This document shows, one piece after another, positions 1 through 64,000 of a stretch of 64,000 nucleotides of DNA. The notes below the pieces were generated by a model. The model saw only the letters and a list, made by a program, of their open reading frames with translations. It was not told where the DNA came from and did no database searches. The position numbers and the translations under genes are program-made. The stretch is from assembly GCF_014279795.1 (NCBI RefSeq), contig NZ_CP047945.1:2438572-2502571 (forward strand), written 5' to 3'. Every line of letters begins with the position of its first letter. Within the stretch, counting starts at the first letter, position 1. Origin of the DNA: Synechococcus sp. PROS-7-1 (lineage in GTDB: Bacteria > Cyanobacteriota > Cyanobacteriia > PCC-6307 > Cyanobiaceae).

Positions 1-1385
<1,385 letters not shown>

Positions 1386-1403
1386 AAGAACGAAGCTGAC
1401 CCC

Positions 1404-2519
1404 ATGCCAACGCCGATCACAAGAGCAGTCGAAGCACTCACAGGTGAGTGGCAGATCAACCTCGAGCAGCGCGTCCCACGCAAAGAGCTCTACAAAGCAC
1501 GCATCGAGTCATCGAAACCGTCCCTAGGTTTCTTCGTACTCCTGGTGTGTTCAGCGGTGATCGCCACACTCGGGCTGATCTCCAACAGCACCGCCGTGGT
1601 GATTGGGGCCATGATCGTGGCACCGCTGATGGATCCGATCCTGAGCCTGGCCTTCGCTCTGGCCATCAGCAACAACACCCTGGCAAAGCGATCCCTGCTC
1701 ACCATCCTGCTGGGTGTGCTCACCGTTGTTGGCACGGCGGCGATTTTGTCGATGCTGCTCGACGTGAGCGAGGTGAATCGGGAGATGACCTCCCGCACCG
1801 CTCCCAATCTGATCGATCTCGGCATTGCCGTTGCCGCCGCCATTGCCGGTTCCTTCAGCATGACGCGCGCGGGGCTGTCGAACTCGATCGCCGGTGTGGC
1901 CATCGCTGTGGCCCTGGTGCCTCCCCTCTGCGTCTGCGGCATCGGCTTGAGCCTGGGCCAGGAAGTGGTGGCGGTGTTCGGACGGGGAACGGTGGCGGGA
2001 ATCACCAATCAGATCTCCGAGGGCTCATTCCTGTTGTTCCTGGCCAACCTGATCGGGATCACCGTGGCCAGCCTGTTCATCTTTTTGATCCAGCGGTACG
2101 GGTCGGTGGGGCAGAGCTGGCGCAATCTTCTGGTGTGGCTCGGTCTTCTGGGCCTGCTCTCGATCCCCCTGTCCTCATCCCTGCGCGACTTCAGCATCAA
2201 ACAGCAACTGGATGGTCAGTTCGCCAGCTTCAAAGCCGGTCGAGTGCGTCAGTTCGAACTCACCCGCAAGAATCCCTACCTTTGGCAAAAGGTGCGGATG
2301 CTGTACAGCAATATCCGGGTTGTGGACAACAAAGCCACCGTTGATCTCGTGCTCAGCGCTCCAGAAGGTCTGGTCACAGACGGACTGGCGCAGGAGGTGT
2401 ACGAGGGCCTCGCCGATCGCGCCAAGACAGACCTGGGCCTGGACGACATCAGGACCACCATCAGCGTGATCCCCAATCAGATCTTTAAATACAGCGAAAC
2501 GTCGCAGCCATCGTCGTGA
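1404..2519 (+). CDS. DUF389 family membrane protein
   Basis: A 371-residue integral membrane protein of the DUF389 family, whose function is not known. Several hydrophobic helices lie between residues about 40 and 260, with the family-typical stretch GAMIVAPLMDPILSLAFAL near residue 70 and a glycine/alanine-rich helix pair around 130-180. The C-terminal 110 residues are soluble and mixed alpha/beta. The ATG lies 18 bases after the ligA stop and the small gene at 2516 overlaps its stop by GTGA, so it may be transcribed with both. No substrate can be assigned from sequence. Confidence 0.9.
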   Translation: MPTPITRAVEALTGEWQINLEQRVPRKELYKARIESSKPSLGFFVLLVCSAVIATLGLISNSTAVVIGAMIVAPLMDPILSLAFALAISNNTLAKRSLLTILLGVLTVVGTAAILSMLLDVSEVNREMTSRTAPNLIDLGIAVAAAIAGSFSMTRAGLSNSIAGVAIAVALVPPLCVCGIGLSLGQEVVAVFGRGTVAGITNQISEGSFLLFLANLIGITVASLFIFLIQRYGSVGQSWRNLLVWLGLLGLLSIPLSSSLRDFSIKQQLDGQFASFKAGRVRQFELTRKNPYLWQKVRMLYSNIRVVDNKATVDLVLSAPEGLVTDGLAQEVYEGLADRAKTDLGLDDIRTTISVIPNQIFKYSETSQPSS

Positions 2520-2704
2520 ATCAACAGGATCAACAACGGCCCTCTGTGTTTCGTTGGATCAAAACCGACTGCGGCCGCGCCAAATATGCCGACCTGAGTG
2601 CACGCAAGGGATTGCGGGCCAGAGGCCGGCTGATCTGGTTTGTGCTGATCGCTGCGATCCGCGACTGGCGCCTCACGGATCCCGATCAACCCGCCGGATC
2701 TTGA
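2516..2704 (+). CDS. small hypothetical protein coupled to DUF389 gene
   Basis: A 62-residue product of unknown function. Its GTG start overlaps the TGA stop of the DUF389 gene in a GTGA, the same coupling used by many real gene pairs in this window, which is the main reason to accept it. The protein is basic at the N-terminus and has one short hydrophobic patch (RLIWFVLIAAI, residues about 38-48), perhaps a membrane-associating helix. The last 19 bases overlap the 3' end of the convergent TVP38-like gene. No cysteine pattern or known domain is visible. Confidence 0.55.
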   Translation: MNQQDQQRPSVFRWIKTDCGRAKYADLSARKGLRARGRLIWFVLIAAIRDWRLTDPDQPAGS

Positions 2705-3321
2705 TCCAGCTCTGATCCCTCCTGCAGCGCCTTGCGAGCAGCGCGACCCACCAGCCAGACAACCGCAACGGTGGCCAGCACACCGACAACCCGCAACACC
2801 CAGGCCTGAGGGGACGTCTCCCCAGCCAACACCTCCCCGAAACGCGCAGCGCTTCCAGCCAGTGCACCGAGTGCGCAGAACAGGATCGTGCCAGGAATGA
2901 TGCCGATCAGGCCCAGGTTGTAATCCCGCAGGCTCACGTCGCTGAGTCCATAGGCGAGGTTCAGCAAAGAGAACGGAAAAGCCGGAGACAGGCGGGTGAG
3001 CAACACCAACCGGAACCCTTCACGGCTCACCGCCTTTTCGATTGCCAACAGTTTTGGGAAGCGCTTGAGCCGACGTTGTGCCCAACCGCGCAAGCGGTGG
3101 CGCCCCAGCAGAAACGCAGCTTCCGCCCCGAGCGTGGCTCCAGCGAACACAATCACGCTGCCCCACCAGGTGCCGTAGAGAGCACCCGCCAGCATCGAAG
3201 CCCAGATGCCAGGCAAGAGCAGCGTGACCCAAAGCGCATACAGGGGAATAAACACCAGGGCTCCTAACGGAGACTGCAGCCAGTGCAGAACGGCCTCCGT
3301 GCTCAGCAGATCACTCGCCAT
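2686..3321 (-). CDS. TVP38/TMEM64 family (SNARE-associated) membrane protein
   Basis: A 211-residue polytopic membrane protein of the TVP38/TMEM64 (DedA-like, PF09335) family; members are proposed lipid scramblases or transporters but the role here is unproven. The family signature is clear: a hydrophobic N-terminus, GALYGTWWGSVIVFAGATLGAEAAFLLGR (residues about 47-75, split here only for reference), then LTRLSPAFPFSLLNLAYGL and the glycine-rich IGIIPGTILFCALGAL. ATG at 3321 is chosen because the protein starts naturally just before the first helix. It is convergent with the DUF389 pair and divergent from the decayed ABC locus, so the short 3322-3351 gap must hold promoters for both directions. 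Confidence 0.88.
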   Translation of the reverse strand: MASDLLSTEAVLHWLQSPLGALVFIPLYALWVTLLLPGIWASMLAGALYGTWWGSVIVFAGATLGAEAAFLLGRHRLRGWAQRRLKRFPKLLAIEKAVSREGFRLVLLTRLSPAFPFSLLNLAYGLSDVSLRDYNLGLIGIIPGTILFCALGALAGSAARFGEVLAGETSPQAWVLRVVGVLATVAVVWLVGRAARKALQEGSELDQDPAG

Positions 3322-3351
3322 TCCTTAACCCTTGCGCCTTACAACCGTTCC

Positions 3352-4073
3352 ATGGAGAAGCTGTTCAGCGCAACTGCCAACCCTGCGCCACCACGCCATG
3401 GAACTGTCAGTGTTCACCTCGGGGGAACGCCGATTCTTGACCTGGCCCTGCTCGTGCTCGGCCTGGCGCTCGTCGCCGGGATCGCAAGCCTCAGCAGCCA
3501 GATGGCCGTGAGTTTTCATCCAGAGGCCTCCACCCTCACCGGCATTGATCTCAATCCAATCCATCTGCCCGCCTATGCCGCACGCTCCAGCCTGCGCATG
3601 TTGATCGGCCTGGGCATCTCCCTAGGGATCTGTCTGGTGGTGGGCACCCTGGCTGCCCGAAATGCCATCGCCGAACGGGTGATCATCCCCTAGTCGACAT
3701 CTTGCAATCGGTGCCGGTTCTGGGCTTTCTGGCCATCACCGTGGCCTTTTTCATCCATCTGTTCCGCGGCAGCCTGCTGGGGCTTGAGGCGGCGTCGATC
3801 TTCGCAATCGTGACCGGCCAGTTGTGGAATCTGATCTTCTCTTACTACCAATCGCTGCGCACGGTGCCGAGCGATCTGAGCGAAGCAGCGACGCTTTATC
3901 GCTTCAGTGGTTGGCAGCGCTTCACCCAGCTGGATCTCCCGGCCGGAAGCATCAATCTGGTCTGGAACGGAATGATGAGCTTCGCTGGCGGTTGGTTCTT
4001 CGCCACACAAAGTGAAGCGATCAGCGTCAACAACGCTGACTACACCCTGCCGGGGTTGGGGTCCTGGGACTGA
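3352..4073 (+). pseudogene. ABC permease remnant, frameshifted and truncated
   Basis: Remains of an ABC importer inner-membrane protein of the nitrate/sulfonate type, the kind with two permease domains in a chain of about 550-580 residues. The first part (3352-3693) ends at a TAG inside AERVIIP. Adding one C to the C4 run before that TAG restores the frame and reads on without interruption as LVDILQSVPVLGFLAI through 4073. The permease loop EAATLYRFSGWQRFTQLDLP (about 3885-3944) and WNGMMSFAGGWFF are recognisable. The sequence stops at 4071-4073 after LPGLGSWD, where intact proteins continue into a second permease half. Both a frameshift and a large deletion are therefore inferred. If the frameshift is a sequencing error, the truncation remains. 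Confidence 0.82.
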
Positions 4074-4453
4074 GCGACGACAGCCTGCTGCCGTTGGCAG
4101 AAGCTGGTGTCATCCTGGGATTGCTTGAGACCAAGGGGAGTCAGGTGGAACTCACCGGCCTGGGCCGCCAACTGCGTAAAGCCGATTCCAGCGGGGAGCG
4201 GCAGTTATTGGCCAAACAACTGCGCGAAAGGATCCCCCTCGTGCAAACCGTGGAGCGTTTGCTGACTCGCAACCGACGCAGTGGCGTGAGTGGCGCCATC
4301 ATTTTGGATCTCATGGATGAACACCTCACAACCCCCCAAGTGGATCAGACGTTCCGAACCCTGGTGAGCTGGCTTCGCTTCACGGGAATCGCTCACTACA
4401 GCGACGACACACAGCGGTTTCAACGCCCTGCTGACACGAGCGAACAGATATGA
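4070..4453 (+). pseudogene. C-terminal AAA-associated domain of a lost ABC ATPase
   Basis: This stretch encodes about 127 residues that resemble the C-terminal AAA-associated domain (PF09821) carried by nitrate/sulfonate-type ABC ATPases: LLPLAEAGVILGLLE, VELTGLGRQLRKAD, LRERIPLVQTVERLL and ILDLMDEHLTTPQ. There is no Walker A, signature or Walker B motif, so the ATPase domain itself is gone. The open frame begins at the scar where the permease remnant ends but in another frame, as expected if one deletion removed the second permease half and most of the ATPase. A TTG at 4094 could start a 119-residue product. Its TGA overlaps the ATG of the lipoprotein gene, so translation through it may still serve coupling. 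Confidence 0.75.
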
Positions 4454-5682
4454 AGCGATCACTCACCCTCTTCGCAGCGGTTGGTCTGCTCAGCGCTTGC
4501 AGCAGCAGTGACGAATCCCGCTCCACCTTGCTCCGGGTCGTGCGCACGTTGCCCGCCAACGAGGTGGTGACGGGGGAGGAAAGCGCACGCGATCGCAAAC
4601 TGCTGCGCGATTTTCAAACCAACCTGCGCGCTGTGATCCCCGGACTGCGCATCCAACCCTCTCTTTATTCGGCAACCAGCGTCCAGTCGGAACTGCAACG
4701 ACAGACCAACAGTGGACTGGGACCCGACCTCGTGATCAGCGACGCCCAGACCATCCAGGCCCTGTTCGCAGCACGCCTACTCGATCCCGTCCCGATCACA
4801 CCTGAACAACGCCAAGCCATTCCAACGGAGCTACTCGCACGCGTCAGCACAGACAACGGCACCCTTACTGGATTGCCGGTGTCCCAGTACATCCAACTGG
4901 CCTGCTACGACAAACGCAAACTCAAAAGTGCACCGAAAACTCTGCGCGAACTGGCCCAGCAAAGCAGTGAGGGCAACATTTTCGGTCTCACCCAAAATTT
5001 CGAGAATCTCTATTGGAGTGTGGGCAGCTACGGCGCTGGAAAGGCGTTGATCAGTTCCCTGCGTGGGGAAACACCAACAACGCAGGATGTGAACCAGCTG
5101 GTGCAATGGCTCACCTGGCTGCGAGCAGCCAGCTTTCAGCAGAACGTTCTGTTCATGAACGATCAGGCCACCCTCAGGCAACAGCTGATCAATGGCAATC
5201 TGCATTGGATCAGCTGTTGGAGCTCCCAGCTTCCCCAACTGCGCGAGGCCTTGAAAGACAATCTCGGCGTTGGGCTGTTACCAGCGGGACCAGCAGGAAA
5301 AGCCACGCCGGTGAGCCGACTGCAGGTGTGGGGCCTCGGACGCAATTCCAGCCATCAACAGCGCTTGAAAAGCACAGAACTGATGCAATTCATCGTTCTT
5401 CCCTGGGCCCAGAAAACATGGGCTCTGCGCTATCGCACCTCCTATCCGGTCAACCCAGCCGCCGCACAAATCATCAATCGCGAAATCCCTGGAACCCAAG
5501 ACCTTTATCTGAGCACCGACGAGGAGGATGTCCGCATTGGCGATGAAATCAGAGCCGCGCTTAATCAAGATCCGAAACTTGAGCAAGCGATGCAACTCAC
5601 ACTGAATGATGTGATTTTTGGCACTGAAACCCCCAGCCAAGGCGCCGCAACACTGAACACCAAACTGGGCCCATCGTCATGA
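4450..5682 (+). CDS. solute-binding lipoprotein (copy 1), paired with MscS channel
   Basis: A 410-residue lipoprotein resembling extracellular solute-binding proteins of the SBP_bac_1 type. A signal peptide ends in a lipobox (LLSAC, Cys17). The body has the family's early DLVISDAQTIQALFAARLLDPV segment (split motif, residues about 93-115) and a later NLGVGLLPAGPAGKATPVSRLQVW region typical of the ligand-binding fold. It begins with ATGA overlapping the ATPase remnant and ends with ATGA into the MscS gene at 5679. It is clearly paralogous to the protein at 18027-19283: both contain QWLTWL or GWLTWL followed by QQNVLF/QRNISF, and LHWISC/LDWISC. No intact ABC permease or ATPase accompanies it, so an importer role is doubtful. 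The ligand is unknown. Confidence 0.85.
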   Translation: MKRSLTLFAAVGLLSACSSSDESRSTLLRVVRTLPANEVVTGEESARDRKLLRDFQTNLRAVIPGLRIQPSLYSATSVQSELQRQTNSGLGPDLVISDAQTIQALFAARLLDPVPITPEQRQAIPTELLARVSTDNGTLTGLPVSQYIQLACYDKRKLKSAPKTLRELAQQSSEGNIFGLTQNFENLYWSVGSYGAGKALISSLRGETPTTQDVNQLVQWLTWLRAASFQQNVLFMNDQATLRQQLINGNLHWISCWSSQLPQLREALKDNLGVGLLPAGPAGKATPVSRLQVWGLGRNSSHQQRLKSTELMQFIVLPWAQKTWALRYRTSYPVNPAAAQIINREIPGTQDLYLSTDEEDVRIGDEIRAALNQDPKLEQAMQLTLNDVIFGTETPSQGAATLNTKLGPSS

Positions 5683-7010
5683 CCATCACCCACCTCCTCC
5701 TGACGGTGTCCCCCCGCGACATCCTTGTGGAAATGCTGAGCTGGCTGGCCTTTCTGCAGCGCTGGTCGGTGCTGTCCCAACTGCTTGTGCTGGCTGTGAT
5801 CGTGCTTCTGGCACGCACGCGCAGCATCCAACTCCATCTCAATCGGTACCGCCTGCATCAACAGGTTCCAGAAGCGATCCGTGTTCTGCTCGGTCCTGCA
5901 CTAATCCTGATCCTTGCGGCTGTCTTTGCCACATGCCAAGCACCCTTCGGCCTGCTGCGTTATTTCGGGCTGCTCTGGCTGGGCTGGAATCTATTCACAC
6001 CCTTGAAATTACTGGTTAAACGTGTCAATCCACAGTTCCCGATCGAAGAACTTGAAAGCACATTTTTCAAACCGGTTTATGTAATCACAGCCACAGTTTC
6101 GATGCTGAGCCTGCTCGGTAGCCGCGAAAATCTCGCACGGGTCGGCATCGCCAACCTCTTTGGTGTTGAAATCACCTTGGGCAAGGTGTACACAGCGATT
6201 GTGGCGATTTATCTGATCGTCACAATTGCATCGCGCCCTGCCGCACTGATGGCCTGGGCCAGCGGCACGATCTTCGGGGTGCGGCAGCAAAACAGGCGTG
6301 GCATGGAATTGCTATTCCGTTACAGCGTGATCGCCATCGGCATCGTCAGTGTGGCGTATTACATCGGCATTAATGGCAATGCATTCATCGCCATCGCCGG
6401 TGGTTTATCGGTGGGGATCGGTTTTGGAATCAAGGAAATCATCTCCAATTTCATCAGCAGCATCTGGTTGCTGTTTGAAGGTTCCGTACGTCCTGGCGAA
6501 ATCTTGATGATCAATGGAGATCCCTGCACGGTGCGCAAGCTCGGACTCAGGGCAACACAGCTGAAGCGCGGCCGTGACGGCGCCGAACTACTGATCCCGA
6601 ACCAGACCTTCTTCACGCAGGAAGCAGCGTCCTACACAGCGGCTGAAACGGCACGTCGCGACAGCGTGGTCGTCGGAGCTGCCTACGACCATGATCCCGA
6701 TCGGGTGATTGACCTGCTACTCGCGATTGCAGAAGACCATCCCAAAGTGAAGCAATACCCACCAGCAGCAGCCTTCGTCACGGACTTTGCCGATTCGTCG
6801 ATCAACTACAAAGTGCTGTTCTGGGTGGCCAACCCTCTCGACGCCTTCGCCGTGGGCAGTGATCTGCGTAGGGAGATCTGGAAACGATTCGAGAAAGAAG
6901 GGATCACCATTCCCTTCCCCCAACGCCAGGTTTATCCCATGCAATGGCCTCCGAGTCTGCAACAGAGCCTCAACACCCAGTCAACGACTGATCAAGAAAC
7001 ACAACGCTGA
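5679..7010 (+). CDS. MscS-family mechanosensitive channel (copy 1 of lipoprotein-MscS pair)
   Basis: A 443-residue small-conductance mechanosensitive channel homologue. Several membrane helices precede the pore-lining helix (AIAGGLSVGIGFGIKEIISN, residues about 232-251), followed by the beta domain (FEGSVRPGEILMI, then VRKLGLRATQL) and an alpha/beta cytosolic end (IPFPQRQVYP). MscS proteins open on membrane tension and release ions and small osmolytes. The ATG overlaps the lipoprotein stop in ATGA, suggesting coupled synthesis. The product is closely similar to that at 19280-20554 over the pore and beta domains, including the same NDPC/GDPC loop after the pore. Expected in the plasma membrane; thylakoid location cannot be excluded. 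Confidence 0.92.
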   Translation: MTITHLLLTVSPRDILVEMLSWLAFLQRWSVLSQLLVLAVIVLLARTRSIQLHLNRYRLHQQVPEAIRVLLGPALILILAAVFATCQAPFGLLRYFGLLWLGWNLFTPLKLLVKRVNPQFPIEELESTFFKPVYVITATVSMLSLLGSRENLARVGIANLFGVEITLGKVYTAIVAIYLIVTIASRPAALMAWASGTIFGVRQQNRRGMELLFRYSVIAIGIVSVAYYIGINGNAFIAIAGGLSVGIGFGIKEIISNFISSIWLLFEGSVRPGEILMINGDPCTVRKLGLRATQLKRGRDGAELLIPNQTFFTQEAASYTAAETARRDSVVVGAAYDHDPDRVIDLLLAIAEDHPKVKQYPPAAAFVTDFADSSINYKVLFWVANPLDAFAVGSDLRREIWKRFEKEGITIPFPQRQVYPMQWPPSLQQSLNTQSTTDQETQR

Positions 7011-7109
7011 GTGCCAACGAACCACAGCTAAAATCCCGAGTCTCGTCGCGCTAGACCCATCCAAGATCTTCAGGAGTTCCGTGAACTCACAACAAACGCG
7101 GTCGACCGC

Positions 7110-8174
7110 GTGGGATTTCTTCAGACCAATACGGGGCTAATTGTCGGGACCCTGACGCTGATCGCGGCCTGGTTTCTGCTCCACTTCCTGAGCCGACACG
7201 GACGCAACATCGGCAGCCTGATCACGCGCAGCCTGAGGCGACCGCTACTGATCGGTCTTGGCGTGTCGCTCTATGGCACATGGATCACCCATTGGGTCGA
7301 TAAGCGCATCGATGTGGTGGATCAGCTAACACTGAAGCGCCTCTCAGCCACGCTGCTGATTATCACCATCAGCTGGGCAGCTCTCAATGTCGGGCACGCC
7401 ATTCTCCAGTCGGGGTCGATGCGGCGCTGGATGCAGATGGACGATGAGCAAGACAAAGCCATGCTCATCAATCTGCTGGGACGGCTCTTCACCATTGTCA
7501 CGCTGCTGATCACAACAGCGGTTTTGATGGTGAACTTCGGCATTCCATCCGCCGCCATCGCCACCTTGCTGGGTGGCGCCGGGATTGGTTTCACCTTCGC
7601 CACGCAACAGATCAGCCAGAATTTTCTTTCCGGCTTCATGCTCTTCTTCAATCGCCCGTTCAAAGAAGGGGATTGGATCAACGTCGACGAACTGCAAGGA
7701 ACCGTGGAATCGATTGGCTGGTACTACACAAGAATTCGCACTTTTGATCGCAGGCCGCTCAATATCCCCAACTCGATTTTTGCCACGAAACCGATTGAAA
7801 ATCCTGGCCAAATGTACAACAGGCGAATTCTTGCCAATATCAGCCTGCGTTATGAAGACCTTGGCAAAATCGCTGGAATTACAGACGAGGTCCGAGAACA
7901 CCTAAAGCATCACCCCCAGATCGACCAGGAACAAATCATTCTTGTGAATTTCAATCAATGGGATGCATCATCCATCAACATGATGGTGTATTGCTTTACC
8001 AAAACGACTGTCTGGGCTGAATGGCTCAACATCCAACAATCAATTTTCCTTGATATCGCTGCCATCGTGAAGCGAAGTGACGCTGATTTCGCCTTTAACT
8101 GCACGACTCTTTACCCAGCGCCCAACATGGATATGGATGCGATTCGGGCCAGCATCACGCCAAAAGGCAATTGA
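7110..8174 (+). CDS. MscS-family mechanosensitive channel, start uncertain
   Basis: A second type of MscS homologue, 354 residues from GTG 7110, only distantly similar to the channel before it. The pore region (IATLLGGAGIGFTFATQQIS, residues about 150-169) and the beta-domain start (FFNRPFKEGDWINVDELQGTVESIG, split motif) are typical of MscS. GTG 7110 is the only usual start in this open frame, which runs back to 7032, but it lacks a good ribosome site. A better one, CAGGAG at 7071-7076, lies before a GTG at 7081 in another frame that reads NSQQTRSTAWDFF and stops at 7140. Either the start is weak or a frameshift near 7115-7130 has broken the N-terminus. A long C-terminal alpha/beta part is intact. 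Confidence 0.85.
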   Translation: MGFLQTNTGLIVGTLTLIAAWFLLHFLSRHGRNIGSLITRSLRRPLLIGLGVSLYGTWITHWVDKRIDVVDQLTLKRLSATLLIITISWAALNVGHAILQSGSMRRWMQMDDEQDKAMLINLLGRLFTIVTLLITTAVLMVNFGIPSAAIATLLGGAGIGFTFATQQISQNFLSGFMLFFNRPFKEGDWINVDELQGTVESIGWYYTRIRTFDRRPLNIPNSIFATKPIENPGQMYNRRILANISLRYEDLGKIAGITDEVREHLKHHPQIDQEQIILVNFNQWDASSINMMVYCFTKTTVWAEWLNIQQSIFLDIAAIVKRSDADFAFNCTTLYPAPNMDMDAIRASITPKGN

Positions 8175-8190
8175 AGACGGGCAACAAAAA

Positions 8191-8213
8191 AGCTCCCCCA
8201 CGATGGGGGAGCT
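8191..8213 (-). terminator. rho-independent terminator of the phosphatase gene
   Basis: A perfect 9-base-pair stem (AGCTCCCCC / GGGGGAGCT) with a 5-base loop. On the minus strand it is followed directly by TTTTTTG, so it reads as a classic terminator about 50 bases after the stop of the minus-strand phosphatase gene. On the plus strand it is preceded, not followed, by the A/T run, so it would serve the plus-strand channel gene less well. Confidence 0.85.
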
Positions 8214-8261
8214 GAAGGGATTCCAAACGGGCAATACCAACCTGATGGTGCTGCTGTGAAA

Positions 8262-11200
8262 TCAGACCATGTTGACGTTGAACTTGAAGGCATCCAACGT
8301 GCCGGAAACCTCACTGGAGACCAGCAACTGACCGGACTCATCGTCAGTTTTCACGAAAACGGAAGCCTCAGGTGAGAGGGAACCACCGGCATAGAAGGTG
8401 TGAACATGCTTCGGAGCATTCACATCGGTGATCTCATACACAGGAATCAGAGTGCTGGTGGCCCGCTCCAGTGCAATGAAGGCGAAAGAGCGATCACCCA
8501 GGGTCACGATCTCAACGTGCTCCGGTTCCACACCTTTGTCATCACTACGGCCATCGTCATAGAGGGTGTAGTCAGCAGCGATCCGATCAAGCTGATCACC
8601 TGAATCCCACACCAAGTTGCCATTCGCATCGCGAATGCTGAAGGAACGACCGCCAAAGGCCGTGATGCTGTCGGCCGTGTTCTGATCCGTGATGGTCTTC
8701 AATCGGCCTTCACCGTCACCACTCACAATCAGATTGTCGAGAGGGCCGTCGAGCTTGCCTGCACGTTTCTCATCGGAATAGAAGTCATCATCGGCGATGG
8801 CACCATATTTGGTTGTGATGAAGAATTCATCGCCTTCTTCGGCCTCAAAGCTTCCGGTGTTTCCAGCGTCGCCGGAGTACACATAGATCGTCTGGCCAGT
8901 CAGAGGGTCCTTGAATTGTTCCGTGGCATTGCCGGCATCATTGGAGCCAAAGGAGTAAGTGCCATCCTCGGGAGCCTCAAAGTTCACATCATCAGGACGC
9001 ACACGTCCGTCACCCTCATTGGCCATCAACACATAGGTCTTGCCGTCTCCTGCGATAAAGGAGTCCATGCCATCAGGCATGTAAAGGCTGTTGAAATCGC
9101 GGTCCCCAGGTTGGTAACCACCATCCTTGTCGGAGGTATCAACCGAAAGACCGTCCCAGTTCTTGGATCCAAGTCCCTTGATCGAGACAACGTCGAGCGA
9201 CTTGAGATCGACCTTCGCGACCGCATTGTTCTCCTGAAGAGTCACGAATGCATAACGGTTATCCGGTGAAATCGTGACGTACTCAGGCTCCAGATCCAGA
9301 GAAGGATTCTCCGTGGCATTCAACCCGGAGAGACGAACACCGTCAGCAAGCAGCTTCGACGCATCGAGATTATTGAAGCGGCGGTGCTTGTTGTTCAGCT
9401 TCTCCACATCGCCATTCAGCCTGAACACTGAAATGGAGCCCTCGGGGTCGAAGCCATCATCCGATCCGTAGAAATCATTGGGTTCACCCTCATTGGCCAC
9501 CACCACGTAGCGACCGTTCTCGCTCCAGGCCACAGAGTCAGGCAAATAACCCACCCGGTTGGTGAATTTCTCTTTCAGCGTGTTGTTATCACGGAATTCA
9601 TAGAAGCCAACATGACCCTTCTTGGTCTTGTCCTTCGACATCGCAACAGCGATGTATGACTTCCCGTCATCATCGGTGTACGACGCAACGGACTGCACGT
9701 CGCCGTCGAATTCGTACTCCAGAACGACTTCAGGATCAGAGAAGTCTGCGCCGTATTTCACGAAACGGACAGTTTCATCACCGCCCGAAACCGCAGCGAC
9801 ATTGGCGCCTTTCAGCCAAGTGACAATTTCGGCCCCACCAAGATCAATGCTGCTTGTGGGGGTAACGGGGGCAAACAGGCTGCTTCCAGAGAAGCCCAAA
9901 TTAACGATGCGTGCATCGGCAGGAGCTCCAAGATCCAAGGCGTTGTATGCCTTGGAAGCGGAGCCGTGGTTCGCCTTCAAGAACTCAGCCAAGGCATCCT
10001 GTTCGGTGCCGGCGGCAGCGAATGTGGACGCACCATCCGACAGTGACTGCTTCTTGAGATCAACGGGATTGATGCGGTTGAACACCTCCTGGGAAACAGT
10101 GGCTTCACCAGCAGAACCATCCAGGTTGTAGTTGGGAAAGGGGTAACTATCGCCCGCGCCGGTGTAGTTGCCGTTCTCGTCGAAACGAGGCGATGACAGG
10201 AAGTCGAGTGTCACGATTCGGAAGGTCTCCCCTGCATCGCCAACCAGCTGCCCGTCTTTGACGAGCTGGGCGATGACGGCACCGTCATCGTCGTGGATGA
10301 ATGCATCCTGAATTCGGCTGCCAACGTCCTTGGCCGGATCGAAGGAGAACTTCACTCCGGAGACCTGGGGGAAGCGACCATCCACATCGGGCAGTGCACC
10401 GATGCCGTGCTCCAGCAAGCCGACGATTTCCTGGCGGGTCAGCGTCAGCAGACGCAGGCCGTTGTTGAAAGCGAGAGTGGACTTGATGTCGTTCTGAGAA
10501 ATTGCCCCTTCGTCTTTGGAGAGTCCGAGAATGTCATCGCTCTCAGCCTCGCTCGGACCACGTGAGGAGGAGTCACCAATGCTGGCGCGGATGCCGCCAC
10601 CGTTCTTGATCGACAGCACAACCGTGGGATCGAAAGCTTTGGCCGCAGCGAGGTTGGCGTCTGCAGTGAGATTGCCCAGATTGGTTTCCTGGGTGCGCAC
10701 GCCATCAGGATCAGTGGCTTTGCCCGTCCCCGAGCGCGTGGCGTTGAGGAACACATCGGAATAGCCAAGGATTCCGTATTCACCAGATGCGATCTGCTCT
10801 CGCACTTCATTCACGATCCTGGAGATTTCAGGATCCACAAGAGCCTCAGCCTTGAGATCCACCACGCCTTGCGCGTCGGTGGCGTAGTTACCGGAAACCA
10901 CAGGGTCGTAAGAACTATCCAGCAGATTGCCGCTGGCGTCGAAATCGATTACAAAGCGACCGAGGTAGCTGTAGTCACCAGGGCCGGAAACCACGGCTGT
11001 GCGGGTGCCACCAGCATTCGTGAAGAACTGGGGATAGTCGCCCTGCTTGGTATCTCCATCACGCAGCCGGTCGTTGCTGTCGACCAAACGGGCCTCAGAG
11101 CCGCCAGCCATGATGATGTCGACGTTTCTGAGCTTCTGAGCGAGAGACTTCTCAATGTCAAGGATCTGCAGGTGCGAGGTCAGAACGACTTTGTTCAGAC

Positions 11201-11861
11201 CGGGGTTGGCTGCCACAACAGCATCCACTTCCCTTTGAATTTCAACCGCAAGGGCATCGATCTCCGCAGCGCTGAGATCCTGCGCACTCACCACTGGACG
11301 GGCCGTCACTCCATCGGTGCTCGTGATGAAAGCCAGGCCTGGAGTCGTGGCGCCGATCACACCAATTTTCTCCCCACCGCGCGTGATCACCGTTGAAGAG
11401 GTGATGGAATTGCCCTGAGGAGCCGCCCCACCAGGCTTCACCAGAGGCGACAGGTCAGCGTTAGAGGAAAAATCCAGGTTGGAACTGAGGTAGGGAAAAG
11501 TCGTTCCCCGAAAAGCAGACCCGAGGATGGAGCCCACATCCGATCCACCAGAAATCAGCTCAGCGAACGTGTCAGCACCATCGTCGAATTCATGGTTGCC
11601 GATCGCTGCCGCATCCAGACCCAGCTGGTTCTGAATTTCAATATCGGCAATGCCCTTGGTGCCATAAAGGTCCTTCGAGGCACTGAAGAACAAGCCCGGC
11701 AGATACGTGTCACCGCCGCCGAGAGTGAGGTTCGCATCAGCTCCGACGCTCTGACCGCGCAGCGCTGCCAACACGGCCGACAACCTGGGGATGTCATCAA
11801 GGATGGTATTGCTGGCTGCCGAAGGGTCAGACAGGTGGAAGAGCTGAAGGCGGAAAGCCAT
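8262..11861 (-). CDS. metallophosphatase/5'-nucleotidase with choice-of-anchor I domain
   Basis: A large acidic protein of 1199 residues, probably an extracellular phosphatase or nucleotidase. Domains in order: metallophosphatase (LQLFHLSD near residue 5, GGGDTYLPG near 48, GNHEFDDGADTF near 87), 5'-nucleotidase C-terminal domain (ETNLGNLTADANLA to VVLSIKNGGGIRASI, residues about 385-560), and a propeller-like choice-of-anchor I region (about 690-1199) with VVVANEGEPNDFY and LEPEYVTISPDNRYAFVTLQ (first part). I start it at ATG 11861 because the family usually begins directly with this first motif; an open stretch to 11957 adds an unlikely leader. There is no signal peptide, so type I secretion is plausible. 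The first metal motif reads SDPS where homologues have SDxE-type or DxH residues. Substrate unknown. Confidence 0.85.
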   Translation of the reverse strand: MAFRLQLFHLSDPSAASNTILDDIPRLSAVLAALRGQSVGADANLTLGGGDTYLPGLFFSASKDLYGTKGIADIEIQNQLGLDAAAIGNHEFDDGADTFAELISGGSDVGSILGSAFRGTTFPYLSSNLDFSSNADLSPLVKPGGAAPQGNSITSSTVITRGGEKIGVIGATTPGLAFITSTDGVTARPVVSAQDLSAAEIDALAVEIQREVDAVVAANPGLNKVVLTSHLQILDIEKSLAQKLRNVDIIMAGGSEARLVDSNDRLRDGDTKQGDYPQFFTNAGGTRTAVVSGPGDYSYLGRFVIDFDASGNLLDSSYDPVVSGNYATDAQGVVDLKAEALVDPEISRIVNEVREQIASGEYGILGYSDVFLNATRSGTGKATDPDGVRTQETNLGNLTADANLAAAKAFDPTVVLSIKNGGGIRASIGDSSSRGPSEAESDDILGLSKDEGAISQNDIKSTLAFNNGLRLLTLTRQEIVGLLEHGIGALPDVDGRFPQVSGVKFSFDPAKDVGSRIQDAFIHDDDGAVIAQLVKDGQLVGDAGETFRIVTLDFLSSPRFDENGNYTGAGDSYPFPNYNLDGSAGEATVSQEVFNRINPVDLKKQSLSDGASTFAAAGTEQDALAEFLKANHGSASKAYNALDLGAPADARIVNLGFSGSSLFAPVTPTSSIDLGGAEIVTWLKGANVAAVSGGDETVRFVKYGADFSDPEVVLEYEFDGDVQSVASYTDDDGKSYIAVAMSKDKTKKGHVGFYEFRDNNTLKEKFTNRVGYLPDSVAWSENGRYVVVANEGEPNDFYGSDDGFDPEGSISVFRLNGDVEKLNNKHRRFNNLDASKLLADGVRLSGLNATENPSLDLEPEYVTISPDNRYAFVTLQENNAVAKVDLKSLDVVSIKGLGSKNWDGLSVDTSDKDGGYQPGDRDFNSLYMPDGMDSFIAGDGKTYVLMANEGDGRVRPDDVNFEAPEDGTYSFGSNDAGNATEQFKDPLTGQTIYVYSGDAGNTGSFEAEEGDEFFITTKYGAIADDDFYSDEKRAGKLDGPLDNLIVSGDGEGRLKTITDQNTADSITAFGGRSFSIRDANGNLVWDSGDQLDRIAADYTLYDDGRSDDKGVEPEHVEIVTLGDRSFAFIALERATSTLIPVYEITDVNAPKHVHTFYAGGSLSPEASVFVKTDDESGQLLVSSEVSGTLDAFKFNVNMV

Positions 11862-12001
11862 CGAAGCAAGAGCAGACCATTCAACTAAGCCATAAATCGC
11901 AAACCAATTCATTAAGGGGCGATGAAGATCACCGCTAGAAAGCATGCAGATGCGCAAAAAGTGCGCTTGAAGACCAAGCCAATGTGCGCAGCTATACCTC
12001 T

Positions 12002-13465
12002 TCAGCCCGGTGAATTCGCTCGGTTGAGCGCGATACTGAAGCAGCTGCCCTTCCCGACAGTTGACTGAACGGACACCTCGCCTCCCATTCCCAACACGAA
12101 CATTTTCACAATCGATAAGCCAAGGCCAGAACTACTTTCGCCACGCCGGAGATTCACTCCCTGCGCACGCTTGAATCGATCGAAAATAAGCTGATGCTGG
12201 TCTTCAGGAATACCCTGGCCATGATCAACAACATTGAAGATCACCTTTTCGGCAGTCGCATTGATCCTCAACACGACCTCGCTGTCTGAGTCCGAATATT
12301 TGACCGCATTCTCTATTAGGTTGCTCAAACATTGAATCAAACGATCAGAGTCACCAATCGCAAGCAAAGAGGCTGACAGTTCACTTTCCAGAACGATCTT
12401 ACGAGCTGGATAAGCTTTTCTAGCCAGTTTGACGACCTCATTGGCGCTGGCCATACTCTCAAAAGATTCGCGGAGAATCTGGAGCTGATTACTCTCAGCG
12501 CGAATCAAATCAAGCAGATCACTTAACATTCGATTGATGCGCAGTGACTCACGATTGGCAACTTCAAGGGACTCAATCGACGAAGAGCTCAACATCGTCT
12601 CACGATTTAAAACCGATTGAATAAAACCTGATATGACCGTCAATGGCGTACGAAATTCATGAGATATTGTTGAAGCAAATTGCTTCTGCCGTGAAGAGGC
12701 CAGCCTCAAGCGTTCAACCATATGATTAAACTCCTGAAGTAGAGGAAGAAATTCAGACGGCTGAGAGTTTGTATCGAGAAACGCGGAGTCGAGCTCATTC
12801 AGTTCAACAGCTGCAAGATCACGCTGGATCGCACGCACAGGCCGAAAGATCAATCGCAGACAACCAAGCATTAAGACGGCAAGCACAAGCATCAAAACAA
12901 TTTCAGACCAAAACTTGATACGACCAATAATCACGAGCAAAGGCATTGAATACACAGGACGCAGATAGATATAGAATCCTGACTGCTCACCACCCGGCAA
13001 CTTCACTGCTTTGAGTGCAATCGCCTGATTCCCGTCGCGATTAACAATTAAAAAGCCATCATCTTCAGCGATGACTTGATTTGACCAGTCAAGCAAATCC
13101 TGGTGGGAATAATAAAGACCAGCTCCGGAAGCAGCCTGAAGGCCAGCAGAACCATAGATCCAAGCTGTTTTACCATCTTCAAAAGTGAGACCGCGCAACA
13201 GAAACTGGTAGTCATTCAAAGTACAACAATTAAAAGCACGTTCTACAGAAAAACTATCGAGGCGCTTCGTGACTACGTTGGAGGTTCGGCTCAGCTGCCG
13301 AGACATTTTGTCTTCAAGAAAACTTGTCAAAAAATACGAGAAGAGCCCGTCGGAAATAGCAGTACTGACCTGTGCTTGCGCAAGTATCATTAAAAAGCTG
13401 ATCAGGAAGAATCGCCTAGCAATCGACCAAGGACGACGGACTCGCTTAAAAATAGTTCGTGACAT
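12002..13465 (-). CDS. membrane sensor histidine kinase
   Basis: A 487-residue sensor kinase. A first membrane helix (residues about 15-38), a periplasmic domain of about 135 residues and a second helix (VLMLVLAVLMLGCLRLIF, about 190-207) are followed by a linker resembling HAMP, the phospho-acceptor box (STISHEFRTPLTVISGF, His near 276) and the ATPase domain with NLIENAVKYSD, DHGQGIPEDQ and SSGLGLSIVKMF. It should phosphorylate the regulator encoded divergently at 14506. ATG 13465 lies two bases after the stop of the PhnD-like gene; GTG 13474 is an alternative that overlaps that stop. The gene looks richer in A/T than its neighbours. The signal is unknown; the PhnD-like neighbour suggests a phosphorus oxyanion. 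Confidence 0.9.
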   Translation of the reverse strand: MSRTIFKRVRRPWSIARRFFLISFLMILAQAQVSTAISDGLFSYFLTSFLEDKMSRQLSRTSNVVTKRLDSFSVERAFNCCTLNDYQFLLRGLTFEDGKTAWIYGSAGLQAASGAGLYYSHQDLLDWSNQVIAEDDGFLIVNRDGNQAIALKAVKLPGGEQSGFYIYLRPVYSMPLLVIIGRIKFWSEIVLMLVLAVLMLGCLRLIFRPVRAIQRDLAAVELNELDSAFLDTNSQPSEFLPLLQEFNHMVERLRLASSRQKQFASTISHEFRTPLTVISGFIQSVLNRETMLSSSSIESLEVANRESLRINRMLSDLLDLIRAESNQLQILRESFESMASANEVVKLARKAYPARKIVLESELSASLLAIGDSDRLIQCLSNLIENAVKYSDSDSEVVLRINATAEKVIFNVVDHGQGIPEDQHQLIFDRFKRAQGVNLRRGESSSGLGLSIVKMFVLGMGGEVSVQSTVGKGSCFSIALNRANSPG

Positions 13466-13467
13466 GC

Positions 13468-14460
13468 TCAGCACGAGGGAAGCGATATGGTTTCATCCAG
13501 CAACTGATCAATCTCACTATGAATGCGATCTGGAAACCGCTCGCTCGGCAATTCGAAGCCAAGGTAGCCCCATTGATCCAGAACCAGTTTCCCGTTTTGT
13601 GTAGATGGATTCAATGCAACAAGGGCATCACGGACTTGATCTAGCTTGTCCATAACTTGAGGGGTAATTCCCTTTCCTGCAGCGGCAAAATAATCATTAC
13701 GACGCAAAGAACTGGTCCAAACCACACCGACCTCAGATCGAAGACTCTCCGGAACCTGTTGCAGAGGATCTCCACCAAAACTTGCAACAAACGCAAAATC
13801 AACCATTCCTTCGGCAACAAGATCAGCGAGATTATCCTGCATTGGCTCATGCAAACATCCTCCGATCAATTCGTAATCGAAACCCTGAGTCTTCATTTCC
13901 AGTAATGGCTGCAGAAAAGCTGCTCCCGAATGACGACTCCCAAACCCAACTCGCATTCCAACCAGTTGATTGAGCTTCATTGGACCAGAAAGAGACATCG
14001 ACCTCAACATGCGATGACGACCCAACAAAACCATTCGAAACGACTTTTTCTGAACGACAAGTGGCTCCACACTGGGCATGATTTGGCGTAATCGATGTCC
14101 CCCATAAACCCCTACATTAAGAACATCAATCAAACCCCGCTGCAACATTGCATGACTATGTGCGTAATTAATAGCTGGCACATACTCAATGTTAAGCCCA
14201 GTTGCTTTCTTCAGATAGCCTGTAACAACAGACATTCGCCGGTTGATTCGATCCTGCGATTGGTAGGGCTCCTCTGATATACGAAGGTCGACTTGAGGCT
14301 GTTCAGAGGATGACTCAGATGTCGTTGAGACTGGTGAACGCACGCAGCCCATCAGCATTAGAGCAGCAACGGTGCTGAGTCCAGCCTTTATTCTGCTGTT
14401 CAGCACAGTCAAGGCTCTGAAGCTTTCAATCAGCTTAGAAGCGATCGACCTTCGCGTCAC
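13468..14460 (-). CDS. PhnD-like phosphate/phosphonate-binding lipoprotein
   Basis: A 330-residue protein resembling the PhnD family of periplasmic phosphate, phosphite or phosphonate binders. The N-terminus has a signal with lipobox LMGC (Cys39). Typical features follow: RISEEPYQSQDRINRRMSVV near residue 60 (family start), YVPAINYAHSHAMLQRGLIDV (split, near 98-118), VGFGSRHSGAAFLQPLLEM and ADLVAEGMVDFAFVASFGGD. No phnC or phnE transporter genes are adjacent; the next gene, two bases on, is a histidine kinase, so a receptor role for that kinase is more likely than uptake. It is divergent from the response regulator. The region is A/T-richer than flanking genes. Ligand identity is inferred from family only. 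Confidence 0.82.
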   Translation of the reverse strand: MTRRSIASKLIESFRALTVLNSRIKAGLSTVAALMLMGCVRSPVSTTSESSSEQPQVDLRISEEPYQSQDRINRRMSVVTGYLKKATGLNIEYVPAINYAHSHAMLQRGLIDVLNVGVYGGHRLRQIMPSVEPLVVQKKSFRMVLLGRHRMLRSMSLSGPMKLNQLVGMRVGFGSRHSGAAFLQPLLEMKTQGFDYELIGGCLHEPMQDNLADLVAEGMVDFAFVASFGGDPLQQVPESLRSEVGVVWTSSLRRNDYFAAAGKGITPQVMDKLDQVRDALVALNPSTQNGKLVLDQWGYLGFELPSERFPDRIHSEIDQLLDETISLPSC

Positions 14461-14505
14461 CTCACCGGGAAGGTGCTTACAGTTTGCTCACGAATCCGCT
14501 TCAAG
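14461..14505. promoter_or_regulatory. divergent control region with imperfect 11-base-spaced repeats
   Basis: The 45 bases between the divergent PhnD-like and response-regulator genes must hold both promoters. Reading plus, CTTACAGT (14476), CTCACGAA (14487) and GCTTCAAG (14498) are spaced 11 bases apart, the spacing used by OmpR/PhoB-type regulators that bind tandem half-sites. The repeats match each other only in part and match the cyanobacterial Pho box poorly, so this is a tentative autoregulatory site. Confidence 0.25.
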
Positions 14506-15195
14506 ATGGAAAGCCATCAAACTCAAATTCTGATTGCAGATGATGAAGCAAACATCCTGATGCTTTTAAACATGGAGCTTGAGGCCGAAGGGTACAGCGT
14601 GCTTGCTTGCGACGACGGATCGAAGGCACTGGCGCAAATCCGTGAATCACGACCGGCACTCGCTCTGCTGGATTGGAACATGCCAATGATTACGGGCCTT
14701 GACGTCTGCAGACGGTTGCGGGAGACAGGCAATCAACTTCCGGTGATCATGATCACAGCCCGCGATGAAATGGACGATCGCATTGCTGCTCTGGAGGCTG
14801 GTGCTGACGATTTCATTGCCAAACCCTTCAACATCCGCGAAGTACTAGCCCGTGTGAAAGCACTTTTAAGGCGCAGCTCCACAGCCAGCGCAGATCATCT
14901 CAATTTCGGCGATCTTCAACTCAACGGCCCAGAACGTTGCTGCACCTATGCCGGAACACCACTCAATCTCACCGTCAGAGAGTTCGACCTACTGGAGTGC
15001 TTCATGCGCAATCCACGCCAGGCCCTGAGCCGTCCTCAATTAATTCAGCACGTTTGGGGAGAGGACTACTTCGGTGACGACAACGTTGTGGATGTCTATG
15101 TGCGCTACTTACGCAAGAAGCTTGAAGACGTCGTACCCGAGCGCATTATTCAGACAATCCGCGGCATCGGGTTTGCCCTTCGGCTTGAAGCGTAA
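14506..15195 (+). CDS. OmpR-family response regulator
   Basis: A 229-residue two-domain regulator. The receiver domain has acidic residues DDE at 12-14, the phospho-acceptor Asp56 in LALLDWNMP and Lys near 106 in FIAKPF. The C-terminal winged helix shows LTVREFDLLECFMRNP, VVDVYVRYLRKKLE and IIQTIRGIGFAL. It is the evident partner of the divergent kinase at 12002-13465. I take ATG 14506; an in-frame GTG at 14473 would add 11 residues and run into the promoter region. Its stop abuts the valS stop on the other strand with no bases between. Targets are unknown; the nearby phosphatase is a candidate. Confidence 0.93.
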   Translation: MESHQTQILIADDEANILMLLNMELEAEGYSVLACDDGSKALAQIRESRPALALLDWNMPMITGLDVCRRLRETGNQLPVIMITARDEMDDRIAALEAGADDFIAKPFNIREVLARVKALLRRSSTASADHLNFGDLQLNGPERCCTYAGTPLNLTVREFDLLECFMRNPRQALSRPQLIQHVWGEDYFGDDNVVDVYVRYLRKKLEDVVPERIIQTIRGIGFALRLEA

Positions 15196-17940
15196 TCAAC
15201 CCAGATCCGCCAAGCGCTTACGAGCCAGGTCCGCCTGAGCTTCGGCTTCCGCGAGATTGGCGCGGCACTCTGCCACCACCTCCGGCGGCGCCTTGCCAGC
15301 AAAGTTGGGATTCCCAAGCCGGCCCGCCAGGCCCTTGATCTCCTTCTCGGCCTTGGCGATGTCTTTTTCCAGGCGGCCCTTGAGTGCCTCGAGATCCACC
15401 AGGCCTTCGATCGGCAGCAGCACCTGCAGCTCACCGCTCACCCCCGCCAGGGCCTTGGCCACCGGAGCCGCATCCGCCTCTGCCGGCGCCATCACCGCCA
15501 CCGACTCCGCCCGCGTCAGGGCCGTGATGTCGGCCGTGCCCTGGTTGAGCACAGCAGCAAGCTCGCCGCGGCCGGTGACGAAGCGCACCGGCACCGATTG
15601 GGAGGGCTTGAGACCGGCCACCGCCCGCAGGTTGCGCACCACTCGGATGGCAGCGATCAGCTCAGTGAAAGACGCTTCCAACCCGTCATCCAGAGCGGTT
15701 TCATCCAGCACCGGCCAGGGCTGCAGGGCCAGGAACGTAGTCTCCGGCTCGCCGGTGACGCTGTGCCAGAGCTCCTCGGTGAGGTGGGGCATCAGCGGAT
15801 GCAGCATCAGGTGCATCTGACTGATCACCTTGGCCAGCACCTGCTTGGCCACCCGCTGATCAGCCAGGGCCTGGGCTGAGGGATTCTCACCGGGGTTGAG
15901 CCGGCGCTTGCTCAGCTCCAGATACCAGTCGCAGACGTCGTTCCAGGCGAACTCATAGAGGCCCTTGGCCGCTTCACCCAAGGCATAGCTTCCATAGCGT
16001 TCCGCCGTCTCCCGGTTCACCCGGGCCAGGCGGGAGAGAATCCAACGGTCCGCCAGCTGCAGGGCTGCGGGGTCTGGCTCCCCCAGCTGGGCTGGCGTTT
16101 CACCGCCCAGGTTCATCAGGGCGAAGCGGGTGGCATTCCAGAGCTTGTTGGCGAAGTTGCGCGACGCCTCCACCGTGGCGGAGGTGTCTTTCTTGCGGTC
16201 GTAATCCAGGCGGATGTCCTGACCCGCACCAGCCACCTCCCGCACCAGTGCGAAGCGCAGGGCATCGGTGCCGTAACGGTCGATCAGCAGCAGCGGATCG
16301 ATGCCGTTACCGGCGCTCTTGCTCATCTTGCGGTTCTGCTCGTCCCGCACCAGGCCGTGGATGTACACGTCCTGGAACGGCATCTCGCCGGTGAACGCGC
16401 CGGCCATCATCGTCATCCGGGCCACCCAGAAGAAAATGATGTCGAAGCCCGTCACCAAGGTGCTGGTGGGGTACCAGCGCTGCAGATCAGCACGACCCGT
16501 ATCGGGCCAACCCAGAGTGGAGAAGGGCCAGAGGCCACTGGAGAACCAGGTGTCGAGCACGTCTTCGTCCTGCTCGATCTCCGCCGCCGCGCCGTACTCG
16601 GCCTTGGCTTTCTCGAGGGCTTCGGCTTCGTTGCGGGCCACCACGTAAGGCGTGGTGTCGGCGTATTGGCCGCCGGTCTCGCTGATCACGAACCAGGCGG
16701 GGATGCGATGACCCCACCAGAGCTGCCGGCTGATGCACCAGTCGCGAATGTCGGTCAGCCAGTCGCGATACACCTTCTCCCAACGCTCGGGAATGAAGCG
16801 GGGATCCTGCTGTTCCAGCGCTTCGCGGCAGCGGGCCGCCAGGGGTTCGGTTTTGACAAACCACTGGGTGGAGAGCAGCGGCTCCACTGGCACCTTGCCG
16901 CGGTCGGAATAGGGAACGCTGTGGCGGTAGTCCTCCACCTTCACCAGCAGCCCCAGCTCCTCCAGACCAGCCACCACGGCCTTGCGGGCCTCGAAGCGAT
17001 CCAGCCCCTCGAACTGGCCCGCCTCTTTGTTCATCGTGCCGTTCTTACGCATCACCGTGATCTGGGGCAGACCGTGGCGCTGGCCGATGGCGAAATCGTT
17101 GGGGTCGTGGGCGGGCGTCACCTTGACGCAGCCGGTGCCGAAATCCTTCTCCACATGGTCGTCGGCCACGATCGGAATTTCCCGCCCCACAAACGGCAGG
17201 GTGAGGGTCTGACCCACCAGATGGGAATAGCGCTCGTCGGTGGGATTCACCGCCACCGCAGTATCACCCAACATCGTTTCAGGCCGGGTGGTGGCCACCT
17301 CCAGATGGCCGTCGCCGCTGCTGAGGGGATAACGGAAATGCCAGAGGTGACCGTCCACCTCCTTCATCTCCACCTCGAGATCGCTCACCGCCGAGCCGGA
17401 GGCGGGGCACCAGTTCACCAGGTACTCACCGCGATAAATCAGCCCCTGCTCGTGCAGGCGCACGAAGGCCTCCTTCACCGCCTCACTCAGGCCCTCATCG
17501 AGGGTGAAGCGCTGGCGCTTCCAATCAACGGAATAGCCCAGCCGCCGCAGCTGGCCAACGATCCGCCCACCGCTCTCGGCCTTCCATTGCCAGGCCCGCT
17601 CCAGGAACGCGTCGCGGCCCAGATCGTGGCGGGTCTTTCCTTCCTCCTTGAGCTGCTTCTCAAGGATCGTCTGCACCGCAATCGAGGCGTGGTCGGTGCC
17701 GGGCAGGCAGAGCACGTTCTTTCCAGCCAGGCGCTGATAGCGCACGATCGTGTCGATCAAGGCCGTGTTGAAGGCATGGCCCATGTGCAGGCTGCCGGTG
17801 ACGTTCGGCGGCGGGATCACCACCGAAAACGGTTCACCAGGCGCTTTGGGATCGGGATGAAAGGCTCCCTGGCTCTCCCAAGCCTGTTGCCAGCGCGCTT
17901 CCGTACCAACCGGGTCGTAGGTCTTGGCCAGTTCGGGCAC
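15196..17940 (-). CDS. valS: valyl-tRNA synthetase
   Basis: A class I aminoacyl-tRNA synthetase of 914 residues that charges tRNA-Val; the only tRNA gene in this window, at 23312, is a tRNA-Val. The HIGH-type motif is [14 protein letters not shown] (near residue 42), the KMSKS loop is [10 protein letters not shown] (near 556) and the zinc-free editing domain lies between, with [17 protein letters not shown]-terminal coiled coil ([20 protein letters not shown], about residues 860-880) is typical of ValRS. GTG 17940 (reading [16 protein letters not shown]) is preferred over a further upstream ATG at 17973, which would overlap the promoter side of the divergent lipoprotein gene. Confidence 0.97.
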
Positions 17941-17983
17941 GGAAGCGGTGCGATGCGTGCGCCATGCTCGCAAAGAGGAGAAC

Positions 17984-18026
17984 GGACCAACTCAAGAAGG
18001 ACCGACTTAAGAAGGACCAACTCACA
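17984..18026 (+). repeat. three near-identical 15-base repeats before the lipoprotein gene
   Basis: GGACCAACTCAAGAA (17984), GGACCGACTTAAGAA (17999) and GGACCAACTCACA (18014, last unit cut short by the ATG at 18027). Each junction creates an AAGAAGGA ribosome-site-like sequence, the last one 10 bases before the start codon. Because the unit is 15 bases, changes in copy number would not shift a frame but would change spacing and number of upstream ribosome-like sites. Confidence 0.8.
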
Positions 18027-19283
18027 ATGGCGTCAGCATCTCCACCCTCCATCGTGAATCTGCGGATCTCAGCTGGACTGCTGCTTGTTGCCCTGGTTCT
18101 GAGTGGTTGCAGCGCGTTGTCCGGCAGCAAACCGGTGATGCTGTACATGGCCATGGTGATTGGCAAAGACGACCGCATCAGCAGCGACACCCAGAGAGAC
18201 GCAAGAAAACGGGTCGATCTGATCGTGTCGAGCTTTCAGAAGCTCTATCCAAATGTTCAGGTGCAGCTGGCTCTCTACCAGCGCTCGAAGTTGATCTCCG
18301 AACTGCGCAGGCGCAACGCCGCTGATCTTGGACCCGACCTGGTGCTCACCGATGCCCAGCAGGCGAAAGACCTGCTTCGCGAAGGACTCACGGACCCCTT
18401 GCCCCAGACCGAGCGCAACACGGTTCAGACCGATCCCACCCTCATGGAACAGGTGCGTCTCACCGATGGGCGCCTCGCCGGGCAGCCCTTGGTGATGTTC
18501 CCCCAAATCGCCTGTTTCAACACCCAGGTGATCCAAAAGCCACCGGAAACCTTGAACGAACTGCTGGAAGTCGGTGCTGCCGGCGCCCGCGTGGGTCTTC
18601 CCGTGAACATGGACGAGGTGTTGTGGACAGCAGGAAGCCTCAACGCTTTGCCAGCACTGGCTGCAGCCTCCCGAAACCAGGCATTGTCAGCAGAAGAACG
18701 CGATCGCATCACTGGTTGGCTGACCTGGCTTCAACAAGCGAGCAATCAACGCAATATCAGTTTCTTTGAAAACCAAGGACAGCTGACCACACTGCTTGGC
18801 AGGCGTGAACTGGATTGGATCAGCTGCACTTCAGACATGTTCTTTCGTCTGCGAGAGCAACTCGGCGACGACTTCGGAATCGCTCCCTTGCCCAATGGGC
18901 CCGACGCACCCGCCGCACCAGTACATCTGCTGCGTGTTCTGGCCCTGGGCCGGGACTCCAGCAGCAGCCAACGCTCCATGGCGATTGCACTGAGCGATTA
19001 CGTCACCAATCCGCTGGTCCAGAGAAATCTCTCGCTGTTATCAATGTCGTTCGTGCCCGTGAATCCAGACGTAATGATTCCCACGAAAAGCTCAAAAACG
19101 CTGGCATCACTAGAAAAGGCGCTCCAAGCATCGCAAGTTCAAGGCGACAATCTGAACGCGATTGACCAAGACGGACCGCTCTCCAGGCGGATGACCAACC
19201 TGCTGATTCCGCTCGTGTTCGGTGTCAGCCAGCCGCGAACGAGCACGGATGAACTGATTCCGATTCTGGGCCAGGGGTCATGA
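18027..19283 (+). CDS. solute-binding lipoprotein (copy 2), paired with MscS channel
   Basis: A 418-residue lipoprotein (lipobox LSGC, Cys28) paralogous to the product at 4450-5682. Shared landmarks include LGPDLVLTDAQQAKDLL against LGPDLVISDAQTIQALF, RITGWLTWLQQASNQRNISF against LVQWLTWLRAASFQQNVLF, and DFGIAPLPNGPDAPAAPVHLL near the end of the binding fold. ATG 18027 is chosen since it follows the repeated AAGAAGGA site and gives a short, normal signal peptide; an open frame from 17964 would add a charged leader. It ends in ATGA overlapping the MscS gene. As in copy 1, no ABC permease or ATPase is adjacent. Ligand unknown; expected to be membrane-anchored facing the periplasm. Confidence 0.85.
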   Translation: MASASPPSIVNLRISAGLLLVALVLSGCSALSGSKPVMLYMAMVIGKDDRISSDTQRDARKRVDLIVSSFQKLYPNVQVQLALYQRSKLISELRRRNAADLGPDLVLTDAQQAKDLLREGLTDPLPQTERNTVQTDPTLMEQVRLTDGRLAGQPLVMFPQIACFNTQVIQKPPETLNELLEVGAAGARVGLPVNMDEVLWTAGSLNALPALAAASRNQALSAEERDRITGWLTWLQQASNQRNISFFENQGQLTTLLGRRELDWISCTSDMFFRLREQLGDDFGIAPLPNGPDAPAAPVHLLRVLALGRDSSSSQRSMAIALSDYVTNPLVQRNLSLLSMSFVPVNPDVMIPTKSSKTLASLEKALQASQVQGDNLNAIDQDGPLSRRMTNLLIPLVFGVSQPRTSTDELIPILGQGS

Positions 19284-20554
19284 ATCAACTGTTCTGGGAA
19301 ATCATTGGCTGGCTGGGCTACCTGCAGCGCGCCTCGATCGTGTTTCAGCTGCTGCTGATCATTGTTCTGGTAACGCTCTGGCGCTGGCTGCGGAAACATC
19401 CCAAGCTGGCGAAAGTCCCCAGGCCGCTTCGCCTCCTGATCGCCCCAGCTGGACTGGGTCTGATCAGTGCCTTCGCCAGGAGCCTGGGCTGGGATGCAGG
19501 GTTGCTGACCTACCTGAGCTTGAGCTGGCTTGGGTGGAGCTTTCTGAGCTTGCTGGATGGCCTGCTGCAGCAACTGATGCCTGCACAACGCGTGCATGAA
19601 CTGCAGAGTCGACTGATCAAGCCTCTGTACCTGATCACGGTGGTACTGATGTTCATCAATCGGCTCGACAACGTCAACGATTTGTCGGTGATCGAACTCG
19701 GCCAAGTGTTCGGCGTTTCGCTGACCTTGGGCAAATTGTTCACCTCCCTTCTCGTGAGCTATCTGCTGCTCGTGGGTACGGGCCCCCCTGCAGCGGGCGT
19801 GTCCTGGTTGATGCAAAAACTTCTCGGCTATTCCGAGGGAAGCCGGAAGGCTGTGGAGCTGATCATCCGTTATGTGGTCGTTGGTATCGGAGTCACGGCC
19901 GTGGGATTTCACATCGGCCTGAATGGCACCGCTCTGGTGGCCATCGCCGGTGGACTCTCCGTCGGCCTGGGCTTTGGGATCAAGGAGGTCTTTTCCAACT
20001 TCATCAGCGGCATCTGGCTCCTGTTTGAAGGATCCGTCCGTCCGGGCGAAGTGCTGATGGTCGATAACGACCCCTGCGAGGTGCGCAAGCTTGGCCTCAG
20101 AGCCACCCTGCTTTGGCGCGATCGCGACAACGCGGAACTCCTGATTCCCAATCAGATGTTCTTCACAGCTCAGGCCACCAGTTACACCGCCACTGACCGC
20201 CTCCGCCGGAGCGAGATCCGCATTGGTGCCGCCTACCGGCACGATCCACGCCAGGTGTTGCAGCTGCTCGAGGAAACCGCCCTCAACGTTCCCAGGGTGT
20301 TGAAGGCTCCCGCCCCTAGAGCCTTGCAGGTGAAGTATGGAGACTCAGCCATCGAGTACTCCTTGCGTTACTGGATCGCCGATCCCATGAGCAACATCGG
20401 CATCGTGAGCGAGGTGAATCAAGCGATCTGGACGGCCTTCAAACGCGAAGGAATCGAAATTCCCTTCCCGCAGCAGGTGAACACGATTCGAGAACGGCCC
20501 TCGCTTATGAGCGGGAGAGACGCGCAAGAAAAGCCTGATAAGACCCGGCATTGA
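19280..20554 (+). CDS. MscS-family mechanosensitive channel (copy 2 of lipoprotein-MscS pair)
   Basis: A 424-residue MscS homologue, paralogous to that at 5679. Both start with a W-G-L-x-x-L-Q-R type helix, and the pore helix AIAGGLSVGLGFGIKEVFSN and FEGSVRPGEVLMVDNDPCEV are near-identical to copy 1. Its ATG overlaps the lipoprotein stop (ATGA), the same arrangement as copy 1. The last 50 bases overlap the 3' end of the convergent oxygenase gene. The tail after IPFPQQVNTIRERPSL is short and charged. Function: tension-gated release of small solutes; whether the lipoprotein modulates it is unknown. Confidence 0.92.
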   Translation: MNQLFWEIIGWLGYLQRASIVFQLLLIIVLVTLWRWLRKHPKLAKVPRPLRLLIAPAGLGLISAFARSLGWDAGLLTYLSLSWLGWSFLSLLDGLLQQLMPAQRVHELQSRLIKPLYLITVVLMFINRLDNVNDLSVIELGQVFGVSLTLGKLFTSLLVSYLLLVGTGPPAAGVSWLMQKLLGYSEGSRKAVELIIRYVVVGIGVTAVGFHIGLNGTALVAIAGGLSVGLGFGIKEVFSNFISGIWLLFEGSVRPGEVLMVDNDPCEVRKLGLRATLLWRDRDNAELLIPNQMFFTAQATSYTATDRLRRSEIRIGAAYRHDPRQVLQLLEETALNVPRVLKAPAPRALQVKYGDSAIEYSLRYWIADPMSNIGIVSEVNQAIWTAFKREGIEIPFPQQVNTIRERPSLMSGRDAQEKPDKTRH

Positions 20555-21143
20555 TCCAGCCGGTGGCAATGGTTTTGCTGGCGGTGGTGTTCACCCGTCC
20601 CCGGTGAATATGAGACGGTCCAGCAGGGAAAATCACGAGCTTGCCCCGCTCGGCGACTTCGTGATGGTGCTGCCAATGAAACTCAGTGCCAGCGTCAGGC
20701 ACGTTGTCGCAATAAAGGATCCAAGCAAGCACGCGATGCACCGGCTCGGTGGCCTCATCGCTGATCGTCCAGTCGCAATGCCACTGCCGGAAACCCTCCC
20801 CAGGGGCATAGCGCTGCAGGTTGAAGATCGGCATCACGAACAGCTCTTGATCCGGGCACACCGCACGAAATAAGGACCGCTCCTTGAGGTATTGCGCAAG
20901 GGCTGCCGTCACCCCGCGCACGATCACCTCGGAGAGGGCATAGGCATCGGGGTCGCTGCGATCAATCGCCACCAGGCTGATGTCGGTTGACACCTTGGCA
21001 GGCTCGTCGCCACCGCCTGGCCCAAAGGCCACGCCAGGCCGTTGCAAGTCTTTGCGGCGATCAAAGAACGCCATCACACCATCGGCGACGGCCTCATAGC
21101 CGGCATTGCGGTACGACGCGATCAAGGAGACCTGCTCAATCAC
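20505..21143 (-). CDS. 2-oxoglutarate/Fe(II)-dependent oxygenase (prolyl hydroxylase-like)
   Basis: A 212-residue protein with the double-stranded beta-helix iron site of 2OG oxygenases: WHCDW gives His122 and Asp124, SHIHRG (residues 177-182) gives the distal His and a following Arg. FNLQRYAPGEGFRQWHCDW and GTEFHWQHHHEVAERGKLVIFPAG are typical of prolyl 4-hydroxylase-like bacterial proteins. The substrate is unknown; small members act on protein prolines or free amino acids. ATG 21143 overlaps the stop of the upstream hypothetical gene by eight bases, suggesting they are expressed together. The 3' end overlaps the convergent MscS gene by 50 bases, which constrains both proteins. Confidence 0.85.
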   Translation of the reverse strand: MIEQVSLIASYRNAGYEAVADGVMAFFDRRKDLQRPGVAFGPGGGDEPAKVSTDISLVAIDRSDPDAYALSEVIVRGVTAALAQYLKERSLFRAVCPDQELFVMPIFNLQRYAPGEGFRQWHCDWTISDEATEPVHRVLAWILYCDNVPDAGTEFHWQHHHEVAERGKLVIFPAGPSHIHRGRVNTTASKTIATGWINAGSYQAFLARLSRS

Positions 21144-21594
21144 GGCAGATCTCCCAGGGAATGGCCACCACCGCCTCCAGCTGCTGCCAGCGTCCCTGGT
21201 CCTGCACCACCCTGGGAGTCAAAGACACCCTCTCAAGGGCCCGCATGAGCCGATCAGGAGCCAAGATCGCGGGATTTCCTGGATCCTGGGACAGGAGCAA
21301 CACCTGCTGCTCAGCCGGATCCGCAAGAACCTGCAGATCAAGATCAGCCAGCTCCCGTTCAAAAAACGTGCGCCGCAACCGCGATGTGATCCGTTCACCA
21401 AGGGCAGCGGCGAAATGCTCGAGGCTTTCGCTGTCACCGGAGAGGCCGCAGTTCAGGGCAAGCCAAATCATCAGCTTGGCCCAGCTGTCCACCGTCCAGA
21501 GCGGCTGAAAACTCTCGCGGTTGTGTCGAACCAGCTCACCCAGGGCGAAATCCACCAGAGTGCCCTGAAGCTGATCGGAATCCGGTAACCCCAT
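21136..21594 (-). CDS. hypothetical protein upstream of the oxygenase gene
   Basis: A soluble product of 152 residues that I do not recognise. It is rich in leucine and acidic residues with predicted helices; no signal peptide, membrane helix or cysteine pattern is visible. ATG 21594 is chosen because a longer frame to 21678 would overlap the start of the divergent gene at 21662. Its stop overlaps the 2OG oxygenase start by eight bases, so it may share an operon and perhaps a role with that enzyme. Confidence 0.65.
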   Translation of the reverse strand: MGLPDSDQLQGTLVDFALGELVRHNRESFQPLWTVDSWAKLMIWLALNCGLSGDSESLEHFAAALGERITSRLRRTFFERELADLDLQVLADPAEQQVLLLSQDPGNPAILAPDRLMRALERVSLTPRVVQDQGRWQQLEAVVAIPWEICRD

Positions 21595-21661
21595 CCTGAT
21601 GTTCAGCTGAAGACATCTTCCTCCTCGGAGGTCAGACTGGTGCAGCGCGCTGAGCCTGACG

Positions 21662-21919
21662 ATGACCCTGGATCTCAACGACCCCGAACTCGAATTCTCG
21701 GATCTGGTGTACGCCTATCAGAGCTGGGTGATGGCGGTGATCAACGACGAGAAACTCGACAGCGAGGACACCCTGCTCACCGATGAGATCACTGAAGACG
21801 CGCTGAATGCGATGCGCTTTCTTCCTGGTGAAGTGACCAGTGCCATCGAAACCTCTCTGGCAAGGGTCTACGACGTGGATGCCGACGAACTGGCAGGGCT
21901 GCTGTTCCCCGAGGACTGA
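21662..21919 (+). CDS. small acidic hypothetical protein
   Basis: An 85-residue, strongly acidic protein with alternating hydrophobic and acidic residues (ELEFSDLVYAYQSWVMAVIN near the N-terminus, residues about 9-28). It has no cysteine, signal peptide or clear domain. The ATG is well placed in a short divergent gap and the gene precedes an SDR gene by 41 bases on the same strand. I would call it a conserved-looking cyanobacterial hypothetical; function unknown. Confidence 0.7.
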   Translation: MTLDLNDPELEFSDLVYAYQSWVMAVINDEKLDSEDTLLTDEITEDALNAMRFLPGEVTSAIETSLARVYDVDADELAGLLFPED

Positions 21920-21960
21920 TCCGACCAGCGAGACTGCCGCTGTGCTGACACTCCCGCACC

Positions 21961-22881
21961 ATGGGTTGGACCACCGAAGACATGCCTGATCAGCGAGGTC
22001 GGGTCGCCCTGGTGACCGGGGCGAACAGCGGCCTTGGGCTGGAAACCACTCGGGCACTGATCGGCCGTGGCTGCACCGTTCTGATGGCCTGCCGCAGCGC
22101 ACGCAAGGGTGAAGCAGCCCGAGCCCAGCTGCTGGAAGCAGGTGCTGCTGGGCTGGATCTTCTGGAGCTGGATCTCTCGGATCTGAACAGCGTGTCGCGC
22201 TGCGCAAGAGATGTAGCGGACCGTTACGGACGGCTGGATCTTCTGATCAACAACGCCGGACTGATGGCGCCTCCACGCATGCTCAGCCGCCAAGGCTATG
22301 AACTGCAGTTCGGTGTGAATCATCTCGGTCACTTCGCCTTAACCCAGGCTCTGCTGCCCTTGATGAACGACCGCCCGCAGGCGCGGATTGTCACCGTGAC
22401 CTCCGGCGCCCAGTATTTCGGAGTGATGGCCTGGGAGGACCTTCAGGGAGAGCAGCGCTACGACCGCTGGAAGGCCTATTCCCAAAGCAAGCTCGCCAAT
22501 GTGATGTTTGCCTTGGAACTGAATCAGCGGCTGCAGGCCTCCGGAAGTGCGGTGCGATCCCTCGCGGCCCACCCCGGACTGGCACGCACCAACCTGCAAC
22601 CGGTGTCGGTGGCTGCCACGGGAGCCTGGCAGGAAGCCCTGGCCTATCGGCTGATGGATCCTCTCTTCCAAAGCGCTGCGCAAGGAGCCCTGCCCCAGCT
22701 TTATGCCGCCACGGCAAGCGATGCCCAGGGCGGTGAGCACTACGGCCCAAGCCAGTTGGGCGGAATGCGCGGTGCTCCCAAACAACAGCCGGTGGCCCGT
22801 GCCGCCAAGGATCAAAGCCAGCGGCAACGCCTCTGGACAGTGAGCGAATCACTGACTGAACACCACAGCGCTGCCGTGTGA
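21961..22881 (+). CDS. short-chain dehydrogenase/reductase
   Basis: A 306-residue NAD(P)-dependent oxidoreductase of the SDR family, most like the retinol dehydrogenase/protochlorophyllide reductase-type branch. It has the cofactor motif TGANSGLGLETTRAL (residues about 19-33), NNAGLMAPP near 98, a serine in VTSGAQY near 145, and the YSQSKLANVMFALEL active-site Tyr/Lys pair near 175-179. The C-terminal 50 residues are longer than minimal SDRs. It is unlikely to be the main protochlorophyllide reductase, since characteristic cysteines of that enzyme are not evident. GTG/ATG of the following Fur-family gene lies at its stop, suggesting co-transcription. Substrate unknown. Confidence 0.87.
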   Translation: MGWTTEDMPDQRGRVALVTGANSGLGLETTRALIGRGCTVLMACRSARKGEAARAQLLEAGAAGLDLLELDLSDLNSVSRCARDVADRYGRLDLLINNAGLMAPPRMLSRQGYELQFGVNHLGHFALTQALLPLMNDRPQARIVTVTSGAQYFGVMAWEDLQGEQRYDRWKAYSQSKLANVMFALELNQRLQASGSAVRSLAAHPGLARTNLQPVSVAATGAWQEALAYRLMDPLFQSAAQGALPQLYAATASDAQGGEHYGPSQLGGMRGAPKQQPVARAAKDQSQRQRLWTVSESLTEHHSAAV

Positions 22882-22892
22882 GACCAACGACG

Positions 22893-23285
22893 ATGGAAAG
22901 GGGAAATGCTGGCCGCGATCGCCAGCTGAAACTGCTGGAGCAACTGCAACGGTCTGACCAGGAAATGACAGGCCAGCAGCTTCATCGCTGCCTCCAAGAC
23001 AAACCTGGGGCGATGGGCCTGGCCACGGTGTACCGGAACCTGCGCCAACTGCAGCGCCAAGGGAAAGTGCGCTGTCGTCATCTGCCCACGGGTGAAGCTC
23101 TTTATGCACCAGTGGAGCGAGATCATCATCACCTCACCTGTGTGGACTGCGGCAAGACCGAACGTCTTGAGCACTGCCCGATCCATGGCCTGAACGTGGA
23201 GGCTCCGGAAGCAGACGATTTCGATGTGATCTTCCACACCCTGGAATTTTTCGGGCTCTGTCACAGCTGCCGCGACAGTCGCTGA
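22893..23285 (+). CDS. Fur-family metalloregulator, possibly Zur
   Basis: A 130-residue Fur-family repressor. The N-terminal winged helix contains QQLHRCLQDKPGAMGLATVY and NLRQLQRQGKVRC. The metal-binding half has DHHHLTCVDCGKTERLEHCP and FGLCHSCRD, giving the two CxxC pairs of the structural zinc site. The region resembles zinc uptake regulators more than iron Fur, but the choice among Zur, PerR and Fur cannot be settled by eye. I prefer ATG 22893; an in-frame GTG at 22878 overlaps the SDR stop. A tRNA-Val gene on the other strand follows within 30 bases. Confidence 0.85.
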   Translation: MERGNAGRDRQLKLLEQLQRSDQEMTGQQLHRCLQDKPGAMGLATVYRNLRQLQRQGKVRCRHLPTGEALYAPVERDHHHLTCVDCGKTERLEHCPIHGLNVEAPEADDFDVIFHTLEFFGLCHSCRDSR

Positions 23286-23311
23286 GAACCCAGTGGAACG
23301 CTCAATTCAAG

Positions 23312-23383
23312 TGGGCGATACTGGGATCGAACCAGTGACAATCTCCTTGTAAGGGAGGTGCTCTACCGCTGAGCTAATCGCCC
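23312..23383 (-). tRNA. tRNA-Val (anticodon UAC)
   Basis: On the minus strand the 72-base segment starts GGGCGATTAGCTCAG and ends ATCGCCC plus an A discriminator, giving a seven-base acceptor stem. The anticodon loop is CTTACAA, so the anticodon is TAC (valine, GUA/GUG codons). The TTCGATC T loop is present. The CCA end is not encoded. One pair at the base of the anticodon stem (C-A) is mismatched. Confidence 0.95.
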
Positions 23384-23437
23384 GAAGTTGAGATTCTGCC
23401 TGATCGCGGCAGGCTGGGTCACGGATGAAACACTGCG

Positions 23438-23950
23438 ATGGCTTTGGGCCGGGACCATGACCGCGCCACGCTGATCGGCTGTGTCCCCGCTGGCCTGCTC
23501 GCGGGGTTCTGGTTGGGCTGGAGTCTGGGCGTGCTCACCGCCGCGGCCTTCGCCTGGGGAGGACTCTGGCTCTCTCCCGATCTCGACACTCGCTCCAGGG
23601 CCCTGAAGCGGTGGGGCCCCCTGGGCTGGATCTGGCGTCCCTACCGGACGCTGATCCCGCATCGATCGCTGTTCTCCCATGGCCCTTTGATCGGCACCGG
23701 GCTTCGGCTGACCTGGATGCAGACCGTTGTGATGATGGCTTGGTTCGGACTCAGCGCCCTTCCCGGCTGGTCTTACCCAACACCCAGCGAGGGACTTCCG
23801 GTGGTTCTTGCATGGCTGCAGAAGCATCCCGGCCCCCTGCTGGCCGTTCTGCTGGGGCTGGAAACCAGTGTTTGGCTGCATCTGATCCTCGACGGTGATC
23901 CTCTGCCCGCTGAATGGCCCCGACGCTGGCCGCACAGACGGCGCCGGTGA
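23438..23950 (+). CDS. DUF2227 family putative metal-binding membrane protein
   Basis: A 170-residue membrane protein resembling the DUF2227 family of putative metal-binding proteins. Conserved polar motifs punctuate hydrophobic stretches: GRDHDRATL (residues 4-12), SPDLDTRSRA near 46 and PHRSLFSHGP near 69, which could ligate a metal. Two or more helices (WGGLWL, MQTVVMMAWFGLSAL) and a later DGDPLP motif follow. The end overlaps the possible extended start of mazG, so ATG 23980 is used for mazG. No function is established for this family. Confidence 0.8.
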   Translation: MALGRDHDRATLIGCVPAGLLAGFWLGWSLGVLTAAAFAWGGLWLSPDLDTRSRALKRWGPLGWIWRPYRTLIPHRSLFSHGPLIGTGLRLTWMQTVVMMAWFGLSALPGWSYPTPSEGLPVVLAWLQKHPGPLLAVLLGLETSVWLHLILDGDPLPAEWPRRWPHRRRR

Positions 23951-23979
23951 GAGGGTGGCGCCAGACGCCGACAGACTCC

Positions 23980-24825
23980 ATGGCCCAGCACGCCACGGTT
24001 CCTGGTGATCAGGATCCCCTGCGCTACCTCGAAAGCGTGGTGGCACGCCTGCGGGATCCAGTGAACGGGTGCCCCTGGGACCTAGAGCAGACCCATGCCT
24101 CCCTGGTGCCCTATGTGCTGGAGGAAGCCCATGAGGTGGCTGACGCCATCCGCCATGGCGACGACCGGCATCTGAAAGAAGAACTGGGCGATCTTCTGCT
24201 GCAAGTGGTGCTGCACGCCCGCATTGGTGAAGAAGACAACCGCTTTGATCTCGATGCAATCGCCACGGCCATCAGCGACAAACTGATCCGCCGCCATCCC
24301 CACGTGTTCGGCGAGGCCAGAGCGGAAAGCAGTGAGGCCGTGCGCTTGAGCTGGGAGGCCATCAAGGCCGCAGAACGGGCGGAACAAACGGGAGGGGAGC
24401 AATCCTCCAACCCGCTGAGCGATCAACTGGCCGGCAAGGTGCGAGGGCAACCGGCCTTGGCCGCTGCCATGACCATCTCGCGCAAGGCCGCCAAGGCCGG
24501 TTTCGAGTGGGATGCCATCGACGGCGTCTGGGGGAAGGTGCAGGAGGAGCTCGACGAGCTCAAGGACGCCATCGCCTCGGGAGATCGCCGCCATGCTCAA
24601 GATGAGCTCGGCGATGTGCTGTTCACCCTGGTGAATGTGGCCCGCTGGTGCGGCCTTGATCCCGAGGAAGGACTGGCCGCAACCAATCACCGCTTCCTGG
24701 ATCGTTTCTCCCGGGTTGAGAGCGCCCTGAACGGAGATCTGCAAGGCCGGAGCATCCAGGAGCTCGAAGAGCTGTGGCAGCAAGCGAAGGCTGCGATCCG
24801 TGCTGAAAGCGCTCAGTCGTCTTAA
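23980..24825 (+). CDS. mazG: nucleoside triphosphate pyrophosphohydrolase MazG
   Basis: A 281-residue MazG with two tandem all-alpha NTP-pyrophosphatase domains. The first has LEEAHEVADAI near residue 47 and KEELGDLLLQVVLHA near 64; the second has VQEELDELKDAI and AQDELGDVLFTLVNVARW in the C-terminal half. These E-rich helices bind Mg and cleave NTPs to NMP and pyrophosphate, cleaning the nucleotide pool. The start at ATG 23980 follows the natural family start (LRYLESVVARLRDPVNGCPWD, split motif); a longer frame from 23914 overlaps the preceding gene. Confidence 0.95.
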   Translation: MAQHATVPGDQDPLRYLESVVARLRDPVNGCPWDLEQTHASLVPYVLEEAHEVADAIRHGDDRHLKEELGDLLLQVVLHARIGEEDNRFDLDAIATAISDKLIRRHPHVFGEARAESSEAVRLSWEAIKAAERAEQTGGEQSSNPLSDQLAGKVRGQPALAAAMTISRKAAKAGFEWDAIDGVWGKVQEELDELKDAIASGDRRHAQDELGDVLFTLVNVARWCGLDPEEGLAATNHRFLDRFSRVESALNGDLQGRSIQELEELWQQAKAAIRAESAQSS

Positions 24826-24873
24826 TCACCCCTGAATCTGGCAGCCACATCATTCAAAAAATATTTTGTGGTG

Positions 24874-26616
24874 ATGAACCCGCGCCTGTACGGCTTCTGG
24901 CCTGTCCTTAGTGCTGGCTTGGTGGGCGCTCTGCTCATGGCCTGCAACCAGACGAACACTCCGAAAGCGGATGGCTGCGATCCATCCGTGGACACCATCA
25001 CCCTCCCAGATGATCGCGGCCGCCTCTGCGGCCGCCGCATGGAAAACCCCCAGGGTGAGAGCTCCCATGCCTACCTGGGCATTCCCTTTGCAGAAGCTCC
25101 CGTCGGACCTCGACGCTGGGCTCCCCCGGTGGCCAAAGCGAGTCTGGGAAAAGATCTGTTCCAGGCCATTCGCTTCGGCAATGCCTGCATCCAGCCCTCG
25201 GGAGCCCTCAAGGGCTACTCAGGGTCAGAGGACTGCCTGTTCCTGAATGTCTACAAACCGAAGACATCCGGCAGTGATCCACTTCCAGTGATGGTTTACA
25301 TCCCTGGTGGCGGATTCATTGCATCCCAGAGCCCAGTTGAACTGAACGGCACGGCATTCGCCAATCGGGGCGTGATCGTGGTGACTACCCATTACCGCCT
25401 GGGTTCGTTGGGATTCATGCGCTACATGAACGGGAACGAGGCCATCGAGGGGAATTTCGGCATCCAGGACCAGCAACTGGCGATGCAATGGGTGAAAAAC
25501 AACATCAGTGCCTTCGGAGGAGATCCCGACAAAATCACCCTGTTCGGAGAAAGCGCCGGCGCAATGTCGGTGGGCCTGCATCTGTTCTCCATCCCCAGCA
25601 GCGGCAATCTTTTTCGTGCCGCCATCATGGAATCCAACATTTACGGAATCCGATACAACACGGCGCAGACTGCCTCCAAAGCAGGCCAAAGCTTTGTCAA
25701 TCTCCTCTGCAGCAGTTATCAACCCGACAACTGCGCCGCAGACGGGGCTTGGCTGCGCAGCCTAACCACCGAACAAATCGCCCAAGCAGAACTCCTCACC
25801 CTGCCCTCTGGAGGAATGCCAGGGCTCATCACCCAAGTTCTGACTGAAGGAACAGTCCCCTGGTTGCCAGTGGTGAACGTCGCTCCGATTCTCGAGCAAC
25901 CCAATCAGGGCTACAGCGAAGGTGTTGAAGCCAAGCCCTACGTGTTCGGTGTGAATCGCGATGAGGGTGCCTTTTTCCTGGCGGAGTCCAACTCACTCAC
26001 GCCAGAGCAATACCGGCAGATCCTCAGCAAGAGATTTACGCCCGCGCAACGCCAGAAGATTCTCAACTACCGCGAAAACGGTCGCTTGCTCTACGCCCCC
26101 GAAGCCTATGAGCCGCGGCCTGCCGGTGGTCTGACCCCGGCGAGTATCGCCCTGGCCAGGCTTCAGACTGATCTGATGGCAGCAGCACCCAATCTGCAGG
26201 TGGCGGCCAAAGTGCATCAGCAACACCAAGCGAACGACATCCCGCAGTACGGCTACCACTTCACTTATCGCGCCAGCTTCGACTTCAATGGCTTTCTGCG
26301 CTGCAGCGAAGCAGCTGACATGGTCTGCCACACCGATGAAATTCCCTTCGCGTGGGCAGACCTGGTGAGGAAAAACGCTGAGGGAGGGACTATCCCCGTC
26401 AGTGACCCACCGCCATCAGACGCTGACAAAACCTTGGCTGCAACCATGAACGCGGCCTGGGCCGGCTTCGCCAAGGATCCACTCAGCGGCTGGGGACATC
26501 CCCGCTTCGACGGCACACCCAGCAGCGATGTGGTGGTCTGGAACAACCCTGTGGGCCAGGGCATGCTGATGCCCGAAGCCCGTTACGCCTTCTGGAAGCC
26601 GATGTTGCTTCCCTGA
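24874..26616 (+). CDS. type B carboxylesterase, lipoprotein
   Basis: A 580-residue esterase of the carboxylesterase type B family with a lipobox (LLMAC, Cys24), so it is probably exported and membrane-anchored. The nucleophile elbow GESAGAMSVG lies near residue 226 and the oxyanion-hole stretch YIPGGGF near 141. EDCLFLNVYKP and FGGDPDKITLFGESAG are family landmarks. ATG 24874 is preferred; two GTGs in frame lie just before it. The leader before it has a symmetric AAAATATTTT that may include promoter elements. The 3' end runs into a palindrome shared with the convergent hydrolase gene. Its substrate is unknown. Confidence 0.9.
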   Translation: MNPRLYGFWPVLSAGLVGALLMACNQTNTPKADGCDPSVDTITLPDDRGRLCGRRMENPQGESSHAYLGIPFAEAPVGPRRWAPPVAKASLGKDLFQAIRFGNACIQPSGALKGYSGSEDCLFLNVYKPKTSGSDPLPVMVYIPGGGFIASQSPVELNGTAFANRGVIVVTTHYRLGSLGFMRYMNGNEAIEGNFGIQDQQLAMQWVKNNISAFGGDPDKITLFGESAGAMSVGLHLFSIPSSGNLFRAAIMESNIYGIRYNTAQTASKAGQSFVNLLCSSYQPDNCAADGAWLRSLTTEQIAQAELLTLPSGGMPGLITQVLTEGTVPWLPVVNVAPILEQPNQGYSEGVEAKPYVFGVNRDEGAFFLAESNSLTPEQYRQILSKRFTPAQRQKILNYRENGRLLYAPEAYEPRPAGGLTPASIALARLQTDLMAAAPNLQVAAKVHQQHQANDIPQYGYHFTYRASFDFNGFLRCSEAADMVCHTDEIPFAWADLVRKNAEGGTIPVSDPPPSDADKTLAATMNAAWAGFAKDPLSGWGHPRFDGTPSSDVVVWNNPVGQGMLMPEARYAFWKPMLLP

Positions 26617-26635
26617 TGGCGCCAAAGACCTCTGT

Positions 26636-26657
26636 CTGGGTTGACGCGTCAACCCAG
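26636..26657. terminator. 22-base perfect palindrome between convergent genes
   Basis: CTGGGTTGACG followed by its exact complement, with no spacer, lying between the esterase stop and the end of the dienelactone hydrolase gene, whose TGA stop lies inside it. As RNA it would form a stem on either strand, so it could end transcription from both sides. Neither side has a strong T tract (a weak CCTTTT follows on plus), so the terminator role is tentative. Confidence 0.5.
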
Positions 26658-27389
26658 CTCCTTTTGGAGAAAGGCGATCACGTCCCCCCAGGCTTGGTCT
26701 GAACACTGGGGGTCCCAGCGTTCACCGTCATCACGCATGAAGGTGTGATTCGCCTCATAGAGACGGGTTGTCTGCCGCAGGCCAGGCACTGCAGCGAACG
26801 CAGCGAGGATCGCCTCGCGGGCCGGCTCCGGCACATGGGGGTCGAGGCTGCCAAAGATCGTGAGCAAGGCCCCCTGGATCTCAGCAGCACGCTGGAGGGA
26901 ATCGGCACGATCTGAACCCAGCACACCATCGTGGAGCCCCGTGGGGTAGATGCAGGTTGTGGCCCGCACTTGAGGCCGCAGGGCGGCTCGAAAGGCCAGG
27001 TGCCCACCGATACAGAAGCCCACAGCTCCCAGACGGGCACCATCGACGGCGGCCTGATCCGTGAGCCAATCGAGAACAGCAGCAGCGTCCGCATCAAACG
27101 CTGCTGTGGAGGTGTTTCTGGCGTTGTCATTCCCCCGCAGCCGACCCGTGGCATCGGGCTTGATCACCGCGCCGATCGGTTCACGGCGGTGGAAGATCTC
27201 AGGAGCGGCCACCACGTAGCCGTAACCCGCTAAACGATCCGCCAAGCGCGTGATCGGATCACCAAGCTGATAAATATCCGAGTAGAACAGCACCCCAGGC
27301 CGGCGACCTACAGGCTGGGGCTGTGCGACATAGAGGCGCATCAAGCTCCCATCCACAGTCAGGCCGATGGTGTCGCGACGGATCTGCAC
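26649..27389 (-). CDS. dienelactone hydrolase family protein
   Basis: A 246-residue alpha/beta hydrolase of the dienelactone hydrolase family. The nucleophile motif GFCIGGHLAFRA (residues about 123-134) places a cysteine as nucleophile as in family members, LYEANHTFMRDDGERWD supplies the catalytic histidine, and FGSLDPHVPEPARE supplies an acidic residue. No export signal is visible, so it acts in the cytosol. It stands alone, convergent with the esterase gene. The real substrate in cyanobacteria is unknown, since no catechol pathway genes are near. Confidence 0.9.
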   Translation of the reverse strand: MQIRRDTIGLTVDGSLMRLYVAQPQPVGRRPGVLFYSDIYQLGDPITRLADRLAGYGYVVAAPEIFHRREPIGAVIKPDATGRLRGNDNARNTSTAAFDADAAAVLDWLTDQAAVDGARLGAVGFCIGGHLAFRAALRPQVRATTCIYPTGLHDGVLGSDRADSLQRAAEIQGALLTIFGSLDPHVPEPAREAILAAFAAVPGLRQTTRLYEANHTFMRDDGERWDPQCSDQAWGDVIAFLQKELG

Positions 27390-27440
27390 ACTGCGGCTGG
27401 CCGATGACTGGACCGTAGGCCGGGTTGATGCTCGGTGGGA

Positions 27441-27635
27441 TCAGAAATGCGGGTTAACGGATCTTGCTTGGGAACCCCAGAGAGCACGCTTGACCTGATC
27501 GGCTTCCCTGATCAGCAATTGCGCTTGAGCTCGCGTGAAGCAGCACCTGGCCCTCTCCTCGATCAGCAGCAGATCTAGGAGGTCATCCACCGGCCGCCTA
27601 TTCATCGCATTGACCATGCCTAACCCTGTAACCAT
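27441..27635 (-). CDS. small hypothetical protein
   Basis: A possible 64-residue protein of unknown function, mainly helical and amphipathic (NRRPVDDLLDLLLIEERARC, residues about 12-31, then AQAQLLIREADQVKRALWG). In-frame ATGs at 27635, 27617 and 27605 make the start uncertain; the last would give the most natural N-terminus. There is no ribosome site that decides between them. The regular helix pattern and placement in an otherwise empty gap between two minus-strand genes argue for a real gene. Confidence 0.5.
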   Translation of the reverse strand: MVTGLGMVNAMNRRPVDDLLDLLLIEERARCCFTRAQAQLLIREADQVKRALWGSQARSVNPHF

Positions 27636-27681
27636 TAAGAGCTTAACCAGTTCATAACTAACAATCCATCGGTGAATTCAC

Positions 27682-28116
27682 TCAGTCGTCCGCGGATGGG
27701 CGCGCTTGTCGGCGGCGCTTGAGCTCGCTGCGCCGGCCCTTGGCATCGAGCCGACGTTTCACGGCTGCACGCCCAGGACGGGTGGCACGGCGTTGGGGCG
27801 GAGGGGGCTTCAACCCTTCCCGCAACCAATCCGCCAGACGTGCCATCGCCCGCTGACGGTTTTGCCACTGCGATCGCTCCTCAGCGACCACAACCCTGAG
27901 GCAACCATCCTCCAGACGGGACGCCAACTGCTCCCTCAACCGCGCCTTCCGAAAAGGTCCGAGCACCCGGGAACCTTCCACATCAAATCGAAGCTCAACT
28001 CTTGAGTCGGTGGTGTTGACCCCCTGCCCTCCTGGACCGGATGCACGGGAGAAGCGCCACTGCAGTTCGGCAGCTGGAATCACCAAGCGTTCATTGATCC
28101 GCAGCTCCTGAACCAA
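27682..28116 (-). CDS. arfB: ArfB-type peptidyl-tRNA hydrolase
   Basis: A 144-residue protein of the YaeJ/ArfB family, which rescues stalled ribosomes by hydrolysing peptidyl-tRNA. The catalytic GGQ sits in SRASGPGGQGVNTTDSRVEL (residues 24-43) and the positively charged tail (RRLDAKGRRSELKRRRQARP, about 122-141) fits the mRNA channel of stalled ribosomes. This tail distinguishes ArfB from release factors. No transmembrane or export signal is present. It stands on its own transcription unit or follows the minus-strand gene upstream by only 18 bases. Confidence 0.93.
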   Translation of the reverse strand: MVQELRINERLVIPAAELQWRFSRASGPGGQGVNTTDSRVELRFDVEGSRVLGPFRKARLREQLASRLEDGCLRVVVAEERSQWQNRQRAMARLADWLREGLKPPPPQRRATRPGRAAVKRRLDAKGRRSELKRRRQARPSADD

Positions 28117-28134
28117 AGCAACTGGCCTCTTGAT

Positions 28135-28881
28135 TTACAGGCCCAAATTGTTTCTCAGAAGATCGAGCTTGGGATCACCACCGCCACCGCGCAGATGCTC
28201 CGGGAGTCTGTAGTCAATGGCATCCCAGACGGGGATTTGCAGATAGTCCGCAAGACCACTGGCATCCCTGCGAATCGCTGAGAGGGCACCGTGATCGGTC
28301 ACATTGCTGCGACTGCCATCCCGGAACACCAGATTCAACTCGTAACTGTGATAGTTGGAATCGTTCCCCCGCACGGTTTCACGCAGCAACTGCAACGCGT
28401 GCACCTCACGGATCGAGTAATTCTTCGCTCGCACCCTGCACTGGCCCGACGTTCGATCAAAACTGGCCTCATGAGCCCGCGCTTGTTTCAGCATCAGGCC
28501 TCCACCCACAGCAAACGCCAGCGGCACCAGCACCCCCGCTGAGAACGGAATACCATTCCCAACGCTCATCACCAGCATTGCCACCGCAACACCCACTCCG
28601 CCAACGAGGAACAACAGGCAGAACGCCAACATGGCGGGGGTGGTCCGAAAGGTGACAGAGGAACTCATTAGCCCGCTTTTCAACAGCAAGCGATGGGTGC
28701 AAAAGTTATTTCCGCCATGCACAACAGGCGTCCAGTTCGTGCGCAGCGCCACTGGATCGTCAAAGCGAAGTGGGTCCAGACACTCCCTGGTGTCCTTGAA
28801 AATCGATAAAAACCGCTGGACAACACCCACAACACTGCCGGAGTCGTTGGCGTCAGTCTGCAGCAGCCGCGGCTCAGGCAT
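28135..28881 (-). CDS. hypothetical membrane protein with two helices
   Basis: A 248-residue protein that I do not recognise. Two hydrophobic helices lie near residues 83-105 (MLAFCLLFLVGGVGVAVAML) and 110-128, flanked by a soluble N-terminal part of about 75 residues and a C-terminal beta-rich domain with pleckstrin-like character (CRVRAKNYSIREVHALQLLR then YELNLVFRDGS). Such short two-helix proteins with a PH-like tail are common membrane proteins of unknown role. ATG 28881 fits; a shorter form from ATG 28668 would lack the N-terminal part. The divergent speE gene starts 53 bases away. Confidence 0.7.
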   Translation of the reverse strand: MPEPRLLQTDANDSGSVVGVVQRFLSIFKDTRECLDPLRFDDPVALRTNWTPVVHGGNNFCTHRLLLKSGLMSSSVTFRTTPAMLAFCLLFLVGGVGVAVAMLVMSVGNGIPFSAGVLVPLAFAVGGGLMLKQARAHEASFDRTSGQCRVRAKNYSIREVHALQLLRETVRGNDSNYHSYELNLVFRDGSRSNVTDHGALSAIRRDASGLADYLQIPVWDAIDYRLPEHLRGGGGDPKLDLLRNNLGL

Positions 28882-28933
28882 GGCAAACCCGTCGTGCCCT
28901 TAGCTGGAATCAGGAAACCTTGGGCGCCACATC

Positions 28934-29797
28934 ATGAGCGAAGCCCCCTCAACTGCATGCGACTGGATCGACGAACACCACAACGGGGTGCGCTACGGAC
29001 TTCAGGGCGAAGTGATCGTGGACGAACAAAGCGCGATCCAGCGGATCACGGTGATCCATAGCAATCGCTACGGAAACGGGCTCCTCCTCGATGGCTGCTG
29101 GATGACAGCCGAACATCAGGAGCGCCACTATCACGAGCCCCTGGTTCATCCCGCCCTTTGTGCAGCCAGCTCGATCGATCGAATCCTGGTGATTGGCGGC
29201 GGCGATGGCGGAACGGCCCGTGAATGCCTGCGTCATCGCGAGGTGAAGCACGTCGATCTCGTTGAAATTGATGGTCGCGTTGTTGAGCTCAGCCAGAAAC
29301 ATCTGGCGGCGATCGGCGGTGGATGCTGGAGCGACCCGCGTTTTCAGCTCACCGTGGGAGATGGAATCGCCTGGGTGAGTCAGGCTTCAGACGCCAGCTA
29401 CGACGTGGTGCTGGTGGATGGTTCCGATCCAGCGGGGCCGGCGGAGGGGCTGTTCAACCGCAGCTTCTTCCAGCACTGCCGCCGCATTCTCAAGCCCGGT
29501 GGAGTGTTTGCAACCCAAAGCGAATCACCGGAAGCGTTCCGCGCGGTTCACATCGACACCGTGCGCATGCTGCGTGAGGTCTTCGGTTATGCGGACCCTC
29601 TCTATGGCTGGGTCCCCATGTACCCCAGCGGCTGGTGGAGCTGGACCTTCGCGGCTAGCGACGGTCCCCGCTACCGCAGTCCCGATCCCGCACGCGCCGC
29701 AGCGATCTGCGATGGCTGTGACATCTGGAGCCCACGTTGGCAAATGGGAGCGTTTGAGGCCATCCCCGCCAGCATCGAAAGGGAGCTCGCCGCATGA
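28934..29797 (+). CDS. speE: spermidine synthase SpeE
   Basis: A 287-residue aminopropyltransferase that makes spermidine from putrescine and decarboxylated S-adenosylmethionine. The SAM-binding motif is [16 protein letters not shown] (residues about 90-105), the acidic residue follows in [13 protein letters not shown], and [20 protein letters not shown] contains the catalytic loop. The N-terminal beta part ([20 protein letters not shown], split) is typical. The stop overlaps the ATG of the agmatinase gene (ATGA), so polyamine genes are coupled. Confidence 0.95.
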
Positions 29798-30678
29798 CGA
29801 CAAACCGATTGCAGGCCTTCGACGCTGAGGAGATGTTTGACCAAGACGGAGCGATTTTCATGGGCGCTCGCCGCGATCCAGCCGGCTGTCAGGTCGGTGT
29901 GTTCGGCGTGCCCTATGACGGCACCACATCATTTCGCCCTGGAACCCGATTCGGCCCTGCAGCGATTCGCGAGGTCAGCCCCGGTCTGGAGACGTACTGC
30001 CCGCAGCTCGATCGAGACCTCGACACCCTGGCCTACGCCGATCTCGGCGCGCTCAACATCGCCTTCGGAGCACCCGAGCCTGTAGTGGAAGCTGTTGAAC
30101 GGGCAACGGCAACAATTCTTGCCCTGGGCCTCAAACCGCTGATGCTCGGTGGGGAGCATTCCATCAGTTCCGGCGCCGTCGCAGCTGTGGCCAAAGACCA
30201 TCCTGATCTGGTGCTGGTGCAACTCGATGCCCATGCAGACCTGAGGCAGAGCTGGCTCGGCGCAAGGCACAGCCATGCCTGCGCCATGCGCCGCTGCTTG
30301 GACGTGCTGCCGAGCGGCGATCTGCTGCAGATCGCCATCCGCAGCGGAACGGCCGAGGAATTCTCAGAACTGCATCGCAGTGGCCGCTTGATTCCACTGC
30401 ATCAGATGAGCCAAAAGCTCAGCGATCTGCGCGGACGGCCGATCTACCTCACCGTGGATCTCGATTGGTTCGACCCTGCGGTGATGCCTGGCACCGGAAC
30501 ACCAGAACCCGGGGGTTTCACCTGGGCTGAATTCGCTGCTCTGATCAATGAGCTGCAGCATCACCACCTGGTGGGAGCGGATGTTGTTGAACTCGCCCCT
30601 CAACTCGATCCGAGCGGCATTAGCAGTGTGCTGGCTGCCAAGGTCACCCGAAGCTTGCTGCTGCTGATGGCTCAATAA
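29794..30678 (+). CDS. speB: agmatinase/ureohydrolase SpeB
   Basis: A 294-residue ureohydrolase with two-manganese site motifs: GGEHSISSG (His), [12 protein letters not shown] (Asp, His, Asp) and [23 protein letters not shown] (two Asp). Coupling to speE by ATGA supports agmatine to putrescine plus urea, and the urea could feed the urease genes 30 kb away. Some cyanobacterial ureohydrolases of this family hydrolyse guanidine, so agmatinase is the best but not certain call. The stop overlaps the convergent cNMP-domain gene by seven bases. Confidence 0.92.
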
Positions 30679-31070
30679 AAGTGAGCCGCATCCATGCGCT
30701 GTTCTCTCAGCCTGGCGTGCTGCCGGCCCAACAAGGTGAGCACCAGGGTCGGGTGTTGATGGATCAACTCCATAAAGCTGTTGCGATCCAACGAGAAGGC
30801 ATGAATCGGCGTGATGGCCGTCGCTGTTCGGCTGTGTCTCTGCCTCTCACCAATGAGATCTTCAAAGAAAAACACCTCACCACCTCCGTAGCGCAGTCGA
30901 TCGCGCCCCCCACTCGACAACTCAACAAAACCGCGTTCAATCGCGTAGATCGACCTGGCAGGAGTCCCACGACCGAACAGCAAACTTCCGGTTGGAAGGA
31001 TCAATTGATCGTGATTGCGATGCTCGGCGATTAGCTGCACAGCCGTCGGCATTGTGGTCGTCGCTGGCAA
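30672..31070 (-). CDS. stand-alone cyclic-nucleotide-binding domain protein
   Basis: A 132-residue protein that consists of one Crp-type sensor domain (ILPTGSLLFGRGTPARSIYAIERGFVELSS, split, then EVFFFEDLIGE and residues ending HARLREQ) without the helix-turn-helix. The RGFVEL and phosphate-cassette-like FFFEDLIGE stretch are present, but the classic RSAA loop that binds the cyclic phosphate is not obvious. It could bind a nucleotide or serve as a protein module. Convergent with speB, overlapping its stop. Role unknown. Confidence 0.8.
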   Translation of the reverse strand: MPATTTMPTAVQLIAEHRNHDQLILPTGSLLFGRGTPARSIYAIERGFVELSSGGRDRLRYGGGEVFFFEDLIGERQRHSRTATAITPIHAFSLDRNSFMELIHQHPTLVLTLLGRQHARLREQRMDAAHFY

Positions 31071-31149
31071 CAGACTCGTTTAGATGATTTTTTATTCTCT
31101 AATAGAGACGCAAAAGGTAGATGTTGTCAAAAAGACAATTATCCATTCC

Positions 31150-31416
31150 TTAAAGCAAACCTGAAGCATTGATCGATAACGCTTCCCCCTCAACGGAAGC
31201 GCCAAGGTCAAGCTGGCGGTCACCCCTGGGAAGGTGGGCTTTTCCAGGCTCCAGCTCAGGCAGGGATGGCCGTTGTGCCGTCCAGTGGTGGCACCAAACC
31301 AGCCGCGCCAGCTCGGCATGCACAGGCAGATGACGCAAGCGGCACCAACCTCCTTGATGGGTCGTTGGCGCAGCGCAATGCGCGCAAGACTGGCAGGTTG
31401 ATGACGGCAGAATCAC
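31150..31416 (-). CDS. small cysteine-rich hypothetical protein
   Basis: A possible 88-residue protein in an otherwise empty region of about 490 bases (31071-31563). Its N-terminal half has an ordered pattern, CQSCAHC, then GWCRLRHLPVHAELARLVWC and HHWT, that looks like a metal or iron-sulfur site with Cys and His ligands and would be unlikely in a noncoding stretch. The start is GTG 31416 with only a weak ribosome site. The tail past PSLPELEP looks unconserved. The rest of the gap shows an A/T-rich stretch at 31081-31150, likely promoter for the cNMP-domain gene, and no other gene. Confidence 0.5.
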   Translation of the reverse strand: MILPSSTCQSCAHCAAPTTHQGGWCRLRHLPVHAELARLVWCHHWTAQRPSLPELEPGKAHLPRGDRQLDLGASVEGEALSINASGLL

Positions 31417-31563
31417 ACCTACCAGAAGGAGAGCTAAAGATAAGGACGCTTATGAAAGCGGTCCAGCAAAAGAGGACAATCTGCGGCTTTACTTCCACTT
31501 CCTACGCAATTCCGTAGGCCTCCATAGGATTCGGCGCACCCTCCCTCTAAACGTTCAACAGGC

Positions 31564-32673
31564 ATGGATCTGCACCACACCCCGCTCCATGACCTCTGCA
31601 TCACAACAGGCGGCCGCATGGTGCCGTTCGCTGGCTGGGAGATGCCCGTTCAATTTTCCGGCCTGATCAGTGAGCACACAGCGGTGCGACAGAGGGTGGG
31701 ACTCTTCGACATCTCCCACATGGGAGTGCTGCGCATCCAAGGCAGCAATCCCAAGGACGCCCTGCAAACCCTGGTACCGACCGACCTGCATCGCATTGGC
31801 CCCGGGCAGGCCTGTTATTCCGTGCTGCTAAACGAATCCGGAGGGATCCGCGACGACCTGATCATTTATGACCTGGGGGAGACGAACGCCGACCAGGGAG
31901 AAGCCAGTTTGATCGTGGTGATCAACGCCGCCTGCGCGGCTGCCGATTCCGCCTGGATCAGTGAACAGCTCACACCTCAGGGCCTACAGGTCACCGATGA
32001 GAAGGGCGATGGCGTTTTGCTGGCCCTGCAAGGCCCTGAAGCCATGGCACGGATGGAGCACCTCAGCAGAGTCGACCTGCAAAAGCTGCCCCGCTTTGCC
32101 CATCGCATGCTCGAACTCACGGGGTTGTCCCGTCCTGTGTTCTGTGCGCGAACCGGATACACCGGTGAAGACGGTGTGGAGCTGCTGCTCGCACGTGACG
32201 ATGGGCGGAACCTCTGGAACCACCTGATTGCTGAAGGGGTGACCCCCTGCGGCCTTGGTGCAAGGGACACCCTTCGCCTCGAGGCAGCCATGCATCTTTA
32301 TGGCCAAGACATGGACGCTGGCACCACGCCATTCGAAGCGGGCCTGGGCTGGCTCGTGCACCTGGAGATGCCCACGGCCTTCACCGGCCGTGCGGCACTC
32401 GAGCGCGCTGCGGAAAGCGGACCATCCCGGCGACTGGTGGGCCTGAAGTTGAAAGGGCGCGCCATTGCTCGCCACGGTTACCCGGTGATCCACAACGGCG
32501 AACAGGCCGGAACGATCACCAGCGGCAGCTGGTCACCCACCCTCCAGGAAGCGATTGCCCTTGCTTACGTTCCGACCAACTTGGCCAAGGTGGGGCAGGA
32601 GCTTGGCGTCGAGATCCGCGGCCAGCTTCATGCGGCCACGGTCGTCAGGCGTCCTTTTTACCGCCATCCCTGA
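31564..32673 (+). CDS. gcvT: aminomethyltransferase (glycine cleavage T protein)
   Basis: The 369-residue T protein of the glycine cleavage system, which transfers the methylene group from the H protein to tetrahydrofolate; needed for photorespiratory glycine. The early motif FAGWEMPVQFSGLISEHTAV (residues 20-39), the folate-pocket stretch VGLFDISHMGVLRI, the loop TGYTGEDGVELLL and the C-terminal TSGSWSPTLQEAIALAYVP are all present. Length is normal. The ATG lies in a short gap after the cysteine-rich gene region. The aspS gene follows after 48 bases on the same strand. The other subunits are not in the window. Confidence 0.96.
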   Translation: MDLHHTPLHDLCITTGGRMVPFAGWEMPVQFSGLISEHTAVRQRVGLFDISHMGVLRIQGSNPKDALQTLVPTDLHRIGPGQACYSVLLNESGGIRDDLIIYDLGETNADQGEASLIVVINAACAAADSAWISEQLTPQGLQVTDEKGDGVLLALQGPEAMARMEHLSRVDLQKLPRFAHRMLELTGLSRPVFCARTGYTGEDGVELLLARDDGRNLWNHLIAEGVTPCGLGARDTLRLEAAMHLYGQDMDAGTTPFEAGLGWLVHLEMPTAFTGRAALERAAESGPSRRLVGLKLKGRAIARHGYPVIHNGEQAGTITSGSWSPTLQEAIALAYVPTNLAKVGQELGVEIRGQLHAATVVRRPFYRHP

Positions 32674-32721
32674 GGAAACCTGGGCTGTGGGAAAATCTCC
32701 TGTCACGAGATGAGAGATCCC

Positions 32722-34557
32722 ATGCGCAGCAACGGTTGCGGCGACCTGCGCAAACAGCACATCGACGACACCGTGCAGCTCTGCGGATGGGTGGATCGCC
32801 GACGCGACCATGGCGGGGTGATCTTCATCGACCTGCGCGATCGCACCGGCACCGTGCAGATCACTGTGGATCCCGACCTGGGATCTGACGCTTTCGCTGT
32901 CGCCGAGCACCTACGCAGCGAAACCGTGCTGCAAATCAGCGGCAAGGTGCGGGCTCGCCCTCCGGAATCGCTCAACGAGAAATTGGCCACGGGTGCCGTG
33001 GAAGTGCTCGCCAGCGGCATCACCGTGCTCAACAGCGTGAAGGGCAACCTGCCCTTCCCAGTGTCGGTGCACGACGAGGAGAACACCCGCGAAGAGCTGC
33101 GGCTGCGCCACCGCTATCTGGATCTGCGCCGCAAGCGCATGAACGACAACCTGCGCCTGCGGGCTCAGACCATCCAGGCCGCCCGTCGCTTCCTGGAAGA
33201 CGCCGGCTTCATCGAAGTGGAGACCCCGGTTCTCACCCGCTCCACGCCCGAAGGCGCCCGCGACTACGTGCTGCCCAGCCGCGTCTGCGGTGGTGAATGG
33301 TTTGCCCTGCCCCAGTCGCCGCAGCTGTTCAAGCAACTGCTGATGGTGGGCGGCATTGAGCGCTACTACCAGGTGGCCCGTTGTTTCCGCGACGAAGACC
33401 TGCGCGCCGACCGCCAGCCGGAATTCACCCAGCTGGACATCGAGATGAGCTTCATGGATCAGGAGGAGATCCTGGAGCTGAATGAGGCGCTGATCTGTTC
33501 GATCTGGAAAGCGGTGAAAGGCATCGACCTGCCCAGGCCCTTCCCGCGCATGACCTGGCATGACGCCATGGAGCGCTACGGCACCGACCGGCCCGACACC
33601 CGCTACGGCATGGAACTCACCAACGTGAGCGACATCGTCAAGGACATGGGCTTCAAAGTGTTCAGCGGTGCCGTGAAATCCGGCGGATCGGTGAAATGCA
33701 TCGCCGTCCCCGGCGGCAACGATGCCCTCTCCAATGTGCGGATCAAGCCAGGCGGCGATGTGTTCAGTGAAGCCCAGAAAGCTGGTGCCGGTGGCCTGGC
33801 CTTCATCCGCGTGCGCGACGGCGGTGAGATCGACACGATCGGTGCGATCAAGGACAACCTCAGCGACGCGCAGAAGCAGGAGCTGCTCAGCCGCACCGGC
33901 GCCGAACCCGGCACCTTGCTGCTGTTCGGCGCCGGCGACACCGCCACGGTGAACAAGGCCCTCGATCGGGTCCGCCAGTACCTGGCCAAGGAGCTGGGCA
34001 TGGTGAAGCCCGAACGGGAGAACGACCAGTGGAACTTCCTCTGGGTGGTGGATTTCCCGATGTTCGAATTCAACAACGATGAGAACCGCTACGAAGCGCT
34101 GCACCACCCCTTCTGCGCCCCCAATGCCGAGGATCTCGGCAGTGATGCCTCCCAGTGGGCCGACACCCTGCCGGGTGCCCGGGCCCAGGCCTACGACCTG
34201 GTGCTCAATGGCCTGGAGCTCGGCGGCGGCTCCCTGCGCATCCACGACTCCGCATTGCAACGTCAGGTGCTTCAGACCGTTGGATTGCCACTCGAGGAGG
34301 CCCAGGAACAGTTCGGCTTCCTGATGGATGCCCTCGATGTGGGCGCACCTCCCCACGGCGGCCTGGCCTTCGGCATCGACCGCATGGTGATGCTGCTGGC
34401 CGGCGAGGAGTCGATCCGCGACACCATCGCCTTCCCGAAAACCCAACAAGCCCGCTGCCTGATGACCAATGCCCCGGGCGGAGTCGCCGACAAGCAGCTG
34501 GAGGAGCTGCACGTGGCCAGCACTTGGGTGGATCCAACCGAAGAAGACGCCAACTAG
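32722..34557 (+). CDS. aspS: aspartyl-tRNA synthetase
   Basis: A class IIb aminoacyl-tRNA synthetase of 611 residues with an N-terminal OB fold ([20 protein letters not shown]), motif 2 ([20 protein letters not shown]), the bacterial GAD insertion (about residues 300-420) and motif 3 ([22 protein letters not shown], split). The GAD domain marks the bacterial type. ATG 32722 (reading RSNGCGDL) is favoured over ATG 32710, four codons before. As Asn/Gln charging may be indirect in this group, the enzyme could be non-discriminating, though this is not decidable by eye. Confidence 0.96.
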
Positions 34558-34559
34558 AA

Positions 34560-34584
34560 CCCGAACAGAAACCGGCGGTTCGGG
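34560..34584 (+). terminator. hairpin after aspS
   Basis: CCCGAAC at 34560-34566 pairs with GTTCGGG at 34578-34584, directly after the aspS stop. It is GC-rich but has no T tract, so it may slow or end transcription with a helper, or stabilise the aspS 3' end. Confidence 0.4.
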
Positions 34585-34637
34585 GCACTTGCCAGCAAAA
34601 CAACTGAACCTGACTGCATACCGTCAGTACCGGTTCA

Positions 34638-35768
34638 TTGTCTGAGAAGGCTCGAACGACGGGGAAAGCCCCGATCCGCTGGAGCGGCGGCAACGATTTG
34701 CTACGTCTTTACCTCCAGGACATCGGCCGCGTCGACCTGCTCACCAGCGAAGAGGAAGTGACCCTCTCCCGCCAGGTGCAGCAGCGCGAGCGTTTGCTTG
34801 TGCAGGAGCGTGATCTCAGCACTCGCATCGCTGCAATCCGGGTGCTGCTGGATCTCGAGGAACTGCAACAACGGGAGGCCAATCACATCAGCCACTGGCC
34901 AACCCGGCAGGAATGGGCCCGGGCTGCAGAGATGCCCCTGGGTGAACTCAACCGAGTGCTGAACGAGGGGTACACCCTCTGGGCTGAAGAGAGTGGGCTG
35001 GAGGCGAAGGAACTGCAACGCCGCCTGCGCGAGGGTCGTCGGGCCCGAGACCGGATGATCCAAGCCAATCTGCGCCTGGTGGTGGCCGTTGCCAAGAAAT
35101 ACCAACAGCGCGGGATGGAACTCCTGGATCTTGTGCAGGAGGGCACCCTCGGACTGGAGAGAGCCGTAGAGAAGTTTGATCCCACCCGCGGCTTTCGTTT
35201 CAGCACCTATGCCTACCGGTGGATTCGCCAGGGCATCACCCGAGCAATCGCAACCCAGAGCCGCACGATCAGGCTGCCAGTTCACATCACCGAAAAACTC
35301 AACCGGATCAAACGCGTGCAGCAGGAGATCGCCAGTGAGCATGGTCGTCTGGCATCCGTGAGCGACCTGGCCAAAGAGCTGGGGGTGAGTGAGGACACCG
35401 TGCGCCAGACCCTGGCCAGGGTGCCCCGATCAGTGTCACTGGAAACCCGGGTGGGGAAAGACCAGGACACCCAGCTCGGAGACCTGCTCGAAGATGGTCA
35501 TGCGACGCCAGAACAGACCCTCACCCGCGACTCACTCCACGATGACCTCGAACATCTGCTGGAAGAATTGAGCCCACGGGAAGCCGAGGTGATCCGCAGT
35601 CGCTTCGGACTGGAAGACGACACGCCCCGCACCCTGGCCGAGATCGGCGAGGCCATGGCCCTGTCCCGGGAGCGAGTGCGCCAGATCGAAACACGCGCCC
35701 TGCTCAAACTGAGGCAACCCCAGCGCCGCTCCAAGGTGCGCGATTACATCCAGGGACTGGATTCCTGA
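34638..35768 (+). CDS. group 2 sigma-70 family sigma factor
   Basis: A 376-residue sigma factor of the alternative (group 2-like) type. Region 1.2 begins near residue 20 (LRLYLQDIGRVDLLTSEEEV), a variable insert follows to about 135, region 2 contains NLRLVVAVAKKYQQRGMELL and the promoter-melting helix TYAYRWIRQGITRAIATQSR, region 3 has SVSDLAKELGVSEDTVRQTL and region 4 has ALSRERVRQIETRALLKLR. These fit RpoD-like recognition of standard promoters. The TTG start at 34638 is the first usable start in frame. Which of the marine Synechococcus sigma factors this is cannot be told from sequence alone. Confidence 0.92.
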   Translation: MSEKARTTGKAPIRWSGGNDLLRLYLQDIGRVDLLTSEEEVTLSRQVQQRERLLVQERDLSTRIAAIRVLLDLEELQQREANHISHWPTRQEWARAAEMPLGELNRVLNEGYTLWAEESGLEAKELQRRLREGRRARDRMIQANLRLVVAVAKKYQQRGMELLDLVQEGTLGLERAVEKFDPTRGFRFSTYAYRWIRQGITRAIATQSRTIRLPVHITEKLNRIKRVQQEIASEHGRLASVSDLAKELGVSEDTVRQTLARVPRSVSLETRVGKDQDTQLGDLLEDGHATPEQTLTRDSLHDDLEHLLEELSPREAEVIRSRFGLEDDTPRTLAEIGEAMALSRERVRQIETRALLKLRQPQRRSKVRDYIQGLDS

Positions 35769-35797
35769 GCTAGAAACGCCTCATCGCCGTTAACACC

Positions 35798-36280
35798 ATG
35801 GCCAGCACGCCTTCCATCAACATCGGCATCTCCGAATCCCAACGGAAGGAGATTGCTGAAGGCCTCAGCCGTTTGCTTGCCGACACCTACGTGCTCTACG
35901 GCAAAACCCACGGTTTCCACTGGAACGTGACAGGCCCCATGTTCAACACACTGCACCTGATGTTCATGGAGCAGTACACCGAACTCTGGAATGCTCTTGA
36001 TGTGATCGCCGAGCGCATCCGGGCGCTGGGCGTGGTCGCACCCCACGGAGGATCCACCCTGGCCGGCCTGGCGTCGATCAAGGAAGCCGATCAGAAGCCG
36101 GCAGCACTCGACATGGTGCGCGAGTTGGTGGCTGGCCACGAAGCCGTGGCCCGCACAGCCCGCGGCGTGTTCCCACTGGCCGAGGCTGCCAGTGATGAAC
36201 CCACGGCCGATTTGCTCACCCAGCGCCTGCAGATTCACGAGAAAACCGCCTGGATGCTGCGCAGCCTGCTGGAGGAGTGA
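35798..36280 (+). CDS. dps: Dps-family ferritin-like protein
   Basis: A 160-residue Dps-family protein that oxidises and stores iron and protects DNA in starvation and oxidative stress. The dinuclear ferroxidase ligands appear in [16 protein letters not shown] (residues about 33-48) and [16 protein letters not shown] (about 64-79). The chain is short and lacks an N-terminal lysine-rich DNA-binding tail. It follows the sigma factor by 29 bases on the same strand, so stress-linked co-expression is possible. Confidence 0.93.
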
Positions 36281-36323
36281 CATCGGAGGGGGTCCTCAGC
36301 CCTTGGGGTGCTCGGTACATTGA

Positions 36324-38596
<2,273 letters not shown>

Positions 38597-38635
38597 GCCG
38601 ATACAACCAGCAGGTCTTCATCACCGGATGCCCCC

Positions 38636-39223
38636 ATGCGCCTCGCGCTGCTCATGGCACTGATACTGGCCAGCGGTCAGGGGCTTAATGGGCACGCACA
38701 ACCGCAGCCCCCGCAACGGGTCCCGAAGCGCACAGGCGTCTCCAACCTGGCGCTGCTCAGTTCCTCGCGCCCCCGGCAGCTGCCCAGCTCCCACAGGCCC
38801 TTCCAGCCGGGTGAGTCGCTGCAGCTGAGATACCCACTCGCACAGCGCGCCGAAGAAGTGCAGCCCTATGGCTGGCGCTACTCAGACCAGCGCAAACGCT
38901 GGCGCATGCATGTGGGACACGACCTGATCGCTCCCGCCGCCACACCCGTGCTCGCCATGCTCTCCGGCCGGGTGCACCTGGCCCAGGCGATCAGTGGCTA
39001 CGGCCTCACGGTTCTGCTCGACCACGGCCGGGGCTGGCAGACCGTGTATGCCCACCTGCAGACAGCGGATGTGAAACCGGGTCAGCTGGTGCAAGCCGGA
39101 GAACGCATCGGCCGCGTTGGCCGCAGCGGATCAGCCAGCACTGACCATCTACACGTAGAGCTGCGACGCCTGCAGGGACGGCAGGCCTACGCCCTGGATC
39201 TTGCACCGCTTCTGCCCCGCTAG
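38636..39223 (+). CDS. M23-family peptidase (LytM-type)
   Basis: A 195-residue exported protein with an N-terminal signal peptide (about 20 residues, ending GHA-Q) and an M23 peptidase domain at 85-190. Zinc-site motifs are HVGHDLIAP (His, Asp), VYAHL and DHLHVELR (His-x-His). Such domains cut peptidoglycan cross-links or, if degenerate, regulate amidases. All expected ligands appear present, so it may be active. It precedes the type I secretion genes by nine bases, but this need not mean a joint role. Confidence 0.88.
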   Translation: MRLALLMALILASGQGLNGHAQPQPPQRVPKRTGVSNLALLSSSRPRQLPSSHRPFQPGESLQLRYPLAQRAEEVQPYGWRYSDQRKRWRMHVGHDLIAPAATPVLAMLSGRVHLAQAISGYGLTVLLDHGRGWQTVYAHLQTADVKPGQLVQAGERIGRVGRSGSASTDHLHVELRRLQGRQAYALDLAPLLPR

Positions 39224-39232
39224 GTTCTGCCC

Positions 39233-39976
39233 ATGGATGATTTCCAGCCAGCCGTTCAGGCCTCGCTCGCCGCCCTGGGTGCGGACACCCTCGACCTGCT
39301 TCGCCGCAGCGACCTCCTGCACTCGCTGGTTCGCCGCCAGTTGATGGAACAGGCAACTGCCGAGCTCACACCACCCGATGAGCTGGTGAAGAAGGCCCTG
39401 ATCAACCATTGCCGGCAGGAGCAGCTCAATAACGAAGCCGCCCTGAACAGCTGGCTCGAGGAGCGCCACCTCAGCAGGGAGGAATTGCTGCATCAACTCA
39501 GCCTCCCTTTGAAATTGTCCAAGCTGTCCCTCGACTGGTTCGGACTTCAGGCCGAGTCGCGTTTTCTGGAACGCAAAGAGGCTCTGGATCAGGCGACTTA
39601 CAGCTTGCTACGCGTGAAGGACTCGGGGATGGCCCACGAGCTGTACCTGCAGCTGGAAGCTGGCGAAGCCAGTTTTGAAAGCCTGGCCCAAGATCACAGC
39701 GAGGGGCCGGAAAAAAGCAGCAGTGGCCGTGTGGGACCCGCCAGCCTCATGCGTGCCCATCCCCGACTGCGTACTGCTTTGCGCACCGCCACTCCTGGCG
39801 TAGTGCTGGAGCCCATGCTGATCGAACAGTGGTGGGTGGTCACCCGCCTGGAGGAGCGCCATGAAGCCAGCTTCGATGACGCCATGCGTCAGCGGATGGC
39901 GGCGGAACTGCTTCAGAACTGGTTGCAGATTGAGACGAAGTCAGTCATGACAAAGCTCTTAAATCCGCAAGAATAA
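39233..39976 (+). CDS. peptidylprolyl isomerase-like protein of type I secretion locus
   Basis: A 247-residue protein with a SurA/PpiC-like architecture: a helical N-terminal half (LRRSDLLHSLVRRQLMEQAT near 24-43) and a parvulin-like domain at about 120-225 (AHELYLQLEAGEASFESLAQ, then HSEGPEKSSSGRVGP). No signal peptide is evident, unlike typical periplasmic parvulins. It precedes an ABC exporter and HlyD adaptor on the same strand, so a role in folding or presenting type I cargo is suggested. Some catalytic residues of parvulins may be missing; activity is not assured. Confidence 0.8.
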   Translation: MDDFQPAVQASLAALGADTLDLLRRSDLLHSLVRRQLMEQATAELTPPDELVKKALINHCRQEQLNNEAALNSWLEERHLSREELLHQLSLPLKLSKLSLDWFGLQAESRFLERKEALDQATYSLLRVKDSGMAHELYLQLEAGEASFESLAQDHSEGPEKSSSGRVGPASLMRAHPRLRTALRTATPGVVLEPMLIEQWWVVTRLEERHEASFDDAMRQRMAAELLQNWLQIETKSVMTKLLNPQE

Positions 39977-40075
39977 AGGCGCTGCGACCTGATCACCCTG
40001 GAACCCGCAACGTCGAACGCACTCGGTGCCCTGCACGCCAAATTTCTAGAGCTGGGGGCAGCACAGCGCTACGAG

Positions 40076-42949
40076 TTGGGACAACCGCTCTGCGAAGGCC
40101 GCTTCATTCCTGGGCAGGTTCTCCTCATCGAAACAGGCAATGCTCGGCTGCTTGGTGAACAGGACGGTCGCCTCAGCACCCTCGTCAAACTTGAAGCTGG
40201 CAGTGTGATCGGTGTGGCCTCACTGCTGCGAGGTGCCGGCTGTGAAGACGTTCGCGCGGCTTCGGAGCTCGTTGCGCGCTGCTTGAGCGATGACCAGTTT
40301 CTCGAGCTCATGCAGAGCGATGCAGCCATTGCCGCCAGCTGCCGTCATCACCTCTGGGAAGCGGAGTTAGCCGCTCTGCTGCAGAGCTTGCTGAACCGGT
40401 CCCCCAAGCAATCCCGTCCCCTCAGCAGCTGGCTGAGTGAACTGCTGCCGTTGGCCCACCTCCTCGAGGCCTCCGATCGCGCAGCTGTGCAGTCAGCACT
40501 GACCGCGCAGAAGCGCCTGTTCCTCGCCAGCAACCCAGAGAATCCAGATCTCGGTGCACCCGGCGATGAACTGCGGGACGCCGCTGCGATCGCAGCCCTT
40601 CCGGCAGACCGCCATGGCTGGCCCCTGCGCCTGATTGCCCTTCCAGCAACAGCCTTGCGGGACCTCGAGGGCGATGCAGCGGCTGACGACGTGCTCGAAG
40701 CGGAGGTGGTCAGTCCATCCCCAGGCAGTGCCCTGAGCCGAAGCGACATCCCCCAGGCCCCCCTGCGCCCACCAGTGAGCCGGTTCAATCAGCCAGGAAC
40801 CGACAACCGCGATTTCTTCGTGGCCGGCGAAGGGGTGGTGGAGGAAACCCTGGCCTGCTTCCAGATGCTCACGAAGCTGATGAAGCTTCCGTTCCGGCGT
40901 GATGCGATCGAGCGGGTGCTGCGCGATCAGCTACGCCGGGGGCAAACCCCCACCCTCAGGCTCTGCGGACAGATTGCAGCAGGCCTGGGGTTGCATGTCT
41001 CTGGTGCCAAGGTGGCCGCTCGCATGGGATTGCGCCTGCAAACTCCCACCCTGGTGCCCTGGGGGCAGGCGTTTGCCCTTGCCGTTCGCAGCGATCAGCG
41101 CGGACTGGTGCTCGCCTCCCCCAGCCAGGGATTCGTGGAACTGGATGCTGAGCAGCTCGACAACGCATTCCCCGAAGGCATCGATCTGCTGCTGCTGGAT
41201 CGCACCAGCACCACCCCGGAACAGACCTTCGGCCCATCCTGGTTCTGGCCAGCCCTGAAGCGCTACCGCGGGGTGCTGATTCAGGTGTTGACCGCCAGCT
41301 TCGTGGTGCAGCTGTTCACCCTGGCCAACCCCCTGCTGATTCAGGTGATCATCGACAAGGTGATCGCTCAGCGCAGCCTGGACACTCTGCAGGTGCTGGG
41401 CTTTGCCCTGGTGGCCGTCACCCTGCTGGAGGGGGTGCTCGGCAGTTTGAAAACCTATCTGTTCTCGGAAACCACCAACCGCATCGACCAGCGGCTGGGT
41501 GCGGAGGTGATCGACCACTTGCTGCGCCTTCCCCTTGGCTATTTCGACCGTCGACCGGTGGGTGAGCTCGGATCACGCATCAGTGAGCTGGAGAAGATCC
41601 GCAACTTCCTCACAGGCCAAGCCCTCACCACCGTTCTGGATGCAGCGTTCTCGCTGATCTACATCGTGGTGATGCTGATTTACAGCTGGCTGCTCACCTT
41701 GATCGCCCTGGCAGTCCTGCCCATCCAGGTAGGACTCACCCTGCTGGGTGCCCCCTTGTTCCGGCGCCAGTACCGCAAGGCCGCCGAAGCCAACGCCTCC
41801 ACCCAAAGCCATTTGGTTGAGGTGCTCACCGGAATCCAAACGGTGAAAAGCCAGAACGTGGAAATGATCAGCCGCTGGACCTGGCAGGAGCGCTACGGCA
41901 AGTACATCAGCCGCAGTTTCGAAAAGACCATCACCGGCACGGCCCTGAGCCAGACCTCCCAGGTGCTCCAGAAGATCTCCCAGCTGCTTGTGCTGTGGGT
42001 GGGCGCCACCCTGGTGCTGTCAGGCGATCTCACCCTTGGTCAGCTGATCGCCTTCCGCATCATCTCCGGCTACGTCACCCAACCACTGCTGCGCCTGTCC
42101 TCGATCTGGCAGACGATCCAGGAACTGCGGGTGAGTTTTGAGCGTCTTGCGGATGTGATCGACACCCCTCAGGAATCAGACGATCAGGACAAAGCCAAGG
42201 TGCCCCTGCCGCCGATCGAGGGCGCCGTGAGCTTCGACAACCTCTCGTTCGGCTTCAGTCCCGGCACCCCACCGGTGCTGCACGACGTGTCCCTACAGAT
42301 CAAAGCAGGCACCTTCGTGGGGATCGTGGGACAGAGCGGTAGCGGCAAGAGCACCCTGATGAAGTTGCTACCGCGGTTGTACTCACCGGATCAGGGCCGC
42401 ATCCTGATCGACGGCTACGACATCGACAAAGTGGAGCTGTATTCGCTGCGTCGCCAGATCGGCATCGTTCCCCAAGATCCCCTGCTGTTCTCAGGCAACG
42501 TGAACGAGAACATCGCCCTCACCCAGCCGGATGCGTCCAGTGAAGAGATCGTGCTCGCCGCCAAAGTGGCCTGTGCCCACGACTTCATCATGGAACTGCC
42601 AGCCGGTTACAGCACACCGGTGGGCGAGCGGGGCGCCTCCCTCAGCGGTGGGCAGCGGCAGCGCATTGCCATCGCCCGAACCCTGCTGGCCAATCCCAAA
42701 CTTCTGGTGATGGATGAAGCCACCAGCGCTTTGGACTATGAAACCGAACGCAAGGTGTGCGACAACCTGATCCAGGCTCTGCACGATTGCACCGTTTTCT
42801 TCATCACCCACCGTCTGTCCACCGTGCGCCGGGCAGACCTGATTGTGGTGATGCACCAAGGAGCCGTGGTGGAACAGGGAACCCACGATGAATTGATGGA
42901 CCGTCGCGGTCGTTACTACGCCCTTTATCGCCAGCAGGAGGCCAGCTGA
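40076..42949 (+). CDS. type I secretion ABC transporter with N-terminal cNMP-like domain
   Basis: A fused ABC exporter, 957 residues from TTG 40076. An N-terminal cNMP-binding-like region is followed by a peptidase-like linker, a six-helix membrane domain (about 395-690, starting RGVLIQVLTASFVVQLFTLA) and an ATPase with Walker A GQSGSGKST (near 751), signature LSGGQRQRIA (near 855), Walker B LLVMDEATSALD (near 876) and FITHRLS (near 909). It should drive unfolded substrates through HlyD and an outer-membrane TolC. The frame is open back to 39977, and the sensor-like fold seems to extend into it: CTG 39989 lies 9 bases after AAAGG and would add 29 residues. The real start is open. Confidence 0.92.
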   Translation: MGQPLCEGRFIPGQVLLIETGNARLLGEQDGRLSTLVKLEAGSVIGVASLLRGAGCEDVRAASELVARCLSDDQFLELMQSDAAIAASCRHHLWEAELAALLQSLLNRSPKQSRPLSSWLSELLPLAHLLEASDRAAVQSALTAQKRLFLASNPENPDLGAPGDELRDAAAIAALPADRHGWPLRLIALPATALRDLEGDAAADDVLEAEVVSPSPGSALSRSDIPQAPLRPPVSRFNQPGTDNRDFFVAGEGVVEETLACFQMLTKLMKLPFRRDAIERVLRDQLRRGQTPTLRLCGQIAAGLGLHVSGAKVAARMGLRLQTPTLVPWGQAFALAVRSDQRGLVLASPSQGFVELDAEQLDNAFPEGIDLLLLDRTSTTPEQTFGPSWFWPALKRYRGVLIQVLTASFVVQLFTLANPLLIQVIIDKVIAQRSLDTLQVLGFALVAVTLLEGVLGSLKTYLFSETTNRIDQRLGAEVIDHLLRLPLGYFDRRPVGELGSRISELEKIRNFLTGQALTTVLDAAFSLIYIVVMLIYSWLLTLIALAVLPIQVGLTLLGAPLFRRQYRKAAEANASTQSHLVEVLTGIQTVKSQNVEMISRWTWQERYGKYISRSFEKTITGTALSQTSQVLQKISQLLVLWVGATLVLSGDLTLGQLIAFRIISGYVTQPLLRLSSIWQTIQELRVSFERLADVIDTPQESDDQDKAKVPLPPIEGAVSFDNLSFGFSPGTPPVLHDVSLQIKAGTFVGIVGQSGSGKSTLMKLLPRLYSPDQGRILIDGYDIDKVELYSLRRQIGIVPQDPLLFSGNVNENIALTQPDASSEEIVLAAKVACAHDFIMELPAGYSTPVGERGASLSGGQRQRIAIARTLLANPKLLVMDEATSALDYETERKVCDNLIQALHDCTVFFITHRLSTVRRADLIVVMHQGAVVEQGTHDELMDRRGRYYALYRQQEAS

Positions 42950-42950
42950 C

Positions 42951-44204
42951 ATGACCATGAATCCCAACAACGGACCGGACGATCAGGAGCAGTCCAGCCC
43001 CGCAGGGAAGCTGGTCAAGCAGGCCCGCTCTGCCCTTGAAAGCCGCATCACCACGATTTCCGACCAGGAAAACGTGCTGCAGCAAAGCCGCTTCTGGATG
43101 AAGACGGTGACCTGGACCCTCATCGGCACCACCGCACTGGGCATCGGCTGGCTGGCCGTTGCCCGCACCGAGGAAGTGGTGGTGGCCAAAGGCAAACTGG
43201 AACCGGTGGGCAACGTGAAGGATGTGCGCATTCCGCCCGGTGGCGTGGTGGAGGAGATCCTGGTGAAAAGCGGCCAACGGGTGAGCAAGGGCCAGGCCTT
43301 GATCCGCCTCGATCAGGAGAGTTCCGCTGAACAGCTGAAATCACTCACCCAAGGGCTGGAGGAAAAAACCACCCAAATCGGTCAGAAGGAGCAGCAGTTG
43401 CTGCTCAAGAAACAGGAGCGCGTCCGCACCGAAGAGCTGAACCGGGAACAGGTGGCCACAACCCGGGCCAATCTTGCGCTGGAGCGAGAGATTCTCACGC
43501 GTCTGGAAAGCCTGGCCAAAGAGGGCGGCGTGCAGGACATTCAATATCTTCAGCAGCGCAACAAGGTGCAGGAGCTCAAAGGTGAGCTCACCAAGCGGGA
43601 ATTGGATGGACGCCGGCAGATCAATCAAATCGATCAGCAGATTGAACAACTCAATGCCGAGCTCGCGGGACTGCGCAGCGAGCGGGCCCAACTGAACGCA
43701 AACCTCACCGACGTGCGGGTCACCAACAAAAACCAGACCCTGCGCGCACCAGTGGATGGAATCGTGTTTGATCTCAAACTCAACAATCCTGGCTTTGTCT
43801 CCCAGGCCATGTCATCAGAGGTGGCCTTGAAGGTGGTTCCCTTCAACACCCTGGAAGCCGATGTGGAGATCCCAAGCAACAAGATCGGTTTCGTACGTCC
43901 TGGCCAACCAGCCGATATCAGCATCGATTCCTTCCCAGCGACAGACTTCGGCGTGCTGGCGGGAACCGTGCAATCGGTCGGCTCTGACGCCCTAGCCCCT
44001 GACCCCCAGCAGATGCGTCAGGAATACACCTACCCGGCAGTGATCAAGCTTGATAGCCAGCAACTCAAACTCAACGACGGCAAGGAATTACCCCTGCAGG
44101 TGGGCATGTCGTTAACGGCCAATATCAAGCTGCGCAGCGTCAGCTATCTGCAGCTTCTGCTGAATACATTCCAGAGCAAAACGGATTCTCTGAGGCAGCT
44201 CTAA
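42951..44204 (+). CDS. HlyD-family membrane fusion protein
   Basis: A 417-residue adaptor of type I secretion. One membrane helix (FWMKTVTWTLIGTTALGIGW, residues 43-62) precedes a lipoyl-like half (VVVAKGKLEPVGNVKDVRIP), a long coiled coil (about 120-255) and a second beta half (LRAPVDGIVFDLKLNNPGFV). It starts just after the stop of the ABC exporter gene, with one base between, and completes the inner parts of the exporter; the TolC-type outer channel is not in this window. The order PPIase-like, ABC, HlyD looks like one operon. Confidence 0.95.
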   Translation: MTMNPNNGPDDQEQSSPAGKLVKQARSALESRITTISDQENVLQQSRFWMKTVTWTLIGTTALGIGWLAVARTEEVVVAKGKLEPVGNVKDVRIPPGGVVEEILVKSGQRVSKGQALIRLDQESSAEQLKSLTQGLEEKTTQIGQKEQQLLLKKQERVRTEELNREQVATTRANLALEREILTRLESLAKEGGVQDIQYLQQRNKVQELKGELTKRELDGRRQINQIDQQIEQLNAELAGLRSERAQLNANLTDVRVTNKNQTLRAPVDGIVFDLKLNNPGFVSQAMSSEVALKVVPFNTLEADVEIPSNKIGFVRPGQPADISIDSFPATDFGVLAGTVQSVGSDALAPDPQQMRQEYTYPAVIKLDSQQLKLNDGKELPLQVGMSLTANIKLRSVSYLQLLLNTFQSKTDSLRQL

Positions 44205-44235
44205 GCCCTCAATCCAATCAGCCCCTAAGGAGCGT

Positions 44236-44778
44236 TCAAAGTTTCACGGCCTTCTGCTGGCGGGTTTCTGCTTTCCAGACGCGCCAACGCAGTTCGGCAC
44301 CCTCGGGCAGATCCACCACGATCGGCCATGACGGGTTGTAAGGCACCAGATAGGGCTGCAGACCCAGGGAGAGGAACGAGCGTTTCACTGGGTCTCCAGG
44401 TGGGCAAGCCTTTTTGGTGCTGATCACGCGCAACGGTCCCTTCACTTCAAACAGGGCCTTGCCCGACGCCTGGGGCAGCATGCGCATGGTCATCCCAGGA
44501 CCGGACAACCGCTGAAGGTTGCAATCCAAGGTCACCTCCTGGCCCACGATCAACTGAATACGCCAGTCGAGCGGATGGGCTGAAACCAACGGATCGGTGG
44601 TCTTGGGCAGCAGCCCGGATGGCTGGATCACCCAGCGCTGCAGGCCCGGAGCCGGTGCGGGATAGCCGTTCAGGTTCAAGCGAGGGATGGCTGCCACGGG
44701 CTCAAGAGCACTCACGAGGATCAAGGAGGCCCCGGCCAAAGCCCCGGAGATCGTCGTCAGAGACTGTGAGAACGCCAT
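44236..44778 (-). CDS. ecotin-family serine protease inhibitor
   Basis: A 180-residue exported protein with a signal peptide (to about 30, LEPVAA) and an ecotin fold. Resemblance is best at [18 protein letters not shown] (Cys86), [12 protein letters not shown] (Cys125), [20 protein letters not shown] and VWKAE near the end. Ecotin is a periplasmic dimer that blocks trypsin-fold proteases. The reactive loop here reads STKKACP, so the P1 position is Lys122 instead of the Met of E. coli ecotin. Both loop-supporting cysteines are kept. ATG 44778 is chosen for its proper signal peptide; longer frames would overlap queC on the other strand. Confidence 0.85.
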
Positions 44779-44811
44779 CGTCGACACCAGTGCAGCAACA
44801 GAATGCCCAGC

Positions 44812-45492
44812 ATGACCGATTTCTCTGCGATCGCCCTGCTCTCCGGCGGGCTTGATTCCGCCACAGCGGCAGCGCTGGCGCAGGAAGCCGGCGCACGGGT
44901 GATCGGATTGTCGTTTGACTATGGCCAACGACACCGACGCGAGCTGCAGGCGGCAGCAGCCATTGCGGAAGCCCTGAACCTGGCGGAACACCACACGATC
45001 AGTGTGAACCTGGCCAGCTGGGGAGGATCATCACTTACCGATAGCGCGCAGGATCTGCCGATTGATGGCGTGCAAGACGGGGTGATTCCCAACACCTATG
45101 TGCCCGGCCGCAACACCGTGTTCATCAGCATCGGACTGAGCCTGGCCGAAGCCCGCGGCGCCGATCGCCTGGTGCTGGGCGTCAATGCCGTGGACTACTC
45201 GGGGTACCCCGACTGCCGGCCGGACTACCTGGATGCCTTTCAGACCTTGGCGGATCTCAGCAGCAAGGTGGGCCGCGAAGGACGGGGCCCAAGGCTGTGG
45301 GCACCACTGGTGGAGTGGAGCAAGCAAAAAATTGTGGAAGAAGCACTACGCCTGGGGATCCCGATCGAACGCACCTGGAGCTGTTACAGCGGCGGTGAAG
45401 CCCCCTGCGGGGTGTGTGACAGCTGCCGGATCCGCGATGCCGCGCTGCGAGATGCCGGTCGCCCTGATCTCTGCAGCAGCGCCAGCCGATGA
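44812..45492 (+). CDS. queC: 7-cyano-7-deazaguanine synthase QueC
   Basis: A 226-residue ATP-dependent enzyme that converts 7-carboxy-7-deazaguanine (from QueE) to preQ0. The PP-loop is [16 protein letters not shown] (residues 8-23), [10 protein letters not shown] follows, and a four-cysteine zinc site is in [18 protein letters not shown] 44812 is chosen; ATG 44803 gives three more residues. The divergent ecotin gene starts 33 bases away. Its TGA overlaps the pabB ATG (ATGA), linking deazaguanine and folate genes. Confidence 0.96.
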
Positions 45493-46802
45493 CACTGCTG
45501 CGCAAACGCTTGCCATGGCGTGAACCGGCTGATGTTGCAGCTGTTCTGGCCTGCCTCTACGGGGAACAGGGTCTCATTTGGCTGGACGGCGATGGCGGCG
45601 AGCTTGGACGGCGCGTCACCCTGGCGGCGGATCCTCTGGAGCAGCACTGCTGCCGCGGCCTGCCAGGCGATCCTGAGGCCACCAACCCCTTTTCCGCCCT
45701 GCGGGAGCTGAGCCCAGGGCACTGGACGGGCTGGCTGAGTTACGACGCCGCCGCCTGGACGGAACCTGGCAATCCCTGGAGCCGGGACCCGATGGCCAGC
45801 CTCTGGATCGCCCGCCACGATCCCGTTCTGCGCTTTGACCTGCAGGCCAGAGCGCTGCACCTGGAAGGCACCGACCCCTCTCGCCATGCGGCGATGGCAA
45901 AACTGCTGGAGACCCAGTCCATCGAGACCATCCCATCCGAAGCCAGCGCGAAGCAGCCTCTGGGTTGCCGCTGGCATCGCCACAGCGACCGCGACGCATT
46001 CATGGCCGGGGTCCTGCGCATCCGTGAGTTGATCGCCAGCGGAGATCTCTTCCAGGCGAACCTCACCGCCTGTGCGAGCGCAACACTCCCGGAGCACACG
46101 AGCAACCTGGCGCTCTACCAACGCCTGCGCCAGCAATGCCCCGCCCCCTTCAGTGGACTGCTGATCGGCAGCGGCGCTGCCGAAGGAGAAGCGGTGCTGT
46201 CGACGTCACCGGAGCGATTCCTCGAAGTCATGCCGGATGGAGCCGTGCAAACCCGACCGATCAAGGGCACCCGTCCACGCCATCCCGATCCACGCATCGA
46301 CGATGACCTGGCGGCCGAGCTGGTGTGCAGCGCCAAAGACCGGGCCGAGAACGTGATGATCGTGGATCTGCTGCGCAACGATCTCGGCCGGGTGTGCGTG
46401 CCGGGATCCGTGCAAGTGCCCGATCTGGTGCGCCTGGAGAGTTATGCACGGGTGCATCACCTCACCTCAGTGGTGACCGGACAGTTGCGCGCTGGCAACA
46501 CCTGGGTGGATCTACTGGAAGCCAGCTGGCCGGGAGGCTCAATCACAGGCGCACCCAAACTGCGCGCCTGCCAACGCCTGCAAGAGCTGGAACCGCTTGG
46601 GCGTGGTCCCTACTGCGGCTCGATCCTGCACATCGACTGGGATGGCCGCTTCGACAGCAACATCCTGATCCGCTCCCTCCTGCGCAAAGACCACCAGCTC
46701 CGCCTGCACGCGGGCTGCGGCATCGTGGCCGACTCCGATCCTGAGGCGGAAGCCGAGGAACTCGACTGGAAATTGCTGCCCCTGCTGGAGGCGCTGGCAT
46801 GA
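45489..46802 (+). CDS. pabB: aminodeoxychorismate synthase component I PabB
   Basis: A 437-residue chorismate-using enzyme that makes 4-amino-4-deoxychorismate for folate. The PIKGT motif ([11 protein letters not shown], residues about 257-267) is the PabB form with a catalytic lysine; anthranilate synthase TrpE has [33 protein letters not shown] and [17 protein letters not shown] are the other landmarks. A short N-terminal part is variable. ATGA joins it to queC and to pabC. A separate glutaminase (PabA/TrpG) is needed and is not here. Confidence 0.92.
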
Positions 46803-47662
46803 GCAGCACGCTTGCCTGGATCAATGGCACATGGGGAGATCCCTCAGAGCTCAAGCTGCCCTTGAGCGACCGTGGCTTGCAGCTGGCTGACGGAGTGTTC
46901 GAAACGGTGTTGATTCGCGGAGGTGAACCACAACTGCTGCAGGCGCACCATGCCCGCTGGCGGGATGGTGCAACAACCCTGGGCATGGCACCACCACCGA
47001 GCCTGGAGGTGCTTGGCCCTCTGCTACGCGAAGCGATTCAACGCGTCGGGCTCGACGCTCACCCCACAATCGCCAGCAGTCGCAGCGCGACCGAAAAGCA
47101 TGGAGCCCTGCGCTTGAACTGGAGCCGCGATGGTGTTGCCGGCCGAGGCATCCAACTCCCGACGGGTGCCCCAGACCCCGAGCAGCACCGCTTTTGGTTC
47201 AGCCTCAGCCACCACACACCAACCTTCCAAAGCGTGCGCACGTGGGTCAGTCGCCATGAGCAGCGCAACGCCAACAGCCGTCTGAGCTATTGCAAAACCT
47301 TCGCCTACGGCCAAGCGATTCAGGCCCGCCGCGAAGCAATCGAACACGGCGCCGATGAAGGCCTGTTGCTCAGCACCACCGGCGAACTGTGCTGCGGGAG
47401 CACCGCCAATCTGCTGGTGCAGCGTCACGGCCAATGGCTCACACCACCCCTGACCAGTGGTTGCTTACCAGGGGTGATGCGAGCACAACTGCTCGAACAC
47501 GGGCTTGCTCAGGAAGCAACGATCCATGCCAAACCGGAACCTGGTGACCGCTGGCTGCTGATCAACAGCCTCGATTGCCGCGTGGTCAGCGCGGTGGATG
47601 ATCATGAATTAACAACAACGACGCAGGCCCAAGAGCTGTGGAGCGAGCTCTTGAAGCCCTAA
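46799..47662 (+). CDS. pabC: aminodeoxychorismate lyase-like class IV aminotransferase
   Basis: A 287-residue PLP enzyme of fold type IV. The first region WINGTWGDPSELKLPLSDRGLQLADGVFETV (split motif, residues about 7-37) is typical, the PLP lysine lies in SYCKTFAYGQAI (near 165) and GLLLSTTGELCCGSTANLLV (near 190) binds the cofactor phosphate. Being coupled by ATGA behind pabB, it is best called aminodeoxychorismate lyase, releasing 4-aminobenzoate. Family members also act as branched-chain or D-amino-acid transaminases; context decides here. Confidence 0.88.
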   Translation: MSSTLAWINGTWGDPSELKLPLSDRGLQLADGVFETVLIRGGEPQLLQAHHARWRDGATTLGMAPPPSLEVLGPLLREAIQRVGLDAHPTIASSRSATEKHGALRLNWSRDGVAGRGIQLPTGAPDPEQHRFWFSLSHHTPTFQSVRTWVSRHEQRNANSRLSYCKTFAYGQAIQARREAIEHGADEGLLLSTTGELCCGSTANLLVQRHGQWLTPPLTSGCLPGVMRAQLLEHGLAQEATIHAKPEPGDRWLLINSLDCRVVSAVDDHELTTTTQAQELWSELLKP

Positions 47663-47667
47663 GCGTT

Positions 47668-47710
47668 ACGTTTTCGCGTTAGAAGCGAGACGTAAACGAC
47701 ACGAAAACGT
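47668..47710. repeat. inverted repeat between pabC and the permease gene
   Basis: ACGTTTTCG at 47668-47676 is the exact complement of CGAAAACGT at 47702-47710, with 25 bases between. It lies a few bases after the pabC stop and about 80 bases before the next start. It could be a 3'-end stem or an operator. No clear T tract follows. Confidence 0.4.
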
Positions 47711-47789
47711 GCCTCGAGCCACACGCATGCGCCGCCCCGTGGCCTCTGCCAACCTCTTTCAAGGCAATCCCACCGCAAGACCCTGATCC

Positions 47790-49358
47790 TTGGCAGCGAC
47801 CCTTCAACGCGACCTGGGCGTCAACTCCCTGATCCTCACGGTGGTGACCGGCACCATCGGCTCAGGCTGGCTGTTCGCTCCCTACTTCTGCGCACGCATC
47901 GCCGGCCCGGCAAGCCTGCTGGCCTGGGTGATCGGCGGAGTGATGGCCTTTCTCCTGGCGCTGGTGTTCGCAGAGCTGGGCGCTCTGGTGAGCAGCTCCG
48001 GAGCCCTGGCCCAGCTGCCCCTACTCAGCCATGGCCGCCTGTCGGGATTCATCGGCGGCTGGAGCGCCTGGATCTCCTACGTGTCGCTGCCCACAATCGA
48101 AGTGCTGGCCCTACTCCAGTACCTCTCGAGCGTGCTGCCCTGGCTCACCCGTGATGCAGGCAGTTCCCAAGACCTCACGGGCAGCGGACAGCTTGTGGCG
48201 GTGGCCCTGCTGGTGCTGTTCACCTGGATCAACCTTGCAGGCGTTAACCAACTGGCGCGCTGGATCGATGGCCTCACCCTTTGGAAACTCGTCGTTCCCC
48301 TGCTGGTGTCCATCAGCCTGATGCTGATTGCAGGCCACTGGAGCAATCTGCAACTCCCGGTTCAAGGGCAGCAAGACACGCTGGTGGATGCCATCGGCAG
48401 CGGCGGAATTCTGTTCAGCCTGCTGGGTTTTCGCACGGCGATGGACCTCGCCGGGGAAGTGCGCAATCCCCAGCGCAATGTCCCCCTGGCCATGGGAGTC
48501 GGCTTGGGCCTGTGTTTGTTGATCTATCTGGTGCTGCAGCTCGGCTTTCTGGTCAGCGTCCCACCGGAGGCCTTGCAACAGGGCTGGAGCCGACTCAGCC
48601 TCAGTGCCCATGGGGGTCCGCTCGTTGCGCTGGCCACGGGTCTGGGCCTGGGCTGGGTGGCCACCATCCTGCTCATCGATGCCGTGGTCTCCCCCGGTGC
48701 CACAGGCATGGCCTACCTGGGAATTTCCGCACGGGTGAGCTGGATGATGGGAGAGTGCCGGCTGCTTCCGGGCGCTCTCGGGCGGTTGAATAGTCGGGGG
48801 GTCCCCCACTGGTCGCTGATCAGCAGCCTGGTCATCAGCACACTTCTCCTCTGGCTGGCGCCGAGCTGGCAAGACGTGGTCAGCTTTCTGACCTCCACCT
48901 TGATCATTGCCCTGGCCATGGGCCCGGTGAGCCTGCTCGCCCTGCGCCGCCAACTGCCGAACGCCCCAAGACGCTTTCAGATTCCCTGCCCCTGGCTGCT
49001 CAGCAGCATGGCCTTTGTGATGGCCACCTGGGCGACGAGCTGGAGCGGGCGGGAGGCTTTGGAGGGAGCCGTGCTGGTGATTGCAGTTCCCAGCCTGATC
49101 TACGCCCTCAGCAACGCCTGGAAAGGCCAGCCGATTGAACTGACAAGCGGACTGTGGTGGGCGCTGTATCTCGGCCTGTTAATTCTCGATATGGAGCTGT
49201 TCAGCACGGGCCAGCCCCTGGAATTACCCATGGGCTGGCACCTCGCCGTTCTCGCAGGATTGGCCATGGCAGTGATGCCCTTGGCGGTGAACAGCGCGCT
49301 GAAGGATGCCTCACCCCATGCGCTCACGCCGCTGACGCAACCTAAGGAAACTGCTTGA
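47790..49358 (+). CDS. APC-family amino acid/polyamine-type permease
   Basis: A 522-residue membrane protein with about 12 helices. The first helix has the family motif LTVVTGTIGSGWLFAPYF (residues about 16-33), and RTAMDLAGEVRNPQRNVPLAM (split, near 213-233) is a hallmark of APC transporters. Substrate is unknown; amino acids or polyamines are the usual cargo. The TTG at 47790 is the only start near the expected N-terminus, since TGA at 47784 closes the frame. Its last 17 bases overlap the 3' end of the convergent hydrolase gene. Confidence 0.85.
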   Translation: MAATLQRDLGVNSLILTVVTGTIGSGWLFAPYFCARIAGPASLLAWVIGGVMAFLLALVFAELGALVSSSGALAQLPLLSHGRLSGFIGGWSAWISYVSLPTIEVLALLQYLSSVLPWLTRDAGSSQDLTGSGQLVAVALLVLFTWINLAGVNQLARWIDGLTLWKLVVPLLVSISLMLIAGHWSNLQLPVQGQQDTLVDAIGSGGILFSLLGFRTAMDLAGEVRNPQRNVPLAMGVGLGLCLLIYLVLQLGFLVSVPPEALQQGWSRLSLSAHGGPLVALATGLGLGWVATILLIDAVVSPGATGMAYLGISARVSWMMGECRLLPGALGRLNSRGVPHWSLISSLVISTLLLWLAPSWQDVVSFLTSTLIIALAMGPVSLLALRRQLPNAPRRFQIPCPWLLSSMAFVMATWATSWSGREALEGAVLVIAVPSLIYALSNAWKGQPIELTSGLWWALYLGLLILDMELFSTGQPLELPMGWHLAVLAGLAMAVMPLAVNSALKDASPHALTPLTQPKETA

Positions 49359-50943
49359 ATCCAGGATCCGCCTGGTTGAGCTGCTGCCTGCTGAATCGCG
49401 GGGTGATCAGCAGTTTGAGGGGATCACGGCCCGAGAGCTCACCGTTACTGGCTGTCGACTGCCCTGGCCCTGGGGAGGAACGCTGATCCCGCAGGTGCCG
49501 ATCGAAGAAACTGCGCGCCAGACCTTTGAGCTCTTGGCGAGCCAAAGGCTGGTCTGGTCCGATCACAAAAGCGGGCAGATCGGACGTGCCTTTGAGAAAG
49601 GAGAGGTGAGTGCCGTTGTGCTGCAACACCAGCAGGGAATCGGGCTGGTTGATGGCCGTAAAAGGAATCAGCTGTTGGGAAATTGGAGGCGCAAAGACAT
49701 CATTCGTACCCGACACAAAAAGAATCGGGACTGCGATCTTTTGCATGGATGCGCTGCTGAAAATGGGATTGGTCACGGGATTGATGGCCACGGCAACCTG
49801 GACCCGCGGATCCCTGAAACTTTGACGCTCCACCACTTTTCCGGGGGCGACGCACTGCCATACCACCGCTGGATTGAGCACCACCGTGTCGGGATCCGAC
49901 AGGCTTCGGCAGTTGCTCACTAGGTGCTCCCAGTCGAGTTCTGCTCCGGCCAGCGCAGTGACGGTGTAACCACCCAAGGATTGGCCCAACACCCCAACAC
50001 GGTCGGTACGCACGCGCTCACCCCAGCGCTGCTGGACCTGATCAATCAGATCACTCACCGACAGGGGCTGGCCATACCAGGCATTCGGCGGCGGGATGGC
50101 ACCAGTTCCTTTAATCGCCGCGGAAATCGCGTTCGCGCTGGTGAAAGGAAAGTCGAGGGAGGCGACTGCATAGCCATGACTGGCCAACTGCTGCCCTACA
50201 TACAGAAGGGCGTTCATGTTGGTGTTCAAGCCAGGAGCAATCGCCACCAGAGGCGCAGGGCTCGCCTGGGTGGCCGTGTCGGGGATATAAGCGATGGCGG
50301 TGATGCGCTTACCGTCGCGGCCTTCGAACTGAAAGGGCGTTGGAACGAACTTGATGGCTCCTGGTTCGGCCAGGCTTTCAAGAGACGGACCCGAACCGGG
50401 AGCACCCTCGATCGAGGAGATCTGCTCGAACAGCCTGTTCTGCAGATTCATCTGCTGAGACAGGGAGCGGGCCAGGGAGAGAACAGCGGCCACGTTCACA
50501 GGCAGGCGCTGGGTGGGGTAAGCCTCGAGAACATCGATCAAGCGCAGGTCTCCCGGCTTTGCAGCGGCAAGAATGAGCGCCGAAGCCAGGGCCGGTTGCG
50601 CCACGGACGCCGGCTGATCCAGCACCTTCACCAGTTGCTGCAAGGAACTCTTGCCGAGGGGCGTACTGAGGAAATTCGAGGCCATCACCTCATTCACCGG
50701 CACGCTCTGGTTCAGAGCTGTCCGCAGAGCAGTGCGTGCGGACGGGTCCAGCAAGCGGAAATAAGCGCTGAGATCCGGTGACACCGTGCCGTCATCACTG
50801 AACTTGGCCAGGGCGGGGACGGACACATCCCTGGAGAATTCACCAAAGCGAAACACAATTGTGTCTGCGGCCGAAGCGGGCAAACCCAGGCTGATTACCG
50901 CCCCGCCTAGCACTGAACCCAACCATCGCTTGACCTTATTCAC
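49342..50943 (-). CDS. DUF1400 alpha/beta hydrolase
   Basis: A 533-residue exported protein. A signal peptide (NKVKRWLGSVLGGAVISLGL then PASAADT) precedes a DUF1400 domain (about 30-180), a module mostly found in cyanobacteria, and an alpha/beta hydrolase with nucleophile GVLGQSLGGYTVTAL (near 315). Later FVSGTNDVFAPP and HNGTHLSFLKG supply the acid and His. The GTG at 50943 overlaps the gpgP stop (GTGAATAA) and gives the ideal signal peptide, so I prefer it over an ATG at 50973. Lipase-like substrates are likely; unproven. 3' overlap with the APC gene is 17 bases. Confidence 0.88.
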   Translation of the reverse strand: MNKVKRWLGSVLGGAVISLGLPASAADTIVFRFGEFSRDVSVPALAKFSDDGTVSPDLSAYFRLLDPSARTALRTALNQSVPVNEVMASNFLSTPLGKSSLQQLVKVLDQPASVAQPALASALILAAAKPGDLRLIDVLEAYPTQRLPVNVAAVLSLARSLSQQMNLQNRLFEQISSIEGAPGSGPSLESLAEPGAIKFVPTPFQFEGRDGKRITAIAYIPDTATQASPAPLVAIAPGLNTNMNALLYVGQQLASHGYAVASLDFPFTSANAISAAIKGTGAIPPPNAWYGQPLSVSDLIDQVQQRWGERVRTDRVGVLGQSLGGYTVTALAGAELDWEHLVSNCRSLSDPDTVVLNPAVVWQCVAPGKVVERQSFRDPRVQVAVAINPVTNPIFSSASMQKIAVPILFVSGTNDVFAPPISQQLIPFTAINQPDSLLVLQHNGTHLSFLKGTSDLPAFVIGPDQPLARQELKGLARSFFDRHLRDQRSSPGPGQSTASNGELSGRDPLKLLITPRFSRQQLNQADPGFKQFP

Positions 50944-51772
50944 GGTGAGCAGCGCAATCGTCAGGCGACTCATCTTGCAGCCCCTGAAGCCAATGCTCAA
51001 CTGCTGAAGCCCACCCATGCCCATGGGGGGCCGGTGCCAACTGGAAACGACCTTCCTCCAGGCCGGCCTGGAGGGCGGGATGCGGTCCGTCTACCCCTGG
51101 CACCACGATCGAGCGGTCGCCGGCGTGCAGCAAAGGAAGGTCATTGGGCGAATCTCCCAAAGCCAGAACAGCCACTTCAGACGCTCCCTGGCGCTGCTTC
51201 AGCACCGCAAGTGCTCGGCCTTTGCTGACGTCGGCTCCCAGCAAATGGCCCAAGCGATTTCCCTGCACAACCGCAAGTTGCCGGGCCTGCGCCAGCTGTT
51301 GCAGACGCCTGCGTGACTCGCCATCCGGTGGAGGCACAAACGGCACGCTGCAGGCCCGGCGCTGGGCCTGTCGCAATGCGTCACCGCCCAAACCAAGCAA
51401 GCGATCGGCATCCTGATCACTGAGATCATCCAGCGCCTGCAGCGGTTGCCCCAGGTCGTGCGCCAAGCCGTCGAGCTGTGGGCGCAGCTCCTGCCATGAC
51501 GGACCGAGCGTCTGCTGCCAGGGACTCCCGTCGGCGTTCTCGCCATGAATGGCTCCCCCGTTCTCGACGATGAATGGATCCCGCAGTCCGGTTTGTTCAC
51601 GGAAACGACGGACTTCTTCCGCTGTTTTGCTCGTACACGGAATGATGGGAATCCCCCGACGCTGCAGCAGACGAATCGTGCCCAGTGCCGGTGCGCAGTC
51701 GTAGCGATGGTCCATCAAGGTGCCATCGAGGTCGGTGACCACCCACCACTGACGCCTCAGGGTTGTCTTCAT
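50936..51772 (-). CDS. gpgP: glucosyl-3-phosphoglycerate phosphatase (HAD-IIB)
   Basis: A 278-residue HAD phosphatase of the mannosyl/glucosyl-3-phosphoglycerate phosphatase type. Motif I is VTDLDGTLMDHRY (nucleophile Asp, residues about 12-24), motif II is IIPCTSKTAEEV, the substrate cap carries VENGGAIHG, and motif IV is ALGDSPNDLPLL. Its place between the phosphorylase and, on the other strand, gpgS makes glucosyl-3-phosphoglycerate the probable substrate, giving glucosylglycerate. ATGA joins it to the phosphorylase gene before it; its stop is shared with the hydrolase start by eight bases. Confidence 0.9.
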   Translation of the reverse strand: MKTTLRRQWWVVTDLDGTLMDHRYDCAPALGTIRLLQRRGIPIIPCTSKTAEEVRRFREQTGLRDPFIVENGGAIHGENADGSPWQQTLGPSWQELRPQLDGLAHDLGQPLQALDDLSDQDADRLLGLGGDALRQAQRRACSVPFVPPPDGESRRRLQQLAQARQLAVVQGNRLGHLLGADVSKGRALAVLKQRQGASEVAVLALGDSPNDLPLLHAGDRSIVVPGVDGPHPALQAGLEEGRFQLAPAPHGHGWASAVEHWLQGLQDESPDDCAAHRE

Positions 51773-53499
51773 GACCTCACCAGCCAGAGCACCTCATAAG
51801 GGTTCAACAGATGGCGTTTGCAGGGCTCCAGGGTGCGGCCACTGAGACAATCGACCCAAAGCGATGCATCCTCCTCGTCGAGCAGTCCGGAGGGATCCAG
51901 GGTGAGACGGGTCGATGTGACGTTATGAACCGCCAGAAGGTCATGACCCGCATGGGATCGACGCAATACAACGCGATCCACCCGGTCTGGGGTCAACACC
52001 TGAAGCTGGCCATCAGGATGCAGCGCCGGCAGCGTTGCCCGCACCGAGAGCGCCTGCTTCAGCGCAAGCAAAACGACTGCGGCATCGCTGTCTGGATCCT
52101 GCAGACGCCGTTCCAGCGTCCTTTGCTTGAACTGGGGTCGGTTGAGATCGCGCCGGTGCCCCGTGCGCCTGAAGCGACCGAGGTCATTGGCAGTGGCGAG
52201 CAAAGCCGGCAGATAGAACGCCGGCACCCCAGGCAGGGCGAGCACCATCAACTGGGTGAGCAGAAAGCGTTCCCTCTGCCAGTAGCTGGGGTCAACGCCC
52301 CCATCGGCCATGGCGCTCCACCAACTGATGTTGATCTCATAGGGGACTTCGTTGCCATCGGCCAACCGGCGATGACTCACCAGACCCCCGCGCTGCTCAC
52401 ACGCGATCAACAACTCCCTCAGCCGTGACGGCGGCATCAAACCCTCCAGCGGTCTCAGCCCCACACCGTCATGACAGGCGGTGAAATTGAGCAACGACGT
52501 CGACTCCGGCAGCGACGGCCAGCGCGATAGCCAACGATTGAGCAAATCAGCGGAGCCGCTGACAGCCGACTCAAGCAGCAGCGGTGGCAAGGGAAAGTTG
52601 TACGCCAAATGGGCCTCTCGACCCGTGCGCAAATAGGACAGATTCTCCTGTTCAGGGACATTCGTCTCCGTGACCACCACTCCATCGGCGCGGGCGATCG
52701 TCAACAACTGGCGCAAGATTTCCACCAACTGATGGGCTTGAGGCTGATGAATGCAGGTGGTGTTGGGTTCCTTCCAGACGAACCCCACCGCATCCAGACG
52801 GATCCAGCCCACCCCATGGGCCACCATGCGGGCGAGCAGCCGGGTGAAGCCGAGCAGCACCTCGGGGTGGCGCCAATCCACATCCACCTGGTCGGGCCCA
52901 AACGTGGTCCAAACCTGACGCATGCTGATGGGACCCTGAAGCTTGGTGAACAGGGCGGAACTGCGGGGACGCACCACGTTGTCCCAACAGGGATCAGGAC
53001 CCGCTTCCAACACGCAGAACCGACCCGGCTCTTGATCGCGCAAGAACTGGCGCACCCAGGGATGGGAGGCCGACACATGGTTCAAGACCAGATCAGCCAT
53101 CAACCTGCGCCCCTGGGCAAGATCAGCTAGATCGCACCAATCACCATGACGTTCCTCCAGACGTTCGTGACTGGCCACCGCGAATCCGCCATCGCTCGAG
53201 GCCTCCAGGAACGGCAACACATGGAGAACCGCCGCGAACTCTGAGAGATGGCTGTTCAAAAAGGTGCGAAGGCTCACCAAGGCCGGCTGATCGCCCTCAA
53301 CGACTGTGTCGGCGTAGGTAATCAGCACCACATCCTCGACACTCCAGGGATTGCCTTTGGTGCGGATTTCAGCATTCCCCGATGCGGAGCCGAGAATCTG
53401 CAGCAATTGCGACGACAACGCCTCGAGATCCCCGGAAGGATGACCTGAGTAAAGGCTCCTCAGCAGATTTCCCAGCGCTCGCTCGCTTTGAAACTGCAC
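51769..53499 (-). CDS. GH13_18 sucrose-phosphorylase-like enzyme, likely glucosylglycerate phosphorylase
   Basis: A 576-residue glycoside hydrolase family 13 protein of the sucrose-phosphorylase branch. The catalytic Asp is in WIRLDAVGFVWKE (near residue 237), the Glu in VVVTETNVPEQEN (near 276) and the transition-state Asp in NFTACHDGVGLR. YADTVVEGDQPALVSLRTFL is an unusual N-terminal variant of the family's barrel entry. Relatives with this layout include sucrose phosphorylase and glucosylglycerate phosphorylase. The neighbours gpgS and gpgP make the latter likely, so that the osmolyte can be recycled to glucose-1-phosphate and glycerate. GTG start at 53499. Confidence 0.85.
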   Translation of the reverse strand: MQFQSERALGNLLRSLYSGHPSGDLEALSSQLLQILGSASGNAEIRTKGNPWSVEDVVLITYADTVVEGDQPALVSLRTFLNSHLSEFAAVLHVLPFLEASSDGGFAVASHERLEERHGDWCDLADLAQGRRLMADLVLNHVSASHPWVRQFLRDQEPGRFCVLEAGPDPCWDNVVRPRSSALFTKLQGPISMRQVWTTFGPDQVDVDWRHPEVLLGFTRLLARMVAHGVGWIRLDAVGFVWKEPNTTCIHQPQAHQLVEILRQLLTIARADGVVVTETNVPEQENLSYLRTGREAHLAYNFPLPPLLLESAVSGSADLLNRWLSRWPSLPESTSLLNFTACHDGVGLRPLEGLMPPSRLRELLIACEQRGGLVSHRRLADGNEVPYEINISWWSAMADGGVDPSYWQRERFLLTQLMVLALPGVPAFYLPALLATANDLGRFRRTGHRRDLNRPQFKQRTLERRLQDPDSDAAVVLLALKQALSVRATLPALHPDGQLQVLTPDRVDRVVLRRSHAGHDLLAVHNVTSTRLTLDPSGLLDEEDASLWVDCLSGRTLEPCKRHLLNPYEVLWLVRS

Positions 53500-53568
53500 T
53501 CCGTTTCACCTGAACCTCACTCAGGTATGGAGCAGCCGCCTTCTTTCCGTTGTTGCATCGAACACCGC

Positions 53569-54864
53569 ATGGATTTTCAGCAGAGCCTGATCGCCACGGT
53601 TCACGACTACAGCCTGGGCAATCTCAACGCCATTGCCTTCAACAAGGAGCTCAAGCAGAGACCAACCGCTCTGCTAATCCCCTGCCTGATGGAGGAATTC
53701 AGTCGACCCGCCCTGCGCCTGATTCGCGACACGCTCTCCTCACTCACGGGTCTGTCCAACCTGGTCATCGCCCTGTCCGCGGACAGGGCAGCCGATGTCA
53801 AAGCTGCTGAGGCATTCTTCGCGGACATGCCCTTCCCCGTGCATGTGCACTGGACCAACGGTCCGGCCGTGAACGACATCCTCGCGTCGATGGAGCAGCA
53901 CGGACTCGACCTCACTGGTCCACCCGGCAAGGGCTGGGCGGTTTGGCAAGGCCTGGGCGTTGCCTGTCAGCACGCGGAAGTGATCGGCCTCTTCGACGCC
54001 GACATCCGCACCTTCGGTTCCGGCTATCCGGAACGGATGCTCCGACCCCTGCTCGACCCATCCCACGGGATGGCTTACGTCAAAGCGTTCTACAGCAGGC
54101 TCTCTTTGGAAACCCAAGCCCTCCAGGGCCGGGCCACCCGCTTATTTGTTGGGCCTCTGCTGACGAGCCTTGAGCAGATTTTCGGTCCACTGCCCTATCT
54201 GCGTTATCTGCAGACGTTTCGCTACCCATTGGCAGGAGAATTCGCCTTTACGAGGGATTTGGCGATGAATCTGCGCATCCCATCGGACTGGGGCTTGGAA
54301 ATGGGCCTGCTCTCGGAGGTGTATCGGCATGTTGCACCCAGCCGCATCGCCCAGGTGGACCTTGGTCTGTTCGATCACAAGCACAAGAGCTTGGGCCAGC
54401 GGCCCAATGAGGGACTGCAGCGCATGGCCAGCGAAATCTTCTGCACGGTGTTGCGCAGCCTGATGGAGCACGAGGGATGCGTGGTGTCCATGGATCAACT
54501 GCCGACCTTGGAGGTGCTGTACCGACGGGTTGGCGAAGACAGGGTGCGTCAGTTCGGACTCGACTCAGCGATCAATCGGTTGCCCTACGACCGGCATGGC
54601 GAAGAGCTAGCGGTGCATCGCTTCTCCGAACTTCTGAGACCTGGCCTCACCTCATTGATGGCATCACCGATCGCCCATCAACTGCCGAGCTGGTCGAGGC
54701 TTCATAGCTGCAATCCATCGTTTGCCTCCGAGCTCGCCTTAGCAGGACGCGCCGACCGAAGTCCCACCCTGCGCAGTACGGGAGCAAGGCGGCCACGACG
54801 ACCCAACTGCCCCACCGCGCCATCCCCTGCTGAACGCCGCTCAGCCTCGAGCACTGCGGCCTAA
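53569..54864 (+). CDS. gpgS: glucosyl-3-phosphoglycerate synthase
   Basis: A retaining glycosyltransferase (GT81-like) of 431 residues that transfers glucose from an NDP-glucose to 3-phosphoglycerate. Landmarks: ALLIPCLMEEFSRPALRLIR (residues about 33-52), GKGWAVWQGLGVACQ, the metal-binding LFDADIRTF, and later FRYPLAGEFAFTRDLAMNLR and DHKHKSLGQ, all typical of GpgS. The start at ATG 53569 (reading DFQQSLIATVHDYS) fits homologues; ATG 53527 is possible, and a frame from 53488 would overlap the divergent phosphorylase gene. The last 50 residues are low-complexity (Arg, Pro, Ser) and look unconserved. Confidence 0.9.
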   Translation: MDFQQSLIATVHDYSLGNLNAIAFNKELKQRPTALLIPCLMEEFSRPALRLIRDTLSSLTGLSNLVIALSADRAADVKAAEAFFADMPFPVHVHWTNGPAVNDILASMEQHGLDLTGPPGKGWAVWQGLGVACQHAEVIGLFDADIRTFGSGYPERMLRPLLDPSHGMAYVKAFYSRLSLETQALQGRATRLFVGPLLTSLEQIFGPLPYLRYLQTFRYPLAGEFAFTRDLAMNLRIPSDWGLEMGLLSEVYRHVAPSRIAQVDLGLFDHKHKSLGQRPNEGLQRMASEIFCTVLRSLMEHEGCVVSMDQLPTLEVLYRRVGEDRVRQFGLDSAINRLPYDRHGEELAVHRFSELLRPGLTSLMASPIAHQLPSWSRLHSCNPSFASELALAGRADRSPTLRSTGARRPRRPNCPTAPSPAERRSASSTAA

Positions 54865-54973
54865 ACAGATCTGCAGCAGATAAAGAAAACCTTAAGCAGC
54901 TGGCATTCGGTGACCAAGCCAACACTTTTCCTGGCTCAAAAACACGATGCTTGCCCTCAATCTCTTGATAACC

Positions 54974-55231
54974 ATGATCGAATGCATGTACAACAATGAC
55001 ACCGACCGAATGGTCATTCTCAAGTGCATTGGAGAGAATCAGTTCTATCGAGAAAAGGTTGTAATGCCAAAGGAGTTGTACTGGTTTGAGGCACCGCTCA
55101 ACAGCAGACTGGAGATCTGGCAGATGTCGACGCAAGGACAAATGCTTCACATTCGCGCCGATGTATCTGATTACGCATTCAACAAAAAATCAGCCGATGA
55201 GTCACCCATCACATCTCTCTGGGCATGCTGA
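54974..55231 (+). CDS. DUF1830 family protein
   Basis: An 85-residue protein of DUF1830, a family known mostly from cyanobacteria with no known function. The pattern is clear: IECMYNNDTDRMVILKCIG, then FYREKVVMPKELYWFEAP, then SRLEIWQMSTQGQMLHIRAD. It is a small beta-rich domain. ATG 54974 is my choice since the domain starts there; ATG 54947 would add nine residues. The gene lies between gpgS and the urea transporter and stands in A/T-richer DNA. Some members respond to nutrient stress, which fits the locale but is only suggestive. Confidence 0.8.
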   Translation: MIECMYNNDTDRMVILKCIGENQFYREKVVMPKELYWFEAPLNSRLEIWQMSTQGQMLHIRADVSDYAFNKKSADESPITSLWAC

Positions 55232-55250
55232 ACGATCGAATGAGAGCGGA

Positions 55251-55961
55251 TTACACACTGAGAAATTGATCGACAACCGACTGACTTAATTCACTGGTTA
55301 GACCACTGGCCACAATCCCCCCACGCTGCATTGCGTAATAGCGATCGGCTTGCCGAACAAAATGAAGGTGCTGCTCCACCAGCAGAACACCAATGCCGGT
55401 CTCGGCAATGATGCGACGTACAGCAGCTTCAATGTCCTGCACGATGTTGGGCTGAATGCCCTCAGTAGGTTCATCGAGCAGCAGCAATTTGGGCTTGCCA
55501 AGCAGTGCCCGGGCAATGGCCAACTGCTGCTGCTGGCCACCGCTGAGGTCACCACCCTTGCGAGGCAGAAACTCCCTCAAGATGGGGAAGAGCTCAAACA
55601 CAAACGGATCGATACGCCGGTGGCGTCCGAGCCCACCTGGGAGCGCTTCCATTCCCAGCATCAGGTTGTCCTCAACGGTCAGCTGTGGAATGATTTCTCG
55701 CCCCTGGGGCACATAGCCAACCCCAGCCCTTGCCCTTTGATAAGGAGCCTGACGGTCGAGCCCATCACCGTTGAAGACAATCTCTCCGCGACGCGGTCGC
55801 AACAGACCGATCAACGACTTGAGCAGCGTGGTCTTACCCACACCGTTACGGCCGATCAGACAAACCATCTCACCAGATTTCACGGTGAGGTCCACGTCCC
55901 GAAGGATATGGCTCTCGCCGTAATAGGTATTCAATCCGCGGATTTCCAGAAGTTCCGTCAT
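55251..55961 (-). CDS. urtE: urea ABC transporter ATPase UrtE
   Basis: The 236-residue second ATPase of the UrtABCDE urea importer (branched-chain amino acid type, LivF-like). Walker A is GRNGVGKTT (near 38), signature LSGGQQQQLAIARAL, Walker B LLLLDEPTEGIQP and a switch His in VEQHLHF. Order urtA-B-C-D-E on the minus strand makes it the last gene. ATGA overlap joins it to urtD. It hydrolyses ATP on the inner face of the plasma membrane. Confidence 0.96.
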   Translation of the reverse strand: MTELLEIRGLNTYYGESHILRDVDLTVKSGEMVCLIGRNGVGKTTLLKSLIGLLRPRRGEIVFNGDGLDRQAPYQRARAGVGYVPQGREIIPQLTVEDNLMLGMEALPGGLGRHRRIDPFVFELFPILREFLPRKGGDLSGGQQQQLAIARALLGKPKLLLLDEPTEGIQPNIVQDIEAAVRRIIAETGIGVLLVEQHLHFVRQADRYYAMQRGGIVASGLTSELSQSVVDQFLSV

Positions 55962-56713
55962 CCGTTCTGCTCCTCCGTGGTTCCGAGATACACCTCAATC
56001 ACACGCGGATCAACCTGCACCTGATCCATCGTTCCCTCACAGAGCACATGACCCTGGTGCAACACCGTCACTTGGCTCTCCAAGCGTCGGATGAACTCCA
56101 TGTCGTGCTCAATCACCAGCACGGTGTGATCTCCCGCCAACGACTTGAGCAAATCAGCGGTGAGATCCGTCTCCTCATCGGTGAGTCCTGCCACCGGCTC
56201 ATCAACGAGAAGAAGGTCAGGATCCTGACCCACCAACATCGCAATCTCCAGCCACTGTTTCTGACCATGGGAGAGAGCTCCCGCCATCCAGTGAGCCCGG
56301 TTTTGTAAATTCACGATGTCCATCAAATGATGCACCTGATCGCGCTGTGTGGCATTCAAGCCACCAAATAACAGAGACCAAGGCTGTTTCGGCTGACTAA
56401 CAGCCAGCGCCAAGTTCTCTTCCACACTCAACTTCTCGAACACACGCGGACTCTGAAATTTGCGACCGATGCCGAGCCGGGCGATGCGGTGTTCCTGAGT
56501 ACCCAGAAGTGAGCGACCCTGAAACACCACCTCGCCGTCGGTAGGGGACGTCTTTCCGGAGATCACATCCAAAAAGGTGGTTTTGCCAGCACCATTGGGA
56601 CCAATCACCGCCCTCAGTTCACCAGGCTGGAGACTGAGATTGAGATCGCGTAGGGCTAAAAAGCCGTCAAAGCTGACTGTGATCTTGCGTAACTCCAAAA
56701 GGGGAGCACTCAT
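55958..56713 (-). CDS. urtD: urea ABC transporter ATPase UrtD
   Basis: The 251-residue LivG-like ATPase of the urea importer. Walker A is GPNGAGKTT (near 40), LSHGQKQWLEIAMLVGQDP is the signature region, with LSHGQ in place of LSGGQ, and LLLVDEPVAGLTDEET is Walker B. The LSHGQ variant is common in this subfamily. ATGA overlaps at both ends with urtC and urtE imply tight coupling. It pairs with UrtE to power the UrtB-UrtC channel. Confidence 0.96.
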   Translation of the reverse strand: MSAPLLELRKITVSFDGFLALRDLNLSLQPGELRAVIGPNGAGKTTFLDVISGKTSPTDGEVVFQGRSLLGTQEHRIARLGIGRKFQSPRVFEKLSVEENLALAVSQPKQPWSLLFGGLNATQRDQVHHLMDIVNLQNRAHWMAGALSHGQKQWLEIAMLVGQDPDLLLVDEPVAGLTDEETDLTADLLKSLAGDHTVLVIEHDMEFIRRLESQVTVLHQGHVLCEGTMDQVQVDPRVIEVYLGTTEEQNG

Positions 56714-57837
56714 GGCTGCACCTCCTCTTGACCGTCGATTTCCAATTGGGGATAGGTGGAAATTCGACGACCCAAACCCAGGCGAGACAGCAGGTTGCGA
56801 GGGCCGTCCGTGCGGAACCAGCCGATGACGCCTTCCGGCAGTGCCGTGACCACCAAAATGAATAGTCCACCCTGAATAAACAGCCAGCTCTGAGGCATCG
56901 CCTCGCTCACCAGACTCTTGGCATACATGATCGAGACGGCGCCGAGAATGGCACCGACCAGCGTGCCGCGACCTCCTACTGCGACCCAGATCACCATTTC
57001 GATCGAAAAGGGCACCGCCATGTACTGGGGCGAAACGATCCCCGACTGCACCGTGAAGAGGGCACCGCCGATACCCGCAAGACCCCCGGCAATCGCAAAC
57101 ACAATCGTCTTGAACAGGGTGGGGTTGTAGCCGGTGAAGCGAAGCCGCGGCTCGTCATCACGGATCGCGATCAACACATCGCCGAAACGACCACGTACCA
57201 ACCAGCGCACAAACAGCCAGGCCAAGATCACGATCACAGCAGTGATCCAAAAGAACCACCGCTGCATCTCTGGAGATCCAACCATCTGGCCGAACAGCTT
57301 GGTCACATCGGTTTTAAGACCGTTGGTTCCGTTAATCAGCTTCTGCTGGCCATTGAAAAAATTGAAAAACACCAGCAAAGCCGCTTGGGTGAGGATCGAG
57401 AAGTAGACACCCTTGATGCGGTTGCGGAAGACCATGTTGCCGAGCAGCGCAGCCAACAAAGCCGGCACCAGCCAGATGGCAATCACCGTGAACAGAGGAT
57501 TGTGGAAGGGTTCCCAGAAAAAGGGCAGCCGATCCACGCCGTAAAGACTGAAGAACTCGGGGATGCCGTTGGGATGGCTGGCAGAACTATTGAGCTGGAG
57601 ATACATCGCCGCCCCATAGCCACCAAGAGCGAAAAAGATGCCCTGACCGAGGCTGAGCAATCCGGTAAAACCCCAGATCAAATCAATACCGAGGGCCACG
57701 ATCGCCAGGGAAAGGAAACGACCTAACAGGTTGAGCCGAAACACAGGAAGCACCGCTGGTGCGGCCACCACCACGGCCACGATCAGCACCCAGACGAGAA
57801 CGATTGGCCAGCGACGGCCTTGAAAGGCTTGGATCAT
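56710..57837 (-). CDS. urtC: urea ABC transporter permease UrtC
   Basis: A 375-residue LivM-like permease with about ten helices. Landmarks: FLSLAIVALGIDLIWGFTGL (residues about 42-61), LRFTGYNPTLFKTIVFAIAG (near 245) and MYAKSLVSEA. It pairs with UrtB to form the urea channel. ATG 57837 starts 4 bases after the urtB stop; an in-frame extension to 57909 would overlap urtB and is not likely. It is longer than the usual LivM by a C-terminal tail of about 35 residues. Confidence 0.95.
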   Translation of the reverse strand: MIQAFQGRRWPIVLVWVLIVAVVVAAPAVLPVFRLNLLGRFLSLAIVALGIDLIWGFTGLLSLGQGIFFALGGYGAAMYLQLNSSASHPNGIPEFFSLYGVDRLPFFWEPFHNPLFTVIAIWLVPALLAALLGNMVFRNRIKGVYFSILTQAALLVFFNFFNGQQKLINGTNGLKTDVTKLFGQMVGSPEMQRWFFWITAVIVILAWLFVRWLVRGRFGDVLIAIRDDEPRLRFTGYNPTLFKTIVFAIAGGLAGIGGALFTVQSGIVSPQYMAVPFSIEMVIWVAVGGRGTLVGAILGAVSIMYAKSLVSEAMPQSWLFIQGGLFILVVTALPEGVIGWFRTDGPRNLLSRLGLGRRISTYPQLEIDGQEEVQP

Positions 57838-57841
57838 GACG

Positions 57842-58996
57842 TCAGGCCTCCACCATGCGTCCCTTCTGCGGGAACAGACCCGCTGGACGGAACTGCAAGA
57901 AGACCACAATCAGAGCGAAGACCATCACCTGGGCCATGCTTGTGGTGGCGAAGAATTTCACCACTCCCTCCAGGGGAGCGGGCATACCAGGCCAGATCGA
58001 AAGCAACCGCCCTGCACCAATGAGATCGGTCAGCAAGCCGATGACGAATGAGGCGATCACCGTGCCAAGCAGATTGCCTACACCGCCAAGCACCACGACC
58101 ATGAAGCAGCCCACGATGTAGGAGGTCCCCACATTCGGGCCGACTGAACCGAGTAATGACACCGCCACACCAGCAACGCCAGCCAACCCCGAACCGATTC
58201 CGAAGGTGAGCACGTCGACGGTGTCGGTGGGAATACCAAGGCAATCACTCATCTCTCGGTTCTGAGTCACGGCACGAATGCGCATGCCCCAGACGCTGCG
58301 GTTGAGGAACCAGGTCACGCCGACCACGGCCACCACCGTGATCACGATGATCACCAGACGAGGCACGGGGAAGGTCAGATCGGCGAACTCCAGCCCGCCG
58401 CGCATCCATTTGGGTGCCGTTACATCCACATTGCGGGAAGTGGCACGCGCGATCCGACTGACCTGAGAAGCCAATCCATTGGCAAACACCACGCCAACAA
58501 GAGCCGAAACACCCCAGCTGCCAGCGCGCATCCAACGAGCTCGGGAGCCTTGCAACAGAGCCTTGGGAAGCAACAAGGGCAACGAAAAACCAAGCACAAG
58601 AGCAAGCACCGCACCAGCTGCCTGAGCCAGTGGCACACTGCGCACGAACTGCTGCAAGATCAAGCTGACGCCCCAGGTGGCCAACAGTGTTTCGAGGGGA
58701 TTGCCGTAGAGGCGGCGAATCACGGTGCGTTCCAAAAGGATGCCCACCACGCCACTTGTGATGAAGGCCAGCGGAATCGCCACCAGAACGTAGGTGTCAT
58801 AAATGGGCTGAAATACAGGCAGCTTGAAGATCAGCTGAACCACATAAGTGGTGTAAGCCCCAAGCATGATCAGCTCGCCATGCGCGAGATTGATCACACC
58901 CATCAGACCAAAAACGATCGCCAATCCGAGGGCAGCCACCAGGAGCACAGAGCCGATGGCCACACCGTTGAACAGGCTCTCAAATAGCAGTTGCAC
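57842..58996 (-). CDS. urtB: urea ABC transporter permease UrtB
   Basis: A 384-residue LivH-like permease. The start LLFESLFNGVAIGSVLLVAA and GLAIVFGLMGVINLAHGELI (residues 3-46) are typical of the family; so is GNPLETLLATWGVSLILQQF. An inserted region at about 150-210 (LQGSRARWMRAGSWGVSALV, then SRNVDVTAPKWMRGG) distinguishes the urea type from LivH. Its start follows the urtA gene by about 100 bases, with a hairpin between, which may lower its expression relative to urtA. Confidence 0.96.
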   Translation of the reverse strand: MQLLFESLFNGVAIGSVLLVAALGLAIVFGLMGVINLAHGELIMLGAYTTYVVQLIFKLPVFQPIYDTYVLVAIPLAFITSGVVGILLERTVIRRLYGNPLETLLATWGVSLILQQFVRSVPLAQAAGAVLALVLGFSLPLLLPKALLQGSRARWMRAGSWGVSALVGVVFANGLASQVSRIARATSRNVDVTAPKWMRGGLEFADLTFPVPRLVIIVITVVAVVGVTWFLNRSVWGMRIRAVTQNREMSDCLGIPTDTVDVLTFGIGSGLAGVAGVAVSLLGSVGPNVGTSYIVGCFMVVVLGGVGNLLGTVIASFVIGLLTDLIGAGRLLSIWPGMPAPLEGVVKFFATTSMAQVMVFALIVVFLQFRPAGLFPQKGRMVEA

Positions 58997-59032
58997 GAAA
59001 ATTGATAACTAAGCGATTAGAGCAACAGATAA

Positions 59033-59058
59033 GGAGGAATCCCAGCAGGGACTCCTCC
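59033..59058 (-). promoter_or_regulatory. hairpin between urtA and urtB
   Basis: On the minus strand GGAGGAGTCCC pairs with GGGATTCCTCC around a TGCT loop, giving eleven pairs including one G-U wobble. On the plus strand that pair would be A-C, a mismatch, so the structure suits RNA from the urt operon. Lying between the binding-protein gene and the first permease gene, it could protect urtA mRNA or end part of the transcripts. No T tract follows. Confidence 0.65.
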
Positions 59059-59093
59059 AGTAAGCATTCAGCCTTTAGGAACTCAATGAGCCA

Positions 59094-60386
59094 TCAGAGC
59101 TTGTATTTTTCACCTTTGCTGGGATCGGTCCAGTCGCAAGCAAATCCTTTGGAAGTGGGCTCGAACTGGTTCCAAGTTTGAGGGTCGATCGGAGAATCCG
59201 ATTCCTCGATGATTTTGAACTGACCATCCGAAGTGATCTCGCCGATGCGCACAATCTGGGAGATGTGGTGGTTCGGGCGAACTTCGATCGGTCCCTGGGG
59301 AGCATCGAACTTGATTCCGACCAGAGCCTCACGGACTTTGTCGTCGTCAAAGGTTCCGGCCTTCTCGACAGCTTTCTTCCATAGATAAACCATGTTGTAA
59401 GCGGACTCCTGCGGGTCAGCCACCACACGATCGTCACCGTACTTGGCCTTGAAGTCAGCAGCGAACTTCTTGGAAGCAGGAGTATCGATGGACATCATGT
59501 AGTTCCAAGCACCGTAATGGCCCTCCAGGAACTCAGGTCCAATCGTGCTGATCTCTTCCTCCGCGATGGAGTAGCTCATCACGTAGTAGCCATTGGCAGG
59601 GGTGATGCCAGCGTCCTGGATCTGCTTGAAGAAGGCGACGTTCTGGTCACCGTTGAGGGTGTTGATGATCACACCACCATCAGGCAGGGCCTCCTTGATC
59701 TTGGCGATGATCGGAGCCACCTCGGTGTTGCCCAGGGGCAGGTAGTCCTCACCGACCACTTCGCCGCCGAGCGACTTAAGTTGCTCTTTGGTGATGGTGT
59801 TAGAAGTACGGGGGAAGACGTAATCCGAACCCACAAGGAAGAAGGGCTTACCAGCGGCGGGCGAGTTCTTGTACATAAAGAACGTCGCAGGCTCCGACTG
59901 CTGGTTCGGAGTTGCACCAGTATAAAAAATATTTTTGGAACACTCCTGGCCCTCATACTGAATTGGGTAGTAAAGGAAGGCGTCCTTCGATTCGTAAACG
60001 GGAAGCATGGCCTTCCGGCTGGCCGAAGTCCAACCGCCGAAAACCACAGGCACCTTGTCCTGGTCGATCAGTTTTTTGGACTTTTCGGCAAAGGTGGGCC
60101 AATCAGAAGCACCGTCTTCAACGATGTACTCGATTTTGTACTTTTTACCATCGACCTCAACGCCACCTGCAGCGTTGATCTCATCAATGGCCATTTTCTC
60201 GGTATCCACAAGGGTGGACTCGGAAATAGCCATCGTGCCCGTGAGGGAATGAAGAATGCCAACCTTCACGGTGTCGTCGTACTCGACGCTGGAGGCTTGA
60301 TCACCACCACCACAAGCCGTGACTGTCAAGCCAAGAGAGGCCGCCGCCAGGCTGATCAAAATGCGTTTTGACAACGGTTGAGACAT
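59094..60386 (-). CDS. urtA: urea-binding lipoprotein UrtA
   Basis: The 430-residue substrate-binding protein of the urea importer. A signal ends in LTVTAC (Cys25), then the mature protein starts with VKVGILHSLTGTMAISESTL (near 41-60). VFGGWTSASRKAMLPVYE, FFLVGSDYVFPRTSNTI and the C-terminal KPxxHIxQ-like PNHHISQIVRIGEI are family marks. It is the first gene of the operon, preceded by an NtcA-type site. In cyanobacteria urtA is strongly expressed under nitrogen limitation. Confidence 0.97.
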   Translation of the reverse strand: MSQPLSKRILISLAAASLGLTVTACGGGDQASSVEYDDTVKVGILHSLTGTMAISESTLVDTEKMAIDEINAAGGVEVDGKKYKIEYIVEDGASDWPTFAEKSKKLIDQDKVPVVFGGWTSASRKAMLPVYESKDAFLYYPIQYEGQECSKNIFYTGATPNQQSEPATFFMYKNSPAAGKPFFLVGSDYVFPRTSNTITKEQLKSLGGEVVGEDYLPLGNTEVAPIIAKIKEALPDGGVIINTLNGDQNVAFFKQIQDAGITPANGYYVMSYSIAEEEISTIGPEFLEGHYGAWNYMMSIDTPASKKFAADFKAKYGDDRVVADPQESAYNMVYLWKKAVEKAGTFDDDKVREALVGIKFDAPQGPIEVRPNHHISQIVRIGEITSDGQFKIIEESDSPIDPQTWNQFEPTSKGFACDWTDPSKGEKYKL

Positions 60387-60452
60387 GGTGAATTAAGAGT
60401 GCTGACTGGTGCGTTAGCGCAACGACACTCCCAGCGAGGCGAACCTTGACCG

Positions 60453-60466
60453 GTAGCACTGGCTAC
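60453..60466 (-). promoter_or_regulatory. NtcA-type site upstream of urtA
   Basis: A perfect GTA-N8-TAC palindrome (GTAGCACTGGCTAC), the consensus for the global nitrogen regulator NtcA, centred about 73 bases before the urtA start. A clear TA-N3-T -10 box 22-23 bases downstream is not obvious. NtcA control of urtA is established in other cyanobacteria. Confidence 0.7.
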
Positions 60467-60485
60467 CAGACAGACCAATCAGCCC

Positions 60486-61109
60486 TCAAGACGAGGAAAT
60501 CGACTCAACATTTGGTAGTTGTCGCAACACAAACGCCACCACCGAATCCAGCCCCTCACCGCTGTGCAGATTGGTAAAGCACCAGGGGCGATCGCCGCGC
60601 ATGCGCAGGGTGTCGCGCTCCATCACGGCCAGGTCAGCTCCCACCAGAGGCGCCAGGTCAATCTTGTTGATCACCAGCAAATCCGACCGCGTGATCCCGG
60701 GGCCGCCCTTGCGCGGGATCTTGTCGCCTGCGGCCACGTCAATCACATAAAGACAGAGATCAACCAGCTCCGGACTGAAGCTGGCCGCCAGATTGTCGCC
60801 GCCGCTCTCAACCAACACCAGATCCAGACCTGGGAACTGAGCTTCCAACTCCGCCACCGCCGCCCTGTTGATGGAACAGTCCTCCCGTATGGCCGTGTGC
60901 GGACAGCCACCGGTCTCTACGCCGCGGATCCTTGACGGCTCCAAAGCTCCGGCGTGCGTCAAGAATTGAGCATCTTCCTGGGTGTAGATGTCATTGGTGA
61001 CCACCGCCAACTGCAGTTGATCCCGCAGTCGCCGGCAAAGCGCCTCCACAAGAGCGGTTTTGCCGGACCCCACCGGCCCAGCCACACCCAGACGTAACTT
61101 GCTCCCCAT
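60486..61109 (-). CDS. ureG: urease accessory GTPase UreG
   Basis: A 207-residue GTPase that powers nickel delivery to urease. The P-loop is [17 protein letters not shown] (residues about 8-24), the nickel-site [13 protein letters not shown] contains [18 protein letters not shown] is switch-like, and [19 protein letters not shown] is the base-recognition motif. ATG 61109 shares one base with the ureF stop (TGATG). The ureE-ureF-ureG order on the minus strand is a single unit with all junctions overlapping. Ends 99 bases before urtA start. Confidence 0.97.
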
Positions 61110-61780
61110 CAGCTTCGGAATAAACGGGAATACAACTCAGCATGGGACAGCTGCGCCAGCGATGCCCCCACACCCGCTGACCATAAGGTTCGTGGATCAG
61201 CAGCGAGGAGCTCTTGGGCCTCAGCTGCGATCCGTGGCAACAGACGGTGCTGAAGCACCTGAGCCCTGGTCGGACCCAAAGGCAACAGGCGCACGGCCGC
61301 ACTGAGCTGATTGGCGACCCAGCTGTAGAGGTAGCCCTCCACCGTGTCAGCCTCCGACACCCCCAACGACAGTGCCGCCCAAGCCCATGCCGCCGGCCAA
61401 GCCAGGGGGAGTGGTTCTGTCAGTGGATGGCCCATGTCAGCCAACAGCTGCAGTAGAGACCCCCCCATCTGACGTTGTTGAGCTCGCACTTCCGCAGCTT
61501 CACGTGTGGCCAGCAGCCAACCATCCAGATCCAGCAAACGAAGTCGGGCCGACTGATCAGCGCCGTTCACCCATCGGTCCAGGTCAGCCATCAGGGTGGC
61601 GAGGGCGGCAGCCTCCAACCGCAGGGATCCTCGCTCCAGCTCGGCGCTCAACCATTGCTCGAGACCAGCCTCACTCTTCAGCGCTCCGGCCTGGATCAAG
61701 ACTTCCAACCCCTCCGAGTAACTGAACGCTCCCACCGGCAAAGCCGGGCTCACCAACTGGAGCAACGCCAGGGAGGTCAT
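61109..61780 (-). CDS. ureF: urease accessory protein UreF
   Basis: A 223-residue all-helical accessory protein that forms the UreDFG activation complex. The family start [20 protein letters not shown] (residues 6-25) is clear, as is the later [20 protein letters not shown] and [19 protein letters not shown]. The length is normal. ATGA overlap with ureE. Confidence 0.95.
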
Positions 61781-62313
61781 GGCGTTTCATGGCTGTGGGC
61801 ATGGCTGTGGCTGTGGGCATGGCTGTGACCACCCCCATAAGCGCCTCCCTCCGGAACAAACGGACGCTCACAGGCACTCACATGCAAGCCACGGCTGCGC
61901 AACATCGCCTCCAGCACTGAATCCGCCAGCAACAACAAGTCCCCGTCGTGAAGCTCGAGGGCCACATGGCGGTTGCCAAGGTGATACGCCGCCTGCAGGA
62001 GCTCCAAGACTGAATCCGCCTGCACCCGCAATAACGGCTCCGGCGCCGCAATCACCACCACCTCCCAACTCCGGGATTGATCGAACAAGCGATCACCGGG
62101 CTGAAGGGCGCCCTCCCGCGGCAACTGAAGCAAAAGAGAACGTCCACAATGGCTACGGCGGCGACCACGGAGCACCGTGCGATCTTCGGCCGTGAGCGGC
62201 AATTGCAGGCGGCGGTCGGGCGGAAGATCTCCAACGGCCTCACCCACTTGGCGATGCTCCAACACGATCGGTTTGTGATCGCTCGCGTTGTCACTCATCG
62301 CGTTGTCGTCCAA
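61777..62313 (-). CDS. ureE: urease nickel metallochaperone UreE
   Basis: A 178-residue UreE. The N-terminal peptide-binding half contains VLRGRRRSHCGRSLLLQLPR (about 47-66) and the metal-binding half has AAYHLGNRHVALELHDGDL with the conserved dimer-interface His. The C-terminal tail [19 protein letters not shown] has nine histidines alternating with other residues, a nickel-binding tail. Start ATG 62313, with an ATG at 62298 as a second option. It is divergent from ureD. Confidence 0.95.
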   Translation of the reverse strand: MDDNAMSDNASDHKPIVLEHRQVGEAVGDLPPDRRLQLPLTAEDRTVLRGRRRSHCGRSLLLQLPREGALQPGDRLFDQSRSWEVVVIAAPEPLLRVQADSVLELLQAAYHLGNRHVALELHDGDLLLLADSVLEAMLRSRGLHVSACERPFVPEGGAYGGGHSHAHSHSHAHSHETP

Positions 62314-62362
62314 GGCTTCTCCGCGTTCACCCTGAGCCTGCCCAGCCGTCTGCGTTGATTTG

Positions 62363-62376
62363 GTGTTGATTGCTAC
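62363..62376. promoter_or_regulatory. NtcA-like site between ureE and ureD
   Basis: GTGTTGATTGCTAC matches the NtcA pattern GT-N10-AC, with one change from GTA-N8-TAC. It lies in the divergent gap, 35-50 bases from both starts, and would fit control of both units. No good -10 box at the usual distance is visible on either side. Confidence 0.35.
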
Positions 62377-62410
62377 AGGTCATCGCAGCTCAAGCGCCGA
62401 GCGTGGGGGA

Positions 62411-63370
62411 ATGCAACGCCTCGATCCCTGGCATGGCCGCTGCGAGCTGCGGTTTGAACACCGGCAGACCGAACGCGGCGACGCAGGCACAGTTCACCAA
62501 GGGGGCTGCAGCGCCCCGTTCAAGCTTCTGCGGGCTGAACAGGGCAAAGACGGCCGCTGTGAGCTGCCAATCCTGCATACAGCTGGAGGACTGGTGGGTG
62601 GCGACCAACTCAGCATTGCCCTGGACCTGAAAACAAACAGTCGCGGCCTGATCACCAGCGTCGCCGCGCAGAAGGTCTACGGGTCCATCGGTCGCAGCCG
62701 CCTCTACCCCGAAGGCCAATGGGCCCGTCAACAGGTGCACTGCAAACTGGCGAAGAGCAGCGATCTGGAATGGCTACCCCAGGAGCTGGTGCTTTATGCG
62801 AATGCCCTCTATGAGCAGCATCTGACGGTGCAACTACCAGCTGACGCCTCCTTTCTCAGTGCAGAAATCGTGCGGCTGGGCCGCACCGCCGCTGGAGAAA
62901 CCCTGCAGCAGGGTCGCTGGCGCTCAGCCCTGAGCATCTGCCGACGCAGTGATAAACCTCATCAAGCCGATCGCTGGGAAATCGTGGACCGGTTGGACTT
63001 GGGGGGCGACGCCCTCAACGACCAGCACGGACTGAACAAACAGCCAGTGTTCGGATCGCTGGTGTGGGCTGCACCGATGCCCTTGAGCGGCGATGCTCTG
63101 ACGCAACTGCTGGAGCTGGTCCGCAGCGATCGCGCAGGCCTTGAAGGCACGCTGCGCTGCAGCAGCTTGGATCAGGGCCTGGTGGCCCGTTATGCCGGTC
63201 CGTCCAGCCGCGATGCCCGCTTCTGGTTCAGCCGCATCTGGGCTCGCACCCGCGCCCTGCGCGCCTTGAGCAGTCCACAGATCCCAAGGGTCTGGCCTTT
63301 GCAGGAACAGCCTTTGCCGACGTCATCGTTCATAGCGAACACTGCTTGGCCCGCGGTAGGGACACACTGA
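62411..63370 (+). CDS. ureD: urease accessory protein UreD
   Basis: A 319-residue accessory protein that binds apo-urease and UreF/UreG for nickel insertion. Typical segments are HQGGCSAPFKLLRAE (near 28), LHTAGGLVGGDQLSIALDL (near 55), TSVAAQKVYGS, and LEWLPQELVLYANALYEQHL (near 118). ATG 62411 is preferred over a TTG at 62360, which lies upstream of the putative NtcA site. The ureA gene follows after 18 bases. Confidence 0.95.
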   Translation: MQRLDPWHGRCELRFEHRQTERGDAGTVHQGGCSAPFKLLRAEQGKDGRCELPILHTAGGLVGGDQLSIALDLKTNSRGLITSVAAQKVYGSIGRSRLYPEGQWARQQVHCKLAKSSDLEWLPQELVLYANALYEQHLTVQLPADASFLSAEIVRLGRTAAGETLQQGRWRSALSICRRSDKPHQADRWEIVDRLDLGGDALNDQHGLNKQPVFGSLVWAAPMPLSGDALTQLLELVRSDRAGLEGTLRCSSLDQGLVARYAGPSSRDARFWFSRIWARTRALRALSSPQIPRVWPLQEQPLPTSSFIANTAWPAVGTH

Positions 63371-63388
63371 GAACGACCGAGCCAGTCC

Positions 63389-63691
63389 ATGCATCTCAGT
63401 CCCCAGGAAAAAGACAAGCTCCTGATTGTTACCGCGGCATTACTGGCCGAACGGCGACTCAAGCGTGGCCTCAGGCTCAACCACCCCGAAGCGGTGGCTT
63501 GGCTGAGCTTCCTTGTGCTGGAGGGTGCCCGCGACGGAAAGAACGTTGCAGAGCTGATGCAGGAGGGCACGACCTGGCTGAGCCGCGAGCAAGTCATGGA
63601 CGGCATTCCCGAACTGGTTCACGAGGTGCAGATCGAAGCGGTGTTTCCCGATGGCACCAAGCTCGTGACCCTGCACGACCCAATTCGCTGA
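63389..63691 (+). CDS. ureA: urease gamma subunit UreA
   Basis: The 100-residue gamma subunit of urease: [20 protein letters not shown] (residues 2-21), [20 protein letters not shown] and [15 protein letters not shown] at the end. It is a structural subunit of the (alpha-beta-gamma)3 enzyme in the cytosol. It lies between ureD and ureB, normal spacing. Confidence 0.97.
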
Positions 63692-63713
63692 CCCACCACC
63701 CTGCATCCTTGCC

Positions 63714-64000
63714 ATGGCCCCGCTGATTCCCGGTGAACTGTTGCCCGAACCCGGCGACATCGAACTTAACGCTGGCCGCCCCGTCACCACGGTGAGCGTC
63801 TCCAATAGCGGCGACCGCCCCGTGCAAGTGGGGTCCCACTTCCACTTTGCAGAAGCCAACGCTGCCCTGCGGTTCGACCGCACCGCCGCGCGCGGTCAGC
63901 GGCTCGATATCCCCGCCGGCACCGCCATCCGCTTCGAACCCGGTGACAGCCGCGACGTGAACCTGATTCCCTTCGCCGGCAATCGTCGGGTGATCGGTTT
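63714..64000 (+). CDS. ureB: urease beta subunit UreB, 5' part
   Basis: A frame open from ATG 63714 to the window edge, about 95 residues of the roughly 105-residue beta subunit. It begins [20 protein letters not shown] and shows [20 protein letters not shown], the conserved histidine-containing segment, then [20 protein letters not shown]. The 3' end and the alpha subunit gene ureC should follow outside. Confidence 0.96.

Follow-up and report, generated by a model that had tools for sequence, protein, structure and literature searches.

A conserved pairing of a MalE-type lipoprotein with an MscS-type channel in cyanobacteria suggests a ligand-tuned mechanosensitive channel

Results

Two SBP–MscS gene pairs in one genomic window

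The window analyzed here, a 64,000-nucleotide stretch of the Synechococcus sp. PROS-7-1 genome, harbors two copies of a two-gene unit in which the gene for a MalE-type solute-binding lipoprotein (SBP) runs directly into the gene for an MscS-superfamily channel. Strong support for a genuine functional link between the two genes comes from a scan that starts from the channel, from the channel tree, from partner fidelity, from an N-terminal channel motif, and from a probable partial fusion. We consider it moderately probable that their products form a single bipartite channel whose opening answers both membrane tension and an external small ligand. The relevant features, all on the + strand, are as follows.

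3352..4073, +, broken pieces of a NitT/TauT-type ABC permease, a relic that is not part of the pair (BPD_transp_1 in 3702-4073)
4094..4453, +, AAA_assoc_C remnant, the 3' end of a decayed ABC ATPase gene (PF09821, E 3.2e-22)
4450..5682, +, SBP1, MalE-type solute-binding lipoprotein (Pfam SBP_bac_8, E 7.9e-25, 88.6 bits against a cut-off of 27)
4498-4500, +, Cys17 of the SBP1 lipobox LSAC (from the sequence)
4903-4905, +, Cys152 of SBP1
5215-5217, +, Cys256 of SBP1
5679..5682, +, ATGA overlap, with the MscS1 start codon inside the SBP1 stop (from the sequence)
5679..7010, +, MscS1, SBP-linked MscS-superfamily channel with an MscK-like core (Pfam MS_channel_1st/2nd/3rd)
5760..5780, +, codons of the R28..V31..Q34 motif of MscS1, before or at the first transmembrane helix (near-invariant alignment columns)
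7110..8174, +, third MscS-family gene, a neighbor that is neither in the pair nor SBP-linked (Pfam; tree)
17964..19283, +, SBP2, second lipoprotein, lipobox LSGC, likely start at 18027
19280-19283, +, ATGA overlap of SBP2 and MscS2 (from the sequence)
19280..20554, +, MscS2, channel partner of SBP2 (Pfam MS_channel domains; among the SBP-linked channels in the tree)
19328-19348, +, R17..I20..Q23 motif of MscS2

A sequence-only reading of this DNA had described copy 1 as an ATGA-coupled lipoprotein/MscS pair that recurs at 18-20.5 kb, and both statements are confirmed: the ATGA at 5679-5682 is common to SBP1 and MscS1, and SBP2/MscS2 (17964-20554) overlap in the same way. In MscS1 (443 aa), all three MS_channel domains score above the Pfam cut-off; in MscS2, the beta and C-terminal domains do so, with MS_channel_1st at 22.6 bits against 23.1. 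The channel contains the glycine-rich pore helix GGLSVGIGFG, evident in the sequence and alignments. SBP2 falls below the Pfam threshold for SBP_bac_1 (21.2 bits against 26), and its family membership follows solely from similarity to SBP1, with an independent pairwise match of 31% identity (E 4.4e-57); the family SBP profile also matches SBP2 (E 1.6e-155), although SBP2 is itself among the 17 sequences from which that profile was built. Both window copies combine the two characters of the proposed SBP–MscS channel family, an SBP gene directly upstream and an R..V..Q-type motif at the channel N terminus. The channel encoded at 7110..8174 lies outside the SBP-linked branch on a very long tree branch and lacks the R..V..Q motif in its translation.

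Conservation and spread of the pairing

Because the SBP profiles derive from linked SBPs and are circular in this respect, the decisive test is a scan that uses channel proteins alone as queries. Since the six query channels themselves came from linked loci, what the scan probes is whether linkage extends to their relatives. This MscS-first scan retained 80 loci, mostly from Cyanobacteriota, Chloroflexota, and Acidimicrobiales, of which 77 carry an open SBP frame directly upstream, the remaining three showing a broken SBP gene, a remnant, and a contig end, respectively. Searches from the SBP side gave a downstream channel at 30/30 loci in the genus and family (the window being one of the 30) and at all 23 evaluable loci from the 24 best genomes among 291 Cyanobacteriia, compared with none of six ordinary SBP loci, for which the channel was sought within 1.5-kb flanks. 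The spacing between SBP and channel is -20 to +50 nt in 126 of 138 pairs when the start codon nearest the SBP stop is chosen, and an ATGA overlap joins the two genes in 55 of 141 unique pairs.

These locus counts from both directions lead us to reject chance adjacency, which the sequence-only reading had already thought unlikely, and they refute the possibility that adjacency of the two families is rare beyond this genome. Hitch-hiking as part of a bigger conserved cluster is likewise rejected, as the flanking genes vary between lineages; Pfam annotation of 10 neighbors revealed no common pathway that might hint at the ligand. Of 251 Chloroflexota and 198 genomes from the Acidimicrobiales class, the centre genome of each set was the only one to show SBP-linked channels among the fetched loci; the E-value line that separates linked from unlinked channels in these searches was drawn after the fact. 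In some Chloroflexota, two or three SBP_bac_8 domains share one chain, encoded ahead of the channel. At a few loci (L087; L030/L060; L131), the channel frame is open and the SBP gene next to it broken, and a sister group of long Chloroflexota channels (L194, L197-L199, L203, L206, and L209) has no SBP, from which it follows that such channels can work alone. The SBP profile also gave two mid-strength matches, G295:C155 (E 4.3e-28, with stops) and G177:C76 (E 3e-21), and a plasmid search with SBP2 returned one weak match, an annotated Priestia megaterium SBP covering 26% of the query (E 3e-4).

Channel phylogeny and partner fidelity

In a tree of 90 channels, the 69 SBP-linked sequences fall on one side of a single branch (SH-aLRT 98) and the 21 unlinked ones on the other. 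A single change between the linked and unlinked states is needed on this tree, versus a mean of 19 when the states are shuffled; the unlinked set is small (20 of 49 listed channels plus the window gene at 7110-8174), with 15 rows from Chloroflexota, only two from cyanobacteria, and some very long branches. Across 50 picocyanobacterial pairs, four paralogous SBP groups correspond to four channel groups with no partner swaps (ARI 1.0 at k=4). SBP and channel distances are correlated (Mantel r 0.84, 0/999 permutations), in part through shared descent; between paralogues of one locus, the two sets of distances are uncorrelated (r 0.08, 25 pairs).

An N-terminal channel motif and a probable partial fusion

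The N-terminal R..[VI]..Q motif is present in 166 of 171 SBP-linked channels versus 7 of 50 unlinked ones, and five of these seven prove to be contig-edge, actually paired, or remnant cases. From this distribution, we propose the R28..V31..Q34 segment of MscS1 as the SBP docking site. Two genomes, G266 and G295, which are 70% identical to each other, encode a channel that lacks the first helix and an SBP whose terminal helix is similar to the missing one, its R..I..Q falling in register. The helix similarity is weak (E 0.0035 and 2.2e-4 for G295; no profile match for G266; hhalign probability 69), and it seems that the first helix of the channel has been fused to the SBP instead in these genomes. 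The helix-on-SBP arrangement also fits a channel N terminus that faces outside. No ORF in loci L035-L239 matches both the SBP and MscS profiles (E 1e-20) as a full fusion would.

Structure models and ligand-site clues

The AlphaFold2 model of SBP1 (pLDDT 92.3) retains the two-lobe MalE fold over its full length, and its nearest solved fold is GacH (3jzj, Z 33.4 over 357 residues), tied with other MalE-type chains. Among 82 SBPs, Cys152 and Cys256 are both present in 74, both absent in eight, and never found singly, a covariation of the kind expected for a disulphide. W189 and P143 are invariant, and Q149 is found in 67/82. Positions 97-101, presumably the counterparts of sugar-contact residues in E. 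coli MBP, vary widely in the family, the MBP alignment being too uncertain to name contacts; this variation implies that paralogues may bind differently, or that some may have lost binding.

The MscS1 model (pLDDT 88.1, pTM 0.66) has about seven inferred transmembrane helices. Foldseek ranks E. coli MscK (KefA) first. In a separate structural comparison, MscS1 residues 28-426 align to MscK 637-1097 (Z 16.5, 364 residues, 11.0 Å, 23% identity), the longest solved match, with E. coli MscS level in score (Z 16.3 over 267 residues). MscS1 thus resembles the MscK core minus the periplasmic domain of MscK. Against the NCBIfam MscK model, MscS1 scores 136.2 bits, far below the cut-off of 991.

An ABC relic beside copy 1

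The SBP might belong to an ABC importer and stand beside the channel incidentally, an explanation that the surroundings of copy 1 favor: the decayed ATPase remnant (4094-4453) overlaps the SBP1 start by ATGA, the broken permease precedes the remnant, and a relative genome (G010) has an open 613-aa permease where the window has the broken pieces. The overlap led us to consider this system as the parent of SBP1; matching relic pieces were found at only 1 of the 21 other SBP1 (copy-1) loci compared, and we reject it as a general explanation. The absence of ABC genes that the sequence-only reading set as a condition does not strictly hold at copy 1, given the relic upstream. The relic is of the NitT/TauT type, whereas the usual partners of the MalE-type SBP fold are MalFG-type permeases, and we found no such importer permease or ATPase co-encoded with the pair in flanks that were sampled rather than exhaustively covered. 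BPD_transp_1 is absent among the 25 families listed for the 132 proteins that flank 40 loci, which means that at most 4 of the 132 could match. At locus L038, the three genes between pairs encode, by Pfam, an ABC-2 type exporter (ABC2_membrane_6 twice plus ABC_tran) and not an importer. A cognate ABC permease elsewhere in the genome is unlikely, because the SBP and channel genes stay together as a pair while their neighbors change. Together with the channel adjacency in 77 of the 80 loci found from the MscS side, these findings make the importer explanation exceedingly improbable.

Discussion

We propose that the SBP, which from its conserved linkage is very probably a stable subunit of the channel, is tethered at the outer surface of the cytoplasmic membrane, where it would dock on the N-terminal R..V..Q segment and first helix, presumably the part of the membrane paddle that lies farthest out. 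The heptamer would then be crowned by seven SBPs, or by seven two- or three-SBP chains, in place of the MscK periplasmic gating ring. The clamshell may close around a small ligand from outside the cell, for which a glycoside-like compatible solute is the likeliest candidate in view of the MalE-type fold, and closure, if passed to the first helix, would shift the tension threshold of opening, such that solute release would answer both membrane tension and periplasmic chemistry. Given that the SBP is a subunit, ligand-dependent gating is probable. Tuning of gating by an osmolyte or another ligand is plausible and fits the retained MalE-type fold and the MscK precedent.

MscK is described as requiring external K+ for gating and as carrying a heptameric periplasmic gating ring (PMC9653487), a precedent for gating by tension plus an external factor. 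MscK differs in that its own periplasmic domain of ~500 residues and 11 helices is part of one chain, whereas here the extracytoplasmic component is a separate MalE-fold lipoprotein. The pair also resembles MalE-type importer SBPs (MalE, GacH, and UgpB) in Pfam family and full-length fold, and differs from them in the lack of an ABC permease/ATPase partner, in being co-encoded with a channel, and in the covarying Cys pair of most members. TRAP carriers, chemoreceptors, and SBP-sensing kinases likewise rely on SBPs that act on membrane proteins other than ABC permeases, the partner here being an MscS-type channel. In bCNG channels, an MscS pore is controlled by an intracellular ligand via a fused cytoplasmic cyclic-nucleotide domain; for our pair, ligand control is proposed, and the SBP is separate and extracytoplasmic. 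A further parallel is GluR0 of Synechocystis and its relatives, glutamate receptor channels in which an extracytoplasmic solute-binding fold is linked to a cyanobacterial ion channel, an amino acid–type SBP being fused to a K+ channel pore in one chain; the window pair instead comprises separate genes, a MalE-type SBP, and an MscS pore. A role in volume control is reported for a GluR0-type prokaryotic channel (PMC13099474).

Other roles for the SBP can be envisioned. The fold may have been co-opted to build a periplasmic ring or brace, helping the channel to assemble or stiffening it, while ligand binding would have been lost or no longer matter; the available passages of PMC9653487 and PMC4005912 name no small-solute pocket in the periplasmic domains of MscK and other family members, the putative contact positions 97-101 are variable, and tandem SBP repeats would suit a scaffold. 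A clamshell is, however, needless in a pure brace, and the full two-lobe fold is kept across large distances, as the conservation of W189, P143, and Q149 illustrates, which leaves this reading rather unlikely. SBPs normally deliver cargo to membrane transporters and MscS-type channels let small organic solutes through, so one might picture an SBP that delivers or recaptures solute at a mainly passive channel path, as with TRAP carriers. We judge this improbable, since the channel retains its MscS core, the pair is without a coupled transporter, and passive uptake via a wide pore would, we reason, collapse ion gradients. Finally, the lipid or transmembrane tether and the carbohydrate-type fold could suit an SBP that binds a peptidoglycan or surface polysaccharide fragment and reports wall strain rather than a soluble osmolyte. 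The pair occurs in both Chloroflexota and cyanobacteria, whose envelopes differ, and the SBPs run against Pfam contain no wall-binding domain; this reading is thus very unlikely, even with the diverse periplasmic domains of MscS homologues and their possible co-evolution with wall components noted in a review (PMC4005912).

Returning to the bipartite, ligand-tuned channel, we tentatively suggest, with slightly less than even confidence, a new ion-channel class in which an MscS-type channel has a separate clamshell lipoprotein as an obligatory subunit (with up to three binding domains per subunit), integrates tension and extracellular solute, and exists in up to four non-interchangeable ligand-specific versions per cyanobacterium. 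Among the literature matches listed, no title or abstract beginning describes an SBP–MscS pair, and the passages searched in Synechococcus genomics papers mention MscS genes without an SBP partner or merely cite an MscS paper.

The pairing, which occurs across many cyanobacteria and in a few bacteria of other groups, points to an emergency valve whose opening may depend on an external small molecule as well. Bacterial mechanosensitive channels are viewed mainly as tension valves, and few are known to sense a chemical signal. If correct, our proposal would add a chemically tuned channel type with a dedicated binding-protein subunit and provide a simple model of an SBP clamshell that drives a channel pore, as in glutamate receptors. 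It would also bear on the release of organic osmolytes, a source of dissolved carbon, by abundant marine Synechococcus.

Two SBP–MscS gene pairs in the window

The window (G000:C1:2438572-2502571) comes from a complete picocyanobacterial genome of 2.57 Mb and carries two pairs of a solute-binding lipoprotein (SBP) gene and an MscS-superfamily channel gene:

4450-5682, SBP1, copy 1, Pfam SBP_bac_8 above cut-off
5679-7010, MscS1, copy 1, MscS domains
17964-19283 (likely start 18027), SBP2, copy 2, SBP_bac_1, under Pfam cut-off
19280-20554, MscS2, copy 2, MscS domains

The SBP and channel genes overlap by ATGA in both copies, and a lipobox is visible in the translations of SBP1 and SBP2; the second coupled pair (17964-20554) bears out the recurrence claimed in the sequence-only reading. 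The closest relative by SBP1 among the genomes sampled is probably Synechococcus WH7803.

A third MscS-family gene (7110-8174) lies right behind pair 1, as in most relatives compared, and falls outside the SBP-linked branch. Between the two pairs are a gene (8262-11957) whose 1231-aa product combines a choice-of-anchor I domain with a 5'-nucleotidase C-terminal domain, an interval in which locus L038 has an ABC-2 exporter, and perhaps an SBP-sensing two-component system (12002-15195), where a PhnD/selenate-type SBP gene (13468-14460, minus strand) overlaps a histidine kinase gene (12002-13474, minus strand) and a divergent gene (14473-15195) looks like a response regulator. Many relatives have a third SBP–MscS pair between copies 1 and 2 (e.g., L036:11014-13523, L038:8412-10921, and L040:8328-9707), which is missing from the window, and some genomes of the genus have a fourth, distant pair (L061, L062, L063, L064, and L065), either well away from the cluster or on a separate contig.

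Conservation of the pairing

The SBP–MscS pairing is conserved. Homologues of both proteins, whose adjacency across genomes the sequence-only reading had proposed as a check, adjoin each other in 30 of 30 SBP1 loci (L005-L034, the window among them; the channel lies directly downstream, and that of L018 is cut short by the end of its contig), in all 23 evaluable loci of a profile search of Cyanobacteriia, and in 77 of 80 loci found from the channel side. The SBP1 search covered 60 genomes including the window's own and matched 32, every one of the same family; it gave no match in any of the 23 genomes that represent other families of the class. The 291 Cyanobacteriia genomes searched with a 17-SBP profile split cleanly, with 24 genomes (13 from the window's family and 11 from others) at E ≤ 7.3e-48 and the next at E 2e-14. 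The 23 evaluable loci belong to these 24 genomes, L081 stopping at a contig end, and the six loci fetched at E 2e-14 or weaker have no channel within 1.5 kb. Pairing also holds in 29 of 29 evaluable loci out of another 30, many of which re-find earlier places. The SBP of L087 (G315) is frameshifted beside an open channel frame, and the SBP gene of L030/L060 (G030) also looks broken, by frameshifts or an in-frame stop, next to an open channel frame.

The channel-side scan used an alignment of six channel proteins from linked loci (those with an SBP gene directly upstream), with no SBP sequence, against one genome per species (84,980 species). Among the best 80 of 461 relatives, the 77 loci are those in which an open frame matching the SBP profile immediately precedes the channel on its strand, at a gap above 100 nt in a few (e.g., L123). 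Of the others, L131 has a broken upstream SBP, L173 begins at a contig end, and L096 has a chimeric ORF (L096:2862-3992) whose C-terminal tail is SBP-like and whose N-terminal part is unrelated, but which Pfam does not class as an SBP; coming from a MAG, it could be a deletion or a misassembly. Titles among the best 80 include Microcystis, Planktothrix, Crocosphaera, Xenococcus, Synechocystis salina, Cyanobium, Synechococcus, Anaerolineales, Caldilineaceae, and Acidimicrobiales. Some channel similar to these six occurs in 32 of 251 genomes from the phylum of a Chloroflexota genome and in 6 of 198 from the class of an Acidimicrobiales genome; among fetched loci, linked channels were confined to the centre genome of each set, and the system is therefore rare in both groups. 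In a Rhodopirellula MAG (UBA8648), one contig (L172/L193) has the order MscS-SBP-MscS and sits near picocyanobacterial copies in the channel tree, which may reflect transfer or, more likely, contamination.

In a 12-genome set, long channels at E ≤ 1e-81 are linked wherever judgeable, and no SBP lies beside weaker or short MscS proteins. Across 26 genomes, MscS beta-domain matches number 167 and SBP-family matches (E ≤ 9.3e-46) only 43, so the majority of MscS genes lack such a partner.

ABC importer genes

The sequence-only reading's expectation that ABC genes would be absent fails at copy 1, where the relics of an ABC system (3352-4453), a broken permease of NitT/TauT type and the AAA_assoc_C end of an ATPase, lie directly upstream of SBP1. 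At 20 of 21 other SBP1 loci compared, there is no match to these pieces. The corresponding permease is an open frame of 613 aa in WH7803. The 25 families shown for 132 flanking proteins of 40 loci do not include BPD_transp_1, so that at most four of these proteins could match it. The window's genome has three further PF13416 matches; within 1.5 kb, a permease lies beside L001 and L004 and a response regulator beside L003; L001, which also adjoins a Glyco_transf_20 gene, is probably a glucosylglycerol system.

Channel lineage and partner fidelity

In a 90-channel tree built by a quick method, with long branches and a small unlinked sample, 69 linked and 21 unlinked rows lie on opposite sides of one branch (SH-aLRT 98), and linkage changes once versus a shuffled mean of 19; by this tree, the SBP-linked channels are a branch of their own. 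Up to four paralogous pairs occur per picocyanobacterium (G017 and G025). For 50 pairs (L035-L065), the four groups obtained by clustering the SBPs coincide with those obtained from the channels (ARI 1.0 at k = 3 and 4; 0.97 at k = 5 and 6). The Mantel r of 0.84 over 134 pairs, reached by 0 of 999 permutations, arises partly through shared descent; among paralogues of one locus, SBP and channel distances are uncorrelated (r 0.08, 25 comparisons). The 141 unique pairs comprise 55 ATGA overlaps, 16 other overlaps, 56 spacings of 0 to 30 nt, three of 31 to 100 nt, eight above 100 nt, and three without a start codon, counts biased to short spacing by choosing the start nearest the SBP stop.

Anatomy of the two proteins

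The SBP1 model (mean pLDDT 92.3) has a full MalE-type fold (GacH 3jzj, Z 33.4 over 357 residues at 3.7 Å, other MalE-type chains tied). Cys152 and Cys256 occur together in 74 of 82 aligned SBPs, singly in none, and are both missing from eight, as expected of a disulphide; P143, W189, and P278 are invariant. A strict lipobox pattern is found in 106 of 141 SBPs; most of the others have a looser lipobox by eye, a few begin with a helix that lacks Cys, and some are fragmentary rows. These N termini suggest that the SBP sits on the cytoplasmic membrane. Chloroflexota chains L135, L140, and L166 have three SBP_bac_8 domains each and L141 two (Pfam), and others there are of similar double length.

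For the MscS1 model (mean pLDDT 88.1, pTM 0.66), Foldseek ranks E. coli MscK first, and the alignment to MscK, which starts at its residue 637, is the longest; E. coli MscS ties with MscK in Z, and the MscK superposition has a large rmsd (11 Å). We therefore liken MscS1 to MscK minus its periplasmic domain and first helices. A near-invariant R..V..Q motif (R28, V31, and Q34 in MscS1) lies in the segment ahead of the first helix and is present in 166 of 171 linked versus 7 of 50 unlinked channels. Among linked channels it is missed in the overlong frames of L057 and L170, in L113 (R..F..Q), in L131 (masked), and in L088; five of the seven unlinked carriers (L096, L172, L193, L173, and L065) are remnant, at a contig edge, or in fact paired.

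In G266 and G295 (L088/L240 and L086/L241), the first helix is missing from the channel, and the SBP is extended C-terminally by a stretch with one hydrophobic helix. A profile of the channel first helix matches 169 of 172 linked channels, many by construction because 74 channel rows went into it, and misses L086, L088, and L131 (masked). Among SBPs it matches L086 only (E 0.0035; 2.2e-4 in a smaller set) and not L088. Profile-profile comparison of the extension with the channel first helix gives probability 69 and P 4.4e-5, with R..I..Q in register. In these two related sequences the gene boundary has probably moved past the first helix, leaving it on the SBP as a partial fusion; this would put SBP and channel in contact there, with the SBP side outside.

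A proposed ligand-responsive channel

GluR0, a cyanobacterial channel bearing a binding domain, offers one precedent for the SBP–MscS pair, and MscK another. GluR0 has a role in volume control (PMC13099474), and MscK is gated by tension and an external factor via its periplasmic ring (PMC9653487). No description of the pair is among the matches listed in an open-access literature search, subscription papers being mostly outside it. What the sequences establish for the SBP–MscS pair is its linkage, partner fidelity, fold, signature motif, and tether signals. The SBP may dock on the channel first helix, and a ring of SBPs would then take the place of the periplasmic ring of MscK. Binding of a ligand to the SBP, tentatively a glycoside or a compatible solute as guessed from its fold, would shift channel gating.
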